DNA of 64,000 nucleotides from Hahella ganghwensis DSM 17046 (GTDB taxonomy: Bacteria; Pseudomonadota; Gammaproteobacteria; Pseudomonadales; Oleiphilaceae): the NCBI RefSeq assembly GCF_000376785.1, contig NZ_AQXX01000117.1:1-64000 (forward strand), written 5' to 3'. The position numbers were made by a program, and so were the translations under genes. Shown here piece by piece: positions 1 through 64,000 of this stretch. How positions within the stretch are numbered: position 1 is the stretch's first letter; each line of letters starts with the position of its first letter. The notes beneath the pieces were generated by a model, which saw only the letters and a list, made by a program, of their open reading frames with translations, did not search any database and had not been told where the DNA came from.

Positions 1-203
1 TGCTGTGCTACAACATCATAAGGCGAGAAGCATCGATTGCGGCGGTAAGCTTTGATCGAGCCCCGTCTGACATTCGCTTCAAACCAGTGTGTGATTATAT
101 TGCTGTTCAGTTAATTGTGATGGCGGCTTCCAATCCGATATCTGGAACAGGTCGGCGCTTGTCAGAGTTAAGATCGGGAATTAGTAGTCTGTTTTTGGAG
201 AGG

Positions 204-230
204 CGTCCGAGGCCTACGACACCTCGGACG
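204..230. repeat. Perfect 9-bp inverted repeat, 9-base loop
   Basis: CGTCCGAGG (204-212) is the exact reverse complement of CCTCGGACG (222-230), with loop CCTACGACA. No T-run follows, so it is not a standard intrinsic terminator. It lies just upstream of a second, larger hairpin before folP. Confidence 0.7.
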
Positions 231-241
231 GTTAAGATATC

Positions 242-316
242 AAAGACCCGATATCCAGTAGATCGCAATGCTGCTCCTCTTAAGTGAACAGCATTGCGGT
301 ATGTCCGGGTCTTTTT
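242..316 (+). terminator. Two-level hairpin ending in a T-run before folP (terminator or attenuator)
   Basis: An outer stem pairs AAAGACCCG (242-250) with CGGGTCTTT (306-314), and T's continue to 316. Inside it, an inner stem pairs GCAATGCTG (265-273) with CAGCATTGC (289-297). The T-run suits a rho-independent terminator for whatever lies upstream, or an attenuator in the folP leader, since folP begins 50 bases later. Base pairing is seen directly; function is inferred. Confidence 0.5.
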
Positions 317-366
317 ATTTGTGGCGCTACACTGAATTTATTTTTTCTTGTATTGGTGACGGTTTC

Positions 367-1203
367 ATGCAAATAGAATTTCCCCATAAAACTCTAGGCT
401 TATCCGATCCTTGTGTGATGGGAGTATTGAATGTTACCCCTGATTCTTTTTCTGATGGTGGTCGTTTCAATCGGGTTGATGCAGCTCTTCGGCAAGCTGA
501 AAAAATGGTCGAAGAGGGGGCTGCATTTATTGATGTCGGTGGTGAATCGACCCGGCCGGGGGCTGCCGTTGTTTCAGAATTAGAGGAGTTGAATAGGGTT
601 TGTCCTGTGGTTGAGGCAATTTGTCGTGAGCTGGATGTCATTGTTTCGCTGGACACCAGTACTCCGGCAGTTATGCGCGAAGGGGTCGGGCTTGGCGCAG
701 GCATGATAAATGATGTGAGGGCCCTGGAGAGAGAAGGGGCTGTTTCTGTGGCCGCAGAAGTTGGAGTGCCTATATGTCTTATGCATATGCGCGGCACTCC
801 TCAGACAATGCAGGATGATCCACGCTATGTTGATCCCGTCGAGGACGTGAAAAAATATTTGCTGGAAAGAGTTGATGAGCTTAGAGCGGCTGGAGTGCCC
901 AAAGAGAAGCTCGTCATTGATCCTGGTTTTGGTTTTGGTAAGACGCTGGAGCATAATCTTCGCCTTCTGGATCGAATTGCGGACTTTGTGGCTTTAGGGT
1001 TTCCGGTTCTAGCGGGAATTTCACGTAAGAGTATGCTGGGAGCGATAACTGGGCGGGAAGTTGGAGAAAGGTTGTCAGCGAGTCTCTCTGCTGCCGCATT
1101 GGCTGTGTATAATGGCGCTCATATAGTTAGGGCGCATGACGTTGCAGCGACAGTGGACGCAATTAAAGTGGCGGCAGCTGTCCGGAGGTCGCGAAGCGAA
1201 TAG
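367..1203 (+). CDS. folP: Dihydropteroate synthase
   Basis: This cytosolic TIM-barrel enzyme joins p-aminobenzoate to 6-hydroxymethyl-7,8-dihydropterin diphosphate in folate synthesis and is the sulfonamide target. The N-terminal signature MGVLNVTPDSFSDGG and the DVGGESTRPGA loop, which binds substrate, are intact; a SLDTS segment and a C-terminal GISRKSMLG segment follow. The frame is open back to 268, but the ATG at 367 gives 278 residues starting MQIEFPHKTLG, the normal size; the longer form would read through the hairpin at 242-316. glmM follows after 19 bases, the usual folP-glmM pairing, so the two are probably co-transcribed. Confidence 0.96.
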   Translation: MQIEFPHKTLGLSDPCVMGVLNVTPDSFSDGGRFNRVDAALRQAEKMVEEGAAFIDVGGESTRPGAAVVSELEELNRVCPVVEAICRELDVIVSLDTSTPAVMREGVGLGAGMINDVRALEREGAVSVAAEVGVPICLMHMRGTPQTMQDDPRYVDPVEDVKKYLLERVDELRAAGVPKEKLVIDPGFGFGKTLEHNLRLLDRIADFVALGFPVLAGISRKSMLGAITGREVGERLSASLSAAALAVYNGAHIVRAHDVAATVDAIKVAAAVRRSRSE

Positions 1204-1222
1204 AATTATGACGAGGTGGTAA

Positions 1223-2557
1223 GTGGGTAAAGAGTTTTTTGGTACCGATGGTATTCGTGGCAAAGTTGGTGAAGGAGTGATTACGCCTGAGTTTATGCTG
1301 AAGCTTGGGTGGGCAGCTGGAAAGGTTTTTCGGCAGGAAGGAAAGCGAAACAGGGTTTTGATTGGTAAGGATACTCGCATATCCGGCTACATGTTTGAGT
1401 CTGCCTTGGAATCCGGGTTGGCGGCCGCTGGAGTTGATGTAGCAATGTTGGGGCCTATGCCTACTCCGGCTATAGCGTATCTAACGAGAACTTTTCGGGC
1501 CTGTGCTGGTATCGTGATCAGTGCTTCCCACAATCCTCATTACGATAACGGGGTTAAATTCTTTTCCGCGCAAGGGACCAAGCTACCTGATGAAGTGGAG
1601 CTGCAGATAGAAGATTACCTCCGTCAGCCCATGCAGGTATGTGACTCCAGTATGCTGGGTAAGGCGGCAAGATTTGAAGACGCAAAAGGTCGATATATCG
1701 AATTTTGTAAGAGTACAGTGCCCTTTAATATTTCACTGTCAGGATTGAAGATCGTTTTGGATTGTGCTGACGGGGCAACGTACCAAGTGGCGCCTAGTGT
1801 ATTCAGGGAGCTTGGAGCCAAAGTTGAAACCATGGGGGTCAGTCCTGACGGTTTGAATATAAATCATCAGGTTGGTTCAACGCACCCTGAAGCGTTGGCG
1901 GCGAAAGTGCTGGAAAGTGGGGCGGATCTTGGTATTGCATTTGATGGTGACGGCGATCGAGTGGTTATGGTGGACCACAAAGGCGAAATCGTTGATGGAG
2001 ATGAGTTGATCTTCGTTATCGCCAGAGATAAGCAGGATAAGGGGAGGCTTAGTGGCGGTGTCGTCGGAACCTTGATGACTAATTTTGGTGCGGAGCTGGC
2101 CTTTCAGAAGCTGGGGATTCCTTTTGTCAGGGCAAAAGTGGGCGACCGTTATGTTATGGAAATGCTCCAGAAGAATCAGTGGGCCCTGGGGGGAGAGGGG
2201 TCTGGTCATATTGTTTGTCTGGATTGTACAACCACTGGTGATGGGGTTATCTCTGCTCTTCAGGTGCTGGTTGCAATGGTTAGTCAGGAAAAATCTCTGA
2301 ATGAGCTCAAACAGGGAATGGCTAAGTTACCTCAGCATATGATCAATGTGCGTGTCGCAAATAAGGTTGATGTGGAGATTGATTCAATCCAAGCGGCAGT
2401 TAAGGTAGCTGAAGAACAGTTGGCTGGCAAAGGACGTGTTCTGTTGCGGCCCTCGGGAACCGAGCCTGTGATACGAGTGATGGCAGAGGGGGAAGACGAA
2501 GGCCTGGTTGTTGCCGTAACTCAGGAGCTGGCCAAGGCCGTTGAGAAGGCTGTTTAA
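1223..2557 (+). CDS. glmM: Phosphoglucosamine mutase
   Basis: Converts glucosamine-6-phosphate to glucosamine-1-phosphate, feeding UDP-GlcNAc for peptidoglycan and lipopolysaccharide. The 444-residue product has the usual length. The phosphoserine loop [12 protein letters not shown] places the catalytic serine at residue 102. The metal-binding DGDGDR, the sugar-binding GEGSGH and the phosphate-binding RPSGTEP motifs are all present, in the expected order of the four alpha-D-phosphohexomutase domains. The start is GTG in the context GAGGTGGTAAGTG, with the starting sequence [12 protein letters not shown] matching the family. It follows folP closely and precedes tpiA, which seems to have its own promoter. 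Confidence 0.97.
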
Positions 2558-2591
2558 AGTCTGTTTTGTCTCGTTTTTATATGTTGGTAGA

Positions 2592-2620
2592 TTGAGATAA
2601 TCCGCTTGTATCTTGATACT
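2592..2620 (+). promoter_or_regulatory. Candidate sigma-70 promoter of tpiA
   Basis: TTGAGA (2592-2597) and GATACT (2615-2620) are separated by 17 bases, and tpiA starts 44 bases downstream. A small hairpin, ATACTAC/GTAGTAT (2616-2634), overlaps the -10 box. Inferred by eye from consensus match only. Confidence 0.4.
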
Positions 2621-2663
2621 ACTTTCGGTAGTATTTGCGCCTCGCTGCGATCTGGGAGATAAA

Positions 2664-3410
2664 ATGCGTTCAAAATTGGTGGCTGGAAACTGGAAGTCCA
2701 ACGGTAGCTTGGTGTCAAACAAGTCTCTGTTGAGTGCTCTTAAAGAGTGTTCCATTGGGCCTGATGTGAACGTATTGGTTAGTCCTCCTTTTGCGTACCT
2801 CTCAAGTGTTGTTGAAGACTTGAAAGGAAGCAGGATCGAAGTTGGGGCTCAGAACTGTTCGGCCTATAATAGCGGAGCCTTCACTGGAGAAGTGACGGCA
2901 GAAATGCTAAAGGAAGTTGGTGTCGAGTGGGTCATTATTGGGCACTCCGAAAGACGTGCATTGTTCGGTGAGCGTAATGAGGATGTTGCGGCTAAAGTGT
3001 CGAAAGTTTTAGCCGCTGGCCTCAGGCCGATTGTGTGTGTTGGTGAGACGCTTGATGAGCGGGAGAATGGGCGTGCTGAAACTGTTTGTATCGAGCAGTT
3101 GGACGGCGCCATGGCTGAAGTGAAAGTTGATGAGCGGTGGGTGATAGCGTACGAACCAGTATGGGCTATCGGTACCGGTAAAACTGCTTCAGCAGAAGAC
3201 GCTCAGGCGATGCATAAAGTGCTTAGGGCTCATATTCGGACAGTTTGCGGTGATGTCGCTGAGAAAGTCGTAATTTTGTACGGCGGCAGTGTGAAGGCCT
3301 CAAATGCTGAAGAGCTATTCGAGCAAGAGGATATTGATGGTGCGCTGGTAGGTGGTGCGTCATTGAAGGCCGAAGAATTTGCCGCAATTGTTTCTGCGGC
3401 GGGTAATTAA
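2664..3410 (+). CDS. tpiA: Triosephosphate isomerase
   Basis: Interconverts dihydroxyacetone phosphate and glyceraldehyde-3-phosphate in glycolysis and gluconeogenesis. Family landmarks occur in order: AGNWKSNGS with the catalytic Asn and Lys, IIGHSERR with the electrophilic His, AYEPVWAIGTGKTA with the catalytic Glu and the mobile loop 6, and YGGSVKASN for phosphate binding. I choose the ATG at 2664 (248 residues, MRSKLVAGNWK), preceded by GGGAG; the frame is open to 2613, but that extension lies in promoter and hairpin sequence. secG follows after 12 bases, the usual tpiA-secG pair. Confidence 0.97.
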   Translation: MRSKLVAGNWKSNGSLVSNKSLLSALKECSIGPDVNVLVSPPFAYLSSVVEDLKGSRIEVGAQNCSAYNSGAFTGEVTAEMLKEVGVEWVIIGHSERRALFGERNEDVAAKVSKVLAAGLRPIVCVGETLDERENGRAETVCIEQLDGAMAEVKVDERWVIAYEPVWAIGTGKTASAEDAQAMHKVLRAHIRTVCGDVAEKVVILYGGSVKASNAEELFEQEDIDGALVGGASLKAEEFAAIVSAAGN

Positions 3411-3422
3411 GGTGGATGTGTA

Positions 3423-3803
3423 ATGGAGTTGATCGAAACTCTGGTTGTGGTGGTACATGTGATTGTCGCCGTAGGTGTGATCGGTCTGGTGCTGCTGCAG
3501 CAAGGTAAAGGGGCCGACATGGGTGCTGCATTTGGTGCAGGCGCTTCCCAGACACTTTTCGGGTCTCAGGGTAGTGGCAACTTCTTGACCAAAATGACAT
3601 CCTTTTTGGCTATAGTGTTTTTTATTAGCAGTTTTGCGCTTGCTTTTTTTGCCAAGCAAAAATCTGAGAATATTGCGCAACAGGATTTTATTCCGCAGGT
3701 GATCGAGAGTGCGCCAGAGCAGGAAGTTCCTGCGCTGGATGAGGCGACAGCTCCTCCTGCTGAAGAAAACGCGGCTGACGAAAGTAAGCCGGTTTTAGAA
3801 TAA
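3423..3803 (+). CDS. secG: Preprotein translocase subunit SecG
   Basis: Small inner-membrane subunit that assists SecYE in protein export. The 126-residue product has a first hydrophobic helix at about residues 4-24, a Gly-rich cytosolic loop (GADMGAAFGAGASQTLFG, the diagnostic SecG segment), a second helix at about 58-77 and an acidic, Ala/Pro/Glu-rich tail. It directly follows tpiA and precedes the tRNA-Leu gene, a conserved gammaproteobacterial arrangement. The tail carries no recognisable domain. Confidence 0.95.
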   Translation: MELIETLVVVVHVIVAVGVIGLVLLQQGKGADMGAAFGAGASQTLFGSQGSGNFLTKMTSFLAIVFFISSFALAFFAKQKSENIAQQDFIPQVIESAPEQEVPALDEATAPPAEENAADESKPVLE

Positions 3804-3836
3804 GCGACTCAGTTCAGGCTGGTCGTTAATAGAATT

Positions 3837-3922
3837 GCCGAAGTGGTGAAATTGGTAGACACGCTATCTTGAGGGGGTAGTGACCTCTGGTCGTGCCGGT
3901 TCAAGTCCGGCCTTCGGCACCA
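3837..3922 (+). tRNA. tRNA-Leu, anticodon GAG
   Basis: The acceptor stem pairs GCCGAAG (from 3837) with CTTCGGC (to 3918), followed by discriminator A and an encoded CCA (3920-3922). The D arm, a long class II variable arm, and the GTTCAAGTC T-loop are visible. The anticodon stem CTATC/GGTAG closes a loop with GAG at 3871-3873, reading CUC/CUU codons. The 86-base length with a long variable arm is right for tRNA-Leu. A tRNA-Leu between secG and rimP is the usual place; the tRNA-fMet often found next to it is not present. Confidence 0.96.
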
Positions 3923-4030
3923 TCTTTTGAATACAGGCGCATTGCGCCTGATGTATCCCCGCTCAGGCGTTGCCTGATTTGAGCGTAGCCTATATAATTT
4001 GTCGCGCTGTTCCTGTGGGAAGCATGTTGT

Positions 4031-4057
4031 AAAAACCCCTTTTAGAAGGGGTTTTTT
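4031..4057 (+). terminator. Intrinsic terminator after tRNA-Leu
   Basis: AAAAACCCCTT (4031-4041) pairs with AAGGGGTTTTT (4046-4056) around a TTAG loop, ending in a T-run. It ends the secG/tRNA transcript or partially stops transcription before rimP. Confidence 0.85.
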
Positions 4058-4086
4058 ATTAGCTGTTAAAAAAAACAGCGTTCAGG

Positions 4087-4108
4087 ATGGGCTTTAGGCC
4101 CATTTTTT
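4087..4108 (+). terminator. Second terminator-like hairpin just before rimP
   Basis: ATGGGC (4087-4092) pairs with GCCCAT (4098-4103) with loop TTTAG, followed by six T's. It is 30 bases after the first terminator and 38 bases before the rimP start. A smaller hairpin, GCTGTT/AACAGC (4062-4079), lies between them. The stacked hairpins may act as attenuators of the rimP-nusA-infB operon. Confidence 0.65.
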
Positions 4109-4146
4109 GTTTGAGTTTTCAGCTATTTAAGCTGATGGAGGTCTTT

Positions 4147-4599
4147 TTGGCACGACAAGATCGGCTGATCGAATTGTTGCGACCTGTTGTCGAAGGTTTA
4201 GGCTATCTCTTTTGGGGGATAGAATATCTGGCGCAGGGGCGAAGAAGTGTCTTGCGTGTTTTTATAGATAAGGAAGAAGGCATTACTGTTGAAGACTGCG
4301 AAGCAGTTAGTCGACAAGTAAGTGCAGTAATGGACGTCGAAGATCCGATTTCTGGCGAATATACACTCGAAGTATCCTCACCGGGCTGGGATCGGCCTTT
4401 GTTTGAGGAAAGTCACTACAAAGCTTACGTTGGATCAGTCATAGAAGTTCGCTTACAGACGCCTTTTAATGGGCGGCGCAAGTATAAGGGGACTCTCACC
4501 GCAGTAGAGAATTCTGAAGTAGTAATGCGGGTGGACGATGAAGAGTTCACCTTCCCACTGGAAGTTATCGATAAAGCGAATATTGTGCCGCAGTATTGA
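4147..4599 (+). CDS. rimP: Ribosome maturation factor RimP
   Basis: Binds pre-30S particles and promotes small-subunit maturation. The sequence carries the family core: ALGY/GIEY-like segment near the N-terminus, LRVFIDKEEGITVEDCE, VSRQVSAVMDVEDPI, YTLEVSSPGWDRPLF, and the C-terminal barrel ending DKANIVPQY. I choose the TTG at 4147 (150 residues) because GGAGG sits 5 bases upstream and the length ahead of RPVVEGLGY then fits relatives. An in-frame ATG at 4135 would overlap that ribosome-binding site, and one at 4087 would start in a terminator hairpin. First gene of the rimP-nusA-infB operon; nusA follows after 18 bases. Confidence 0.93.
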   Translation: MARQDRLIELLRPVVEGLGYLFWGIEYLAQGRRSVLRVFIDKEEGITVEDCEAVSRQVSAVMDVEDPISGEYTLEVSSPGWDRPLFEESHYKAYVGSVIEVRLQTPFNGRRKYKGTLTAVENSEVVMRVDDEEFTFPLEVIDKANIVPQY

Positions 4600-4617
4600 T
4601 GGGGATACGGGGTAAAA

Positions 4618-6111
4618 ATGAGTAAAGAAATTTTATTGGTTGTTGAAGCCGTCTCAAACGAAAAGGGCGTTGATAAAGAGGTCATCTTTGAAGCGATTGA
4701 GCTTGCATTGGCGACCGCGACCAAAAAGCGTTACGAGGACGAAGAAGCCGATATTCGTGTCGATATTGATCGTAAAACCGGTGAGTACAGAGCCTTTCGC
4801 AGGTGGCTGGTCGTCGATAACGATGCAGTGCCGGCCCTCGGTACAGAGCTGACCTTTCAGGAAGCTGAAGAGATTAGTTCTGAATTGCAGCCTGGTGATA
4901 TCCATGAAGAAGAAGTTGAAGCAGCAGCTTTTGGTCGAATTGGTGCCCAGGCTGCTAAGCAGATAATCGTTCAAAAAGTACGGGAAGCTGAGCGCAGCAA
5001 AATTGTTGACAGCTATCGAGAGCGTGTTGGCGATCTGGTTAACGGCTCTATCAAGAAAGTGACCCGGGATAATATTATTGTAGACTTGGGAAATAATGCA
5101 GAAGCCCTGCTGCCTAAGGATCAGTTGATTGGTCGTGAGACTTTTCGTGTAGGTGACAGAGTTCGGGCTTTACTTCTCGAGATCCGAATTGATAACCGTG
5201 GTCCTCAGTTGATGCTGAGTCGTTCCAGTCCTCAAATGCTGATGGAGCTGTTCCGGATTGAAGTTCCGGAAATCGCCGAAGAGGTCATCGAGATTAAGGC
5301 TGCAGCACGGGACCCCGGTTCCAGAGCGAAAATAGCAGTTAAAACCAATGACGGCAGAATTGATCCGGTTGGTGCCTGTGTTGGTATGAGGGGATCCAGG
5401 GTTCAGGCTGTTTCCGGAGAGTTGGGTAACGAGAGAATCGATATCGTGCTGTGGGACGATAACCCTGCTCAGTTGGTTATCAATGCTATGGCTCCGGCAG
5501 AAGTGGCATCCATCATTATTGATGAAGATACCCATACAATGGATGTTGCTGTATCTGAAGACAACTTGGCAATGGCTATCGGCCGAAGTGGTCAGAACGT
5601 GAAACTAGCTGCTGAGTTGACAGGCTGGGACATCAATGTGATGACCGAGGAAGAAGCAGGTAAGCAGCAGGAAGAAGAATTCGGGAAATTTGTCCAGAAT
5701 TTCGTTGATCAACTTGATGTCGACGAAGAATTGGCTGAGTTCCTGGTGTCGGAAGGTTTTACCTCTTTGGAAGAGGTGGCCTATGTGCCGATGGAAGAGA
5801 TGCTCGCAATTGAAGGTTTTGATGAGGACTTGGTTTCTGAGCTACGTAAGAGAGCCAAAAATGTATTGGTTAACCAGGCCCTCGCCAGTGAAGAACAGTT
5901 GGAAAAGTCTGAGCCTGCCGAAGACCTTCTGACTATGGAAGGTATGGACAAGCACTTGGCGTTTGTCTTGGCCAGCAAAGGAATTACAACAATGGAAGAT
6001 CTGGCAGAACAGGCAGTAGATGATCTCCTGGATATCGAAGGGGTAAATGAAGAGCGGGCTGCACAGTTAATTATGACAGCACGTAAACCCTGGTTCGAAG
6101 ATCAGCAGTAA
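4618..6111 (+). CDS. nusA: Transcription termination/antitermination protein NusA
   Basis: RNA polymerase-associated factor for pausing, termination and antitermination. The 497 residues show the N-terminal RNAP-binding domain (about 1-125), an S1 domain with [25 protein letters not shown] (about 135-200), two KH domains ([27 protein letters not shown]), and two acidic repeats at the C-terminus, each with an EEL/EGF- or EGM/EGV-type helix-hairpin pattern. The two acidic repeats are typical of proteobacterial NusA. It lies between rimP and infB, with infB 25 bases downstream. Confidence 0.97.
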
Positions 6112-6136
6112 GATAAACGGGAGACAGGAGACAAGC

Positions 6137-8749
6137 ATGGCAGAAGTTACAGTAGAACAGCTTGCCCGGGATGTTGGTGCTCCCGTGGATCGTCTGCTAA
6201 AGCAGATTGAAGATGCGGGTTTAAACCAGCGGAGCGAGAAGGATTTAGTGACTGATGATGAAAAGCAGCAACTGCTGGCTTTTTTGAAAGAAAGTCATGG
6301 CGAATCCTCGGCTGAGCCAAAGAAAATTACATTAAAGCGTAAAACCACCACTACTTTAAAAGCCGGGCAAAATCGTTCGGTTAATGTAGAAGTGCGCAAG
6401 AAGCGGACCTACATAAAGCGTAGTGAAGTATCACCTGATGCGGAAGCAGTGAAGGAAGAAGCTGTTCGAGCAGAGGCTGAAGCAAGAGAAGCTGAAGAAA
6501 AAGCGGCGGCGGAAGCTGCTGCCAAGGCCGCAGAGGAAGCAAAAACTGCTGAAGAGCCGAAGTCCACAGAAGAACTCAAGGAAGAGGCTGAGGTAGTGGC
6601 AAAAGAGGAAGATAAGGATGTCAGCAAGGAGACTCTGAAAACAGAAGAAACTACAGCTCCTGATGTGGCTGAAAGCGCGGAAGAGAAAACTGAAACTCCG
6701 GCTGAGAGCAAGGAAGATGCCGAAGAGGGTGATGGTTCTGCGGATGATAAGGGCGAGAAGAAAAGTAAGCATCGCCGGCATAAAGAGGAATCAGAAGGGC
6801 GCGAGCTGGATGCTGAAGAGATCAAGCGTCGCGAAAAGCATAAACCCAAGCCGGTTCCTCAAAAGCCAAAAGTGAAAGCTGTTGCTGTTGATGATGGTCT
6901 GGAAGAAGAGCTTGAAGAGCAAACACTTGCGGCTCCCAGAAGGGTTCGTCAAAAACGTAAGAAACACAAGGGGCCTGTGGACAAGTCTTCAGGGCCAATT
7001 GTAAGAGAGGTTGTTATTCCGGAAACTATTACTGTATCTGAGCTGGCGCAAAAAATGTCGGTGAAGGGGGTTGAGGTTGTCAAGAAACTCATGTCAATGG
7101 GCGTCATGGCGACAATCAACCAGCCAATAGACCAGGATGTGGCACAACTGGTTGCTGAGGAAATGGGACATAAGGTGAAACTACTGCAGGAAGATGCGGT
7201 AGAGACAGAAGTTCTGGATTCCATTTCCTATGAAGGGGAATCTACTACCAGAGCACCAGTGGTTAGTGTAATGGGCCATGTTGACCATGGTAAAACTTCC
7301 CTGCTGGATTATATCCGCCGGGCGAAAGTTGCCGCAGGCGAGTCCGGTGGTATTACCCAGCATATCGGTGCATACCATGTGGATACTCCTAAGGGTATGG
7401 TGTCGTTTCTGGATACTCCAGGGCACGCAGCGTTTACCGCAATGCGGGCAAGGGGTGCGCAGTGTACTGATATCGTTATTCTGGTTGTTGCAGCCGATGA
7501 TGGTGTAATGCCTCAGACAGAGGAAGCTGTCCAACACGCGAAGAGCGCAGGAGTTCCTCTGGTTGTTGCGGTTAACAAAATGGATAAGGAAGAAGCCGAT
7601 CCGGATCGTGTGAAGAGTGAACTGGGTGCCTTGGATGTTATCCCTGAAGACTGGGGTGGTGATATCCAGTTTGTGCCTGTTTCTGCTCACACTGGTCAAG
7701 GTATCGACGAGCTGCTTGAAGCTGTTCTTCTACAGGCTGAAATGCTTGAGCTCAGTGCTGTACCGAATGCACCTGCCAAGGGTGTCGTCATCGAGTCCAG
7801 TTTGGATAAGGGGCGTGGATCGGTAGCAACTGTTTTGGTACAGAACGGAACTCTTAATCAGGGCGATATCGTTCTAGCCGGTGATTGCTACGGTCGCGTT
7901 CGTGCCATGATTGATGAGAATGGGAAGCAAGTGCGAGAAGCCGGGCCCTCCATTCCCGTGGAAATTCTTGGTTTGAATGGTACTCCTGATGCCGGTGACG
8001 AATTCTTTGTCGTAGGTGATGAGAAGAAAGCTCGTGAAGTGGCGGAATTCCGTGCCAGTAAAGAACGTCATACCAGATTGCAACGCCAGCAGACTGCTAA
8101 CCTTGAAAATCTCTTCGAGAGTATGGGTAAAGGCGAAGTTAAAGAACTCAACCTTATTGTCAAAACTGACGTTCGTGGGTCTTTGGAAGCTTTGTCTGCA
8201 GCCTTGAATGATTTGGGCAACGAAGAAGTGCAGGTGAAAATAGTCGCCAGTGGTGTCGGTGGTATCACTGAAACAGATGCTAACCTGGCACTTTCTACCA
8301 GCGCCATAGTCATCGGTTTTAATGTCCGTGCTGACGCATCTGCCAGGAAGATTATTGAGAAAGAAGGCATCGAACTGCGTTACTACAGTGTTATCTACAA
8401 CATCATTGATGATGTGAAGAAAGCTCTGACAGGTATGCTTGCGCCAGAATACCGCGAAGACATTGTAGGAACCGCAGAAGTTCGTGACACCTTCAAGAGT
8501 CCCAAGTTTGGGCAAGTGGCTGGTTGTATGGTCACTGAAGGAGTGGTTTACCGGAATAAGCCTATACGTGTACTGCGAGACAACATCGTTATCTTCGAAG
8601 GTGAGCTGGATTCTCTACGTCGATTTAAAGATGATGTTGGTGAAGTGCGTTCTGGTACAGAGTGTGGTATCGGGGTTCGCAACTACGAAGTAAAAGTAGG
8701 CGACGTGATCGAAGTATTTGATCGTGTCCGGGTTGAGCGCTCACTTTAA
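6137..8749 (+). CDS. infB: Translation initiation factor IF-2
   Basis: GTPase that brings initiator tRNA to the 30S subunit and helps subunit joining. The 870-residue protein starts with the IF2 N-terminal fold ([21 protein letters not shown]), followed by a long, highly charged Glu/Lys/Ala-rich linker (about 90-290). A second IF2-N segment comes next, and then the G domain with GHVDHGKT at about residue 380, DTPGHAAF and NKMD. Domains II-IV follow, ending in a beta-barrel with [17 protein letters not shown]. The linker is low-complexity, explaining several long but spurious antisense frames. rbfA follows after 61 bases with a hairpin between. Confidence 0.97.
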
Positions 8750-8770
8750 CCCGTACCCTAGGGCAATATA

Positions 8771-8795
8771 GGCCGGAGAATAAAATTCTCCGGCC
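8771..8795. repeat. Perfect 10-bp hairpin between infB and rbfA
   Basis: GGCCGGAGAA (8771-8780) and TTCTCCGGCC (8786-8795) are exact complements with a TAAAA loop. The bases after it (ATTTAAGG) are not a T-run in either direction. It ends 15 bases before the rbfA start and overlaps the region where its ribosome-binding site must be, so it may set rbfA expression or act as an RNA processing site. Confidence 0.7.
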
Positions 8796-8810
8796 ATTTA
8801 AGGTATTTTT

Positions 8811-9230
8811 ATGGCGCGTGAATTTAGTCGCCTGGATCGTATAGCCGACCAGATCCAAAAAGATCTGGCTCAGTTGATTCAGCGGGAGCTTAAAGATCCC
8901 AGATTGGGGATGGTGACGATTAATATGGTGAAGGTCAGTAAAGATCTGTCTTACGCCGATATTTATGTCACAGTTCTTAATGTCAGGGATGTCGATGATA
9001 AAACAGCTACGGAAGAGTCGTTAAAGGTTCTCAAGCAGGCCGCAGGTTTTTTGCGTGCGGAGCTTGGTAGGGCTATCAAGTTGCGGGTAATGCCTCAATT
9101 GCGTTTCCACTACGATGAGACTATTGGTCAGGCTCAGCGGTTGGGTGAACTCATCCAACAGGCGAGAGTTAAAGACGGCCGTCCTGTAGCTAATGCTGAT
9201 GAAAAGTCTGAAGACGAATCCCAGCAATAA
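8811..9230 (+). CDS. rbfA: Ribosome-binding factor A
   Basis: Cold-shock KH-type protein that matures the 5' end of 16S rRNA in the 30S subunit. The 139-residue product begins with the family motif RLDRIADQIQKDLAQLI, contains ELKDPRLGMVTI and the KVSKDLSYADIYV strand, and ends with a short acidic tail. Its place between infB and truB is conserved. The start ATG at 8811 follows AAGG with suitable spacing. Confidence 0.96.
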   Translation: MAREFSRLDRIADQIQKDLAQLIQRELKDPRLGMVTINMVKVSKDLSYADIYVTVLNVRDVDDKTATEESLKVLKQAAGFLRAELGRAIKLRVMPQLRFHYDETIGQAQRLGELIQQARVKDGRPVANADEKSEDESQQ

Positions 9231-9289
9231 CTCTCACTCCATCAACTTTGCGTACGCTCTACAGTAATAAATTCGCAGGTAATCGGTAA

Positions 9290-10270
9290 ATGGCGAAACG
9301 TCGCAAAGGTCTTCCTGTCCATGGGGTTGTCGTTTTGGACAAACCTCTGGGCATCACTTCAAATGCTGCACTGCAGAAAGTCCGCTGGTCACTGTATGCC
9401 CAAAAGGCTGGCCATACGGGGGCTCTTGATCCTCTAGCTACGGGCGTACTGCCTTTGTGCTTTGGAGAGGCAACCAAGTTTAGCCAAATATTGCTTGAGT
9501 CTGACAAGGAATATGTTACCAGGGCTAAGCTAGGTGAAACGACTACAACCTCCGATACTGAAGGAGAGTTGTTGGATCAAAGAGAAATTCCTGCCGATCT
9601 CGATACAGGTAGTCTTGAGGTTGTGCTTGATCATTTTCGGGGAGAGATTGAGCAGGTGCCTTCTATGTATTCGGCTCTCAAACATAAGGGAGTGCCTTTG
9701 TACAAACTTGCCCGAAAAGGCAAGGAAGTAGAGAGAAAGGTGCGGAAGATAAATATCTTTGAGCTGGAATTGCTGGAGCTGGATATTCCCTATATTGTTC
9801 TACGAGTCAAATGCAGCAAAGGGACCTATATCAGGAACCTGGTTGAGGATATTGGTGAAAAGCTTGGGTGTGGTGCCCATGTCGTGGAATTGCGGCGGAC
9901 AAAATGTGGTCCTTTTTCCTTGGAGCATGCTCAATCTTGGTCCATGTTTGATACTGATGAAAGGGCTTCAGAAGATTTGGTCAAAAAAATTCTGCATCCG
10001 GTAGATACTGCAGTGCAGGATTTTCCAAAATTAATCTTGAATCAAGTGGATACGGGCTCGCTTATCAGGGGCCAAACGGTTAAAATATCGCCTCCCGAAA
10101 TTCCGGACTTGTTGGCCTTAGGGAATTCCGAAAGGAAATTTCCTGTTGTGCTTCGGCTCTATCGTGAGAACGATGGGCAGTTCTTGGGATTGGGAGAAAT
10201 GAATTTGGCAAATGAACTAAGATCAGTTCGTTTGCTAAGTACAGATGTTCTTAAATTGGATCTGGCCTAA
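9290..10270 (+). CDS. truB: tRNA pseudouridine(55) synthase
   Basis: Makes pseudouridine 55 in the T-loop of elongator tRNAs. The catalytic motif [15 protein letters not shown] is intact, with the nucleophilic aspartate at residue 47. Other family segments are present: [11 protein letters not shown] near the start, [34 protein letters not shown] and [10 protein letters not shown]-terminal PUA-like region follows from about residue 250. At 326 residues it is slightly longer than the E. coli protein. It lies 59 bases after rbfA and 92 bases before rpsO. Confidence 0.96.
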
Positions 10271-10362
10271 AAGTCTTTTCCATAACGAGAACATACATTA
10301 GTTGGTCCGGCTGTTAATATGCATGGTCGGCACCGAATCCAGGCATATTTGGAGATAGTAAT

Positions 10363-10632
10363 ATGGCTTTGTCAGCTGTAGAAAAAGCGGAAATTCTGAA
10401 AGAATTTCAAACTAAAGAAGGTGATACTGGTTCTCCTGAAGTTCAAGTAGCTCTGTTGACTCATAATATCAACAAGCTGCAAGGTCACTTCCAGTCAAAC
10501 AAGCACGACCACCATTCTCGTCGTGGTTTGATTCGCATGGTTAACCAGCGTCGTAAATTGCTCGACTACCTGAAAGGCAAAGATGCTGATCGCTACGTAA
10601 ACCTGATTCAGAAGTTAGGTCTGCGTCGATAA
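10363..10632 (+). CDS. rpsO: 30S ribosomal protein S15
   Basis: Primary 16S rRNA-binding protein of the small subunit platform. The 89-residue product has the exact family length and motifs: [43 protein letters not shown] and the terminal KLGLRR. rpsO directly upstream of pnp is conserved in proteobacteria. The 92-base leader may hold its own promoter or S15 autoregulatory structure; I could not resolve one by eye. Confidence 0.98.
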
Positions 10633-10922
10633 GATTGTCAGGATATTGCTGAAGATAGCGGGGTGTCGGCGAAAGTCGGGACCCCGTTGTTCTATAAGGG
10701 GCCTCCGATTTATTCGATGAGCGGTTCTGTACGGAAAGTCAGTGCAGACTATCAGTCGAACAATCGAATAAATCAAAGGTTACCTTGGAACATAGCAATA
10801 TCTGGCACTGGCAATCCTGACATCTGTCATTCGTACGAGCACAAAAAACCAATGTCCGCATTGGTACAATTTTAAAATATCGAAATTATCACTACTCAAA
10901 GTGATTCTCGTAAGGAGTCCAA
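10633..10922 (+). promoter_or_regulatory. Long structured leader of pnp
   Basis: This 290-base gap holds no convincing gene. It contains three inverted repeats: CGGGGT/ACCCCG (10659-10686), a perfect 12-bp pair GATTTATTCGAT (10707-10718) and ATCGAATAAATC (10763-10774), and ACCAATG/CATTGGT (10848-10865) with a four-base loop. In E. coli the pnp leader forms an RNase III-cleaved stem through which PNPase represses itself; the 12-bp stem here is a good candidate for the same role. The structure is seen; the regulation is inferred by analogy. Confidence 0.6.
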
Positions 10923-13031
10923 GTGAACCCAGTTACAAAAACATTTCAATATGGCAATTCCACTATCACCCTGGAAACCGGACGTGTAGCTCGTCAGGCA
11001 ACAGGGGCAGTGATGGTAACCATGGACAAAACTGTTGTCCTGGTCACTGTTGTTGGTGAAAAAGAGCCGCAAGCCGGACGTGATTTTTTCCCATTGTCTG
11101 TTCATTACCAGGAAAAAACATACGCAGCAGGTCGTATTCCTGGTGGTTATTTCAAGCGTGAAGGTCGCCCGTCTGAAAAAGAAACTCTGACCTCCCGTCT
11201 GATTGACCGTCCTATTCGTCCATTGTTCGCTGACGGATTTATGAACGAAGTACAGGTTCTCTGTACTGTGATGTCTGTTGATAAAGAGAACGATCCCGAT
11301 ATTGCCTCTATTATCGGTACCGCTGCTGCACTGGAAATTTCCGGTATTCCTTTTAACGGTCCTCTGGCGGCAGCTCGTGTTGGCTATACTGATGAAGAAG
11401 GCTACTTGCTGAATCCCAGCTTCTCAGCTCTGGAATCATCCAGGCTGGATATGGTTGTTGCCGGTACTGAAGAAGCTGTTTTGATGGTTGAATCAGAAGC
11501 TAAAGAGCTGACCGAAGATCAGATGCTGGGAGCTGTGCTGTTTGCGCATCAGGAAATGCAGTGTGTCATTGCTGAGATCAAGGAATTTGCGCAGGAAGCT
11601 GGTGCCGAGAAATGGGACTGGCAGCCAGAGGCTCCCAACACTGTTCTGGCTGAAGCACTTAAAGAGCGCTATTCAGCCGCTATCACCGAAGCATATGGCA
11701 TCAGTGAGAAGCAGGTTCGCTATGGTAAGCTGAGTGAAATCCGTCAACAGGCAGAAGCAGAGTTTGTCGGAGAAGAAGAAGGTCAGTGCGACGCTGAAGA
11801 ATTGAAGAAGTACCTCAGCAAGCTAGAAAAAAATATCGTTCGTCAGAACGTTATTGAAGGCAAACCTCGTATTGATGGTCGTGACTCAAAAACAGTTCGT
11901 CCTATCAGTGTAGAAGTTGGTGTGCTGCCTGGAGCTCACGGTTCTGCTCTGTTTACCCGTGGGGAAACTCAGGCAATCGTAACTGCTACGTTGGGTACAA
12001 TGCGTGATGCTTTACTGATTGATGCATTGGAAGGTGAACGTAAGGATCCATTCCTGTTCCACTATAACTTCCCTCCTTATTCTGTTGGTGAAACCGGACG
12101 TATTGGTGCCACTGGCCGTCGTGAAATCGGTCATGGTCGTCTGGCGCGTCGTGGCGTTCAGGCAATGATGCCGAATCAGGAAGAGTTTCCATATGTTGTT
12201 CGTGTGGTTTCTGAAATCACAGAATCCAACGGATCAAGTTCTATGGCCAGTGTTTGCGGAAGCAGCCTTGCATTGATGGACGCAGGTGTGCCTTTAAAAG
12301 CGCCTGTCGCCGGTATTGCAATGGGATTGGTCAAAGAAGGTGAAAACTTTGCAGTTTTGACTGACATTCTGGGTGATGAAGATCACCTGGGTGATATGGA
12401 CTTCAAAGTTGCTGGTACTAGCGAAGGCCTCACCGCTCTTCAGATGGATATCAAGATTAATGGTATTACTGAAGAGATCATGGAAACTGCACTGAATCAG
12501 GCTCAGGATGCACGACTGCATATCCTTGGCGAAATGAATAAAGTGATCTCTGTTTCTCGTGAGAATGTGGCTGATAACGCGCCGAAGATGGTTTCCATCC
12601 AGATTGATCCTGACAAGATTCGTGACGTTATCGGTAAGGGTGGAGCGACAATCCGTTCTATCTGTGAGGATACTGGTGCCTCTATCGATATCGAAGACAA
12701 CGGCGCTATCAAGATCTATGCAGAAACGAAAGTGGCGGCTGATGAAGCTATCTACCGCATCACCGAAATTACTGCAGAAGCGGAAGTTAACAAAGTCTAC
12801 AAAGGTAAGGTTGAGCGTATCGTCGACTTTGGTGCCTTCGTAAACATTCTTCCTGGCAAAGATGGTTTGGTTCATATTTCTCAAATTGCGCAGGAGCGAG
12901 TTGAGAACGTGACTGATTACCTGAAAGAAGGCCAGGAAGTGGTTGTTAAGGTGTTGGATGTTGATGCACGTGGTCGTGTAAAACTGTCCATGAAGGAAGT
13001 GACCGAAGAAGAAAAAGCCCAGTTTGCCTGA
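10923..13031 (+). CDS. pnp: Polyribonucleotide nucleotidyltransferase (PNPase)
   Basis: Phosphorolytic 3'-to-5' exoribonuclease of the RNA degradosome. The 702-residue protein has two RNase PH domains (about 1-150 and 310-540, with [20 protein letters not shown] and [13 protein letters not shown]), an alpha-helical linker, a KH domain with [17 protein letters not shown], and a C-terminal S1 domain with [13 protein letters not shown]. The start is GTG at 10923, preceded by AAGGAG with a 5-base gap. The tail after S1 is short. A bidirectional terminator follows directly. Confidence 0.97.
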
Positions 13032-13049
13032 TCGTATTCGGTGTTAAAG

Positions 13050-13076
13050 AAAGCCGCGATTTATCGCGGCTTTTTT
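13050..13076. terminator. Bidirectional terminator between pnp and the opposing hydrolase gene
   Basis: GCCGCGA (13053-13059) pairs with TCGCGGC (13064-13070) around a TTTA loop, with A's before and six T's after, so it can work on both strands. The stop codon of the opposing gene lies in the loop itself (13061-13063), so the hairpin includes that gene's end. Confidence 0.88.
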
Positions 13077-13906
13077 GTTTGTGATTCAGCCATGAATTCA
13101 AGTAAGGCCTGTTGATTTGAGCGCACCATAAAAGTATACCCGTGTGGCGTGTCGGTAATGAGTCTGGATTTTGGAGGGCTGGAGGCTGTGTAAAGGTCCT
13201 GGCCGTGAGAGAAGGGAATCACTTCATCACGAGTGCTGTGTATCAGGAATTTCGGAAGGCCCTTGAGTTGTGCCAGGTTATCATCCGGATCTGGGCCTGA
13301 AATAACTATCCAGCTTAGTGGATATTGGAAAGCCCAGGTGATCCAGGCGGCGGAGAGCTTTTCTCTGGCAATTCTTTGATAGCTGGCAAATGAGGCATCG
13401 ATTATAAGACCGTTAATCTGAGCTGCCACTGCAGGTCGTTGGGCGACAAATCCACTGGCGAGAGCCCCACCAAGGCTTTGCCCTACGATAAAAATGGATC
13501 CACTTTCTCTTTCATTAAGCCAGTCATAGGCGGCCTGTGCATCCAGAAAGGACTTATCGACAGTCGGTGCTCCCGGTGATTTGCCGAATCCTCTGTAGTC
13601 AAATATAAGAAGGTTATATCCATACTGGTTTAGCCAGGCCAGATTAATAACATGACTGGATAGGTTTTGAGCATTGCCATGAAAAAACAATACAGAACCC
13701 TTGGTTTGTCTAGTCTTGGCAGGCAACCACCAGGCATGAATTTGGCCGCCATCTTCCGTATCCAGAAACAAGGCTTGATAATCAGGGTTTAGTTCTTCGG
13801 GTGATGAATACTGTTTCTGGTCCGGATAAAAAAATACGCTACTACATCCGGTCAATAACAGTATTGTTAAGAGGCTCGCTAATAATCGAGCGTTAGAAAT
13901 AACCAT
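13061..13906 (-). CDS. Alpha/beta hydrolase lipoprotein
   Basis: Serine hydrolase of unknown substrate, probably anchored in the envelope. From the ATG at 13906 the protein has 281 residues, with a hydrophobic signal and lipobox LLTGC near residue 21. It then shows HGNAQ (oxyanion region), DYRGFGKSPG, the nucleophile motif GQSLGG, the acid in STRDEVIPF and the catalytic His in DTPHGYTF. A longer start at 13939 would put 11 polar residues before the signal, so I prefer the shorter one. It overlaps the end of the upstream DUF4105 gene by 14 bases, suggesting translational coupling. Substrate cannot be assigned. Confidence 0.85.
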   Translation of the reverse strand: MVISNARLLASLLTILLLTGCSSVFFYPDQKQYSSPEELNPDYQALFLDTEDGGQIHAWWLPAKTRQTKGSVLFFHGNAQNLSSHVINLAWLNQYGYNLLIFDYRGFGKSPGAPTVDKSFLDAQAAYDWLNERESGSIFIVGQSLGGALASGFVAQRPAVAAQINGLIIDASFASYQRIAREKLSAAWITWAFQYPLSWIVISGPDPDDNLAQLKGLPKFLIHSTRDEVIPFSHGQDLYTASSPPKSRLITDTPHGYTFMVRSNQQALLEFMAESQTKKPR

Positions 13907-15824
13907 ACCAGCCCAGTCCAATATCCATTTCACTGTCATATTTAGAATGCATGTCGGTCATGCGGAGTTGAAGTGCATGATGCTCATTAATGGAGAAGCT
14001 CAACTTTGCCTCAACAAATCGACGGTCTTCATTATCATTTAAACTATCGAAGCGTTGCTCAGCCGAGACGAGCAGCCGAACACTCTTACTTTGGTAACTG
14101 GTCTGTATCAGAGCACCGCCTTCCAGCATGCCTCCGCTCGGTAATAGCTTAGACGGCTCAGCTGAGGCTGTCAGTGCCGCGGTCGCCAGAGCAGGACCTA
14201 CCTGATAGGTAAGGCCAGCAAAACCATCCACATAAGGCGACAGGTGCCTCTGTTCGCCTGATATCCAGGATCTCCGCGCGCCACCTCCCGCTTTCCAGGA
14301 CAATGGAGAGAAGAACCGATCCCGGGGGGTGAGGGAGATAATTTCAACAAATTTAAATTGCTCCAGCTGTAACTCATTATTGTGTGTGTACCAGCGTGCC
14401 TGAGTGTTAAAAAACTGAAGATGGGCTCCTTTTCGATATCCTGGCAGGGGGTCGTCCAGGTCATGATAAGCGGGGCGCCACTCAACTGCGACGTAATGGT
14501 TATCTCCAAACTGGCCACCGAAAAGGCCGAATCTTAGAGTATCGTGCCCCTCGTCATCACGAATCCCCGGAGTTGGAGGAGATCTCGGGGTTGTCTGTAA
14601 TTTGATTTCTCCGCGCTTTTTCAGCAAAGCGAAAGATACCGGCGCAGAGATTTCCCGGGGGAGTTTTTCATCAATTGTCCTGAATTGCTGTAACTCGTAG
14701 GCAGTTTCCAGACTGTTGGCCTGATCTTCATCCGACATGGGGGCCGGTAGGTCAAAGTCCATTTCCAGATAGCTTTCAACAGCATCCTTTTGAGAAGGGG
14801 ATAGTTCGTTAAGTTGATATTTGATGATGGATGATGTCGATGGGCGATACTGAATGTTGCTGACAATGCCTTTATCAACAACCACGCGCACGGTATCCGA
14901 GGGTATGGCTCTTAGTGTGGGAAGTGCGTCAGTCAGTTCAATGCCAGGCCTTGCAACATCAATAAGGGTAAACAGTCGATATGCGCAGTTCTCGTCGAAG
15001 AAGTAATAGTCGAATCGGATATCTTTGATTTCCCAGGTATGCAGAAGTAGTGTTCTGACTTCCTCTGAAGAGAGGTCGAGTCGGTATTCCCAAAGGTCTC
15101 GGTTTTCAATGTCACTGTAGAGCTTCAGTTTCTGATAATAGGGCTCTACTGTTGTAATGCCGGGATAGCCACCGAAGATACCTCTGTATGCGAACATCAA
15201 CTCGTTATCATGTGCTTCAGCATTGGCCGCATAGCTGATCGTGCGTGCCAGCAAGAGGTTATCAGCTCCCATGCCGGCCGGGTCTACCCGTAAGAAGGTG
15301 TGGCCGAACATTGAGGAGGGACTGTTGAGATAAGAAGCAGCGAATACCAGAGTAATATGTTCGGCATTCAGTTGTTGCAGCCAGTCCTCAAGTTCCGGAC
15401 ATGAAGTATTGGGGAGAGCTTGGGTCGGCGCAAGGGCTTTTCTGAGCCATTGGTATCTCGCAGGGAAGCGGCAGGCTGGAGAGACAGAATCAGAAGCAAC
15501 CGATATATTGGTGTCGTTAATTGCTTTAATAAATGCTTTCAGCTCGTCTTTGGCATCACGATCTCCGGTAGGAGAATAGAAAAAGCGTGGGTCATCTGCC
15601 TGGGACCTGAAGGTATTGGTAAATATTCCCTGCCGGTAATGGAGAAGGTTATACCAGGCTTTCGAACTGGCGAGAGATGTCAGTGTATCTTCATCCAGAT
15701 TAATTTCTGCCAGAGACAGGCTCGGGATTAAAGTCAAAAAGCTGATGATGAAGCATCGGGCAAGGGTGGTAACCTGGGTGAACAAATTCAGGGTCCTTCT
15801 TGGCACTGTAGAAAAATTACTCAA
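13893..15824 (-). CDS. DUF4105 (Lnb-like) envelope protein
   Basis: A 643-residue exported protein. An N-terminal signal (hydrophobic about 24-38, ending SLSLAE) precedes a DUF4105/Lnb periplasmic domain (about 140-330). The likely catalytic pair is visible: His175 in SMFGHTFLRVD and Cys280 in FFDENCAYRL, with FAYRGIFGGYPG between. The C-terminal half is beta-rich with alternating aromatic residues and ends in WYGYF, like an outer-membrane barrel. From memory, the Lnb family was described as a lipoprotein N-acyltransferase in Bdellovibrio, so an acyltransferase or protease-like role is possible. It is followed, with a 14-base overlap, by a lipoprotein hydrolase gene. Confidence 0.8.
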   Translation of the reverse strand: MSNFSTVPRRTLNLFTQVTTLARCFIISFLTLIPSLSLAEINLDEDTLTSLASSKAWYNLLHYRQGIFTNTFRSQADDPRFFYSPTGDRDAKDELKAFIKAINDTNISVASDSVSPACRFPARYQWLRKALAPTQALPNTSCPELEDWLQQLNAEHITLVFAASYLNSPSSMFGHTFLRVDPAGMGADNLLLARTISYAANAEAHDNELMFAYRGIFGGYPGITTVEPYYQKLKLYSDIENRDLWEYRLDLSSEEVRTLLLHTWEIKDIRFDYYFFDENCAYRLFTLIDVARPGIELTDALPTLRAIPSDTVRVVVDKGIVSNIQYRPSTSSIIKYQLNELSPSQKDAVESYLEMDFDLPAPMSDEDQANSLETAYELQQFRTIDEKLPREISAPVSFALLKKRGEIKLQTTPRSPPTPGIRDDEGHDTLRFGLFGGQFGDNHYVAVEWRPAYHDLDDPLPGYRKGAHLQFFNTQARWYTHNNELQLEQFKFVEIISLTPRDRFFSPLSWKAGGGARRSWISGEQRHLSPYVDGFAGLTYQVGPALATAALTASAEPSKLLPSGGMLEGGALIQTSYQSKSVRLLVSAEQRFDSLNDNEDRRFVEAKLSFSINEHHALQLRMTDMHSKYDSEMDIGLGWYGYF

Positions 15825-15893
15825 AGTTGCTGGAGATAATCAGACTTCGAATTCTATAAATGAAAGATTACACAAATAGCGGATTGTACAGAC

Positions 15894-15921
15894 AAAAAAA
15901 GAGGCGCATAAAGCGCCTCTT
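15894..15921 (-). terminator. Intrinsic terminator of the DUF3015 gene
   Basis: GAGGCGC (15901-15907) pairs with GCGCCTC (15913-15919). On the minus strand the stem is followed by seven T's (15894-15900). It lies 38 bases after the DUF3015 stop codon, separating that gene from the DUF4105 gene. Confidence 0.88.
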
Positions 15922-15958
15922 CGATTAAATGTCAGTAAACCTTTTCAGGTAAGTACTG

Positions 15959-16432
15959 TTAGCCCAGGTATTTAGCCAGGCTTTGGTCTTGACCCATGAT
16001 TTCAGCCAGGTTGCTGATCACTTCTGAGGAAGTGATTTCATCGCTGGTATAAATCTGATCAAAGTTAGTTTGAACAGTCTGCTTGAACAGGTCGCGATCA
16101 GCGCCTTCGATGTTCATCAGGGTCGCCAGTGTTTCAATGTGCTCACCGCTGCCACGGCTCATGTCGCGAGCGACTTTTTCCATGTTTTCATCAACAAATA
16201 CTGATGCCATGGAGGTTACAGGCTGGTTAGCATTACAGCCTAGAGTACCGGTGGTCATACCGAAAGTCTGGTTACCAAGAGTACCGTTAGTAGTTGCTGC
16301 CAGAACGTGAGGTCCTACACCTGATTGTCCTTTGAAAATCATGGAGCCCACGCCACAACCTGGGCCACCGTCGGCAACTGCGAAACCTGACACAGACACA
16401 GCAAGTGCAGCGGCTATCCAATGTTTCTTCAT
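15959..16432 (-). CDS. DUF3015 family exported protein
   Basis: Small exported protein of unknown function. From the ATG at 16432 it has 157 residues, with a clear signal peptide (MKKHWIAAALAV...GFAVA) and a mature part starting DGGPGCGVGSMIFKGQSG, the typical DUF3015 opening, then ATTNGTLGNQTFGMTTGTLGC. AAGGAG lies 7 bases before this ATG; the 26 extra residues of the longer frame lack signal-peptide character. The mature protein has two Cys that could form a disulfide. It has its own terminator and seems to be a single-gene unit. Confidence 0.88.
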   Translation of the reverse strand: MKKHWIAAALAVSVSGFAVADGGPGCGVGSMIFKGQSGVGPHVLAATTNGTLGNQTFGMTTGTLGCNANQPVTSMASVFVDENMEKVARDMSRGSGEHIETLATLMNIEGADRDLFKQTVQTNFDQIYTSDEITSSEVISNLAEIMGQDQSLAKYLG

Positions 16433-16600
16433 TCTCGTCTCCTTAAGTTCTTTTTTCGTGATTGGCATTAACAAGGCCAGAAAATACTCGCTAGTGTCCT
16501 CTTCGAGCACTAGACTTTAGTCATTGAAGCAATAGTTCGGCTAAAGCGCAAGTAAGCCATATTGGCTATAAACAACATTTTGTTCTTTAACCGATGCCTC

Positions 16601-17302
16601 TTAACCTCCGAGATATGCCTTGCGAACGTCTTCGTTAACCAGCAGGTTAGCTCCGGTATCTTCCATTACAACTTTACCATTTTCAAGCACATAGCCGCGA
16701 TCAGCCAACTTCAGTGCCTGGTTAGCGTTCTGCTCAACCAAAAATATGGTCATGCCTTCCTCGCGCAATTGGGAAATGGTGTCGAAAATCTGATTGATAA
16801 TAATCGGCGCCAGACCCAGTGAAGGCTCGTCCAATAACAGCAATTTGGGGTGGCTCATTAAGGCTCTGCCGATAGCCAGCATCTGCTGTTCACCACCGGA
16901 CATCGTACCTCCTCGCTGACTTTGACGCTCTTTGAGTCTAGGGAAGAGTTCAAAGACATAGTCCAGGGTCTTGTAAAAATCTTCCTTGGGAGTAAAGAAG
17001 CCGCCCATATGCAGGTTTTCAGTGACCGTCAGGCCCGGGAATATGCGGCGTCCTTCTGGAACGACGGCAATGCCACTGCGCATGATGTCTGCGGTTGGCT
17101 TATGGGTGATGTCCTCTCCCCGGAACATGACTTTTCCGCTGGAAGCCCTCGGGTCTCCGCACAGGGTCATCAGAAGGGTGGTCTTGCCGGCACCATTGGC
17201 ACCGATCAGTGTGACAATCTCACCCTCATTAACATTCAGGCTGATGCCGTGAAGCGCTTCAATCTTACCGTAGTGAGTATGAATATTTTCAAATGACAAC
17301 AT
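16601..17302 (-). CDS. livF: Branched-chain amino acid ABC transporter ATPase LivF
   Basis: One of two cytosolic ATPases driving Leu/Ile/Val import. The 233-residue product carries Walker A GANGAGKTT, the signature MSGGEQQMLAIGRAL, Walker B LLLLDEPSLGLAP and the switch His in FLVEQNA. VPEGRRIFPGLTV is typical of LivF. Its ATG overlaps the livG stop (TAATG), so translation is coupled. It is the last gene of livJHMGF. Confidence 0.96.
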   Translation of the reverse strand: MLSFENIHTHYGKIEALHGISLNVNEGEIVTLIGANGAGKTTLLMTLCGDPRASSGKVMFRGEDITHKPTADIMRSGIAVVPEGRRIFPGLTVTENLHMGGFFTPKEDFYKTLDYVFELFPRLKERQSQRGGTMSGGEQQMLAIGRALMSHPKLLLLDEPSLGLAPIIINQIFDTISQLREEGMTIFLVEQNANQALKLADRGYVLENGKVVMEDTGANLLVNEDVRKAYLGG

Positions 17303-18057
17303 TATTCTTCTCCCAGGTAAGCCTTGATGACTTCCGGATTTGATTTGATTTCATCCGGTGTTCCCTGTGCCAAAGGTGTACCCTGGCTAACTACGTAAAT
17401 TCGATCAGAAATGCCCATGACCAAGCCCATATCGTGCTCGATCAGCAGTACTGATACGTTGTAGTCATGTTTCAGGCTGACAATCAGTTCGTCCAGATCG
17501 CGAGTTTCTTTGGGGTTCAGGCCAGCTGCCGGCTCGTCCAGCATCAGCATATCCGGTTCTGTTACCATGCAGCGGGCAATTTCCAGACGCCGTTGCTGAC
17601 CGTATGCCAGATTGCCTGCTTCTCTGTTAGCCATAGGAAGAAGGTCAACCTTTTTCAACCAATATGCTGCACGCTCCATAGCCTCACTTTCTTTCTTTCG
17701 GAAAGAAGGGGTTTTCAGCAATCCTGATAAAAGGTTGGTATTAACGTGACGATGCTGAGCTACCAGTAGGTTTTCAATCACCGTCATGCTGTTAAATAGA
17801 CGCACGTGCTGGAAGGTTCTGACCATTCCCAAACGTGAAATCTTGAAGTCCGGCATGCCTTGAATGGCTTTGCCCTGAAACTTGATATCGCCGGAAGTGG
17901 GCTTATAAAAACCGCTGATACAGTTAAATACAGTGGTTTTTCCTGCGCCGTTTGGTCCTATGATGGAGATGATTTCCCGCTCATTGACATCGAGAGAAAC
18001 ACCGTTCACCGCCAACAGGCCACCAAAGCGCATCGATAATCCGCGTACACTTAACAT
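17302..18057 (-). CDS. livG: Branched-chain amino acid ABC transporter ATPase LivG
   Basis: The second ATPase of the transporter, 251 residues. Motifs seen: GPNGAGKTTVFNCISGFY (Walker A region), MVRTFQHVRLFNSMTV (characteristic of LivG), AYGQQRRLEIAR (signature), MLMLDEPAAGLNPKE (Walker B) and LLIEHDMGLVM. It lies 4 bases after livM and overlaps livF by one base. Confidence 0.96.
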   Translation of the reverse strand: MLSVRGLSMRFGGLLAVNGVSLDVNEREIISIIGPNGAGKTTVFNCISGFYKPTSGDIKFQGKAIQGMPDFKISRLGMVRTFQHVRLFNSMTVIENLLVAQHRHVNTNLLSGLLKTPSFRKKESEAMERAAYWLKKVDLLPMANREAGNLAYGQQRRLEIARCMVTEPDMLMLDEPAAGLNPKETRDLDELIVSLKHDYNVSVLLIEHDMGLVMGISDRIYVVSQGTPLAQGTPDEIKSNPEVIKAYLGEE

Positions 18058-18061
18058 CAGT

Positions 18062-19357
18062 TTACTCCTGTTTCAGTTCGATATGGGGGCGCTTCATGGG
18101 GAGAAGTCCCTGTGGGCTCCAGATCATCATGAGCACCATCATCAAGCCGAACATGAGTTCGCGGTATTCCTGGAACTCACGAGCAAGTTCCGGAAGAATT
18201 GTGATCAGAATCGCCGCCAGAATAACACCGATTTGTGACCCCATACCGCCCAATACAACAATCGCCAGAATGATGACGGATTCCTTGAATACGAATGATT
18301 CAGGGTTAATAAAGCCTTGACGGGCCGCGAAGAAGCAACCTGCGAAACCTGCGAATGCTGCACCGATCGTAAAGGCTGAAAGCTTGATCGCCGTACGGTT
18401 CAGGCCAAGGGAGCGACATGCGATTTCGTCTTCACGAAGCGCTTCCCAGGCGCGCCCAACCGGCATTCTCATCAAACGACGGATAACATACAGGGTAAAG
18501 AACACCAGCACCAAAGCGAGAAGGTAAAGGAAAACAACCTTCATAGCCGGATCATAGGAAATGCCAAAGAATTCGTGAAAGGGGACGTTGCCTTCACTGG
18601 CCCGGCGTGAGAACTCAAGACCGATGATGGAAACGTCTGGTTCTGTCTGGATAGCAGGCAGGGTTGGCTTGGGGATTCCACCGATACCGTTAGGACCATT
18701 GGTCAGCTCGGTCAGGTTGTTCAGAAGAATACGGATAATTTCACCGAAGCCCAGAGTGACGATCGCAAGATAGTCGCCCCGTAAACGGAGAACCGGGAAG
18801 CCAAGAACAAAACCGAACAGTGCTGCGAGCAGGCCACCAAGCGGTAAGCATGCCCAGAATGACCAGCCCAGGTTTTCGGCCAGCAGGGCGTAGGTGTAAG
18901 CACCAACTGCATAGAAAGCTACATAACCCAGATCCAGTAGACCGGCAAGACCGACAACAATGTTAAGGCCAAGACCAAGCATGATGTAAATCAATACCAG
19001 GGTGGCGAGGTCTGTTGCGCCGCGCTCCATCATAAACGGCCAAAGCAGTGCAACGACAACAACGAAAAGAACACCTGGCTTTACCAGCTTTGCCCGGTTT
19101 TCTTCTGCGGGCAGCAGATTGCTGATCGTGCCAGGCTTAGGTTTGACTTTGCTGAGTTGGCCGAGAATCTGTTCTTTGAAAAGCTGAACAAAGAATACTG
19201 CCAAGACACCAATGGCGACGTAAGACAGAGTAGTCGCTGAAGACGATGCCAGAATCAGACTGACCCCTTCAGTCGTCAGCTGTAGACCTAATAGCGGAAA
19301 TGCCAGAATAAAAGTAACGCCGGCTGCAAAGAAAGCCGATGACAGGTTGCTTCTCAT
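18062..19357 (-). CDS. livM: Branched-chain amino acid ABC transporter permease LivM
   Basis: Inner-membrane permease, 431 residues with about ten hydrophobic segments. Family signatures are [36 protein letters not shown] and the ATPase-contacting loop [20 protein letters not shown]-like segment (read here as [16 protein letters not shown]). The N-terminal extension of about 110 residues, with two extra hydrophobic stretches, matches the longer proteobacterial LivM form. The livH stop and livM start overlap (TGATG). Confidence 0.95.
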
Positions 19358-20283
19358 CAGATTTTCTCCACTTCCGGTTTACCTAGAATACCTGTTGGTT
19401 TGAACAGGAGTATCAGTACCAAAAGACCGAAAGATACAACGTCTTTATATTCGGTGCTGAAGTAGGCTGCAGTCATACTCTCTGCAATACCGAGAATGAG
19501 GCCGCCCAGCATCGCACCAGGAAGGCTGCCGATTCCGCCCAATACTGCTGCTGTAAAGGCTTTCAGGCCTGCGATAAAGCCGATATAAGCGTTGGCAACA
19601 CCGTAGTACATTCCCAACAGGGTGCCGGCAACTGCCGCCAGTGCAGCACCGATAACAAAGGTTGCCGCTATGACGTTGTTGGTGTTGATGCCCAGCAGCC
19701 CAGCCATTTTCAGGTCCTGAGCTGTTGCCCGGCAGGCACGGCCCAGGCGGGAGCGGTTAATAAATAGAGTCAGGGCTGTCATGGAAATGACAGTTACAAC
19801 AAAGATGATAATCTGCATGTAGGAAACAGAGGCCTGGAAGCCGTCTTCAGGGCCGAAATTCCAGCCGCCGGTGACCACGCTGGGCATGGCAATATCCCGG
19901 GCGCCTTGTGATATCCGGACATAGTTCTGTAGAAAAAATGACATCCCGATTGCAGATATCAGAGGAATCAGTCGGTTACCACCACGTAAAGGCCTGTAAG
20001 CGACCCGCTCAATTGCCAGTCCGAAGGTGCTGGATACCAGCATGCTGGAAATCAGGGCAACAGCAAATACGATGGGCAGAAAGTCGATGCCCAGCATTGC
20101 CAGCCCGGTAATCGCCATAAAGGCAATGTAGGTGCCGATCATATACACCTCGCCGTGGGCGAAGTTGATCATGCCGATTATTCCATAGACCATGGTGTAG
20201 CCTATGGCTATCAGGGCGTATGTGCTCCCGATAGTTATGCCGTTAATTAGCTGCTGTAAGAAGTAGAGGGTCACTTCAAGCAT
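19357..20283 (-). CDS. livH: Branched-chain amino acid ABC transporter permease LivH
   Basis: Second permease subunit, 308 residues, eight or so membrane segments. Recognised by [20 protein letters not shown] at the start, [39 protein letters not shown] and the C-terminal [20 protein letters not shown]-like segment ([17 protein letters not shown]). A 160-base gap with a strong hairpin separates it from livJ, so its level is probably lower than that of the binding protein. Confidence 0.96.
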
Positions 20284-20354
20284 TGGATGGGTACTCCAAT
20301 TTTATTCTATGTGTCGCCTTGTGAGCCTTTGTGGGGATTTAGGCGGCGGGGTCC

Positions 20355-20424
20355 AATAAAAACACCTTCTTACTTGGGCTGTAATTGTTTGATTCAGTTA
20401 CAGATTCGGTGAAGAAGGTGTTTT
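20355..20424 (-). terminator. Long hairpin between livJ and livH (partial terminator)
   Basis: AAAACACCTTCTT (20359-20371) pairs with AAGAAGGTGTTTT (20412-20424), 13 perfect bases, with an inner stem CTGTAA/TTACAG (20379-20403). On the minus strand the stem ends in TTTTTATT. It begins 20 bases after the livJ stop, so it probably terminates most transcripts after livJ and stabilises the livJ mRNA end. Confidence 0.8.
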
Positions 20425-20443
20425 ATTGATAGCTAAGTTAAGC

Positions 20444-21565
20444 CTAGTTTACTGTGCTTTTGCTACCATCTGCGTGCCAAGTGTAGACTTCAAAATCGAA
20501 GCCTTTCAGATCGCCTTTGTCGTCAAAGGAGATCTTGCCCATTGGCGTAGTGAAGGTATTGGAGCGCAGGTAATCCTGGATCGCATCAGTTTCCTGAGAG
20601 TCAGTGCCTGCGATTGCGTCAGCAATAACTTTTACAGCTGTGTAAGAAGTCATGACGAAAGCACCGCTTGGGTCCTGGCTTTTGGCTTTGAATGCTTTTA
20701 CCAGGTCCTGGTTTTCTGGGCGTTGGTCGAATGCGGGCGGCAAAGTTACCAGCAAACCTTCTGAGGCTTCACCAGCAATCTGGCTGATATCTTTGTTACC
20801 TACCCCTTCAGGGCCCATGAATTTGGCATCGAAACCTTTTTCAGATGCCTGACGCAGCATTTGACCCAGCTCAGGGTGGTAACCACCGTAGTATACGAAG
20901 TCAATTTTCTCTTTCTGCAGTTTGGCGATCAAAGGCGAGAAGTCTTTATCGCCTTTGTTGACCCCTTCAAACAGGGCAACATTAACGCCTTTCTCTTCAA
21001 GCGTTTTCTTTACAGCGGTAGCAATACCTTCGCCATACTGTTGCTTGTCGTGAATGACGGCAACATTGGAAGGTTTGATGGTTTCTGCGATAAAGCGACC
21101 TGCAGTGGGTCCCTGGTGGCTGTCCAGACCGATAGTACGGAAAATCATGGTGTAGCCACGTTGAGTGATTTCAGGGCTGGTAGAAGCCGGAGTGATCACC
21201 AGGATGCCTTCATCTTCGTAAACGTCAGAAGCTGGTTGGGTAGAACCTGAACACAGATGACCAACTACAAATTTGATACCGTCGTTGACAATTTTGTTCG
21301 CAACAGCAACCGCTTGCTTGGGTTCACAGGCGTCGTCATAACGTATGGCTTCAAGTTTGTCACCGTTGACGCCACCTGCCGCATTGATTTGCTCAACAGC
21401 CATTTCTGCGCCGATGACTTGCATATCACCATATTGAGCTACATCACCGGTCTGTGGGCCTGCAATAGCGATTTTGATGGTTTCTGCATTTGCCAGGCTG
21501 AAGCTGCCAGCCAGCAAGACAGAGGCGCTTAAACCGAGCACTTTCTGAGCGACTTTCTTTTTCAT
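20444..21565 (-). CDS. livJ: Branched-chain amino acid ABC transporter substrate-binding protein
   Basis: Periplasmic binding protein that captures Leu/Ile/Val. The 373 residues include a signal peptide (MKKKVAQKVLGLSASVLLAG...SLANA) and a mature protein of the Peripla_BP_6 fold: IKIAIAGPQTGDVAQYG, EQINAAGGVNG, YDDACEPKQAVAVANK, GHLCSGSTQPASD and TPASTSPEITQRG. The Cys pair near residues 82 and 107 fits the conserved disulfide of LivJ/LivK. It heads the livJHMGF operon. livJ and livK cannot be told apart by eye. Confidence 0.94.
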   Translation of the reverse strand: MKKKVAQKVLGLSASVLLAGSFSLANAETIKIAIAGPQTGDVAQYGDMQVIGAEMAVEQINAAGGVNGDKLEAIRYDDACEPKQAVAVANKIVNDGIKFVVGHLCSGSTQPASDVYEDEGILVITPASTSPEITQRGYTMIFRTIGLDSHQGPTAGRFIAETIKPSNVAVIHDKQQYGEGIATAVKKTLEEKGVNVALFEGVNKGDKDFSPLIAKLQKEKIDFVYYGGYHPELGQMLRQASEKGFDAKFMGPEGVGNKDISQIAGEASEGLLVTLPPAFDQRPENQDLVKAFKAKSQDPSGAFVMTSYTAVKVIADAIAGTDSQETDAIQDYLRSNTFTTPMGKISFDDKGDLKGFDFEVYTWHADGSKSTVN

Positions 21566-21959
21566 TATATTGTCTTCCCGAATTTAGTAGTTTTAATCGT
21601 GTTTCCGTTGTGTGGCCGGAGCATTGGAAGGTGGTCAGATTGGCTGGGTCACCTTCAAACCGCACCGAACATACGGTAAAACAGTCTGGAATATAACCCC
21701 AAAGTACAAACAAGAAAAGGGTCGGCGACTGTTACACGACGGATATCAGCCTGTAACAGGGTATACGCACTGTCAAAGGCTAGGCTACACCCACTGTGAT
21801 CCATGTTTTAGTTAAAAAAAAAGGTGCCTCAACAGGCACCTTCAAAGCGTCTATAAGAAAGACAGGACAAAACATCATCACAACTGGTAAGTTGGCAAGT
21901 ATAGATTTAATTATTTATTGATCGACATACGTGATTGCCGCAGTTTTTAAGGGGTTCTA
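21566..21959. other. Divergent intergenic region livJ / DUF3047 gene
   Basis: No convincing gene in 394 bases. It must hold the livJ promoter (minus) and the promoter of the DUF3047 gene (plus). An inverted repeat, CTGTTACA (21729-21736) and TGTAACAG (21752-21759), could be an operator. An intrinsic terminator on the minus strand sits at 21814-21842, some 250 bases upstream of livJ (separate entry). Confidence 0.5.
21814..21842 (-). terminator. Orphan minus-strand intrinsic terminator upstream of livJ
   Basis: AAGGTGCC (21821-21828) and GGCACCTT (21835-21842) pair around TCAACA. On the minus strand the stem runs into a stretch of nine T's (from 21822 down to 21814). No minus-strand gene lies upstream of it, so it ends either a small RNA started near 21900 or the leader of the liv operon. 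A TATACT box is present on the minus strand at about 21897-21902. Confidence 0.75.
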
Positions 21960-22736
21960 ATGGGAAAAATCCCGCGTCGTTGCATGATCGGGTTCTGTTG
22001 TTTTCTGTTCATAAGCACTTATGGACAGGGAGAAGCTGGGAGCCTGAAGAAGACGGATGACAGTGTGCTGCCGATCCTGGGCCCGACTGGTCTTGCTTTC
22101 GGTGAGAACGAAGCGCAATTACCGTCAGGGTGGAAACCTGTCACATTTCCAAAAATATCTACCCACACGATATATCAAACCACTGTGGAAGAGGGAGTCG
22201 AGTCGATTAAAGCTTACTCCAATCAATCTGCCTCCGGTCTGATAAGAGAACTGGCTTATTCCACGGAACAATTTCCTTATTTGCAGTGGCAGTGGAAAAT
22301 CTCTTCTATATATATAAAGGGCGACTATCGCAAGAAATCAGGTGATGATTATCCTGCCCGCGTCTATGTCACCTTTGATACCAGCGGAGTGGAACTGAGC
22401 TGGTGGGAGGAAATGCAGGTAAAGACCTATGAAATGATTTATGGAGAACGCCCGCCGCTTGCGACTCTTTCATATATATGGGCTAACCGTGGAGAGATTG
22501 GAACCATCGCCGATAATCCCTATACCAGCCGCGTCAAAATGATCATAGTGCAGTCCGGGAACGACAATGCGGGGCAGTGGGTGAGCGAAAGGCGGAATCT
22601 CAGGGAGGACTTTAAGGCGGCCTTTGGTTATGAGCCGCCATCGGTTGCAGCAGTCGCGATCATGACGGACAGCGACAATACCGGCGAGCAGACAGAAAGC
22701 TGGTTTGGGGCGATTCAGGCAACGAAAGGCCCTTGA
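21960..22736 (+). CDS. DUF3047 domain-containing exported protein
   Basis: Conserved protein of unknown function, 258 residues. A short hydrophobic N-terminus (CMIGFCCFLFISTYGQGEA) suggests export. The DUF3047 core is recognisable from LQWQWKIS, DDYPARVYVTF, LSYIWANRG, GQWVSERRNLREDFKAAFG and IMTDSDNTGEQ. The start at 21960 has AAGGGG just upstream. Its TGA stop abuts the stop codon of the opposing Lon gene with no gap, so the two transcripts must overlap at their ends. Confidence 0.85.
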   Translation: MGKIPRRCMIGFCCFLFISTYGQGEAGSLKKTDDSVLPILGPTGLAFGENEAQLPSGWKPVTFPKISTHTIYQTTVEEGVESIKAYSNQSASGLIRELAYSTEQFPYLQWQWKISSIYIKGDYRKKSGDDYPARVYVTFDTSGVELSWWEEMQVKTYEMIYGERPPLATLSYIWANRGEIGTIADNPYTSRVKMIIVQSGNDNAGQWVSERRNLREDFKAAFGYEPPSVAAVAIMTDSDNTGEQTESWFGAIQATKGP

Positions 22737-25166
22737 TTACCCCTCGAACATGATGCTCTGGACCTGTTGGAAGTTTTTCGCAAAGTGTACGTTCATGCCT
22801 TCCTGGATGTAGTCCGGCAGCTCTTCGAAATCCCGGCGATTTGCTTCAGGCAGAATGATCTCTTTGATGCCAAGTCGCTTGGCGGCAATTACCTTTTCGC
22901 GAATGCCTCCGACAGGGAACACCTGGCCGGTCAGAGTGAGCTCCCCTGTCATGGCTACATTGGCCTTGGGGGCCTGTTTTCTGGCCAGTGATAATAATGC
23001 GGTTGCCATGGTGATACCGGCGCTTGGTCCGTCTTTCGGCGTCGCGCCTTCAGGGACATGAAGGTGCACAAATGCCTTGTCGAAGAAAGATGGATCCCCT
23101 TTGAATTTTTTGAGATTGGCGGATACGTAGCTGTAGGCTATCTCAGCAGATTCCCGCATCACATCACCCAGTTTCCCTGTGAGCTTGAAGCCTCTGTTAC
23201 TGGAGTGGATCAATTGCGCTTCTATGGGGAGTGTCGCTCCACCCATCGCGGTCCAGGCCAGGCCTGTTACCACGCCGATACCTCCCAGACTGGATTCCTT
23301 TTTAAAGAGAGGAGGGCCCAGATACTCGTGTAGCTGTTTAATGCCAATGCGCTGGGATTTGTCTGGTTGTTCCATCAGTTTGACGATGCCTTTGCGCACG
23401 ATTCTGTGAAGGAGTTTTTCCAGGTTTCGGACGCCGGCTTCGCGGGCGTAGCCTTCTACTAATTCCTTTAAAGCCGGATCGGTAATCGCCAGCTGTTTTT
23501 TCTTCAATTTGGCTCGGCCCAGAAGTTTTGGCCATAAGTGATTTTTGGCAATCTCAACTTTTTCTTCCGTGATGTAACCTGAGAGCCTGACGATATCCAT
23601 TCTGTCCAGTAAAGGACCCGGAATGGTGTCGAGCTGATTGGCTGTGCAGACAAACAGGACTTTTGAAAGATCGACACGCAGATCAAGATAATGATCCAGG
23701 AACTCACTGTTCTGCTCGGGGTCCAGTGTTTCAAGTAATGCACTGGCCGGGTCGCCCTGGTAGGAAGAACCTATTTTGTCGATTTCATCCAGCATGATCA
23801 CAGGGTTGGCTGTCCCGACATCTTTCAGCGCCTGAACCATTTTGCCTGGGAGTGCGCCGATGTAAGTGCGACGATGGCCTTTGATTTCTGCTTCATCGCG
23901 CATGCCTCCCAAACTGAGGCGATAGAATTCGCGTCCAAGTGCGCTTGCAATGGATTTACCTATGGAGGTTTTCCCCACCCCTGGCGGGCCGACCAGTAAT
24001 AGAATAGAACCGGAGACCTCGCCCTTAAAGGCGCCTTCCGCCAGAAACTCGATAATGCGGTCTTTGACATCGGCCAGCCCATCATGTTCCTGATTCAGGA
24101 TGTCCCGGGCGTTAGCGATATCCAGCTTGTCTTTGGAGGCATGCCCCCAGGGGACCTGGGTCAGCCAGTCAAGATAATTGCGGGTCACCCCGTATTCGGG
24201 AGAGCCGGTTTCCAGCACGGATAGCTTTCTGATTTCATCGCTAAATCGCCTGCTGACATGCTCGGGAGGTTCTAAAGCTTCCATTCGCTCAGAGAACATA
24301 TCGATATCGGCTGTGCGGTCATCCTTGGCGAGGCCAAGCTCTTTCTGGATGATTTTCAACTGTTCCCGTAAAAAGAATTCCCGTTGCCTTTCTGAAATTT
24401 TCTCATTGACTTCGGCACTGATTCGACTTTGTAGCTGGGCGACTTCCAACTCGTTTTTCAGCAAAAGTAGTACTTTTTCCATCCTTCTCAGCAGCGGGAC
24501 AGTGTTGAGTATTTCCTGCAAGCGGTGTCCTTTGGCTGAAGTGATGGCGGCGGCAAAGTCTGCCAGAGCTGAGGGCTCATCCGGACTGAAGCGACTGAGA
24601 TAGTTCTTCAACTCTTCACTGTAAAGAGGATTAAGAGGTAATAGTTCCTTAATGGTATTGATCAATGCCATGGCGTAGGCTTTGACTTCGTTTTCCGGCT
24701 CCTTGGCTGGTTGCGGATATTCCACCTCCACCAGATAGGGCGGTGTGCGGCGCAGCCATTGAACAATCTTGAAGCGCTGCAGCCCCTGCGCGATAAACTG
24801 AAATTTGTCATCCTCCTGGGATGGCTTGTGAATCTTTACGAGGCATCCATAAGTGGCCAGGTTTTGGCTGTCAGGTACCTTCTGCGGGTCATTACCTTCT
24901 TCTACAAAACATAAACCCATAACCTGATGGTCAGTATTGGATACCCGTTTGAAGGTTTCTTCCCATTGTGGGGCATTGAAGACCAAGGGTTGCACCTGGG
25001 CTGGGAAGAATGGGCGGTTCGTTACCGGCAACAAATAGATGCGTTTGGGTAACATCTGGTGTGGGAGAACCAGGGCGCCTGATGGCTGGCTGCCGGACTC
25101 TCCGTCATCACGGCTGATGAATTCCGCTTCCAGATCCAAGTCATTTTCCAATTCGATTTCGCTCAT
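22737..25166 (-). CDS. Lon-family ATP-dependent protease, AsrA-like paralog
   Basis: AAA+ serine protease, 809 residues. A Lon N-terminal domain (about 40-235) and coiled helical region precede the ATPase module with Walker A GPPGVGKT (393-400), the GGMRDEAEIKGHRRTYIGA segment and MLDEIDKIG. The protease domain has the catalytic dyad Ser715 in DGPSAG and Lys758 in GGIREKV, 43 residues apart as in E. coli Lon. The opening LPKRIYLLPVTNRPFFPAQVQPL is like Pseudomonas AsrA, a second Lon linked to heat and aminoglycoside stress, rather than the clpX-linked Lon. I therefore expect a separate housekeeping lon elsewhere. No clear heat-shock promoter could be settled by eye. Confidence 0.92.
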   Translation of the reverse strand: MSEIELENDLDLEAEFISRDDGESGSQPSGALVLPHQMLPKRIYLLPVTNRPFFPAQVQPLVFNAPQWEETFKRVSNTDHQVMGLCFVEEGNDPQKVPDSQNLATYGCLVKIHKPSQEDDKFQFIAQGLQRFKIVQWLRRTPPYLVEVEYPQPAKEPENEVKAYAMALINTIKELLPLNPLYSEELKNYLSRFSPDEPSALADFAAAITSAKGHRLQEILNTVPLLRRMEKVLLLLKNELEVAQLQSRISAEVNEKISERQREFFLREQLKIIQKELGLAKDDRTADIDMFSERMEALEPPEHVSRRFSDEIRKLSVLETGSPEYGVTRNYLDWLTQVPWGHASKDKLDIANARDILNQEHDGLADVKDRIIEFLAEGAFKGEVSGSILLLVGPPGVGKTSIGKSIASALGREFYRLSLGGMRDEAEIKGHRRTYIGALPGKMVQALKDVGTANPVIMLDEIDKIGSSYQGDPASALLETLDPEQNSEFLDHYLDLRVDLSKVLFVCTANQLDTIPGPLLDRMDIVRLSGYITEEKVEIAKNHLWPKLLGRAKLKKKQLAITDPALKELVEGYAREAGVRNLEKLLHRIVRKGIVKLMEQPDKSQRIGIKQLHEYLGPPLFKKESSLGGIGVVTGLAWTAMGGATLPIEAQLIHSSNRGFKLTGKLGDVMRESAEIAYSYVSANLKKFKGDPSFFDKAFVHLHVPEGATPKDGPSAGITMATALLSLARKQAPKANVAMTGELTLTGQVFPVGGIREKVIAAKRLGIKEIILPEANRRDFEELPDYIQEGMNVHFAKNFQQVQSIMFEG

Positions 25167-25432
25167 GATACTTTGCTTTCCGTTGTCCGGTTAACGACCA
25201 ATATTTCGTAACGTTGGGGTGAAGTTATCGGAGTTAAACCCCGGCTTATGGAATTGATTCAGTGAAAGTTGTTTTATCTGGGGGAGTAATAAATCGTGCT
25301 AGTCTTAGAGAGTCTGTCAGTTTCATTTTCTTCAGCAGGGTGGATTGGAAAACTGCTGCAATGCCCACATACTTCATAAATATGCCTCGCCGGGGCTAGG
25401 ACTTAACCTAACCATTTCAAGAGAATTAGCCG

Positions 25433-26293
25433 ATGTCGTCTGAATTGATCTTTGATGCTGATCTGCAAAACTTTCAGGCTTCTGTATTGGATAAATCCAT
25501 GCAGGTGCCTGTGTTGGTCGACTTCTGGGCGGATTGGTGTGCCCCGTGCAAGCAGTTGATGCCCGTACTAGAAAAGGTCGTGGCGGATTTTAAGGGCGGC
25601 GTCATATTGGCGAAGGTCAATGCGGACCAGCAAAAGGAGTTGACCGCTCATTTTGGTGTCCGCAGTTTACCGACGGTTAAGCTCATCGTTCAGGGGCGTA
25701 TCGAAGGGGAGTTCTCCGGTGCTCAAACAGAAGCGCAAGTGAGGAAATTACTCGAACCCTATGTCAGCAGTCCAACGGATGACCGTCTCGGCGAGGCAAA
25801 TCAATTGGTTGAAGAAGGGGAGTATGATCAGGCCTTTGTGATACTTCAGGAGCTCAATCAGGCAGAGCCGGACAATGCGGAAGTCCTGTTGGCGATTGCG
25901 ACATTGAAACTGGTGCAGGGTAACGCTCCGGAGTGCCGGCAAATTCTGGATAGTATTCCGAAGGAGCAGCGTGACAGTGCTGAGTTCAAACAGCTGTTGT
26001 CTCGCGTAAGGTTTGCTGAAAAATCAGGGGATCTGGAAGATCGAGCATCGCTGCTGCAAAAGTTTGAACAGGATGCTCAGGATCTGGAAGTTCTTTTTCA
26101 GCTGGCCTTGCATGATGTCAGGTCAGATGACTTTAACGCTGCTATTGAGCGGTTGATGGAAATACTCAAGAAGGATCGTGAATATAAGGATGGCAAGGCG
26201 AAAAGCACATTGATTGAGCTATTTGATATGCTTGGTGCGGCACACCCGCTCGTTCGTCAGTACCGCCGCCACTTGTATACACTCTTACACTGA
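25433..26293 (+). CDS. cnoX: Thioredoxin-like chaperedoxin CnoX (YbbN)
   Basis: Protects proteins from oxidative over-modification and passes clients to GroEL or DnaK in species studied. The 286-residue product has an N-terminal thioredoxin fold (about 1-110) with VLVDFWADWCAPCKQLMPVL, so a full CxxC pair at Cys36/Cys39. TPR-like helices (about 118-286) with YDQAFVILQELNQAEPDNAEVLLAIATL follow, the YbbN layout. E. coli YbbN lacks the redox-active CxxC, so this one may keep oxidoreductase activity. It is transcribed away from the AsrA-like protease gene; both belong to protein quality control. Confidence 0.88.
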   Translation: MSSELIFDADLQNFQASVLDKSMQVPVLVDFWADWCAPCKQLMPVLEKVVADFKGGVILAKVNADQQKELTAHFGVRSLPTVKLIVQGRIEGEFSGAQTEAQVRKLLEPYVSSPTDDRLGEANQLVEEGEYDQAFVILQELNQAEPDNAEVLLAIATLKLVQGNAPECRQILDSIPKEQRDSAEFKQLLSRVRFAEKSGDLEDRASLLQKFEQDAQDLEVLFQLALHDVRSDDFNAAIERLMEILKKDREYKDGKAKSTLIELFDMLGAAHPLVRQYRRHLYTLLH

Positions 26294-26320
26294 AGCCCCT
26301 TTACTCAATGTCATACCGGA

Positions 26321-26869
26321 CTAGCGCGTTTTGATGATAATCCGTGCGTCTACCGACATGGACTGAATCGCGAAGTTGCCGCGATTGTCATCCATGCTGA
26401 GTGTGCTGCGCATGTTGGATATATCGACCTGATTCACTGTGTTGGATAAATTGATATTTACTCCCTGGTCCACTTCATGAGAGTGGTTTTTGTTGTCTGC
26501 CTTATCCCGATTGATAACGACCAGAGCCAGTGAACTTTCCACATGAGCATTGCTCTGGGTAATCTCTGTATAAGTGACCAGCGACCTGTTCTGAATCTGT
26601 TGGCCGGAGTCTTCTGGCTCGGGTGAATGAGGTGTTCTGGAAGTCTCATTGGCAACAATCATTTCCTTGCGTACATGGGCATGTGCTTCGGCGGTGGCTT
26701 CATCAGCGATCTGAACGGATTTTCCTGTGGCAGTGGCTGGTAGACCGGGGAAGTGGATTTCTGCCATTCCCGTTTCATCCAACGGCTCGACTGCTGCCAG
26801 GTGAAATGACCATGAGCTCAATCCAAGCAGCAGACAGGTAGATGCGAACAGCAGACGGGTATTCATCAT
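26321..26869 (-). CDS. Hypothetical exported protein
   Basis: I do not recognise this 182-residue protein. It starts with a signal peptide (MMNTRLLFASTCLLLGLSSW, hydrophobic to about residue 26). The mature part is polar, with an Asn/Ser/Asp-rich second half (for example NINLSNTVNQVDISNMRSTL) that has the alternating pattern of beta-strand repeats. It has no Cys after the signal. It converges on the cnoX gene with a 27-base gap, and a 270-base gap separates it from the lactate operon. Signal peptide and codon pattern support it as real. Confidence 0.6.
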   Translation of the reverse strand: MMNTRLLFASTCLLLGLSSWSFHLAAVEPLDETGMAEIHFPGLPATATGKSVQIADEATAEAHAHVRKEMIVANETSRTPHSPEPEDSGQQIQNRSLVTYTEITQSNAHVESSLALVVINRDKADNKNHSHEVDQGVNINLSNTVNQVDISNMRSTLSMDDNRGNFAIQSMSVDARIIIKTR

Positions 26870-26993
26870 TTATTCCCGGGATCTTTATAAGCGTACAAAA
26901 ATGTTTTAGGGAGCCACCGGTTATCATTTGTAAGGGTAATGTAACAGATGTTTTCTTTTTGTAGTCTAGCGGCTCCGCATAACGCAATGAAGT

Positions 26994-27015
26994 GGCAGCT
27001 TATAATAAAGCTGCC
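26994..27015. repeat. 8-bp perfect hairpin between the exported protein and lactate operon
   Basis: GGCAGCTT (26994-27001) pairs with AAGCTGCC (27008-27015), six-base loop. No T-run follows on either strand. It lies about 125 bases beyond the dld-II stop codon, and may be part of that operon's 3' end. Confidence 0.45.
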
Positions 27016-27139
27016 CTAATTGTGGAAGTTTGAACCTGCTCGCGTTTGATGCTGTAAGAGATTCCTACGGATACTCAGTTTTCGCCAGAGTTGTTTGTCG
27101 ATAGGCGCAGGTCTGGCTTTTTAGCCTGCCGTTTTTACT

Positions 27140-30019
27140 TCAGGTTCTGGGTTTTGGCTGACTGACTTTATCGACCAACAGGCTGATGCCGTGATAGTGG
27201 ATACCGGAGTGGAGTGATAAGCCGATTTCACAGCTACGGCTGTTGGAAATGCCCGCTTCACATTGATTCTCCTGTATCTGGGTTTTTAACGGAGCGAGGG
27301 CAGAGGCATTCAGTTCTGGCTGGGTAAAGCCCTTATCACCAGCGAATCCGCAGCAGGTAATATCATCTGGTATTAACACGCTGGTGCAGCAGGTCCTGGC
27401 AATGGCTGTCAACTTGTCTGCAATTCCCATTCGGGTGGTGCTGCAGGTAATATGAAGGGCGGTCGGCATATTGGTCGGCGTGATTTCCAGCCTGGGCATT
27501 AGATGGTCATGGATGAAATCAACCGTATCCAGCAGTCGCAGGCCTGAAAACCCGGATAGAGACTTGATTTGATCCAGAAGCCTCATCGTGCAGGGGCTGG
27601 TGTCCGAAAACACAGGTAGTCTACCTTCTTCGCTGGCCTGCCACAGGGCGTTCAAAAGTTGTTCTGCTTTCTGGTTGGCCGTATCAAAGAATCCCTTGCT
27701 TTGAAAAGGCATGCCACAACAATGGCTGTCGATATTTTCTGGAAAAATCACCTGAAAACCGGCCTTGGCAAGCAGAGATAAGTTTGCCTGAGTCACTGAT
27801 TGTGACTCCGAGTCTCCTCTGGCTGGTCCCATGGTACGGGTGGCACAACTTGAAAAATAAACGACTTTGTCCGGTAACTGACCATGCAAGGGATCCGTTG
27901 AGCAGGGCGAATGGTCCTTAACCGGTGTTGATTCGGTCAGACGAGGTGCCACTTTGGGGAGATAAGGATGCCAGACAGGAACTTTGCCTTTGGTGACTTT
28001 GTTGATCGCTCGGGTGCTCCCTTCCAGAACACCTCTGCCCATCAGGCCATGAAGAATATCCGCGGTTCCCAGCATGGCTCTGGTGGCTCTTGTAATACCT
28101 CGAAAGTGATCCGCAGCCCACTGAGCTTTGTCGGTATGAATCTTGTTGTGCTGGTGGCGATGCATTCTGGTCAGATCTCCGGTGTTGATCCCTACAGGGC
28201 AACTGGTGGCACAAAGTCCACAGGCTGCGCAGGTGTCATCACCCTGATAGAGGTAATCCTGTTGCAGTGTTTTCAGCAGCGCCGGGTTTTCAGAAGAACT
28301 ATCCAGTCTTTCTATCTCTCTGGAGATGACAATACGTTGCCTGGGCGTCAGGCTGAGATTCCGTGAAGGGCAAACAGGTTCACAGAATCCGCACTCGATG
28401 CACTTGTCTACAAGTGGGTCCACTGGTGGCATCGGTTTCAGGTTTTTGAGGTGGATTTCCGGGTCGGCATTGAGGATGACTCCTGGATTCAGGAGATCAT
28501 CCGGGTCCAGGAGTGTTTTGATTTCCTGCATGATGCCATAAGCATTTTCGCCCCATTCAAGAGCGACAAAGGGCGCCATATTTCTGCCGGTGCCGTGTTC
28601 TGCCTTTAGTGATCCGCCATATTCCACAGCAACAAGTTGAGCAACGTCGTCCATCAGGCATCGGTATCTTTCGATGGCATCGGGATCATTCAAATCCTGT
28701 GCAAAAACGAAATGTAGATTGCCCTCCAGTGCGTGACCGAAGATTAGCGCATCGTGATAGTCGTACCGCTCAAATAATGCCTGGAGTTTCAGTACGCCAT
28801 CTGCCAGATCCGGTACCGGAAAGGCGACGTCTTCTATTACCACCGTTGTGCCGTTTTTTCTCAGCGCTCCCAGAGCTGGAAAAAGGCCTTTGCGTATATT
28901 CCAAAGTTGGGCAATTTGTTCCGGTATTTGAGTGAAGGGTAATTGATTGAGAATGTTATAGCCGGAAAGAACCTCGTTGATTGTGTCAATCTTTGTCTCC
29001 AGAGAAGACTGATTTTGAGCCCGGGTTTCAATAAGTAGCGCAGCGGCCCCGTCAGGCAGGTGCTTTACGAATTCCGGTACGCCGGTTTTATTTTCAATGG
29101 CGGACAGGCCTCGCCGATCAATCAACTCTACGGCGTCTACCGGTGACGATTTGAGTGCGGCAACTGCCTCACAAGTGGTTCTGACGTCAGCAAAGAATAC
29201 CAGGGTTGTGGATTTGGCCGGGTGGTCTTCAACGGTACGGTAGGTGATCGAGGATATAAAACCCAAAGTACCCTCTGAACCGATCATCAGATGAATGAGG
29301 ATATCAATAGGGTCCTCGAAGTCAATCAGAGCATTCAGGCCGTATCCGGTGGTGTTCTTTAACCGGTATTTATGCTGAATTTTCTCCTTCAGGGCGTTAT
29401 TGCTCAGAATTTTTTGTCGTAGGTTGGACAGCCCCTTCAGAGTATCCGAGTGGGTGTCCTGAAAGCGCTGGCGACTTTCCTGATCGGCGGTATTCAGTAT
29501 GGTTCCGTCCGCCAGGATAAGTCGCATATCTGCCAGCGTATGGTAACTATTATGCCGGGTGCCACAACACATTCCGCTGGCGTTGTTCGCTGCAATGCCA
29601 CCAATTTTAGCGGCGTTGATTGAAGCAGGGTCGGGTCCGATCTTGCGCGCGTAGGGTGCCAGATGGCGATTTGCATGAGCGCCAATAATGCCGGGTTGTA
29701 GCTTGATTCTCTGACCACCGTCCAATATTTCGTGTTGCTTCCAGCCCTGCAATTGAACCAGCACCGAATCTGTGACCGCCTGCCCGGAGAGGCTGGTGCC
29801 GGCCGCTCTGAACGTCAGTGGAATTCGGTAGTCCCCGGCGGCCTGCAGGAGTATGACGACTTCAGCCTCTGATTCTGCTCTTACAACCAGCTGTGGTATT
29901 AACCGGTAAAAGCTGGCATCCGTTCCATAAGCCAGTCGTCTCAAAGGGTCTTTGATCAGACGTTCCGGGGGAATCACAGTGCTAATTCTCTCAATAAAGG
30001 AAGTCAGATCAGAGTTCAT
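27140..30019 (-). CDS. dld: FAD-dependent D-lactate dehydrogenase, Dld-II type (FAD + Fe-S)
   Basis: Membrane-associated oxidation of D-lactate to pyruvate is the likely reaction. The 959-residue fusion starts with a GlcD-type FAD-binding domain (about 35-270, with TFRAAGTSLSGQA and GGIAANNASGMCCGTRHNS) and an FAD-oxidase C-terminal domain (about 270-520). Two 4Fe-4S motifs follow, CIECGFCEPVCPSR and CAACGLCATSCPVG, then CCG-type domains with SHCCGMPF and ITCCGFAGDKG. This layout is that of Shewanella Dld-II, which also sits with lldEFG. It is the last gene of the operon, 103 bases after lldG. A 2-hydroxyglutarate or glycolate substrate is less likely given the neighbours. Confidence 0.9.
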   Translation of the reverse strand: MNSDLTSFIERISTVIPPERLIKDPLRRLAYGTDASFYRLIPQLVVRAESEAEVVILLQAAGDYRIPLTFRAAGTSLSGQAVTDSVLVQLQGWKQHEILDGGQRIKLQPGIIGAHANRHLAPYARKIGPDPASINAAKIGGIAANNASGMCCGTRHNSYHTLADMRLILADGTILNTADQESRQRFQDTHSDTLKGLSNLRQKILSNNALKEKIQHKYRLKNTTGYGLNALIDFEDPIDILIHLMIGSEGTLGFISSITYRTVEDHPAKSTTLVFFADVRTTCEAVAALKSSPVDAVELIDRRGLSAIENKTGVPEFVKHLPDGAAALLIETRAQNQSSLETKIDTINEVLSGYNILNQLPFTQIPEQIAQLWNIRKGLFPALGALRKNGTTVVIEDVAFPVPDLADGVLKLQALFERYDYHDALIFGHALEGNLHFVFAQDLNDPDAIERYRCLMDDVAQLVAVEYGGSLKAEHGTGRNMAPFVALEWGENAYGIMQEIKTLLDPDDLLNPGVILNADPEIHLKNLKPMPPVDPLVDKCIECGFCEPVCPSRNLSLTPRQRIVISREIERLDSSSENPALLKTLQQDYLYQGDDTCAACGLCATSCPVGINTGDLTRMHRHQHNKIHTDKAQWAADHFRGITRATRAMLGTADILHGLMGRGVLEGSTRAINKVTKGKVPVWHPYLPKVAPRLTESTPVKDHSPCSTDPLHGQLPDKVVYFSSCATRTMGPARGDSESQSVTQANLSLLAKAGFQVIFPENIDSHCCGMPFQSKGFFDTANQKAEQLLNALWQASEEGRLPVFSDTSPCTMRLLDQIKSLSGFSGLRLLDTVDFIHDHLMPRLEITPTNMPTALHITCSTTRMGIADKLTAIARTCCTSVLIPDDITCCGFAGDKGFTQPELNASALAPLKTQIQENQCEAGISNSRSCEIGLSLHSGIHYHGISLLVDKVSQPKPRT

Positions 30020-30122
30020 CGTTGCTCTCTATTATCCAATTATCCAGCTATTCACATTTAGCTAGTTGTTCTCATGTGCCAATATGAGGTGGCATATGGG
30101 TTAACCTCGGGAGGACCGGTGG

Positions 30123-30776
30123 TCAGTCTTCAACTAAGAGAATGATCAGTCGTTTTGGCCCATGTGCCCCGTAAGCCAGGGTTTGTTGGATATCAGCGGT
30201 TTTTGACGGACCCGATATCAACAACAGGTTGGTCGGTAGGGGGAGCATCTTATCTTTGTCTGCAAAGGCCTCCGTCTGGTTCTGGTAAAGAGTGTCGACG
30301 TTCAGCCAGACATAGCTGACGGGAGGGACCAGCGAGAGTGTTCGTGGTTCTGTCGGTCCTGTTTTCAGTATGAGTGTTCCGGTTTCCGCGATACCAGCTG
30401 CCGCAATGGAAAAGCCAGCTTCTACCCGGTGAAAAAGTTGTTCTTTTATCCCTTCGATTTCCTGGTCGTAAGTGATGACTTCGATAGCTGAATGATTAGC
30501 CTCGTTCGATAACAGAGCTTCGGTGAAACGACCTTTTCCGGCGACCATCAAATTGTTGATCGATTGTGATTGCAGGTGTTTAAAAAGATCTTGCTGCCAG
30601 CGGCTAATGCTTGTTCTGATGATTTCACCATGAGCTGCTTCCATTGCAGTAATAAAGGCCTCTGGTTTATTGGCGACCTGAACCACTCCGACAGAGCCGC
30701 TTTCCGATGTTGCCGTAACAGGATTGGAAGAGCGGTATTGGCGCAGGCGTTGCAGAATATTTTGTCGGCTGTTCAT
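30123..30776 (-). CDS. lldG: L-lactate dehydrogenase complex protein LldG (LutC)
   Basis: LUD-domain subunit of the three-protein L-lactate oxidase LldEFG/LutABC. From the ATG at 30776 the protein has 217 residues: a helical start MNSRQNILQRLRQYRSSN, then the LUD domain with AAAGIAETGTLIL and RTLSLVPPVSYVWL, the segment shared with LldF, and GAHGPKRLIILLVED at the end. A longer start at 30815 would overlap lldF by 35 bases with an Arg/Asn-rich run; the shorter start leaves a 4-base gap. Confidence 0.92.
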   Translation of the reverse strand: MNSRQNILQRLRQYRSSNPVTATSESGSVGVVQVANKPEAFITAMEAAHGEIIRTSISRWQQDLFKHLQSQSINNLMVAGKGRFTEALLSNEANHSAIEVITYDQEIEGIKEQLFHRVEAGFSIAAAGIAETGTLILKTGPTEPRTLSLVPPVSYVWLNVDTLYQNQTEAFADKDKMLPLPTNLLLISGPSKTADIQQTLAYGAHGPKRLIILLVED

Positions 30777-30780
30777 GCGA

Positions 30781-32253
30781 TTACTTCGTCTCCTGTTTTG
30801 TCGGTTTGATGACATGACTGGGAGATTGAGATTGGTGTGCCTTTACCAGCTCATGCAAGGACTTTTCGGCAGGCCGGGGGGCGCTTCTATAGCGAGTCCA
30901 GGGACCGATACTGGAAGGCATCAAGTTACGAAACCGGGTGGCTCCCCAAAGTGTCAATCGGTACCACAGTGGGGAGCTGTTCAGATATGTCCAGAACTTC
31001 CAGATCAGGGACTCAACCGGTTTTCTCAGGCTGCCTCTACCAAGAGTTTGTGAGTCTGCACTATCGATATTTCCCTCGTGCCGTAAACGTCGGATCAGAT
31101 TGGGTAATGGGATGTTGACAGGGCAGGCATCCCGGCAGGCGCCGTTTAATGAGCAGGCTTGAGTAATGCTGCCGGCCTTGTCCAATCCCCAGATTTGTGG
31201 TGAAACCACTTGGCCGATTGGACCGGGGTATGTGGAACCGTAGGCGTGGCCGCCGATTTTTGTATACACCGGGCAGTGATTCATACAGGCACCGCAACGG
31301 ATGCAACGTAACGTCTGTTGCAGTTGTTTGTCGGCATACATGCGCGACCGGCCGTTATCCAGTAGAACCAGGTGGACTTCTTTCGGGCCGTCCAGTTCGT
31401 CCGGTTTGCGTGGTCCGCTGATCATATTGAAGTAGGTGGTGATCGCCTGCCCGGTGGCTGAGCGAGTGAGGAGTCGGTACAACGGTGGTACATCTGTCAG
31501 GGACTCAACCACTTTTTCAATACCGCAAAGCGCAATGTGAACAGGAGGCACCGTGGTGCTCATGCGTCCGTTGCCCTCGTTTTCCACCAGACAAAGAGTT
31601 CCGGTTTCAGCGATAGCGAAATTAACGCCCGACAGTCCGACATCTGCCTCAAAAAACTTTTGTCGCAGAACTTTCCGGCCAGTACCAATCAGTTGATCCA
31701 CATCTTCGGTGTAATCAATCCCTGGTATTTTCTCGTGAAACAGACGGGCAATCTGCTGTTTATTTTTGTGAATGGCGGGCATGATGATGTGCGAGGGAGT
31801 TGAGTGATCCAGTTGGACAATGTATTCCCCCATGTCACTTTCCAGTGCTTCTATGTCATGATCAGCCAGAAAGTGGTTCAGGCCAATCTCTTCCGACGCC
31901 ATGGATTTGCCCTTGATCATTCGGGTGGCCTGGTGGTCCTTCATGATACCGAGAATAATGTTGTTGGCCTGCTCAGCCGTTTCAGCCCAGTGCACTCTGA
32001 TACCGTTATTGACGCATTGGCTCTCCAGTTTTTCGAGCAATTCAGGCAATTGTTGTAAGCATCGGTTTCGGATTTGCTCACCTCGATGACGAAGCGCTTC
32101 CAGGTCTTCCGGATCTGGGAACATCGCGGCTCTTTTCTGCATGAGAAAATCCATCGCACCGCGAAAGTTGTTTCGTAATTCCTGGTCCTCCAGAGCTTCA
32201 ATCACACGGCTTTTGAAGTTTCGATTAATATGGCTTGCGTCCGGAGCTGTCAT
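30781..32253 (-). CDS. lldF: L-lactate dehydrogenase complex protein LldF (LutB)
   Basis: Fe-S subunit of the L-lactate oxidation complex. The LUD domain (about 60-300) has FAIAETGTLCLVENEGNGR and VPPVHIALCGIEKVV. Two cluster motifs follow: CIRCGACMNHCPVY and CSLNGACRDACPVN. The C-terminal DUF3390-like tail contains WKFWTYLNSSP. The ATG at 32253 overlaps the lldE stop in an ATGA arrangement, giving 490 residues; an ATG 15 bases earlier is possible. Middle gene of lldE-lldF-lldG-dld. Confidence 0.95.
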   Translation of the reverse strand: MTAPDASHINRNFKSRVIEALEDQELRNNFRGAMDFLMQKRAAMFPDPEDLEALRHRGEQIRNRCLQQLPELLEKLESQCVNNGIRVHWAETAEQANNIILGIMKDHQATRMIKGKSMASEEIGLNHFLADHDIEALESDMGEYIVQLDHSTPSHIIMPAIHKNKQQIARLFHEKIPGIDYTEDVDQLIGTGRKVLRQKFFEADVGLSGVNFAIAETGTLCLVENEGNGRMSTTVPPVHIALCGIEKVVESLTDVPPLYRLLTRSATGQAITTYFNMISGPRKPDELDGPKEVHLVLLDNGRSRMYADKQLQQTLRCIRCGACMNHCPVYTKIGGHAYGSTYPGPIGQVVSPQIWGLDKAGSITQACSLNGACRDACPVNIPLPNLIRRLRHEGNIDSADSQTLGRGSLRKPVESLIWKFWTYLNSSPLWYRLTLWGATRFRNLMPSSIGPWTRYRSAPRPAEKSLHELVKAHQSQSPSHVIKPTKQETK

Positions 32254-33011
32254 TGAGTGCGCTCCCATATGAATGAAGCGATATGCTGGCCTTTGAGTGG
32301 ATCTTTCCTCTTTTCCAGAGCGCCTGTGATATTCATCATGCAGCCACAGTCTCCTGTTACTAGCTGGTCAGCTCCTGTCGCCACGAGGTTGTCACATTTG
32401 TCCTGCACCATGGCGTTGGAAATTTCAGGGGCCTTAACGGAAAAGGTTCCTCCAAATCCACAGCATTCATAAGCGCGTTCCTGCTGAACGATAGCGACAT
32501 TATCCAACTGGTTCAGTAGTTTCTGGGTCTGACCGGAGATGCGCAGATGGCGCTGTGCGCTGCAGGAGTGATGCACCACTACTTTGGCAGGGGCTCCCAT
32601 ATCTTTGAGCTCAATCCGGCATACTTCAACGAGGAACTCTGTCAGTTCGTAGGTCCGATGAGCCAGATCCCGGGCGAGTTTCTCCTGTTCGGTTCCGGCA
32701 AACAGGGAGGGATAGTGCTCTCGAATCATGCTTGCACAGGAAGCAGAGGGGACTACTACAGGTATCTCTTCCGGGAAACAGGCGATCTGGGCTGCTGCGA
32801 CGGATCTGGCCTCGTCGTCGTAACCAGAATTATAAGCGGGCTGGCCGCAACAGGATTGCTCTGGCGGGTAGCTGACCTTGATGCCTTCCCGTTCCAATAA
32901 CTGGATTCCGTGCAGACCGGCTTCAGGGTAAAACAGGTCGATCAGGCAAGTGCCGAAGAAGTAAACGTGCCCGGGTTTTTCCGGATAGAGTCTGCTCATA
33001 AAAGGTGCCAT
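32250..33011 (-). CDS. lldE: L-lactate dehydrogenase complex protein LldE (LutA)
   Basis: Subunit with two CCG (heterodisulfide-reductase-like) domains. YFFGTCLIDLFYPEAG and SCCGQPAYNSGY form the first, VVHHSCSAQRHLR and ECCGFGGTFSVKAPEIS the second, which together bind a cluster or handle electrons. It has 253 residues from the ATG at 33011; Met5 is an alternative start. It is the first gene of the operon. Upstream lie a good promoter and a perfect PdhR-type operator. Confidence 0.94.
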   Translation of the reverse strand: MAPFMSRLYPEKPGHVYFFGTCLIDLFYPEAGLHGIQLLEREGIKVSYPPEQSCCGQPAYNSGYDDEARSVAAAQIACFPEEIPVVVPSASCASMIREHYPSLFAGTEQEKLARDLAHRTYELTEFLVEVCRIELKDMGAPAKVVVHHSCSAQRHLRISGQTQKLLNQLDNVAIVQQERAYECCGFGGTFSVKAPEISNAMVQDKCDNLVATGADQLVTGDCGCMMNITGALEKRKDPLKGQHIASFIWERTQ

Positions 33012-33083
33012 GTGTATACAGTCATTATTGGCGGTCCCCTGTGGGTGAAGGAGACGTGATATTTAAACAATTGTTTGAGTAAT

Positions 33084-33098
33084 ATTGGTAATACCAAT
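33084..33098. promoter_or_regulatory. Perfect PdhR-type operator at the lldE promoter
   Basis: ATTGGTAATACCAAT is an exact palindrome of the form ATTGGT-NNN-ACCAAT, the E. coli PdhR consensus as I know it. It lies about 12 to 27 bases downstream of the predicted lldE start of transcription, where a bound repressor would block transcription. pdhR is the adjacent divergent gene. The related LldR recognises a similar sequence, but no lldR is seen here. Confidence 0.8.
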
Positions 33099-33116
33099 TT
33101 ACCAAATGCTTTTGAT

Positions 33117-33145
33117 AAATTATGCTGCCTGTACAGGAGAGTCAA
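33117..33145 (-). promoter_or_regulatory. Predicted sigma-70 promoter of the lldEFG-dld operon
   Basis: On the minus strand TTGACT (33145-33140) and TAATTT (33122-33117) are spaced by 17 bases. Transcription would begin near 33110, about 100 bases before lldE. Confidence 0.6.
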
Positions 33146-33248
33146 TAGTATGGGCGTATATTCTGGTTAATTTGTGCTCAATTTAGACTTTGGTCTAAGC
33201 TCTGATGCGTATATTGAGGAGATATGTTAGTCTCCCGCCCGCTCGGAT

Positions 33249-33276
33249 TGGTCATACCACTTGAGTGGTCATACCA
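33249..33276. promoter_or_regulatory. Twin PdhR-type operators in the pdhR promoter
   Basis: TGGTCATACCA occurs twice (33249-33259 and 33266-33276), 17 bases apart; each copy has the TGGT-NNN-ACCA core of the PdhR site. The second copy lies between the predicted -35 and -10 boxes of pdhR, the first just upstream of the -35, so repressor binding should shut the promoter. This supports autoregulation of pdhR. Confidence 0.72.
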
Positions 33277-33288
33277 TTCCGATATCAT
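33261..33288 (+). promoter_or_regulatory. Predicted pdhR promoter
   Basis: TTGAGT (33261-33266) and TATCAT (33283-33288) are 16 bases apart. Transcription would begin near 33295, giving a short leader to the pdhR ATG at 33323. Confidence 0.5.
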
Positions 33289-33322
33289 GCTAAGCTTAGT
33301 TGCAGGAGATGACGTCAACGCC

Positions 33323-34087
33323 ATGGCCCAGGTAAAGCCTTTGAAACAGCCAAAACTGGCGGATGTCATTCTGGATAGTCTGGAACAGATGATTCTGGAA
33401 GGTAGTTTGAAGCCCGGTCAGCGGCTTCCTCCCGAGCGGGCTCTGGCGGTCCAGTTTGAAGTGTCACGTCCCTCAGTCAGGGAAGCCATTCAGAAACTGG
33501 AGGCCAAAGGGCTGGTGGTACGTCGCCAGGGGGGCGGCAATTATGTCTCCCAGGATCTGGGAAGCAGCTATACTGAACCATTGTTTGCGCTGATCAGCCA
33601 ACATCCTGAAGCTCAATACGATTTGCTGGAATTCCGGCATGCTCTAGAAGGCGTTGCCGCATACTATGCTGCAATTCGCGGAACAGAGGCAGATCGAAAA
33701 ATTATTGAAAAACGCTATCAGGACTGGCTGCACTATCACGATGTCAAAGACTCCGAGCATGAAGCAAGAGCTGATGCGGAGTTTCATTTGTCGATAGCCG
33801 AGGCGGCACACAATGTGGTGCTGCTTCATACTATGCGCGCATTGTTTACGCTGCTAAAACAGAATATTGTGAGCAACCTGCATTACCTTTACGAGGAAGA
33901 GGTCATGCGGACGAGAATAAAAGAACAGCACACGCGTCTCAAGAACGCGGTGCTGGCAAGAGACCCGCAGGAGTCCAGGTCGGCAGCCCACGACCATCTT
34001 GCATACGTAGAAGAAATACTATTAGAAAAAAGCCGGGCTGAGTCCAGAAATATGAGGTCTCTGAGGCGACTTCAGAATCTGGATTAG
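33323..34087 (+). CDS. pdhR: Pyruvate dehydrogenase complex repressor PdhR
   Basis: GntR/FadR-family regulator that, in E. coli, represses pdhR-aceEF-lpd and other respiratory genes until pyruvate binds. From the ATG at 33323 it has 254 residues, the E. coli length. The winged helix has GQRLPPERALAVQFEVSRPS and VREAIQKLEAKGLVVRRQGG; the FCD ligand domain has QYDLLEFRHALEGVAAYYAA, IAEAAHNVVLLH and HDHLAYVEEILLEKSRAES, all very close to E. coli PdhR as I recall it. The frame is open to 33224, but that stretch contains the operators and promoter. It lies between lldEFG and aceEF, so I choose PdhR over LldR. Confidence 0.94.
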   Translation: MAQVKPLKQPKLADVILDSLEQMILEGSLKPGQRLPPERALAVQFEVSRPSVREAIQKLEAKGLVVRRQGGGNYVSQDLGSSYTEPLFALISQHPEAQYDLLEFRHALEGVAAYYAAIRGTEADRKIIEKRYQDWLHYHDVKDSEHEARADAEFHLSIAEAAHNVVLLHTMRALFTLLKQNIVSNLHYLYEEEVMRTRIKEQHTRLKNAVLARDPQESRSAAHDHLAYVEEILLEKSRAESRNMRSLRRLQNLD

Positions 34088-34382
34088 AAAGCTGTCGGGG
34101 GCGCCTAATCGGTGCCACTCAGTCGGGGGCATCCAGTCAGGATCACTCTGGCAGACTTTAATTCCGGCAACCGAGTCTGCATAAAGACAGACCGGTAGAA
34201 CAAATTGCTGCAGGGTGTATCAATTACCGTCATGGCAATGTCTGTGCACGGTCACTTTTTCAAGGAGTTGGTCTGCAACTCCGCTGGGGACTCCGGAAAG
34301 GTTTTCGGTTGGCGAGCACTCACGAGGGGCTCGTTCGCCTGTAACACAATTACAAACTCTAGCTCTAAAAGGAGTAACCTCT
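34088..34382 (+). promoter_or_regulatory. Long leader between pdhR and aceE
   Basis: A 295-base gap without a credible gene. It holds a perfect hairpin, GGAGTTG/CAACTCC (34264-34282, loop GTCTG), and GTCGGGGGC occurs twice, near the start of the gap. No TGGT-NNN-ACCA site was found here. It could hold a separate aceE promoter or leader control, as the distance is large for a simple operon joint. Confidence 0.45.
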
Positions 34383-37061
34383 ATGCATCAAGATGCCGAT
34401 CCTATCGAAACCCAGGAATGGCTCGAGTCCATCGAGTCTGTTCTTGAAAACGAGGGCATCGAGCGTGCGACCTATCTGCTGACTCGGCTTGCTGAGCGGG
34501 CAACTAGGGACGGGACGCAGCTGCCATACTCAATCACCACTCCCTACCGTAATACGATACCAGCCTCCAAAGAAGCCCGTATGCCGGGAGATTTGTTTAT
34601 GGAGCGTCGTATCCGGTCATTAGTACGCTGGAATGCGCTGGTCATGGTACTGCGTGCCAACAAGCGTCCTGGTGATCTGGGTGGGCACTTATCCTCCTTT
34701 TCTTCCATCGCCACGCTATATGATGTTGGTTTCAACTATTTCTTCCACGCGGGAGATGACAAGCGTCAGGGTGACCTGATCTATTGGCAGGGGCATACCT
34801 CCCCAGGTGTTTATGCCCGTTCTTACCTGGAAGGGCGCATTACCGAAGAGCAGATGGATAATTATCGCCGTGAAGTCGACGGTAACGGTCTGTCTTCTTA
34901 TCCGCATCCCTGGCTGATGCCGGGTTACTGGCAGTTCCCAACGGTATCCATGGGGCTTGGACCGATACAGGCTATCTACCAGGCTCACGTCATGAAGTAC
35001 CTGGACAACCGGGAAATGACCAAGACAGAGGGTCGGAAGGTCTGGTGCTACGTAGGTGACGGCGAGTGTGATGAGCCGGAAACTCTGGGGGCTATCGGTC
35101 TGGCCGGACGTGAGCGTCTGGACAACCTGATCTTCGTAATCAACTGTAACCTTCAGCGTCTGGATGGCCCTGTTCGTGGTAACGGCAAGATTATTCAAGA
35201 GCTGGAAGGCATATTCCGCGGTGCCGGTTGGAACGTTCTTAAAGTGGTATGGGGACGTTTGTGGGATCCACTGCTGGAAAAAGACACCAATGGCTCTCTG
35301 CAGCGTCAGATGGACCTTGCCGTTGATGGTGAAATGCAGAACTTCAAATCCAACGGTGGCGGCTATACCCGGGAAAACTTCTTCGGCAAGGATCCTGAGG
35401 CATTGAAGCTGGTAGAGAACATGTCTGATGAAGACATCTACAAGCTTAACCGCGGTGGTCATGACCCATACAAAGTTTATGCCGCTTACCATGCTGCGGT
35501 GAATCATAAAGGTCAGCCAACGGTTATCCTGGCGCATACCGTTAAAGGTTACGGCTTCGGTGAACAGGGCGAAGCCCAGAACACCACGCACCAGTTGAAA
35601 AAGCTGGATATTGAAACGGTGAAGAAATTCCGTGACCGTTTTGGTGTACCCGTATCCGATGACGAAATTGAGAATCTGCCATACTATCGTCCGTCACCGG
35701 ATTCCCCGGAAATGCTTTACATGAAAAAGCGCCGGGAAAGCCTGGGTGGTTATCTGCCGAAACGCCAGCCGGATACACAACCTCTGCCGATTCCTGAATT
35801 GTCAGCCTTTGACGCTGTATTGAAAGGAAGCGGTGATCGTGAAATCTCCTCGACCATGGCGTTCGTGCGTGTCCTGAACACGTTGACCAAAGACAAGCAG
35901 ATCGGTAAGCGTATTGTTCCGATAGTTCCTGATGAAGCACGTACTTTTGGTATGGAAGGCATGTTCCGTCAGTTGGGGATTTACACCTCTGAAGGTCAGA
36001 AGTATGTCCCGAACGATCGCAATCAGATCATGTACTACCGTGAAGACAAAACCGGCCAGATCCTGGAAGAAGGGATTAACGAAGCTGGTGCCATGTCTGC
36101 CTGGATTGCCGCAGCAACGTCCTACAGCACCAACAATCATCCGTTGATTCCGTTCTACATCTACTATTCGATGTTTGGATTCCAGCGGGTTGGCGATCTG
36201 GCCTGGGCGGCCGGTGACATGCGTGCCCGAGGTTTCCTGCTGGGTGGTACCGCAGGTCGTACAACACTGAACGGTGAAGGTCTGCAGCACCAGGATGGCC
36301 ACAGCCACATTCTTTCTGCCACGATTCCGAACTGTATTTCTTACGATCCGGTATTCGGTTATGAAGTGGCAGTGATTGTTCGTGAAGGCATGCGCCGCAT
36401 GTATGCCGAGAACGAAAGTGTGTATTACTACATCACTCTGATGAACGAAAACTACGTGCATCCGGAAATGCCGGAAGGTGCGGAAGAGGGCATCATCAAG
36501 GGAATGTACCTGTTCCAGGAAGGTGAAAAGAAAGGCGGTAAGAAAGGTAGTAAGAAATTTGATGCCAAAGTTCAGTTGCTGGGCAGCGGGACAATCTTCC
36601 GTGAAGTCCTGGAAGCTGCTGAGCTGTTGAAGAAGGATTACAACATTGATAGCGATGTCTGGTCTGTTACCAGCTTTACCGAGCTGGCTCGCGACGGCCA
36701 TCACGTACGCCGCTGGAATATGCTGCATCCTGAAGAGCCGCGCCGTGAGAGTTTTGTGAAGTCGATGCTGAAGGATCGTGAAGGTCCTGTGGTAGCGTCC
36801 ACGGACTATATGCGTCTGTTCGCCGATCAGGTCCGTCAATTCATTCCTCAGCAAACGGTTCATGTTCTGGGTACGGATGGTTTCGGCCGCAGTGATACTC
36901 GCGAGAAGCTACGTCATCACTTCGAAGTCGACAGGTATTATGTGGTGGTTGCCGCACTTGACTGTCTGGCGCGTGAAGACAAGATCGAGCGCTCTGTAGT
37001 GTCTGATGCGATCAAGAAATACGGTATTGATCCTAACAAACCTAACCCCATCAACAGCTGA
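34383..37061 (+). CDS. aceE: Pyruvate dehydrogenase E1 component, homodimeric type
   Basis: ThDP-dependent decarboxylation of pyruvate and acetyl transfer to lipoyl-E2. The ATG at 34383 gives 892 residues starting MHQDADPIETQEWLESIESV, matching the E. coli start, with AAGGAG 8 bases upstream; the frame is open to 34215 but that lies in leader DNA. Landmarks: RRIRSLVRWNALVMVLRAN, GNGLSSYPHPWLMP, the ThDP motif GDGECDEPE...VINCNLQRLDGPV, DEARTFGMEGMFRQLGIY and LGTDGFGRSD. aceF follows after 15 bases. Confidence 0.97.
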   Translation: MHQDADPIETQEWLESIESVLENEGIERATYLLTRLAERATRDGTQLPYSITTPYRNTIPASKEARMPGDLFMERRIRSLVRWNALVMVLRANKRPGDLGGHLSSFSSIATLYDVGFNYFFHAGDDKRQGDLIYWQGHTSPGVYARSYLEGRITEEQMDNYRREVDGNGLSSYPHPWLMPGYWQFPTVSMGLGPIQAIYQAHVMKYLDNREMTKTEGRKVWCYVGDGECDEPETLGAIGLAGRERLDNLIFVINCNLQRLDGPVRGNGKIIQELEGIFRGAGWNVLKVVWGRLWDPLLEKDTNGSLQRQMDLAVDGEMQNFKSNGGGYTRENFFGKDPEALKLVENMSDEDIYKLNRGGHDPYKVYAAYHAAVNHKGQPTVILAHTVKGYGFGEQGEAQNTTHQLKKLDIETVKKFRDRFGVPVSDDEIENLPYYRPSPDSPEMLYMKKRRESLGGYLPKRQPDTQPLPIPELSAFDAVLKGSGDREISSTMAFVRVLNTLTKDKQIGKRIVPIVPDEARTFGMEGMFRQLGIYTSEGQKYVPNDRNQIMYYREDKTGQILEEGINEAGAMSAWIAAATSYSTNNHPLIPFYIYYSMFGFQRVGDLAWAAGDMRARGFLLGGTAGRTTLNGEGLQHQDGHSHILSATIPNCISYDPVFGYEVAVIVREGMRRMYAENESVYYYITLMNENYVHPEMPEGAEEGIIKGMYLFQEGEKKGGKKGSKKFDAKVQLLGSGTIFREVLEAAELLKKDYNIDSDVWSVTSFTELARDGHHVRRWNMLHPEEPRRESFVKSMLKDREGPVVASTDYMRLFADQVRQFIPQQTVHVLGTDGFGRSDTREKLRHHFEVDRYYVVVAALDCLAREDKIERSVVSDAIKKYGIDPNKPNPINS

Positions 37062-37076
37062 TAGAAGGAGACTGAC

Positions 37077-39044
37077 GTGAGTAATATCGAAGTCAAAGTT
37101 CCTGACATCGGCGGTGCGACCGATGTCGAGGTTATTGAAGTTTATGTAAAGGCCGGTGACGATATCGCGGTTGATGATCCATTGCTGGTGCTGGAATCAG
37201 ACAAGGCATCTATGGATATCCCTGCGACTCATGCCGGTAAGATCGCTGAATTGAAAGTTTCTGTAGGTGACAAGGTCAATGAAGGTGATGTGATCCTGTT
37301 GCTGAGTGGCGATGGTGATTCTGGAAATGATGGTTCTGATAAAACTGCTGAACCTGCAAAAGAAGAAGCACCTGCTGCAGCTGAACCAGAAGCGGCACCT
37401 GCCGAGTCTGCACCAGCTTCAGGCGGTACCAGTGTGGAGACCGTCACCGTTCCTGATCTTGGTGGCTTTGAAGATGTCACTATCATTGAAGTCAGTGTGA
37501 AGGAAGGGGATGAAGTGGCTGCAGAGGATCCGATCCTGGTATTGGAAACGGATAAAGCCACCATGGAAATTCCTGCACCTAAGGCCGGTAAAATCCAAAA
37601 GCTGCTGGTGGAGGCCAATGGCAAGGTCAGTGAGGGAACACCTATCGCTGAATTGCTGGTTGCCGGTGGTGGTACTGGCGAAGCTCCAGCCCAGGCAGAA
37701 AGTGCGCCATCTCAGGAAGCTGCTCCCGTGAAGGAAGCGGCGCAAGAGGCTGCAGCTCCGAAATCTGGTGGTCTGCAAACCGTCACAGTTCCGGATATCG
37801 GTGGCTTCGACGGTGTAACGATCATAGAAGTGACCGTGGCTCCAGGTGATCGCATTGGTGTCGATGAATCGATACTGGTGCTTGAATCCGATAAAGCCAC
37901 CATGGAAGTTCCATCCCCAGTAGCCGGTGTTGTGAAGAAGATTCTGGTCAACGTTGGGGAAAAGGTGAGTGAAGGAACTGCCATTGCTGAGGTAGAGGCA
38001 GAAGGTGGAGCGGCCAAGCCCGCACCTGCGCCAGCTGCCGCATCTGAAAGTAAGCCTGCTCCAGCAACGCCTGCGCCAGCCGCACCACCTGCTCAGCCAT
38101 CGACTCCTGATGTTTCTGTGACAGGCGGTAAGGTTCATGCAGGACCTTCGGTGAGAAAGCTTGCCCGCGAATTTGGCGTCGATCTTTCCCTCGTTAAAGG
38201 TTCCGGTCCCAAAGGTCGTATCCTGAAGGAAGACGTGCAGTCATTCGTTAAAGCCGGCATGCAACAGCTGAAAGCTGGCGGCGGTGCGGTTGCAGCGGGC
38301 TCCGGTCCTGGACTGCCTGCGGTCAAACTGCCCGACTTTTCACAGTTCGGTAAGATTGATCGCCTGCCGATGTCCCGGATTCACCAGTTGACTGCGGACA
38401 ACATGTCCCGTAACTGGTTGACGGTGCCACATGTTACCCAGTTTGATGATGCTGATATCACTGATCTGGAATCTTTCCGTAAAGACCAGAAAGCCCTGGC
38501 GGAAAAGAAAGGAGTGCGTTTGACTCCGCTTCCTTTTATGTTGAAAGCCTGTGCTTACGCATTGGAAGCTTATCCTCAGTTCAATGTTTCTCTGGACATG
38601 GAAAAGAAAGAAGTGATTCAAAAGCACTTCATCAATATCGGTGTGGCAGTAGATACCCCCGCTGGTCTGTTGGTTCCGGTTATCCGAGATGTTAACAAGA
38701 AAGGGATCTGGGAGCTGGCTCGTGAGTGTGCTGAGCTGGCGGCCAAGGCGAAAGACAAGAAGCTTAAGCCTAACGAAATGCAGGGCGGTTGCTTCACGAT
38801 CTCCAGCCTGGGAAGTATTGGTGGCACCGCGTTCACTCCCATTGTGAACACTCCGGAAGTTGCCATTCTGGGTATATCAAAAGCCTCGATGAAGCCGGTA
38901 TACGACGGTAAGGGCTTTGTTCCCCGTCTGATGTTGCCGTTGAGTCTGTCCTACGATCATAGAGCTATCAACGGTGCTGATGCCGCTAAGTTCACAACTT
39001 TACTGGGTGAGCTGCTGGGCGATATCCGTAAGTTGCTGCTCTGA
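37077..39044 (+). CDS. aceF: Dihydrolipoamide acetyltransferase (E2), three lipoyl domains
   Basis: Core of the pyruvate dehydrogenase complex; moves acetyl groups from E1 to CoA. Three lipoyl domains lie in tandem with lipoylated Lys at 43 (ESDKASM), 160 (ETDKATM) and 273 (ESDKATM), joined by Ala/Pro/Glu-rich flexible linkers. An E3/E1-binding domain ([30 protein letters not shown]) and the catalytic domain ending in [16 protein letters not shown] with the active His follow. The start is GTG after GAAGGAGACTGAC. Length 655. The lpd gene that often follows is absent: a terminator comes next. Confidence 0.97.
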
Positions 39045-39069
39045 TCGAGATACTTTTCATATCACATAT

Positions 39070-39096
39070 AAACCGGGCCTAGTGTCCGGTTTTTTG
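39070..39096 (+). terminator. Intrinsic terminator after aceF
   Basis: AAACCGG (39070-39076) pairs with CCGGTTT (39086-39092), followed by T's to 39095. It ends the aceEF transcript 26 bases after the stop codon. Confidence 0.82.
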
Positions 39097-39347
39097 TTTT
39101 CAACCTATCACCACTTCCTATGAAGGTGGTCGTCATCGTGTAAGTTCTGCCATAAAGAATGGCCCATGCGAGATACTCCCGTTTGTTGTCAGCAAACGAA
39201 GGAGTAAAAAGCACGAGCCGATATGAATCCGCTTCTATTTTCTTTGTTTCTCAGCGTGTTGTGAGCAACCAAGCAACACTACTCGCGCCGCTGATCTGTT
39301 TTCAGGTGCTAGATGGTGTCATGTGAATCGCCAACAGACTCTGGTCA
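39097..39347. other. Gap between aceF and the DUF1127 gene, with one hairpin
   Basis: No gene seen. A near-perfect inverted repeat joins ACTCC-CGTTTG (39175-39185) and CAAACG-AA-GGAGT (39193-39205), loop of seven bases. It is followed on the plus strand by AAAAA rather than T's. On the minus strand it follows the DUF1127 gene by about 140 bases, and may be its 3' end. Confidence 0.4.
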
Positions 39348-39575
39348 TTACTCCCAGAAATGTTTTCCTGCTTCCCTGATTCGATCACTTTCGCTCAACC
39401 CCAGGTCTTTCAGCATATAGGGAGAAAGTGTCGCCAGTTGCCTGCGTTCCCTGGAAACTGCCCATCGACGGCTGGTCCAGTGCAATAGTTGTTTTATTTT
39501 TTCTAATAAGAGCCGAGGTAAAGGTGCTCTGTCATCTAATTGAATATTGAATCGTGGTGTTGTACGTGCTTTCAT
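39348..39575 (-). CDS. DUF1127 domain protein
   Basis: Short Arg-rich protein of 75 residues. The C-terminal half carries the DUF1127 (YjiS-like) pattern: RRWAVSRERRQLATLSPYML followed by KDLGLSESDRIREAG and an aromatic end HFWE. Some members bind RNA or affect phosphate and stress responses, but function here is unknown. It is divergent from a GcvA-type LysR regulator with 88 bases between, a common pairing, so that regulator probably controls it. Confidence 0.85.
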   Translation of the reverse strand: MKARTTPRFNIQLDDRAPLPRLLLEKIKQLLHWTSRRWAVSRERRQLATLSPYMLKDLGLSESDRIREAGKHFWE

Positions 39576-39623
39576 AATATCTCTCCTCTCTATGGCTTTT
39601 ATTTAGCCAGAAAGGAAAAAAGC

Positions 39624-39639
39624 AAAATAACGTTATTTT
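39624..39639. promoter_or_regulatory. Perfect 16-bp palindrome in the DUF1127/LysR divergent promoter
   Basis: AAAATAAC (39624-39631) and GTTATTTT (39632-39639) form an uninterrupted palindrome 25 bases before the LysR start. It is a candidate operator for the LysR protein; it is AT-rich, so it could also be chance. Confidence 0.5.
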
Positions 39640-39663
39640 CTTTTTTAGGTATTAGAAAAACTT

Positions 39664-40578
39664 ATGAGTGAGCGATGGCCCCATTTACTGAAAGCTTTCT
39701 GGGTTCTCGATGTTGTGGTTCGCAAAGGAAGCTTTTCTGCGGCAGCAGACTATCTGCATGTGAGTCAATCTGCTGTCAGCCAGCAGGTTAAATTGCTGGA
39801 GGAGGAATTCGGGCCGTTGTTTGAAAGACAAGGCAAGCAGATTATTCCCACTGAAATCTGTCGTCGCTTTGTTTCCCATTTACGCAAAGGCTTCTCCCAC
39901 ATTGAAGAAGGGGTAGCGATCACTTCCCGATGTTGCAATCAGATTACTCTGACAGTATTGCCCTCATTTGGCGGTGCATGGTTAATACCCCGATTGTACA
40001 AATTCACGGAGTGCCACCCGGAAATCGAAGTGCGCCTGACCATGTCGGATACGCTGGCCGATTTTAGTGACGGTGGTATTGACGCCGGTATTCGGCTGGG
40101 GCTGGGTGACTATCCGGATCTGATTGCAAAGCCTCTGTGTGATGATGAGTTGTTTCTGGTCTGCAGTCCTTCGTTGAGAGACGAATTTCCTGCGTCTCCG
40201 CAGTTGTCGGATCTCAGTCAGCATCTACTGATTCATGATAATGCCAGGTCGCCACAGAACTGGCCGGCATGGGTGTCGGCAACCGGACAGAAAGAGGTGC
40301 CAGTGAAAAGAAAACTGATGATCAGTGATTCCAGCCAGGTGATTCGAATGGCATTGGGTGGACGTGGAGTGGCGTTGGTAAGAAGAGTTCTGGTGGCTGA
40401 TGAGTTGGCTGACGGAGGGCTGGTAAGGTTGTTTGATATCAGCGTTAAGCTGAAGCAACGTTATTACTTTGTGATGCCCAAGCGGTCTCGGGGGAATGCC
40501 GCGCTCACTGCATTCTATGAGTGGTTACTGGAGGAAATCAGGCCCTATCAGGAGGTCGCTCAGGAAGCGGGCACATGA
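39664..40578 (+). CDS. LysR-family transcriptional regulator (GcvA-like)
   Basis: The 304-residue product has an N-terminal winged helix-turn-helix (LLKAFWVLDVVVRKGSFSAAADYL, HVSQSAVSQQVKLLEEEFG) followed by a periplasmic-binding-type effector domain (about 92-295) with LIPRLYKFTECHPEIEVRL and DGGIDAGIRLGLGDYPDL. The LFERQGKQIIPTE wing and the DAGIRLG segment place it in the GcvA-like group. It is divergent from the DUF1127 gene. The effector is unknown. Confidence 0.9.
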   Translation: MSERWPHLLKAFWVLDVVVRKGSFSAAADYLHVSQSAVSQQVKLLEEEFGPLFERQGKQIIPTEICRRFVSHLRKGFSHIEEGVAITSRCCNQITLTVLPSFGGAWLIPRLYKFTECHPEIEVRLTMSDTLADFSDGGIDAGIRLGLGDYPDLIAKPLCDDELFLVCSPSLRDEFPASPQLSDLSQHLLIHDNARSPQNWPAWVSATGQKEVPVKRKLMISDSSQVIRMALGGRGVALVRRVLVADELADGGLVRLFDISVKLKQRYYFVMPKRSRGNAALTAFYEWLLEEIRPYQEVAQEAGT

Positions 40579-40608
40579 CATTGTCTGTCATTGCACCCGC
40601 TGACGGGG

Positions 40609-41409
40609 TCAGTCAAAGAACAGTTCCCTTAATTTCAGGCCGGGATCGTCTGCCCGCATAAAGGATTCACCAACCAGAAAGGTGTTGACCTGATGGCTTT
40701 GCATCAGTTTTACATCTTCACTTGTGTGGATACCACTCTCTGTGACAATGATTTTGTCTTCTGGTATCTGCGCCAGTAGGTTGATCGTGGTGTCCAGACT
40801 GACTTCGAAAGTATGGAGGTCCCGGTTATTGATGCCCAACAATGGCGTGTCGAGAGTCAATGCCTGATGTAGCTCCGTTTCATTGTGAACTTCCACCAGC
40901 ACATCCAGACCAATCTCCCGGGCTTGATGACAGAACCGCTGCATTTCTTCCTGTGTTAAACAGGCGGCGATCAGCAGAATGCAGTCTGCTCCGATCAAAC
41001 GGGATTCGAATACCTGGTACTCATCAACAATAAAGTCTTTGCGTATGACAGGGAGTTTGCAGGCATTGCGTGCCTCAACCAGATAGCTGTCCGCGCCCTG
41101 GAAGAAATCGATATCAGTCAATACCGAAAGACAGGCCGCTCCACCGGTAGAGTAACTCCTGGCAATATCCCCGGGAGCAAAGTTTTCTCTGATAACGCCT
41201 TTGCTGGGAGAGGCTTTTTTGATCTCAGCGATCACTGCAGGCTGGCCAGTATCCAGTCGGGACTGGATAGCGCGGACAAAACCTCGTACCGGTGATGCCG
41301 CTGTGAGTTTTTCCTTGATGTCGGCAAGTGATTGGCGTGACTTACGTTCAGCCACTTCCTCTTTCTTTCGCTCGACAATTTTCTTAAGGATCGTCGGTGT
41401 CTCATTCAT
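40609..41409 (-). CDS. trpC: Indole-3-glycerol phosphate synthase
   Basis: Closes the indole ring in tryptophan synthesis from carboxyphenylamino-deoxyribulose phosphate. The 266-residue single-domain form has [71 protein letters not shown] and [12 protein letters not shown], all active-site segments of the TIM barrel. It is not fused to TrpF. It is the last gene of trpEGDC, 24 bases after trpD, and converges on the LysR gene. Confidence 0.97.
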
Positions 41410-41433
41410 AGGTTCTTATGTCCTGCTGACGCT

Positions 41434-42471
41434 TCAGTCTTCTTTAAAGTAGGCAGTGAAACTGGCCAGTTCTGAAAGCTTCGCCAGTGCCATTCCAGAT
41501 CCTATGGCATCCTGTGCCATGGTGACGCCTTCTTTCAGAGACGATGCCAGATCGGCGGCGTAAATCGCCGCGCCTGCGTTCAGTGCAATAATATCCCGGG
41601 CCTTTTGGCTCATTTCATCATTGTCTTTACCCAAAGCCCCTTTGATCAGTTTCAGGCTTTCGTCAGCGCTGGTGACGGTGAGTCCAATCAGGCTTTTGCT
41701 TTCAACGCCAGCCTCTTCCGGAGTTATCTGGTATTCAGTCACTTCGCCATTTTTCAGTTCGGCAACGTGGGTGGGTGCCGCTAGGCTGATTTCATCCAGG
41801 CCATCGTCAGCATGGACCACCAGTACGTGAGTGCTGCCAAGTCGTTTCAACACTTCAGCCATTGGTCGGCAGAGTGCCTTGTTGAATACCCCGATCACCT
41901 GCTTTTTCACATTGGCCGGGTTGGTCATGGGGCCTAACATGTTGAAAATGGTCCGCACTGCCATTTCCTTACGTGGGCCGATGGCGTGTTTCATCGCGCT
42001 ATGATGTGCGGGCGCGAACAGAAAACCCACGCCGATCTCTTTTATAGCCCGAGCGACCTGTTCTGGTGTCAGGTTCAGATTGACTCCTGCGGCCTCCAGA
42101 ACATCGGCGCTTCCAGTGCTGCTGCTAACGCTGCGATTGCCATGCTTGGCCACTTTCCCGCCGGCAGCGGCAACGACAAACGCACTGGCGGTGCTGACGT
42201 TGAAAAGATTGGCACCATCTCCGCCGGTACCACAGGTATCTACCAAATGCGGGTCTTCAATTTCAACACCGCTGGCAAGCTGGCGCATCACCATAGCGGC
42301 GCCGGTAATTTCGTCGATTGATTCGCTTTTCATACGCAGACCTACCAGGAAACCACCAATCTGTGCCGGTGTGGCTTCTCCTGTCATGATCTGTTGCATG
42401 ACATTCTGCATTTCTTCTGTGCTCAGGTCCTGATGATCAATGACCCGGGCGATTGCTGCTTTAATATCCAT
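41434..42471 (-). CDS. trpD: Anthranilate phosphoribosyltransferase
   Basis: Transfers phosphoribosyl from PRPP to anthranilate. The 345-residue product has the glycosyltransferase-3 N-terminal helices, the PRPP-binding motif [37 protein letters not shown], and the metal-binding region [11 protein letters not shown]. Its length is usual. It lies 64 bases after trpG and 24 bases before trpC. Confidence 0.97.
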
Positions 42472-42535
42472 AACTCTATCCTGCTTGTTCTTTTACTGAG
42501 GTCTTAAATGAAAATGACTGCCGTTTTCCGGGTCG

Positions 42536-43114
42536 TCAGCGTTTCAGAAAGTTTGCCAGTAAATCATGACCATGCTGGGTCAGAATGGATTCAGGATGAA
42601 ATTGAACCCCTTCGATATCCAGTTCTTTATGGCGTACGCCCATGATTTCTTCCATCGATCCATCTTCATTCTCGGTCCAGGCTGTCACTTCCAGACAGTC
42701 AGGCAGAGTGTCTGGCCGTATCACCAGTGAGTGGTATCGGGTGGCTTCAAAAGGATTGCTGAGTCCACTAAAAACCCCGATATTATTGTGGTGAACCATG
42801 GAAGTCTTGCCGTGCATTACTTTGCCGGCCCGAACGACCTCACCACCGAAGGCCTGGCCGATACTTTGGTGTCCCAGGCAAATTCCCAGCAAAGGGACTT
42901 TCCCGGCAAATTGTTTAATGGTGTCGATGCTGATCCCGGCCTCGTTCGGAGTACAGGGACCTGGTGATATCACAATTTTTTCGGGATTCATTTTAACAAT
43001 GTCCTGCACCGATATTTCATCGTTGCGAAAAACTCGGACATCGGCACCCAGCTCTCCAAGATACTGGACGACGTTATAGGTAAAAGAATCGTAGTTATCG
43101 ATCATGACCAACAT
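42536..43114 (-). CDS. trpG: Anthranilate synthase component II (glutamine amidotransferase)
   Basis: Supplies ammonia from glutamine to TrpE. The 192-residue class I amidotransferase has the catalytic Cys79 in [17 protein letters not shown], the N-terminal [20 protein letters not shown], and the His-Glu pair in [11 protein letters not shown]. Glutamine amidotransferases of this kind can also serve 4-amino-4-deoxychorismate synthesis (PabA), so a double role is possible, but the place in the trp operon favours TrpG. Confidence 0.95.
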
Positions 43115-43137
43115 TGGATCAACCCTCTCGAATTCGG

Positions 43138-44613
43138 TTATAGACCTTTTTGTGCCATTGCCACTGCGCGAAATACCGCGCGCCCTTTATTGAGGGTCTC
43201 TTTCCACTCCAACCGGGGAACAGAATCGGCGACGACGCCAGCACCCGCCTGGAGATAAAGAACCTGATCTTTGATAACAGCCGTGCGAATCGCGATTGCT
43301 GTATCCATATTGCCGTTCCATGATAAATATCCCACTGCGCCGCCGTAAACGCCACGCTTGACCGGCTCAAGCTCATCGATGATTTCCATTGCTCGAATTT
43401 TAGGGGCTCCACTTAAAGTGCCTGCAGGTAAAGTAGCCTTAAGCACATCGATCGCAGATAAGCCCTCTTTTAGTTTTCCGGTCACGTTTGAGACGATATG
43501 CATAACGTGCGAGTAGCGTTCGATGATCATTTTGTCAGTCAGGGTGACTGAGCCGATCTCGCTGATGCGGCCGACGTCATTTCTGCCCAGATCGATCAAC
43601 ATCAGATGTTCTGCCAGCTCTTTCGGATCCGCCAGCAACTCGGCTTCGAGTGCCTGGTCTTCAGTTTCGTTGCGCCCCCGTTTACGGGTTCCTGCGATTG
43701 GTCGGACGGTGACTTCGCCATCTTCCAGGCGAGCCAGAATCTCCGGTGATGAACCGACCACATGGAAGTCATCCAGATGCAGGTAATACATGTAGGGAGA
43801 AGGATTCAGACAGCGGAGGGAACGATAGAGATTAATGGGAGGAGAGGTGAAGGGGGTGGACATGCGTTGTGATACGACCGTTTGCATGACATCACCAGCC
43901 AGCACGTACTCCTTGATCCGGTCTACTGCTGCTTCAAAGTCAGGTCGAGCAAAGCGGGATTGGAAATCGTCTTCTTCTGCCTGCTGTTCATGCTCAACAT
44001 GTAGGTTGTGCTCAGGCAGCGGTTGTCGGAGTCTTTTTTCCAGATCATCCAGACGCTGCTCCGCTTTCGTTAGACCTTGCTCATCGGCCGGGTCCACATG
44101 GTAGATCAGGATCAGGCGACCGCTCAGATTATCGAAAACCACAACTTCATCTGACACCATCAGCAGGATATCCGGTGTGTTGATTTCATCCGGTGGCACG
44201 CTAGCGGCGAGCTTGGGCTCGATATAACGGATGGTGTCATAGCCAAAGTAGCCGACCAGGCCGCCGTTAAATCGTGGCAGGTCTTCCAGATCCGGGACTT
44301 TGAACCGCTGCTGGAATTCCTCAATAAAGCCCAATGGATCTTCCGTCTCATACGACTCGACTTCAGTGCCGGAGTTTGTGATGGAAACCTGGTGTCCGCT
44401 GACTTTCAGTACTTGCTGACAGGGCAGGCCGATAATGGAGTAGCGTCCCCACTTTTCGCCGCCCTGTACGGATTCCAACAGGTAGCTGTAGGGTTGGTTT
44501 GCGAGTTTCAGATATGTTGACAGAGGAGTATCCAGGTCGGCCATGACCTCACGGACCACGGGAACCCGGTTGTATCCTTGTTGCCTGAATTGGGCAAGTT
44601 GCTCAGGAGTCAT
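43138..44613 (-). CDS. trpE: Anthranilate synthase component I
   Basis: Converts chorismate to anthranilate with ammonia from TrpG. The 491-residue product has the tryptophan-feedback motif [20 protein letters not shown] near residue 45, and the chorismate-binding core with [36 protein letters not shown] and [19 protein letters not shown]. trpG follows after 23 bases. The 318-base gap upstream separates it from gph and shows no tryptophan-rich leader peptide. Confidence 0.97.
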
Positions 44614-44931
44614 ATTCTTAAACCTGTATCAGCGGCCTGACATCCATGCTGATTGTATTTTATGCCATGAAGTTTGACTTCGGTTCATGGTGTATGAAGG
44701 CGCAGGCCAATTGTCCGAACCAATTGCTTATGCCGGGAATCTCGATGCCGGTCGCTAAGCTTGAAACGATAAATTGAACAGTGACGATGACGTACTGGTG
44801 ATCGTCGGGGCAAAAGAAGAATGTACGGCGCCTAGCGCCATCGAAAGGAGGCACCTGATGCAGGTTGGATGAGGATATGAAGTGTTGTTGTGTTCACAGT
44901 TATGCTCTGTTACATCAATCAAGCCAGTAGC
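44614..44931 (-). promoter_or_regulatory. Upstream region of trpE, no leader peptide seen
   Basis: This 318-base gap between gph and trpE must hold the trp promoter. I looked for a short frame with tandem Trp codons on the minus strand and found none; only an imperfect hairpin, GACGATGAC/GTGATCGTC (44783-44806, one mismatch), and repeated CAATTG motifs. A TAAAAT box at about 44656-44661 could be a -10. Control by classical ribosome-based attenuation seems unlikely. Confidence 0.4.
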
Positions 44932-45639
44932 TTACAAAAGCTCTGTCAATGAATCAACCAGCAAGTCCGGTCCTGCTTCACAAATGTTCTCGCCATGATT
45001 GTATCCGTAGCTGACGCAGACCGCAGGAATATCCGCTGCTCTTGCAGCATTCAGGTCATGAACCGAGTCTCCAATCATAATGGTGTCGGTCGTTGCGACG
45101 CCGAGTTCCCGGCAGGCATGCAGTAGTGGTTCCGGGTCAGGTTTTTTGACAGGGAGAGTATCCCCGGACAGCATGATGGAAAAAAAGTCCGATATTCCCA
45201 GCTCGCGACAAAGTGGGCCGGTGAACTGCCCGGGTTTATTGGTGATCAATCCAATGGCGATGCCCTGCTGGTGCCAATGCTCCAAAAGGTTGCGAGTCCC
45301 TTTGTACAGAGCGCTTCTGTTGGCGAAATGTCCCTGGTAGTAATCGAGAAAGCTTAGATAGGCTTTGTGATAAGTGGTGTCTGGAACAGTCTCCGTTGAG
45401 CTGAGGGAGAGAGCATGAGCCAGTGAGCGTTTAACCAGCATGGGCGCGCCGTTTCCTACCCACAAACGTACTTTCGCCTCGCCGGCAGCCGGAAGTCCCA
45501 TATCGACAAGGCTATGATCGATTGCATCGGCCAGATCCGGGACGGAGTCCACGAGTGTGCCGTCCAGGTCAAAGAGCGCCAGTTGGAACTGGCGCTCTTT
45601 GATACGAGTCAGTAATGGATGGTTTACCTGAACTGACAT
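44932..45639 (-). CDS. gph: Phosphoglycolate phosphatase
   Basis: HAD-superfamily phosphatase removing 2-phosphoglycolate made by DNA repair. Motif I LALFDLDGTLVDS, motif II in LITNKPGQFT, motif III Lys in LPVKKPDPEPLLHA and motif IV MIGDSVHDLNAARAA are all present in 235 residues. It lies 2 bases after rpe and upstream of trpE, a conserved rpe-gph-trp order. Confidence 0.94.
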   Translation of the reverse strand: MSVQVNHPLLTRIKERQFQLALFDLDGTLVDSVPDLADAIDHSLVDMGLPAAGEAKVRLWVGNGAPMLVKRSLAHALSLSSTETVPDTTYHKAYLSFLDYYQGHFANRSALYKGTRNLLEHWHQQGIAIGLITNKPGQFTGPLCRELGISDFFSIMLSGDTLPVKKPDPEPLLHACRELGVATTDTIMIGDSVHDLNAARAADIPAVCVSYGYNHGENICEAGPDLLVDSLTELL

Positions 45640-45641
45640 AC

Positions 45642-46319
45642 TTACAGGCTGTCTGCCAGGGCGATCTGGCTACGCATCTGAGCAATCGTGGCGGCATAGT
45701 CATCGGTGTTGAAAATGGCGGAACCTGCCACGAATGTATCGGCACCGGCTGCGGCGATTTCCCGAATATTGTCCACTTTAACACCGCCATCGATTTCCAG
45801 ACGGATTGGCAGGCCGCTGCTGTCTATTTTGGCGCGTGCCTCTCGCAGCTTCTGCAGAGTCCCGGGAATGAACGCCTGACCGCCGAATCCCGGGTTCACG
45901 CTCATCAGCAGAACCATGTCCAGTTTGTCCATAACATAGTCCATATAATGCAGGGGAGTTGCCGGGTTGAACACCAGGCCTGCTTTACAACCTGCAGATT
46001 TGATCATTTGCAGGGAGCGGTCTATATGCTCAGAAGCTTCTGGGTGGAAGGTGATATAGGTTGCTCCGGCTTCGATAAACGATTCGATCATGGCATCCAC
46101 CGGTTTGACCATCAAGTGAACATCGATGGGGGCTTTGATGCCGTGATCACGTAGTGCTTTGCAGACCATGGGGCCGATTGTCAGATTGGGTACATAGTGA
46201 TTGTCCATAACATCAAAGTGTACGATATCCGCGCCGGCTTTCAGCACGTTCTCAACTTCTTCTCCCAGGCGGGCGAAGTCTGCGGACAGGATGGAAGGGG
46301 CAATCATTGGGGCAGCCAT
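45642..46319 (-). CDS. rpe: Ribulose-phosphate 3-epimerase
   Basis: Interconverts ribulose-5-phosphate and xylulose-5-phosphate in the pentose phosphate pathway. The 225-residue TIM barrel begins [17 protein letters not shown] and has [43 protein letters not shown] and [12 protein letters not shown], with the metal-binding His/Asp residues in place. It heads the rpe-gph pair. Confidence 0.97.
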
Positions 46320-46619
46320 GGTATAGCGTCTCCGGGTCAGGTGTATATTTCAGGCTCAAGGGCAGCGATCAGATCAACATGCCCCGGCCGCAAAGTCGGC
46401 TATTGTAACGTGCTAGGCCCTGCGGTCCTATACTGTTATGGTGAATAGGGGAAAGATTGGATCGTTTCCGGTCGTTATCAGTGAATGAAGCTGATAACCG
46501 TGAAAGTCTGACAGGCGCTGTCTGATCTAATGTGTGGCAAGCTGAAAGTTTCAGGGTCAGCAGGTTAGTTGTGCCTGGATGTCAAAAGTCTGATGTAGGG
46601 ATTATTTTTTCTGAGAAAT
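46320..46619. other. Divergent intergenic region rpe / DUF3530 gene
   Basis: No gene recognised in 300 bases. A TATACT box on the plus strand lies at about 46431-46436, and the region must hold promoters for both flanking genes. No strong inverted repeat was noticed. Confidence 0.4.
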
Positions 46620-47873
46620 ATGAAATCCATTATGAAGAAACACTGGCAGATGATGAGAGAACCCCCAAAAACCTCTAATGCTCATGCAGGGCTTCAAGGT
46701 ATAGCTCGGAAATGTATAGCTCGAAAATCCATCGCCTGGAAAGGTATATGGGCGCTGCTTCTCTCCCTGTGCTTCTCGTCACTGCTGTGGGCGGCAGAAA
46801 CTGAACCGGAGCCGGAGGCGGACAAGCCTTCTATGGCCCCAAAAGCCACAGAGCGAGCCACCGTCAACACAGAAAAATCCCGGTTATTACAGCTGGCGCA
46901 ATCCATCGATGCCAAGCAAGTGCTTTGGCTCAATGGCCGGCAGGGAGATGTCGCAGCCGTCATGGCGCTTTACCTGCCGGCTAACAAAGCGGCAGCCGAA
47001 GGGGCGATACTGATGCTTCACGACATTGATCAACATCCAGACTGGCCCGGTGTCGTGGGTTCGCTGCGGCACTCTCTGCCCGATGCCGGCTGGCACACTC
47101 TGTCATTGGCTCTGTCATATCAGGATGAGCGCGAAATCCCGAAACGGGTATTGCTCACGCGTACCGATGCTGCGTTCCCGTTTCCTGATAAGGGAGCGAA
47201 AGAAAATGCGACTGAGCAGGCAGAGGAAGGCGCCTTGCCTGAAAGTGATGTAGAGCCCACTGGCGAGCCGGAACTGACCGATGCTGAGCTTGAAGCCACC
47301 AATGAAGCAACAGAGCAGTTGGAGGAAGAGCTGATTGCAGAGGGGGCGACGAGCTCAGAAGAAATTGATATCAATGCTCAGGATGGCGGCGTCAGTGAGA
47401 CGAAAGCACCGCCGCCGGGCATTGGGAATATCGAACGGATTAACCTGGGCCTCAGTCAACTGCAGGGGTTTGGGCTTCAAAACCGGGTAATGCTGGGGGT
47501 TGGCCAGGGAGCAGAGGAAATGGTGCGTTTCCTGATTGCCTATCCGGATTATGCGCAAAGTCTGCAAGGATTTGTCTGGGTGGATGCAGAGTTTGATCAG
47601 AATTTATTGGTTGAACTAAAAGAAGCAGCACCGGGCTTTTTGGAGCGCAAGGTATTGGATGTATACGATTCTACCCGAGAGGATTTGGATGAATCGCTGG
47701 AGTCGCGTCTCGATTTTGCCCGGCGTAACGGGATGGTAGCCTATCGTCAGGATGGCTTGGCGGGCAGTACTTTATTAATCGGCAGTGGTACGCAGCAATT
47801 GCAGAACCGCATTAGATCCTGGCTTAAAAAGCAGGCGCCGGGAATGAGGTATACAGGCCAAACCCGGCAGTAA
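46620..47873 (+). CDS. DUF3530 family protein (alpha/beta-hydrolase-like, exported)
   Basis: A 417-residue protein of the DUF3530 family, whose role is unknown. An unusually long N-region of about 45 residues precedes the hydrophobic signal (IWALLLSLCFSSLLWAAE). The core has GAILMLHDIDQHPDWPGVVG, the family's His/Asp region, WHTLSLALSYQD, then a long acidic insert (about 190-255, Glu-rich), and GVGQGAEEMVRFL in the place of a nucleophile elbow, with Gly where the usual serine would be. The start could also be Met5. The N-region is made of three 15-bp repeats. Confidence 0.82.
   Translation: MKSIMKKHWQMMREPPKTSNAHAGLQGIARKCIARKSIAWKGIWALLLSLCFSSLLWAAETEPEPEADKPSMAPKATERATVNTEKSRLLQLAQSIDAKQVLWLNGRQGDVAAVMALYLPANKAAAEGAILMLHDIDQHPDWPGVVGSLRHSLPDAGWHTLSLALSYQDEREIPKRVLLTRTDAAFPFPDKGAKENATEQAEEGALPESDVEPTGEPELTDAELEATNEATEQLEEELIAEGATSSEEIDINAQDGGVSETKAPPPGIGNIERINLGLSQLQGFGLQNRVMLGVGQGAEEMVRFLIAYPDYAQSLQGFVWVDAEFDQNLLVELKEAAPGFLERKVLDVYDSTREDLDESLESRLDFARRNGMVAYRQDGLAGSTLLIGSGTQQLQNRIRSWLKKQAPGMRYTGQTRQ
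46701..46745 (+). repeat. Three tandem 15-bp units in the start of the DUF3530 gene
   Basis: Units at 46701-46715, 46716-46730 and 46731-46745 begin ATAGCTCGG, ATAGCTCGA and ATCGCCTGG and each ends in an A-rich half. They encode IARKC, IARKS and IAWKG. The third has drifted most. This looks like in-frame duplication that lengthened the positively charged part ahead of the signal helix. Confidence 0.7.
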
Positions 47874-47939
47874 CTCTCTCTGTTGAACTTCACCTTTCTT
47901 TTGGCTTGAATCCTTCCGTTGGGTGCAACCTCCTGCCGC

Positions 47940-48629
47940 TTAGAGTCCTTCAGCCGATAGTTTTTCATCCAGCCATTGCAGGCGATCGGGAGTGCCGATG
48001 TCATACCATTGACCGGTATAGTGTTCGCCGCTGACTCTGCCTTTTCTCATGGCTTCCCGGAGCACAGGAGGAAGCGGATAAACGCCACTGGGAACGGCTT
48101 TAAACAAACTTGGGCGGTAAAGACTGATACCGGAATAAGTCAGCATGTTGTCTCCCTTGGTGTGAACGCGGTGGTCCTCGTCCAGAGAGAAGTCCCCGGC
48201 TGGGTTATGCTCGGGATTGTCGATCAACACCAGATGAGCCAGATCATCCGGTTTCATTTTTTGTCCTGCCAGTAAGGCAAAGTCCATATCGGTCCATGTA
48301 TCCCCATTTACCAGTAGAAAAGGTTGATCTTCATCGTTGTTCAGCAGGGGGAGAGCCTTCCGGATTCCTCCGGCGGTTTCCAAAGGCTCATTCTCAGCGG
48401 AATAAAAGATTGATGCGCCATATCGGGAGCCGTCTCCCAGGTAATCCTCAATCTGCTGACCCAGCCATGCATGATTAATGACCAGTTCCGTGATCCCTGC
48501 CTTCACTAGCTTCGTGATGATGTGCTCTATCAGAGTCTGTGACCCGGCTTTCAGCAAGGGTTTAGGGGTCTTTTCCGTCAGTGGGCGCATTCGAGTGCCC
48601 AAACCGGCGGCGAGTATCATGGCGCGCAT
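47940..48629 (-). CDS. murU: N-acetylmuramate-alpha-1-phosphate uridylyltransferase
   Basis: Makes UDP-MurNAc from MurNAc-1-phosphate in the peptidoglycan recycling route that bypasses de novo, fosfomycin-sensitive synthesis. The 229-residue nucleotidyltransferase has MILAAGLGTRMRPLTEKTPKPLL, LVNGDTWTD with metal-binding Asp, and WYDIGTPDRLQWL. Its start overlaps the end of amgK by 13 bases, and this pairing with an AmgK-type kinase is what separates it from general sugar-nucleotide transferases. Confidence 0.92.
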   Translation of the reverse strand: MRAMILAAGLGTRMRPLTEKTPKPLLKAGSQTLIEHIITKLVKAGITELVINHAWLGQQIEDYLGDGSRYGASIFYSAENEPLETAGGIRKALPLLNNDEDQPFLLVNGDTWTDMDFALLAGQKMKPDDLAHLVLIDNPEHNPAGDFSLDEDHRVHTKGDNMLTYSGISLYRPSLFKAVPSGVYPLPPVLREAMRKGRVSGEHYTGQWYDIGTPDRLQWLDEKLSAEGL

Positions 48630-49660
48630 GGAGAATCCTCACTTTTATTAAGTGACTGCAGGTATTGATTGAACATCGGTTGGAGTTCGTCCTCTAACCA
48701 GTGGCGGAAGGCTTCCAGTTCAGGGTAACGGCGGCTGGCGGAGAGGATATACTCAAGAGTAAGCGGGATATCCTGAAGGTAGCCATGTTTGTTATCCCGG
48801 AGTGACAAACGGGAAAACAACCCTGCTACCTTGATATGTCTTTGCATGCCGATAAGATCGAACCAGCGCTGGAATGCCTCTTTGCTATAGGCCTGCTCTC
48901 CCTGCTGGGCGCGATAGTCATTGAGAATATCAAGGTAGTCGTTCAGCCATGTAGCTACTTGTTCTTCCGGCCAGCATATATAGCAGTCTTTCAGCAGGGA
49001 AGCGACATCGTAGGCTATGGGGCCAATAACGGCTCCCTGGAAGTCGATGAGGCCGAGGCTGTCGTCCTCTCTCACCATCAGGTTACGTGAGTGGTAATCC
49101 CTGTGCATGACTACTTGGGGCTGACTTTGGGCGTTTTCAGTCAAGAGATCAAAAGTGTGATTCAAGCACTGGGATTGTTCTGGGGACAGAGACAAACCGA
49201 GTAGCTTTTCCAGAAACCACTCCTTGAATATCCCTAGCTCAAAGCGGCACATGGATTCATCAAACGGTGGGAGCGGGTAATCCTGTGGAATGGGAGCCTG
49301 ATGAACAGCCAACAGCATCTCCAGTGCTTGGGGATATAGTTTTTCCGCGTCTGTTCCTGCCCGAGCCAGAAAAGTGGTATCCCCGAAGTCTTCCAGCAAC
49401 ATAAAGCCCTGCTCCAGATCCACCGCGTAAACCAGCGGGACAGGAATACCTGCCTGGTGCCAGGTTTTGGCAATGGCAAGAAACGGGTGGCAACTCTCTT
49501 TGTCAGGCGGAGCATCCATCAGTGCATAGTGCTGATAACCGTATTGCACACGGAAATAGCGTCGGAAACTGGCATCGTCGGACAGTACCGAGATCTCAAA
49601 ATCTTCGTGATTAAAAAAGCCGGTCAACCACTGGTGAGCGAGTTCTAATCTGGAATCCAT
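48617..49660 (-). CDS. amgK: N-acetylmuramate/N-acetylglucosamine kinase AmgK
   Basis: Phosphorylates the anomeric position of MurNAc and GlcNAc released by recycling. The 347-residue aminoglycoside-phosphotransferase fold has DDASFRRYFRV (phosphate loop), YALMDAPPDKE, MHRDYHSRNLMV with the catalytic Asp, and LGLIDFQGAVIGPIAYDVAS with the metal-binding Asp. I start at the ATG at 49660; a TTG two codons earlier is possible. Coupled with murU. In Pseudomonas the pair sits by lptD; here lptD is not adjacent. Confidence 0.92.
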   Translation of the reverse strand: MDSRLELAHQWLTGFFNHEDFEISVLSDDASFRRYFRVQYGYQHYALMDAPPDKESCHPFLAIAKTWHQAGIPVPLVYAVDLEQGFMLLEDFGDTTFLARAGTDAEKLYPQALEMLLAVHQAPIPQDYPLPPFDESMCRFELGIFKEWFLEKLLGLSLSPEQSQCLNHTFDLLTENAQSQPQVVMHRDYHSRNLMVREDDSLGLIDFQGAVIGPIAYDVASLLKDCYICWPEEQVATWLNDYLDILNDYRAQQGEQAYSKEAFQRWFDLIGMQRHIKVAGLFSRLSLRDNKHGYLQDIPLTLEYILSASRRYPELEAFRHWLEDELQPMFNQYLQSLNKSEDSPCAP

Positions 49661-49666
49661 TAACAA

Positions 49667-49991
49667 TAAGTGCCTGCGATTACATCTTGGGAGCAGGAAT
49701 TATGCCGTGACTGATGATGGGGAACAATGTTGTATTGACGGCAAATAACGCAACTTTCAGCATTGGATTATCTATTGATAGCTAAATAGTAAGCCGTTTG
49801 GGGTGAGGCAGGTCTGATTCGGACATTGCGCTACGATTAAGTCCATCACCCTGAGGCGCACCTGTATTGGCATGGATAACTGTGCCTTTTGAAGTGATAA
49901 CGGTGACACCGGAGGGCAGTCCCAAAGCGAGGGCGGGAGCCTGTGTGGCCCTCGCCCCTGCCTTTCAGGTCAGAGATCAGGAATCAACCTG
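49667..49991. other. Gap between amgK and acyl-CoA ligase, with a GC-rich hairpin
   Basis: No gene seen. GCGAGGGC (49927-49934) and GCCCTCGC (49948-49955) form a perfect 8-bp stem. On the minus strand it follows the acyl-CoA ligase stop by about 37 bases and is followed by TTTGGG, so it could be a weak terminator for that gene. Confidence 0.5.
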
Positions 49992-51689
49992 TCAGGCGCC
50001 TTCCCACACAACGGTATCGCCAGATTGGTCAAGAGCTGTCATCAACGGCCCATACCGCTCTTCCAGTTTGTTTCTTTTGACTTTCAGTGTTGGAGTAACC
50101 AGCCCCGTGTCGGGGGACCAGTCTGTCTGTGAAACCACTACGCCAGAGATCTTCTCGTGATTCAGCAGAGTTGAATTGAGCTGCTTGAGAAATTCGACGA
50201 TTTCTTTATTCAATTCCTCTTTAGGAGCATTCTGCACTTGCTCGCTCAATGTGACCACAGCCACCGGCTGTTTCAGACCGGTACCGGCAATGCAGATCTG
50301 CTCGAAACCTTTGAAGGATGACAGCTTGGCTTCGATGGGGGCTGGAGCCACATATTCCCCTTTCTCCGTTTTAAATATCTCCTTTACCCGTCCCGTGACC
50401 TTCAGGTAACCCTCCGAATCGATCTCACCCAAGTCTCCGGAACGGTAGTATCCATCATCGGTGAGCGCTTCGCGGGTTTTTTCCTCGTCCTTGTAGTACT
50501 CCGCCATCACTGTGGGGCTTTTGAACAGAATCTCTCCCTGTTCGCTAAGCTTGAAACCATTTTCTGGCATTGCTTTACCGACAGAGCCCTGTTTGTTGTG
50601 GCCAGGTCTACCGATAAATCCGTAGGCAAAATTCTCGGTCATGCCATAACCTTCTACGATTTCAATGCCCAGCTTGGCGTACCATTCCAGAAGTGCGGGT
50701 GATATCGGCGCAGCCCCCGAAACGATAATTCTGGCCTGGCCAAGACCCAGAGCTTTCCGAAGCTTTTTCTTGATCAGGCTGCGAACGAGGGGAACTTTCA
50801 ATAGTTTGTCCAGTTTCTGTTGTGGCACCTTGGTGAGAATGCCGCCCTGGAATTTTTTCCATAAACGGGGCACAGAGAAGAACACCGTCGGCTGAACGGA
50901 AATCAGGTCATTCTGGAAAGTATTCAGTGACTGACTGAAGCTGATGACCATCCCCGAATAGAGACTGGCGGTTTCTACCAGCAGGCGTTCAGCAACATGC
51001 GCCAATGGCAGGAAAGACAGGCAGCGATCCTGATTGCTGAGGTTGAACGTATCCAGAGCACGGAAGCCGACATGGCGTGGGGCGCGGTAACCGTGTACAA
51101 CTCCCTTGGGGTATCCGGTGGTGCCGGAGGTATAAACGATGGTCCAGACATCACTGTCAGCTGGAACCGGGCTTTCCGGGAAAGGGGCTGTACTGCGTAT
51201 CAAGTCGGCCAGCATGTGATCGACTTCGTTCTCGCGCTGAAAGTCTCCGTCTTCTCCATGGAAGGAAAAACCGATTTTGACGAGTCCTTCCGGTACACTT
51301 CCGCCGAGTCTGTCCCAGACCGGTTTATCCAGTTTGCCAATAAAGAGCGCTTTACTGTCGGAATGCTCCAGAATATAGCGGAAGGTTTCCGGGGTCTGAT
51401 CCACGTAAAGCGGCACACTGATGAACCCGCCCAGTTGCAGTGCCAGATCAGTGATGATCCATTCGGCGCAGTTTTTTGAGAGCAGGGCAATTTTGTCACC
51501 CTTCTGGAAACCGAGTTTGTACAGGGCATTGGTCAGGCGTCTTACCTTGTCGCCAACCTGGGCCCAGGTAAACTCATTCCATTGACCATGAATGGGTTGT
51601 CGAAGATAGATGGCATTCGGTGTGTTTTTCTCCCATTGATAAAACATCTCAATAGGGGACTTTCCTTTGGCAAGTTCTTTGAGGCTCAT
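49992..51689 (-). CDS. AMP-binding long-chain acyl-CoA synthetase
   Basis: Probably activates a fatty acid to its CoA ester through an acyl-adenylate. The 565-residue protein has the AMP-binding P-loop motif IVYTSGTTGYPKGVVHG, GYGMTENFAYG, YRSGDLGEID and GRVKEIFKTEKGEYV, typical of the FAA1/bubblegum-like long-chain group, and an N-terminal segment IEMFYQWEKNTPNAIYLRQ. It is a single gene with no fatty-acid genes nearby, so the exact chain length cannot be assigned. Confidence 0.88.
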   Translation of the reverse strand: MSLKELAKGKSPIEMFYQWEKNTPNAIYLRQPIHGQWNEFTWAQVGDKVRRLTNALYKLGFQKGDKIALLSKNCAEWIITDLALQLGGFISVPLYVDQTPETFRYILEHSDSKALFIGKLDKPVWDRLGGSVPEGLVKIGFSFHGEDGDFQRENEVDHMLADLIRSTAPFPESPVPADSDVWTIVYTSGTTGYPKGVVHGYRAPRHVGFRALDTFNLSNQDRCLSFLPLAHVAERLLVETASLYSGMVISFSQSLNTFQNDLISVQPTVFFSVPRLWKKFQGGILTKVPQQKLDKLLKVPLVRSLIKKKLRKALGLGQARIIVSGAAPISPALLEWYAKLGIEIVEGYGMTENFAYGFIGRPGHNKQGSVGKAMPENGFKLSEQGEILFKSPTVMAEYYKDEEKTREALTDDGYYRSGDLGEIDSEGYLKVTGRVKEIFKTEKGEYVAPAPIEAKLSSFKGFEQICIAGTGLKQPVAVVTLSEQVQNAPKEELNKEIVEFLKQLNSTLLNHEKISGVVVSQTDWSPDTGLVTPTLKVKRNKLEERYGPLMTALDQSGDTVVWEGA

Positions 51690-52008
51690 ACTTTCCTTCC
51701 TGATGTATACGATTGTTATTTAACGGGGTACTCCCGGTTTTTATTGTTACTGTCCGGCGGGGGACGATTATTCTTATTCTGTTATGTGGCATTGCTGACA
51801 ACGGTAGCATACGTAAGTACCTGGGGTTTTGATTCCCCAAGTCAGATTATTCGTTTGCGATGGGTCTTTAGCGCCAGAAAAGATGCTAGCCCCCTCTTCG
51901 TCGAGGGGGCGTGACTGCATTCACAAAATGAGCGTCACTCTCTTTTTATTGCACCGATAACCGCAAAATTAAGGCTTTGGCCTGCTCCTGGTTGCAATTT
52001 CACGTCAT
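51690..52008. other. Gap upstream of the acyl-CoA ligase gene, with a very stable hairpin
   Basis: No gene seen. GCCCCCTC (51889-51896) and GAGGGGGC (51903-51910) form a perfect, all-but-one GC stem with loop TTCGTC. There is no T-run after it on the plus strand, and only a mixed ATCTTTTC on the minus strand. It may end the solute-binding protein transcript coming from the right (stop at 52009). Confidence 0.5.
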
Positions 52009-52800
52009 CTAATGGAATTCGTGAGCCAAAGGCATCAGTTCCCCGATCCCAAATCGGGCTCCCAGGTTTTGGTAGGCCGCTTCGTCTCGAAATTGACGAT
52101 AGGCTTCTGCAAAGTCCGTGGTCAGATGTGACTCTATCTGACGTGAGAAGGCAATATACATTCGTTTGCCCTCAAATACAGCGCCTTCCAGTCTCTGTAT
52201 TTGTGCATCAATGTTGGCAATTTCCTCCCGGGCTCTTTTAATCGCACTGGTCGCTCCAAAAATAGCGTCGTATCGACCACTGATCAGCATCACAAAGAGC
52301 TGATTCTGGGTCACCGTGGGCTGCTCGATCGGTGCTCCGTTTTTCAGCAGGCGGATGATCTCGTCATTCATGTAATATCCGCCGGGCATGGCGGTCCGCC
52401 AACTTCTGACCATGTATTGCAGGGGCGGGGTGTAGACAATTGTATCTGCGTCCGTTTTCCGGATGTAGAGAGTGGTTCTGGAAATATGAAGCAGATTGTC
52501 AGGGTGAAATACGGCGAACTTTTCTCTGTCAGTGGATTTCGCAACATAAGTGACGGCGTGGAACTCGCCATTTTCCAAAGCTCTTATCGCCCACTTCCAA
52601 GGGTGTCGCTGAAACTGCAGAGTCCATCCCAGTCGTTTAGCAACCTCCCTGACCACTTCAACATGAAACCCGGTCAGTTGTACGTTGTCGTCGATATACT
52701 CAAATGGGGCATTATTGGCTTCTTCCATACCGACGACCAGAGTGGTGGCGATTGTGCACTGACTCCACCAAAGCAGGAAAACAAGGGATAGCATGCGCAT
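52009..52800 (-). CDS. Periplasmic solute-binding protein (amino-acid type, SBP_bac_3)
   Basis: From the ATG at 52800 the protein has 263 residues, with a signal peptide MRMLSLVFLLWWSQCTIAT followed directly by LVVGMEEANNAPFEYID, the normal start of SBP_bac_3 proteins. LTGFHVEVVREVAKRLGW and YDAIFGATSAIKRAREE continue the fold. GGGAGGT lies before this start; the longer frame has 35 basic residues instead. No permease or ATPase gene is near, so it may act in sensing or as an orphan binding protein. Some tricky members have no transporter. Confidence 0.8.
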   Translation of the reverse strand: MRMLSLVFLLWWSQCTIATTLVVGMEEANNAPFEYIDDNVQLTGFHVEVVREVAKRLGWTLQFQRHPWKWAIRALENGEFHAVTYVAKSTDREKFAVFHPDNLLHISRTTLYIRKTDADTIVYTPPLQYMVRSWRTAMPGGYYMNDEIIRLLKNGAPIEQPTVTQNQLFVMLISGRYDAIFGATSAIKRAREEIANIDAQIQRLEGAVFEGKRMYIAFSRQIESHLTTDFAEAYRQFRDEAAYQNLGARFGIGELMPLAHEFH

Positions 52801-52994
52801 GAGATTTACCTCCCGCACCGTTGAGGGCTTGCGTCCTTGCCTCAGAATGCGTTGGTGATTTTGGGAAGCCGGTACAGTCTTCTTCGGTTTTTTAAATACC
52901 AACACATAGGTACAAGTATATATCTCCTATCCCCGGTTATCCTGATTTAACGAAAAACAGTCATTGGGTAGTTTGGTTTTTCGCGGGGGAATCT

Positions 52995-53360
52995 TTAGAT
53001 CCAGACGTCATTGTCGGCGGTAAGTTCTCCCTCTTCAGAGCCAGTATTCACGACTCCACGAGGTTCAATAATCATGACTTTGACTTCTGTTTCGGCGTAG
53101 GGTTTGTGTTCAACTCCTTTGGGTATGACATACATTTCTCCGGGACCGACCTGTAGCTGACCATCCTTAAAGTCGATCCTCAGGTGTCCTTCCAGAACAA
53201 TAAAGGCTTCGTCGGTATCCGGGTGATCGTGCCAGACAAACTCGCCATGTAGCTTGACGACTTTAAACTGATAATCATTCATCTCGGCAATCACTTTGGG
53301 GGACCAGTGCTCCTGAAATAAATTGAATTTCTGAGCGAGGTTGATAGCTGCGTATTCCAT
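52995..53360 (-). CDS. Cupin-domain protein
   Basis: A 121-residue single-domain cupin. The metal-binding motifs are FVWHDHPDTDEAFIVLEG (HxH...E) and GEMYVIPKGVEHKPYAE (second His), so a small beta-barrel with a bound metal is expected. Substrate unknown. It is probably a single-gene unit; its upstream region has three 12-bp repeats. Confidence 0.88.
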   Translation of the reverse strand: MEYAAINLAQKFNLFQEHWSPKVIAEMNDYQFKVVKLHGEFVWHDHPDTDEAFIVLEGHLRIDFKDGQLQVGPGEMYVIPKGVEHKPYAETEVKVMIIEPRGVVNTGSEEGELTADNDVWI

Positions 53361-53395
53361 GCTAAGTCTCCGAAGTCAAACGTATTAATAACCCT

Positions 53396-53427
53396 AGGTT
53401 GAGCTACAGGTTGAGCCAAAGGTTGAG
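53396..53427. repeat. Three AGGTTGAG units at 12-bp spacing upstream of the cupin gene
   Basis: AGGTTGAG lies at 53396-53403, 53408-53415 and 53420-53427, with variable 4-base spacers. It is 36 bases from the cupin start, in its promoter region, on the minus strand reading CTCAACCT. Could be regulator binding sites or a slippage repeat. Confidence 0.75.
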
Positions 53428-53598
53428 ATTGTTATCCTGAATGCGGAGAGGGAAAATTGCCAGAACAAAATTGCTGAGTTAGAGGCCTGACAGGACTACC
53501 GGCCCACATGGTCTTGGCAGAGAGTAACCGTTTCATGGGCAGACGAACTGCCTTTAAGCGGTCTGACCTATACCTGATTTTTTGTAGTATCGGTGGTC

Positions 53599-54003
<405 letters not shown>

Positions 54004-54124
54004 TCACGCATAGAGCGTGCCAGCCTGTCATCATGTGATATATCAGAGAGTTGGAAGAGGGCGGTGGGAGTTACCTGAGATGTGCACCAGAAATGGTCGA
54101 TATGCATTAGGATGGCCAGCCCTG

Positions 54125-54184
54125 GTGCACAAATTAGTAGTGCACAGATTAGTAGTGCACAAAGTAATAGTGCACAGAGTCGAG
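54125..54184. repeat. Four tandem 15-bp repeats each starting GTGCAC
   Basis: GTGCAC begins at 54125, 54140, 54155 and 54170. The first three spacers are AAATTAGTA, AGATTAGTA and AAAGTAATA; the last has drifted (AGAGTCGAG). GTGCAC is itself palindromic. It lies about 190 bases upstream of the PII gene and 3' of the FMN reductase gene. Confidence 0.85.
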
Positions 54185-54234
54185 TGACCTTTCGGGTCCT
54201 GGCAACCTAGTGACGTTTGTTGAATAGCCCGTTT

Positions 54235-54280
54235 TACAAGGCCAATTCTGGGGGAAAAACAGTCCAGAAAAGGCCTTGTA
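54235..54280. repeat. Two-tier hairpin at the 3' end of the FMN reductase gene
   Basis: TACAAGGCC (54235-54243) pairs with GGCCTTGTA (54272-54280), and TTCTGG (54246-54251) with CCAGAA (54264-54269), separated by two A's on each side, with a 12-base loop GGGAAAAACAGT. It starts 11 bases after the reductase stop on the minus strand. No T-run follows, so its role may be mRNA end protection rather than classical termination. Confidence 0.75.
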
Positions 54281-54290
54281 TCTCGTCAGT

Positions 54291-54902
54291 CTATAGAAAC
54301 GTTTCCGCGCGGGCCTTGGCGATCATCACGAGTTCGGTGGTCATTGCTTCCAGGCGATCCGAGAGAACTTTATCTATGATATTGCCTCTCTCATCAAAGG
54401 CTTTAAAGGCGGCAGGAACGGCAACCTGTTTTGCAATGACGAGGCTTCCCACACTGGTCAGGATATCTCTCAGATGGCTCAAACCACGAATACCTCCCAG
54501 ACCTCCGGGTGAGGTTCCCATGATTGCGACCGTTTTCCGGTCAAAGTCAGGCTGATAACCAGAATCATCATGACCCGGGCGTGATAACCAGTCCAGTGTG
54601 TTTTTCAGCACACCGGATAGCGAACCGTTGTATTCGGGGCTGGCGATCATCAGTCCATCGGCCTGTAGAAAAAGTTCTCTGAGGCGATCCAGATGCTCAG
54701 GTGTTTCTCCGCTGGCTTCCAGGTCTTCTGAAAAAAGTGGCAGCGGGAAATCGCGCAGGTCGATGACTTCAACCTTGGCGCCAATCTGTTCGGCTTGACG
54801 AGCGGCGTTGTTGACCAGCTTTTTATTCCACGAATCTGCTTTCAGGCTACCGGCGAAGGCCAGGATTGCGGGTGTTTTAGCGGTGTTCTCTGAATGGATC
54901 AT
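54291..54902 (-). CDS. NADPH-dependent FMN reductase family protein
   Basis: Flavodoxin-like flavoprotein, 203 residues from the ATG at 54902 (AGGAG upstream). It has [16 protein letters not shown] for FMN phosphate binding, [21 protein letters not shown] (flavin ring loop, quoted in part) and [15 protein letters not shown]. Members reduce FMN, quinones or azo dyes. It is divergent from a LysR-family gene with about 85 bases between, the classic arrangement for a stress-induced reductase and its regulator. The reading frame to 54995 has no similarity and overlaps the regulator. Confidence 0.88.
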
Positions 54903-54987
54903 GATGCGGCTCCTGTAATAAATCTCAATTGTTGGAGCTATTTTGATCTGTTCCTCATTGAACAAAAACAGAATTAGTGCAAAGCTA

Positions 54988-55926
54988 ATGTGCATGAATG
55001 CACAGAAGTCAACACATCGACATCCAGTACTCAGTGGTGCTCAGGCCGGAGACTGGAGCGATATTTATTTTGCCTTTCAGGTCGCCAGGCTCGGTACCCT
55101 GTCTGCTGCTGCAGAAGCACTGGATGTACATCATTCAACAGTGTTACGCCGTATAGACAGTCTTGAAAAGCGATTGAAGATCAAGCTCTTTCACCGGCAT
55201 GCCCGCGGCTATGCGCCCACTGAGGCAGGTAAACTTTTGTTTCAGACGGCAGAGCAGACACAAAGTGAATTTGACCGATTAATGGGGCAGCTTTCAGGGC
55301 TGGACCAGCAACTGACTGGAAGCCTGATCATCACTACAGTGAATTCATTCAGTGCTGCATTGATGCCAATCCTGGCAGAGTTTCAGAACCAGCATCCTGG
55401 GATTCGCATAGAGTTTGTGGCGGACTCTCGGATATTCAAACTGGAATATGGCGAAGCGCATATCAGCGTTCGTCCCGGAGTAAGACCAAAGGATCCTGAC
55501 CATATTGTGCAACATCTTCACACGATTCCTTCATCCCTATATGCATCGTCCAGGTACATTGAGCAGTTTGGCAGAATGGAAAAACGCGAAGAGGTTGCCG
55601 GACACCGGTTCATTGGTTCCATTACACCCTACAACAATGTTTCCGCGATGGCCTGGTTGAATAAGCATGTGCCGGATGAGCAAGTGTATCATCGTGGATC
55701 GGATTTCATTTCCATGATGCATGCCGCTGAAGTCGGTCTTGGCATAGTGCCTTTGTCATGCTGGTTAGGGGATTCCAGTCAAAAACTGGTCAAAATGTTA
55801 GATCCTCCTGAGGACTGGGATTCCCCTGTCTGGCTGGTCACACATCGGGACATTCACCGGACTCCCAAGGTTCAAGCCCTAAGTCAGTTCCTGAAACTGA
55901 AAGTGCCGCAGATTGGCTCTGTTTAG
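54988..55926 (+). CDS. LysR-family transcriptional regulator
   Basis: From the ATG at 54988 it has 312 residues. The helix-turn-helix is [20 protein letters not shown] followed by [20 protein letters not shown], and the effector domain follows from about residue 115 ([20 protein letters not shown]). There are about 25 residues before the helix-turn-helix, more than usual, so a later start at Met3 is also possible; a TTG at 54943 would overlap the divergent promoter. It is next to, and probably controls, the FMN reductase gene. Confidence 0.87.
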
Positions 55927-55953
55927 CTGTGAGTGCCGGATGATCAGTACTAA

Positions 55954-56469
55954 CTATACCTGGGCCAGGATAACCACGTAATTCTCCCCATATTTCTTTG
56001 CACATTTGGGACAGGTTGTGTAGAAGAAGTAGAGCTTTTTGATTTCCCTGCCTTGCTCTTGAACATAGGACCTCATTTCTTCGATCCACTGTGTCATGTG
56101 ACGATAAGAGCCTTCGAATACTTTGGAAAGAAAGGTGCCTGACAGGGTGGTCGTTTCCACACCTTTGATTTCTTTAGAAATGGGAAGATACACATCTGAT
56201 CCCCAGAGAGATTTTTCGTCCGATAGAACAAACATATCCTCCGAGTCTGCTCCGGCAGCTTCAATCGCTTCCATATCGCGTTTCATCACCGCCCCGAAGT
56301 TAAGAGGGATATGAAACAGGCTGATGACGTGATCTTTCAGAAAGCGTTTATCGTTCCAGACAATCTCCCTGTCTTCCCATGGTTCCGGATTGAATCTTGG
56401 ACAACATTCTGTTGTTTGCTCAGTCACACTCCTCTCCTTGTACGCGTCCTTATCAACGATATGAATCAT
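55954..56469 (-). CDS. Conserved protein with C-terminal CPKC motif
   Basis: A 171-residue protein that I know only as a conserved hypothetical seen in bacteria and archaea, at times labelled hydrolase. Signatures are ECCPRFNPEPWEDREIVWND, FHIPLNFGAVMKRDM, a GTFLSKVFEGSYRHMTQW segment and, near the end, LYFFYTTCPKCAKKYGENYV. The CC and CxxC pairs might bind a metal. The fold may be of the GyrI/SRPBCC-like small-molecule-binding type, but this is a guess. The gene is alone. Confidence 0.75.
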   Translation of the reverse strand: MIHIVDKDAYKERSVTEQTTECCPRFNPEPWEDREIVWNDKRFLKDHVISLFHIPLNFGAVMKRDMEAIEAAGADSEDMFVLSDEKSLWGSDVYLPISKEIKGVETTTLSGTFLSKVFEGSYRHMTQWIEEMRSYVQEQGREIKKLYFFYTTCPKCAKKYGENYVVILAQV

Positions 56470-56894
56470 GACGGCTTTCCTATGATTCCGTTGTGGGAGA
56501 TTAACCTGAAACGGGGAGGAAGGAATTGATTTGGAGCAGGTAAAGAGCCAGGATATCGCTCTAGCTGGAGTTCTTTTAGATTACGAAGATTCAGGTTTGC
56601 AGCAACCGGTGTAGTCCTTAAACTGAATTGGCATGTGAAAGAATAAAGAGGAGACAGGTTTATTACCTGGAATTAGAGACTTTCTTATATCGCAGAGGAA
56701 GATTGTTGCCTGTATAGCTTTTCAGTTTTGATATTGTCCCTGTGATCTCAGTGAGTTTGGGCTCTACTAGTAGGCAAGACTATATTCTGACCAAACTGCT
56801 TCTCAAAATGGCGATACACTGTTATCATTTCGCGCAATTTATCATGATGGGGCCTTGGCGTCTCTGCTAGTAAACATGGACTTGAGCTTTATAT
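56470..56894. other. Gap before the flagellar cluster, no gene seen
   Basis: This 425-base AT-rich stretch lies between a minus-strand gene and the first flagellar-cluster gene and must hold the cluster's promoter. I searched by eye for sigma-54 (GG/GC 12-24) and sigma-28 patterns and saw no match worth reporting. TTATCAT (about 56832-56838) could be a -10. Confidence 0.4.
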
Positions 56895-57431
56895 ATGTTG
56901 GATCTGTCTTTATTCGAAGGTGATGAACTGCTGGCACTCGCTAAGCTGGATATTGAAAACAGCCGTATTGACTTCGCTTTGGCAAAGCTGAAGCAGGCGA
57001 ATAGCTTGCCTGATCCTCAGCCAGAGTGTGATTCCCTTTTAGCCAAGCTATATGCTCAGCTAAATCTTTTTGACAGGGCGTCATATCACTACGAAAGCTA
57101 CTTAATGAAAAAGCCTGATGCCTTATTGGAGCGTTTCCAGTATGGCATGGTCTATTACGAACAAAGTATCAAGGAAAGAGCACTTCTTGTATGGAAAGAA
57201 GTGTTGGACGAAGTTCCAACGTTTCCTCCTGCCCTCTATTACTGTGCTTTGGTGTCTTGGGAAGAAGATAACGAGCCGGAAGCTCGAAGGTTAATTGATA
57301 TTCTTCTGAAATCCGCTCCCGCAGACAACCTCTACTTTAAACGTGGCAAAGAATTATTAAACGCTTTGGACAATAATGTTAATGCGGGCTCAGTTACACC
57401 TCCCCGATTTGAAAATCAAAAAATCAACTGA
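56895..57431 (+). CDS. TPR-like protein at the head of the flagellar cluster
   Basis: I do not recognise this 178-residue protein. It is all-helical, with three or four TPR-like pairs (for example ALAKLKQANSLPDPQPECDS and LYAQLNLFDRASYHYESYL, then ALYYCALVSWEEDNEPEARR). No signal peptide is present. The start ATG at 56895 has a weak ribosome-binding site. It is 11 bases before a second TPR gene and 1.2 kb before fliQ on the same strand, so it may be a chaperone or assembly factor for the flagellar export system, or a protein that only shares the operon. Confidence 0.65.
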   Translation: MLDLSLFEGDELLALAKLDIENSRIDFALAKLKQANSLPDPQPECDSLLAKLYAQLNLFDRASYHYESYLMKKPDALLERFQYGMVYYEQSIKERALLVWKEVLDEVPTFPPALYYCALVSWEEDNEPEARRLIDILLKSAPADNLYFKRGKELLNALDNNVNAGSVTPPRFENQKIN

Positions 57432-57442
57432 TAGAGAGCTTT

Positions 57443-58579
57443 ATGTCCTTAGCCGAAATTAAGGAAAGAGTCGGTCGTCTGAAGCAGTTTCTCATTCAGG
57501 ATCCTCAAAACTTTTCTTTACATCTTGACCTGATTCGTCAGCTAAGTCTGTTGGGGGATTTTAAATCGTTGCAAGAGCAGTTCAATACTGCGAAGGAGCT
57601 GTTTCCTTCACATCCTGGGCTTTTGTATGAAGAAGCCTTGATGTTTTTGTCTACTGGCAATTTTGATGAAGCCGAGAAAATCATTAAGGATGTCATTTCT
57701 CAAGGTATAAATGACGGAGAAGTGCTATACCTTGCCTCGTATTGCTGTCTGATGGGTCGCAAGCCCCAAGAGGCTTTGTCTTATCTCGAAGTCTGTTACA
57801 ACGCAAATCGAAGCAATATTAAGTTCCCGATTTTAATGGCTCGAATTCAATACTTCTTAAGGGCGCTTGAGAATGTAGAGGATTGCCTTGAGGAAGCCTT
57901 GCAACTGGATGCTGCTTCTGTTGAAGCTCTGTCCTTGTTTGCCTCCTGCAAACTAGATCAAGGAGATTATGACGCTGCCAAATCCTATGCCAGTCAGGCA
58001 TTAGCTTTGGATTCTGACGATGCAAATTCTTTGGGAGTTATTGCCTACTGCAATATGTCTGAAATGAATTTCGACCTTGCGCAGGCTCAGATAAGTAAAG
58101 CCCTTAATATCAAAACTGATTCTGGCCGGCTATGGATTGGGCAAGCATTGCTCAGTATGCGGCGAAAGGATTTGGCTATGGCTGAAGAGCAGTTTTTAAA
58201 AGGCCTTACCCACATGCCGGGTCATATAGGATCCTGGAATGCACTGGCATGGTGCAGGATATTGCAGAATGACCTTCCTGGAGCAAAAGACTGCTGCGGA
58301 AAAGCAATCGAGTTAGATGGACGGTTTGGTGAGACATACGGTGCATTGGCAGTAGTCGAGCTGTTTTCGGGGAACATAGAGGCCGCCCGAAATAATGCTA
58401 AAAAGGCGATCCGGTTGGATAAGAACAACTTTTCTGGATATTTTGCGCAGGCGCTATGTGAGCATATGTCTGGAGATAAGAAGAAAGCGTCCGAGATCGT
58501 TGCGTCATTGCTTAACTCTCCTGTGGACGAAAGCGGCAAAACACTCACAGATTATCTGGCCACTCACATCGTTGCTTAA
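57443..58579 (+). CDS. TPR-repeat protein in the flagellar cluster
   Basis: A 378-residue cytosolic protein of about ten TPR units, including EALMFLSTGNFDEAEKIIKD, SCKLDQGDYDAAKSYASQA, AQISKALNIKTDSGRLWIGQ and AWCRILQNDLPGAKDCCGKA. No enzyme domain or membrane segment is seen. Only 12 bases separate its stop from the fliQ ATG, so the two are likely co-translated. TPR proteins often act as chaperones of type III export substrates or in motor assembly; this role is an inference from position. Confidence 0.75.
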   Translation: MSLAEIKERVGRLKQFLIQDPQNFSLHLDLIRQLSLLGDFKSLQEQFNTAKELFPSHPGLLYEEALMFLSTGNFDEAEKIIKDVISQGINDGEVLYLASYCCLMGRKPQEALSYLEVCYNANRSNIKFPILMARIQYFLRALENVEDCLEEALQLDAASVEALSLFASCKLDQGDYDAAKSYASQALALDSDDANSLGVIAYCNMSEMNFDLAQAQISKALNIKTDSGRLWIGQALLSMRRKDLAMAEEQFLKGLTHMPGHIGSWNALAWCRILQNDLPGAKDCCGKAIELDGRFGETYGALAVVELFSGNIEAARNNAKKAIRLDKNNFSGYFAQALCEHMSGDKKKASEIVASLLNSPVDESGKTLTDYLATHIVA

Positions 58580-58591
58580 GGAAAAGTGCTA

Positions 58592-58858
58592 ATGACAATT
58601 GATCAGGCAATGCAGCTAACAAATGATATGTTGTGGGCTGCCATTATGATTGCCGCGCCTATTCTGGGAGTGGCGATGGTGGTTGGCCTTGTCATTAGTA
58701 TTCTTCAGGTTATTACCCAAATACAGGAAATGACACTGACCTTTGTTCCTAAGATTGCCGCTGTTGTCGTAGTGTTGTTTATCCTGGGGCCATGGATGCT
58801 CGCTACATTAACGGTTTTCGCGAGCACGCTTATAAAAAATATCCCTGTGTATTTCTGA
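58592..58858 (+). CDS. fliQ: Flagellar biosynthesis protein FliQ
   Basis: Export-gate subunit with two membrane helices. The 88-residue product has the family profile: QAMQLTNDMLWAAIMIAAPI, LGVAMVVGLVISILQVITQI and QEMTLTFVPKIAAVVVVLFI. The ATG at 58592 follows AAGGAA; a GTG two codons upstream is less likely. The usual partner fliP is not upstream. fliR follows after 7 bases. Confidence 0.93.
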   Translation: MTIDQAMQLTNDMLWAAIMIAAPILGVAMVVGLVISILQVITQIQEMTLTFVPKIAAVVVVLFILGPWMLATLTVFASTLIKNIPVYF

Positions 58859-58865
58859 GGCAAGA

Positions 58866-59636
58866 ATGACATTTCAATTTGACATGGGGTGGATTTGGTC
58901 TGTTGTTCTGTTAAGCGTTCGTATGTCGACCATATTCTATTTGACTGTTCTGGACTTGTTCGGCAGGGTTCCCGGTCGCTTTCGTTTGATAATGGTGGTG
59001 ACGCTTTCAGCTTTGCTGTTTAGTGCGAACTTCTCTGTTACTGCTCCATTACCAGGGACACTTGTTGAGATGGTTTTGGACTTGGCTGGAGAGGTTGTGA
59101 TTAGCGTTATGTTAGTCCTTGGGTTGCATGTGGCGTTTTCCACATTTCAGGTTGCGGGTCGTTTGGTTGACTTTCAATCTGGTTTTGGTGCTGCAAACCT
59201 CCTAAACCCGGCTACGAACTCTGCTGACCCTCTGATCGGTACATTGTTGTTATTTGTGGCAACTTTCGTATTTTTCTCGGTAGACGGGCATCATTTGGTG
59301 TTAAGAGGATTGGTTTACAGTGTACAGCAGGTGCCTCTCGGTAGTTGGGGAGGGGGAATGAGTTTACCTGCTGTACTTCAGCAATATGGCTTAATGTTTC
59401 TGTTTGGTATGACGATAGCTGCCCCCGTTTTGGCAGTATTATTTTTTGTTGATGCCGGTCTAGCTGTGATGGGGAAAACGATGCCCCAAATGAATGTATA
59501 CTTTATTTTTCTTCCTCTTAAAGTGGCGTTGGGAGTTGGAATGACTGCTCTATCGCTCAAATATATGTTGCCTCTCATATCTGAAGTGATATCGAGTATA
59601 TTTCGTTATTGGAATCAAATAATTACAGCTGCCTGA
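58866..59636 (+). CDS. fliR: Flagellar biosynthesis protein FliR
   Basis: Inner-membrane export-gate protein with about six membrane helices, 256 residues. Family features include GRVPGRFRLIMVVTLSALLF, DFQSGFGAANLLNPATNSAD with the conserved Gly/Phe pattern, and a C-terminal PQMNVYFIFLPLKVALGVGM. It follows fliQ and precedes flhB by 38 bases. Confidence 0.93.
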   Translation: MTFQFDMGWIWSVVLLSVRMSTIFYLTVLDLFGRVPGRFRLIMVVTLSALLFSANFSVTAPLPGTLVEMVLDLAGEVVISVMLVLGLHVAFSTFQVAGRLVDFQSGFGAANLLNPATNSADPLIGTLLLFVATFVFFSVDGHHLVLRGLVYSVQQVPLGSWGGGMSLPAVLQQYGLMFLFGMTIAAPVLAVLFFVDAGLAVMGKTMPQMNVYFIFLPLKVALGVGMTALSLKYMLPLISEVISSIFRYWNQIITAA

Positions 59637-59674
59637 GATTAATATATCTGAATAAGTCGTAAAAGTAGTAAAGT

Positions 59675-60784
59675 ATGGCAGAATCTCAACCGGATAAATC
59701 AGAAAAGACTGAACCACCCTCGCCTTATAAGTTGCAGGAAGCAAGAAAAAAGGGAGGGGTATTTAAGAGTATGGAAGTCTCTCATCTTGCCGGGCTTTTG
59801 GTCGCCGTGCTTTTACTATGGTCTATGGCGCCAGGGATTGCTGAAAATTTTCTGAGGGTATGCGTTAGGTTATTTGATGTCTCTGGTTCTATTCCATTTG
59901 ATATTATAACCGTGCATGGTTGGAGTGAGTGGGTTGTAAGTGAGGTTGTTGAGATTCTCACTCCTGTGTTCGTCATGACCATGTTGGCAGGTGTCGTCGC
60001 TGTATTGCTGCAGACCGGCCCTATACTTTCTTTCCATCCAATAAAACCTGACATTAAGAGAATCAATCCAATTGAGGGATTCAAGCGTCTGGTTTCAATT
60101 AAAATCCTATTTGAACTACTGAAGAATGTAATAAAGCTTTTACTGTTGGGAGTCATTATATTTTATTGCGTAAAAGAGTTTCTTCCGCATGCTTTTGGTT
60201 TGACTCAGAGGGGGGCAGCTAACGCTATACCCTTTATTTCAGCCCACTTAGGAACCTTGATTCTCAAACTGGCGATTGCCCTGATTGTAATCTCAGCCGC
60301 TGACTTTCTATTCGTACGGAGAGAATTTCTGCGCAATATGCGCATGACCAAAAAGGAGGTCAAAGACGAAATGAAGCGTCGGGAGGGCGATCCTATGGTG
60401 CGGTCAAAAAGGCGTGAATTAGAGCAAGAGCTTCGTAAGCGCAGTTCGTCCGTTAAAAGCGCTGAGAACGCAGATGTCATCATTACCAACCCTAGTCATT
60501 ATGCGGTGGTGGTTAAATATGATCCGCAAAGTATGCTGGCTCCTAAAGTGACAGGCAAAGGTATGGATGCAATGGCATTCCACATCCGATCTATTGCTAA
60601 GCGACACGGCGTTCATATCGTGGAGGATCCCCCCTTAGCCCGATACTTATACAGAAAAGTAGGGATTGATAAAAATGTACCCGAAGCTGCTTATATGGGG
60701 GTTGCAAGGGCATTGCGCAAAGCATACAGACTGAAAAGATCTGGTGTTGGTCAAGTTAATACATCTTATAGGTCTGCTGTATGA
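59675..60784 (+). CDS. flhB: Flagellar export switch protein FlhB with NPSH cleavage motif
   Basis: Switches export from rod/hook to filament substrates after self-cleavage. The 369 residues comprise an N-terminal segment with EKTEPPSPYKLQEARKKGG (the KTE/EPT..K.R pattern of FlhB), four membrane helices (about 35-210) and a cytosolic domain. In place of NPTH the cleavage motif reads NPSH (Asn272-His275; DNA 60488-60499), followed by YAVVVKYDPQSMLAPKVTGK. The Ser for Thr change is conservative. It overlaps flhA by 4 bases (ATGA). Confidence 0.95.
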   Translation: MAESQPDKSEKTEPPSPYKLQEARKKGGVFKSMEVSHLAGLLVAVLLLWSMAPGIAENFLRVCVRLFDVSGSIPFDIITVHGWSEWVVSEVVEILTPVFVMTMLAGVVAVLLQTGPILSFHPIKPDIKRINPIEGFKRLVSIKILFELLKNVIKLLLLGVIIFYCVKEFLPHAFGLTQRGAANAIPFISAHLGTLILKLAIALIVISAADFLFVRREFLRNMRMTKKEVKDEMKRREGDPMVRSKRRELEQELRKRSSSVKSAENADVIITNPSHYAVVVKYDPQSMLAPKVTGKGMDAMAFHIRSIAKRHGVHIVEDPPLARYLYRKVGIDKNVPEAAYMGVARALRKAYRLKRSGVGQVNTSYRSAV

Positions 60785-62883
60785 GCAACACTAAGGCAAC
60801 ATTTTCAACCTTTTTAGGAACGCGAAGCGAAATTGGCTTAGTGCTGGGCATGGTTGGAATATTGTTGGTTTTATTCACGCCCATACCTTCGCAGCTTCTC
60901 GATTTTCTGCTCATCGCCAACTTCAGCTTCGGGTTGACTTTGTTGCTACTTACTTTTTTTGTAGATAAGCCTTTGGGGTTTTCTACCTTCCCTTCACTAT
61001 TGTTAATAGCAACACTATTCAGGCTTTCTCTGAATATTGCCGCCACACGTTTGATTCTTTCCGATGGCGACGCGGGTAGCGTGATAAATGCTGTAGGAAC
61101 CTATGTGGTTGGCGGCAATTATGTGATCGGTCTCGTCGTATTTTTAATCCTGATTGTCGTTCAGTACGTTGTTGTGACGAGTGGAGCACAGCGTGTTGCA
61201 GAAGTCGCGGCTCGATTTACGCTTGACAGTATGCCCGGGAAGCAAATGAGTATTGATGCTGACATGAATATGGGGCTGATCAATGAAAACGAGGCCCGGG
61301 AAAGACGCCAGACTATCGAAAAAGAGGCAAGTTTTTATGGAGCAATGGACGGTGCCAGTAAATTTGTAAAAGGAGATGCTATTGCCGGGATACTAATAAT
61401 ACTGATTGATATTATCGGTGGTTTGGCTATTGGTGTAGCCCAATTGGGATTGAGTTGGGGGGACGCTTTACATACCTATACACTACTAACAGTGGGTGAT
61501 GGTATTGTCACACAGATCCCAGCTCTGGTGATTTCTACTGCTACCGGCATCATTATTACAAGAGCTGCTACAGATGCTCATCTGGGGAGTGAGATTTCAA
61601 ATCAGATTACTCAATATCCCAAGACATTGGTCATTGTTGTAATAGGTCTGTTGCTGCTACTTACTTTACCTGCAATACCATTCTTCCCTGTACTTGCTGT
61701 TGCATCTATATTCGGTTGCTTGGCCTTCGTTGCGTATAAGAAGAGTTCTGCAAATGATATCGGTACAAAGGAGCAACATGAAGCTGAAGAAGACAAGTCT
61801 CTTTATGATGAGCTAAAGATTGAGCCCATTGAGGTTGTGTTGGGATCGGAGCTTATGAAGTTCTTCGGGGAGAATGAAAGCAAACTGATGGATGAAGTAG
61901 ATCGATTCAGGAAGCAATTTGCTTTTGAGCTTGGACTTGTATTACCCAAGGTGAGAATAATTCAAGAAGGCGCCCCCAAAAATAATTCTTATAAGATTTG
62001 TTTGCATGGTGTTTGTGTTGCTAGTGGGGAGTTGTTTGTGAACCAGTTTCTGGCAATAAGTGCGCAGGATATGGGAGATAAGCTTCCAGGTATTAAAGTA
62101 TTAGATCCTACTTATGGTTTACCTGCTGTATGGGTGGAGCAGGCAGAAGCTGAGTTGGCCAGGTCTCTGAACTGTACTCTTGTAGACCCGCTGACAGTTT
62201 TGTTGACCCACTTCAGTGAGGTCCTGAAAGGAAAAGCTCCGGTGCTAATTTCAAGATCGGAATCTGAAAAGTTAATGATGCGGGTGAGAGTTGCGCAACC
62301 AACATTATATGACGACTTAGTTCCAAGTACCTTGACGATAAGCGATATCCAGAGAATTTTGCAAAATCTGGTCAGTGAGAAGGTGTCTATAAGAAATATT
62401 GAACTCATAGCTGAAACACTGGTGGATGTTGGCAAGAGAGTGAAAGACCATGTTCAGCTAACAGAGCTGGTCCGGCAAAAGCTAGGGGCAGAGATATGCC
62501 AAAAACTGGTCGCTAAGGATAATTTTCTATATGTCATCAGTTTCGATCCTGGAGTCGAGCAAATATTCCAGAGTGGATTAAAAGCTACTGAAGACGGAGG
62601 GTCATTGTTTGTAGACCCCAAAATTACTGAGCAGGTTTTGACGAGGCTTGCAAAACTCGTAGAACAAATGATGGCAGATGGGTTGGAGCCAGTTCTGATT
62701 TCGTCACCCAGTCTTCGGTCTCATCTCAAGAAGCTAACTGCGCGGCTGTTGCCGGGTCTAAGCGTACTTTCCCTGTCTGAAATTCCAGCGGGCTTAAATA
62801 TTAAGTCATTTGGGGTTGTCGAACTGGAGCGTGGTCTATCAGGCAGTATCGAAAACCGTTATGAAAAAAGAGGCGAAAGATGA
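60781..62883 (+). CDS. flhA: Flagellar biosynthesis protein FlhA
   Basis: Export-gate protein with eight membrane helices (about 20-325) and a large cytosolic domain. Signatures: LIANFSFGLTLLLLTFFV, FSTFPSLLLIATLFRLSLNI (FHIPEP), the cytosolic loop PGKQMSIDADMNMGLINENE with the conserved acid pair, and TQIPALVISTATGIIITRAA. Length 700 as usual. It overlaps flhB and the following flgF-like gene by 4 bases each, so translation is tightly coupled. In standard clusters flhF follows; here it does not. Confidence 0.95.
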   Translation: MSNTKATFSTFLGTRSEIGLVLGMVGILLVLFTPIPSQLLDFLLIANFSFGLTLLLLTFFVDKPLGFSTFPSLLLIATLFRLSLNIAATRLILSDGDAGSVINAVGTYVVGGNYVIGLVVFLILIVVQYVVVTSGAQRVAEVAARFTLDSMPGKQMSIDADMNMGLINENEARERRQTIEKEASFYGAMDGASKFVKGDAIAGILIILIDIIGGLAIGVAQLGLSWGDALHTYTLLTVGDGIVTQIPALVISTATGIIITRAATDAHLGSEISNQITQYPKTLVIVVIGLLLLLTLPAIPFFPVLAVASIFGCLAFVAYKKSSANDIGTKEQHEAEEDKSLYDELKIEPIEVVLGSELMKFFGENESKLMDEVDRFRKQFAFELGLVLPKVRIIQEGAPKNNSYKICLHGVCVASGELFVNQFLAISAQDMGDKLPGIKVLDPTYGLPAVWVEQAEAELARSLNCTLVDPLTVLLTHFSEVLKGKAPVLISRSESEKLMMRVRVAQPTLYDDLVPSTLTISDIQRILQNLVSEKVSIRNIELIAETLVDVGKRVKDHVQLTELVRQKLGAEICQKLVAKDNFLYVISFDPGVEQIFQSGLKATEDGGSLFVDPKITEQVLTRLAKLVEQMMADGLEPVLISSPSLRSHLKKLTARLLPGLSVLSLSEIPAGLNIKSFGVVELERGLSGSIENRYEKRGER

Positions 62884-63587
62884 GTGAATTGGTAGGAGCA
62901 ATTCAGAATACCTTAAATGCTGATTTGCTCAGATTGCGAACTATAGGTCAAAACCTGGCTAACCTGGAAACCCCTGGATATAAAAGCGATAAATTGATCT
63001 CCCAGCCTTTCACTAGAGTCATTTCCAGTGAATTGGAAGGTGCTGACAAGCTTGTTATCGCTAAGGATTTCTCCCAAGGAGCTATCAAACCAACAGATAA
63101 TTACTGGGATCTTGCAATAGAGGGGGAGGGCTACTTTGTTGGAGAGAAAGATGGAGTGACTCAGTACACCAGGTCTGGCCAACTGACGATGACTTCAGAC
63201 GGGAAGTTGGCCTTGCCGAGTGGTGCTTATCTATTGGGGAAGGCCGGGCCGATTCAATTAAATTCTGATCAGTTTGAAGTCAGGAGTGACGGCACAGTGA
63301 TTAGTGATGGACACAGTATTGATCGCTTAAAAATAGTAACTTTTTCCGATCAGGACAGCTTGCGTTCAATCGGTGCTGCTACATTCGTCGCCGAAGGTGA
63401 GTTGCGGCCTACGGATTCTGATGGAGTTCAAATATTACAGTCGTTTGTTGAGGTGTCCAATGTGAACACTATGGATGAAATAGTGAGCATGATGGAGCTT
63501 ACTCAACATTATCGGATGACTCATAATGTTTTAAAGGCGTATGAGTCTTCTATCAGCACATCGATTTCCACGTTAGGAAAGTTTTAG
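62880..63587 (+). CDS. flgF: Flagellar basal-body rod protein FlgF-like
   Basis: Proximal rod protein of the FlgF/FlgG family, 235 residues. LLRLRTIGQNLANLETPGYKS is the N-terminal signature, WDLAIEGEGYFVGEKDGVTQ the central one, and the C-terminal SFVEVSNVNTMDEIVSMMEL is typical of FlgF/G. FlgF is the best fit because the next gene reads as FlgG; FlgC-type identity was ruled out by length. Its ATG overlaps flhA (ATGA), so rod genes are in one transcript with export-gate genes. Confidence 0.85.
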   Translation: MSELVGAIQNTLNADLLRLRTIGQNLANLETPGYKSDKLISQPFTRVISSELEGADKLVIAKDFSQGAIKPTDNYWDLAIEGEGYFVGEKDGVTQYTRSGQLTMTSDGKLALPSGAYLLGKAGPIQLNSDQFEVRSDGTVISDGHSIDRLKIVTFSDQDSLRSIGAATFVAEGELRPTDSDGVQILQSFVEVSNVNTMDEIVSMMELTQHYRMTHNVLKAYESSISTSISTLGKF

Positions 63588-63600
63588 GGAGTTTTTCAGC

Positions 63601-64000
63601 ATGATTGATGCTTTGTATGTCGCTGAAACCGGTCTTCAGGCCGGGCAAAAGCATATTGATACAATCTCCAACAACATGGCCAATCTTAATACTACGGCTT
63701 ACAAGAAAGGTCGCATAGAATTTAGGGATTTAGTCGTTGGGCGAGAAGTGACTTCTCTCGATGAGACTGGTAAGAGAGATTTGGTTTCAATCGGCAATGG
63801 CACTCAGATATCTAGGGTATGGAAAGAATTTCAATCTGGCGATTTAAAAGCCACGGAAAACCCACTCGATTTAGCGATTCGAGGAGGAGGCTTTTTTGAA
63901 GTTCTTCTGGAAAATGGAGAAGTCGCTTATACCAGAAATGGGGCGATGAAAGTGGACGAAGATGGTTATCTGGGAACTCTCACGGGGTATAGATTCTCAG
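63601..64000 (+). CDS. flgG: Flagellar distal rod protein FlgG (cut by the window end)
   Basis: The first 133 codons lie in the window; the gene continues past 64000. It starts MIDALYVAETGLQAGQKHID and has ISNNMANLNTTAYKKGRIEF and GNGTQISRVWKEFQSGDL, typical of FlgG, with AIRGGGFFEVLLENGEVAYT following. The SNNMANLNTTAYKK wording differs from the enteric FlgG form, in line with a divergent flagellar set. It is 13 bases after flgF. Confidence 0.9.
   Translation, partial: MIDALYVAETGLQAGQKHIDTISNNMANLNTTAYKKGRIEFRDLVVGREVTSLDETGKRDLVSIGNGTQISRVWKEFQSGDLKATENPLDLAIRGGGFFEVLLENGEVAYTRNGAMKVDEDGYLGTLTGYRFS

What the first reader, a model, noticed from the sequence alone, without database searches (positions are those of the whole stretch)
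56895..64000. Atypical flagellar-type export cluster headed by two TPR genes, without fliP or flhF
The order TPR-TPR-fliQ-fliR-flhB-flhA-flgF-flgG differs from the usual fliLMNOPQR-flhB-flhA-flhF-fleN of these bacteria: fliP is missing upstream of fliQ and rod genes follow flhA directly with 4-base overlaps. The block looks AT-rich: two sampled 60-base blocks hold 23 and 17 G+C (57481-57540, 60121-60180), against 42 in an aceE block (36181-36240). Together with NPSH in FlhB this suggests a second or transferred flagellar system. The two TPR genes may be its specific chaperones.
Basis: partly seen in the sequence, partly recalled or inferred. Interest (0 to 1): 0.75.

Follow-up and report, generated by a model that had tools for sequence, protein, structure and literature searches.

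The report
Motorless flagellum-like exporter beside giant toxins
Besides its normal flagellum, a marine bacterium carries genes for a second flagellum base that appears to lack motor and filament and lies next to a giant toxin-like gene, so it probably exports proteins instead of driving swimming.

Summary
The genes are real: they are the left third of a 27-gene, ~22 kb operon (contig C117 56895-78735). fliP is not missing; it is the second-last gene. The genome also has a normal flagellum and two injectisome-type loci. The operon encodes export gate, ATPase, rings, rod and hook, but no flagellin, cap, stator or recognisable FliG motor domain. I found it in 48 genomes (5 Hahella, 43 others), plus G044, three genomes of a class-wide sample and a Variovorax plasmid. 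Its FlhA forms one clade apart from proteobacterial flagella and injectisomes. Ten of the 48 have no flagellin or FliG_C match anywhere, yet keep it. A giant YD-repeat gene with a shared N-terminus lies within about 6 kb in 29 of 43 non-Hahella genomes and 5 of 5 Hahella. In two genome samples strong N-terminus matches occur in exactly the genomes with this FlhA; Hahella G003 is an exception. YD tails vary; 3 of 18 match toxin domains and 3 of 11 downstream ORFs match immunity families. Best reading: a flagellum-derived, non-motile type III exporter of polymorphic toxins. Export itself is inferred. Flagellar-type export without flagella is already published for Lysobacter.

The parts
56895..57431 (+). 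tprA, 178-aa TPR protein, first gene of the operon
57443..58579 (+). tprB, 378-aa TPR protein; candidate cargo chaperone (inference)
   Evidence: tprB-type match in 45 of 48 genomes
58586..58858 (+). fliQ, export gate
   Evidence: TIGR01402 above cut-off
58866..59636 (+). fliR, export gate
   Evidence: best model FliR, 138.5 bits, cut-off 168.6
59675..60784 (+). flhB, export gate and switch, NPSH site
   Evidence: best model FlhB, 343 bits, cut-off 349.25
60781..62883 (+). flhA, export gate; marker gene of the family
   Evidence: best model FlhA, 750.6 bits, cut-off 772.1
62880..63587 (+). flgF, rod protein
63601..64000 (+). flgG, rod protein, runs to 64371 on the contig. The operon goes on outside the window to 78735 (flgA H I B C fliE F G H I J K flgD E fliM N O P tprC), followed by the YD gene from 79034, cut by the contig end at 79302

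Best explanation
The operon encodes a flagellum-derived type III export machine that is not built for swimming: FlhA/FlhB/FliPQR gate, FliHIJ ATPase, FliF ring, a reduced C-ring (short FliG-position protein, FliM reduced to its C-terminal SpoA part, FliN), rod, P and L rings and hook, with no motor domain, stator, filament or cap of its own (shown by sequence). Its main cargo is most likely a family of giant YD-repeat polymorphic toxins that share one N-terminus and lie beside the operon (linkage shown, export inferred). Inferred steps: TPR proteins hold or target the giant cargo; its N-terminal leader is read at the FlhA/FlhB gate; it passes through rod and hook out of the cell, to act on competing microbes. 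A sigma-70 type gene in most non-Hahella operons probably controls their expression.
For: 27 collinear genes with full gate, ATPase, rings, rod and hook, same order in Hahella, Kangiellaceae, Grimontia and, largely, Variovorax. Ten of 48 operon-bearing genomes have no Flagellin_N and no FliG_C match, nor FliD_N or MotB_plug (6 of 6 comparison genomes have both); in 8 of these 10 the operon holds the only FHIPEP gene. No similarity to the primary FliG in the 48 operon regions, control found. FlhA is a clade of its own. YD gene within about 6 kb of the operon in 29 of 43 non-Hahella and 5 of 5 Hahella genomes. Co-occurrence in two samples: 4 and 4 of 151 genomes, and 4 and 4 of 369 at E<=1e-20, the same genomes each time. 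Toxin domains in 3 of 18 tails, immunity families in 3 of 11 downstream ORFs. Outside support: L. enzymogenes OH11 (PMC7277350, PMC9927559).
Against: No export was measured. In 14 of 43 non-Hahella genomes the YD gene was not found beside the operon (two have no match at all, one has it 31 kb away, the rest on other contigs). Hahella G003 has two matches to the YD N-terminus (33-37% identity, E 4e-30 and 3e-20) although it shows no such FlhA. Four of 365 other class-sample genomes have weak matches without the operon. In G001 three YD genes lie far from the operon. YD toxins in general can use other exporters (recalled). 15 of 18 tails match no known toxin domain. The leader is not clearly flagellin-like.
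Confidence: 0.72

Rival explanations
1. A motorless flagellum-like structure with another job (adhesive hook, help to type IV pili, envelope conduit); the YD genes merely sit beside it or use another exporter.
For: In L. [quoted passage not shown] YD gene not adjacent in 14 of 43 genomes; G003 has YD N-termini without the FlhA type.
Against: Tight co-occurrence and adjacency on either side of the operon.
Confidence: 0.2
2. A second, working motility flagellum (lateral type) whose filament, stator and motor genes lie elsewhere.
For: Complete gate, rod, hook and rings; the own genome has four Flagellin_N genes and several MotB_plug genes elsewhere.
Against: Ten operon-bearing genomes have no flagellin, FliG_C, FliD or MotB_plug match; short fliG and fliM genes.
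Confidence: 0.04
3. A decaying or rearranged flagellar cluster.
For: Shortened FliG and FliM, no filament genes.
Against: Open frames and the same order from Hahella to Grimontia; a separate primary flagellum; separate FlhA clade.
Confidence: 0.03

Closest known systems
FT3SS-like genes of non-flagellated Lysobacter enzymogenes OH11 (PMC7277350: abstract and parts 1-2 of the text; PMC9927559: passages)
   Same: Flagellar-type export genes without a flagellum; export of a foreign flagellin needs flhB and fliI; said to be needed for secretion of antifungal toxins. Genes reported absent there (fliC, fliD, flgK, flgL, flgB, fliE, fliG, fliM, motA, motB) are those missing or highly diverged in the present operon. 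Lysobacter sp. Root690 (G085) has this operon with a YD gene beside it.
   Different: OH11 itself was not in my data; its genes were reported not to form an operon; no link to YD genes seen in the passages read. The toxin report they cite is not held.
Injectisome (non-flagellar T3SS; PMC3459982, passages)
   Same: Flagellum-derived export machine without motor; SpoA-only C-ring proteins; possible toxin delivery.
   Different: Keeps rod, hook, P and L rings; FlhA not in the injectisome clade; best NCBI models are flagellar.
Buchnera hook-basal bodies (mentioned in PMC3459982)
   Same: Basal body reduced, proposed to secrete protein.
   Different: Here a separate FlhA clade next to toxin-like genes, in free-living bacteria.
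Rhs/YD-repeat polymorphic toxins
   Same: RHS repeats, DUF6531, variable tails, toxin domains, neighbouring immunity families.
   Different: Mostly about 3,700-8,100 aa, one shared N-terminal leader, linked to a flagellar-type operon.

Membership tests
Bacterial flagellum | Export gate, ATPase, MS/P/L rings, rod, hook | tested here: met
Bacterial flagellum | Own filament and cap (flagellin, FliD) | tested here: not met
   none in the operon; no Flagellin_N in 10 of 48 operon-bearing genomes, no FliD_N in those 10
Bacterial flagellum | Motor: FliG_C domain and stator | tested here: not met
Bacterial flagellum | NCBI equivalog cut-offs | tested here: inconclusive
   FliQ and FliF above; FlhA, FlhB, FliR, FlgF just below
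Injectisome (NF-T3SS) | SctV-type FlhA | tested here: not met
   590.5 bits, cut-off 692.25; outside the injectisome clade
Injectisome (NF-T3SS) | Secretin instead of P/L rings | tested here: not met
   flgH and flgI present, no secretin gene recognised in the operon
Lysobacter FT3SS-like system | Same operon and FlhA clade in L. enzymogenes OH11 | not tested
   OH11 genome not searched; Lysobacter sp. Root690 has it
Polymorphic toxin (YD gene) | Conserved N-terminus, variable toxin tail, adjacent immunity gene | tested here: met
   18 of 20 tails unmatched among themselves; 3 of 18 toxin domains, 3 of 11 immunity families; for the window's own YD gene only 89 codons are on the contig
Type III substrate (YD gene) | Export depends on this gate | not testable with these tools
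   needs secretion assays; leader comparison inconclusive

The most novel reading that the evidence does not exclude
A third class of type III machine beside flagella and injectisomes: an independent conversion of the flagellum into a toxin exporter that kept rod, rings and hook, lost motor and filament, spread over Gamma- and Betaproteobacteria, and is dedicated to giant YD-repeat toxins marked by a shared N-terminal leader.
Probability: 0.6. Interest if true: 0.92.

Novelty: new variant of a known kind. Interest (0 to 1): 0.82.

Why it matters
Injectisomes are the standard example of a flagellum turned into a delivery machine. This operon looks like a separate conversion that stopped elsewhere: rod, outer rings and hook kept, motor gone. 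It would show which flagellar parts export needs, give giant YD toxins a dedicated exporter, and may place the puzzling flagellar genes of non-flagellated Lysobacter in a wider family. It also warns that such genes can be annotated wrongly as flagella.

Tried and rejected
Rejected: rearranged primary cluster; motile second flagellum; missing fliP; NPSH as a marker.

Led nowhere or weak: flagellin-like export signal in the YD leader: 14 flagellins scored at the 69th to 98th percentile of 374 N-termini, and the best non-YD hits were FlgF of this operon. FliG identity: profile comparison 5% probability, no Pfam or NCBIfam hit, AlphaFold pLDDT 74, first 7 of 55 Foldseek matches are FliG but E is 0.18 or worse; so fliG is named by position and weak fold likeness. 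PADLOC nothing; Rfam on 54000-64000 nothing; promoter/terminator scans no clear signal.

Limits: the profiles of tprA/B/C, of fliM/fliN and of the rod/hook family (flgB, C, E, F, G) cross-match, so their counts, and the FliM motif count, are not used; fliJ, fliK and short-fliG profiles matched only 5 to 10 genomes. In the first FlhA tree 16 rows are under half filled; one search repeats it with 42 long rows. The 5-row tree came from a faulty filter and is discarded. Order sample: 3 of 4 positives were already known. The sigma gene was not found in G044 or G468 nor in 5 Hahella. Of 20 YD proteins, L198 and L206 have ends that match others (L198 is cut by its contig); L193 and L207 were read without their N-terminus. 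The YD gene of G086 is interrupted; its pieces end about 4.4 kb from tprB.

Full report
What is there. The window's end holds eight collinear genes, tprA-tprB-fliQ-fliR-flhB-flhA-flgF-flgG. The contig (C117, 79,302 bases) continues with 19 more: flgA, flgH, flgI, flgB, flgC, fliE, fliF, a 159-aa fliG-position gene, fliH, fliI, fliJ, fliK, flgD, flgE, a 257-aa fliM-like gene, fliN, fliO, fliP and a third TPR gene (names by similarity, order and reading, several tested). No gap inside the operon exceeds 54 bases; 298 bases after it a YD-repeat gene starts at 79034 and is cut by the contig end.

Whose genome. The own genome has four FHIPEP genes: this one, a primary flagellum on C142, and two loci on C127 and C144 that look like injectisomes by gene content. 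Abby and Rocha report two Ysc injectisomes in H. chejuensis (PMC3459982, passages).

Not a motility system. The fliG-position protein has no Pfam or NCBIfam match; a fold search ranks FliG structures first, but not significantly. In 50 genomes FliG_C matched in 40, once each and twice in G061; a tblastn search of the 48 operon regions with the own primary FliG found nothing, while its own locus was found. The fliM-like protein matches only the C-terminal part of FliM. Flagellin_N and FliG_C are both absent from the same 10 of the 50 genomes. All 10 carry the operon; by record title 6 are isolates and 4 MAGs. These 10 also lack FliD_N and MotB_plug matches, while 6 of 6 comparison genomes have both. 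In 8 of the 10 the operon holds the only FHIPEP gene; G060 and G085 have one more.

A conserved family. One scan with the window FlhA gave 45 loci: two Hahella and 43 others. With G000, G001 and G002 this makes 48 genomes, among them Pleionea, Dyella, Rhodanobacter, Oleiagrimonas, Xanthomonas, Stenotrophomonas, Pseudoxanthomonas, Lysobacter, Arenimonas, Grimontia and Enterovibrio. flhA, flhB, fliR, flgA, flgH and flgI matched in 48 of 48. The right end with fliP was read in 5 Hahella and 31 of the 43 others; those 31 all have a sigma-type gene near fliP, the 5 Hahella do not (one of the 31, from G059, was checked by Pfam). Further cases: G044, G468, G512 and G548 from a class-wide sample and a Variovorax plasmid with a 6,200-aa YD frame. 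Among 96 FlhA proteins the 48 family rows lie on one side of a branch (SH-aLRT 99). In a careful tree of 42 rows with alpha, beta, gamma and Bacillota flagella and three injectisomes, the 19 family rows form one clade (100/100); whether injectisomes or the family branch nearer to proteobacterial flagella is unsettled (82/50). In these trees the family does not come from its hosts' own flagella. In NCBIfam FlhA, FlhB, FliR and FlgF fall just below the flagellar cut-offs, and the first three further below the injectisome ones; FliQ and FliF pass.

The partner. In G001 the operon is followed by a 5,221-aa YD gene, in G002 by one of 5,711 aa. The first 250 residues of the G001 protein matched in 46 of 50 genomes; the misses are G004 (its contig starts inside the gene), G006 (no such FlhA by the pattern), G081 and G089. 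G003, which also lacks this FlhA, has two matches at 33-37% identity. The YD gene lies within about 6 kb of the operon in 29 of 43 non-Hahella genomes, upstream, downstream, or on both sides (G073, G090, G100), with contig identity checked by length, and in 5 of 5 Hahella. The other 14: G058 has it 31 kb away; G062, G072, G077 and G078 on other contigs; G069, G071, G075, G084, G087, G097 and G098 on other contigs while the operon's contig ends nearby (in G098 a YD-like piece lies just upstream of tprB); G081 and G089 have no match. Under a simple random-placement model (two YD loci, 5 Mb genome) 29 of 43 has P about 5e-36. Two samples test co-occurrence. Of 151 genomes of the order of G083, 4 have the FlhA type (49-54% identity; the next best is 40% or less) and exactly those 4 the YD N-terminus. 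Of 369 genomes of the class, 4 including the own have the FlhA type and exactly those 4 the N-terminus at E<=1e-20; four others have weak matches of 25-29% identity. By coordinates the YD gene lies beside the operon again in G195, G468 and G512, and on other contigs in G548.

What the partner looks like. RHS repeats and DUF6531 after a leader of about 35 residues. Of 20 YD proteins read, 18 have ends without a BLASTP match to any other. Of 18 tails scanned 3 match toxin domains (EndoU, WHH, TNT); of 11 small downstream ORFs 3 match immunity families (SUKH twice, Imm70 once). G001 has four such genes, three with 98-100% identical N-termini and one at 58%, all with different tails. This is polymorphic toxin architecture. 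The window's own YD gene is known only for its first 89 codons.

Mechanism. Shown: gene content, conservation, separate ancestry, absence of filament and motor parts, linkage to YD genes. Inferred: the hook-basal body is a conduit; the gate exports YD proteins; the TPR proteins are chaperones; targets are competing microbes. Outside support: in L. enzymogenes OH11 flagellar-type genes export a foreign flagellin although the cell has no flagella (PMC7277350, abstract and parts 1-2 of the text), and a later paper states that they are needed for secretion of antifungal toxins (PMC9927559, passages). The report behind that statement is not held.

Novelty. Ten full-text searches of an open-licence library listed no paper whose title or abstract start describes a filament-less flagellar operon linked to YD toxins; the long result lists were shown only in part and subscription papers are mostly missing, so the negative is limited. 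Because the Lysobacter work already describes flagellar-type export without flagella, I file this as a new variant of a known kind; a new class of type III machine is not excluded.

Noticed in passing
G001:C1 4051881, 4622330 and 2756166 (L190, L191, L192): Three more giant YD genes with the same type of N-terminus (99, 98 and 58% identity) lie far from the operon and end in unrelated tails; possible distant substrates of the same machine.
   Followed up: partly
G000:C127 1-30000 and C144 180000-202000: Two injectisome-type loci by gene content, in line with two Ysc systems reported for H. chejuensis (PMC3459982, passage).
   Followed up: no
C117 73760-75742 (right of the window): Hook protein FlgE has 660 aa in the Hahella operons, against 385 and 380 aa in G059 and G090.
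   Followed up: no
C117 78736-79033 and L046 13548-13565: A G+C-rich hairpin lies before the YD start in G001; a similar inverted repeat with a T run is visible by eye in the own gap (sequence), though the scan did not call it. Possibly a terminator or attenuator.
   Followed up: partly
L118 4731-5423 (G059) and 30 further non-Hahella operons: A sigma-70 type gene lies near fliP in 31 of 31 non-Hahella operons read to that end, but not in 5 Hahella, nor in G044 and G468.
   Followed up: partly
G003 and G006 (same genus): By the FHIPEP pattern these two of seven Hahella genomes lack this FlhA; G003 nevertheless has two diverged YD N-termini.
   Followed up: no
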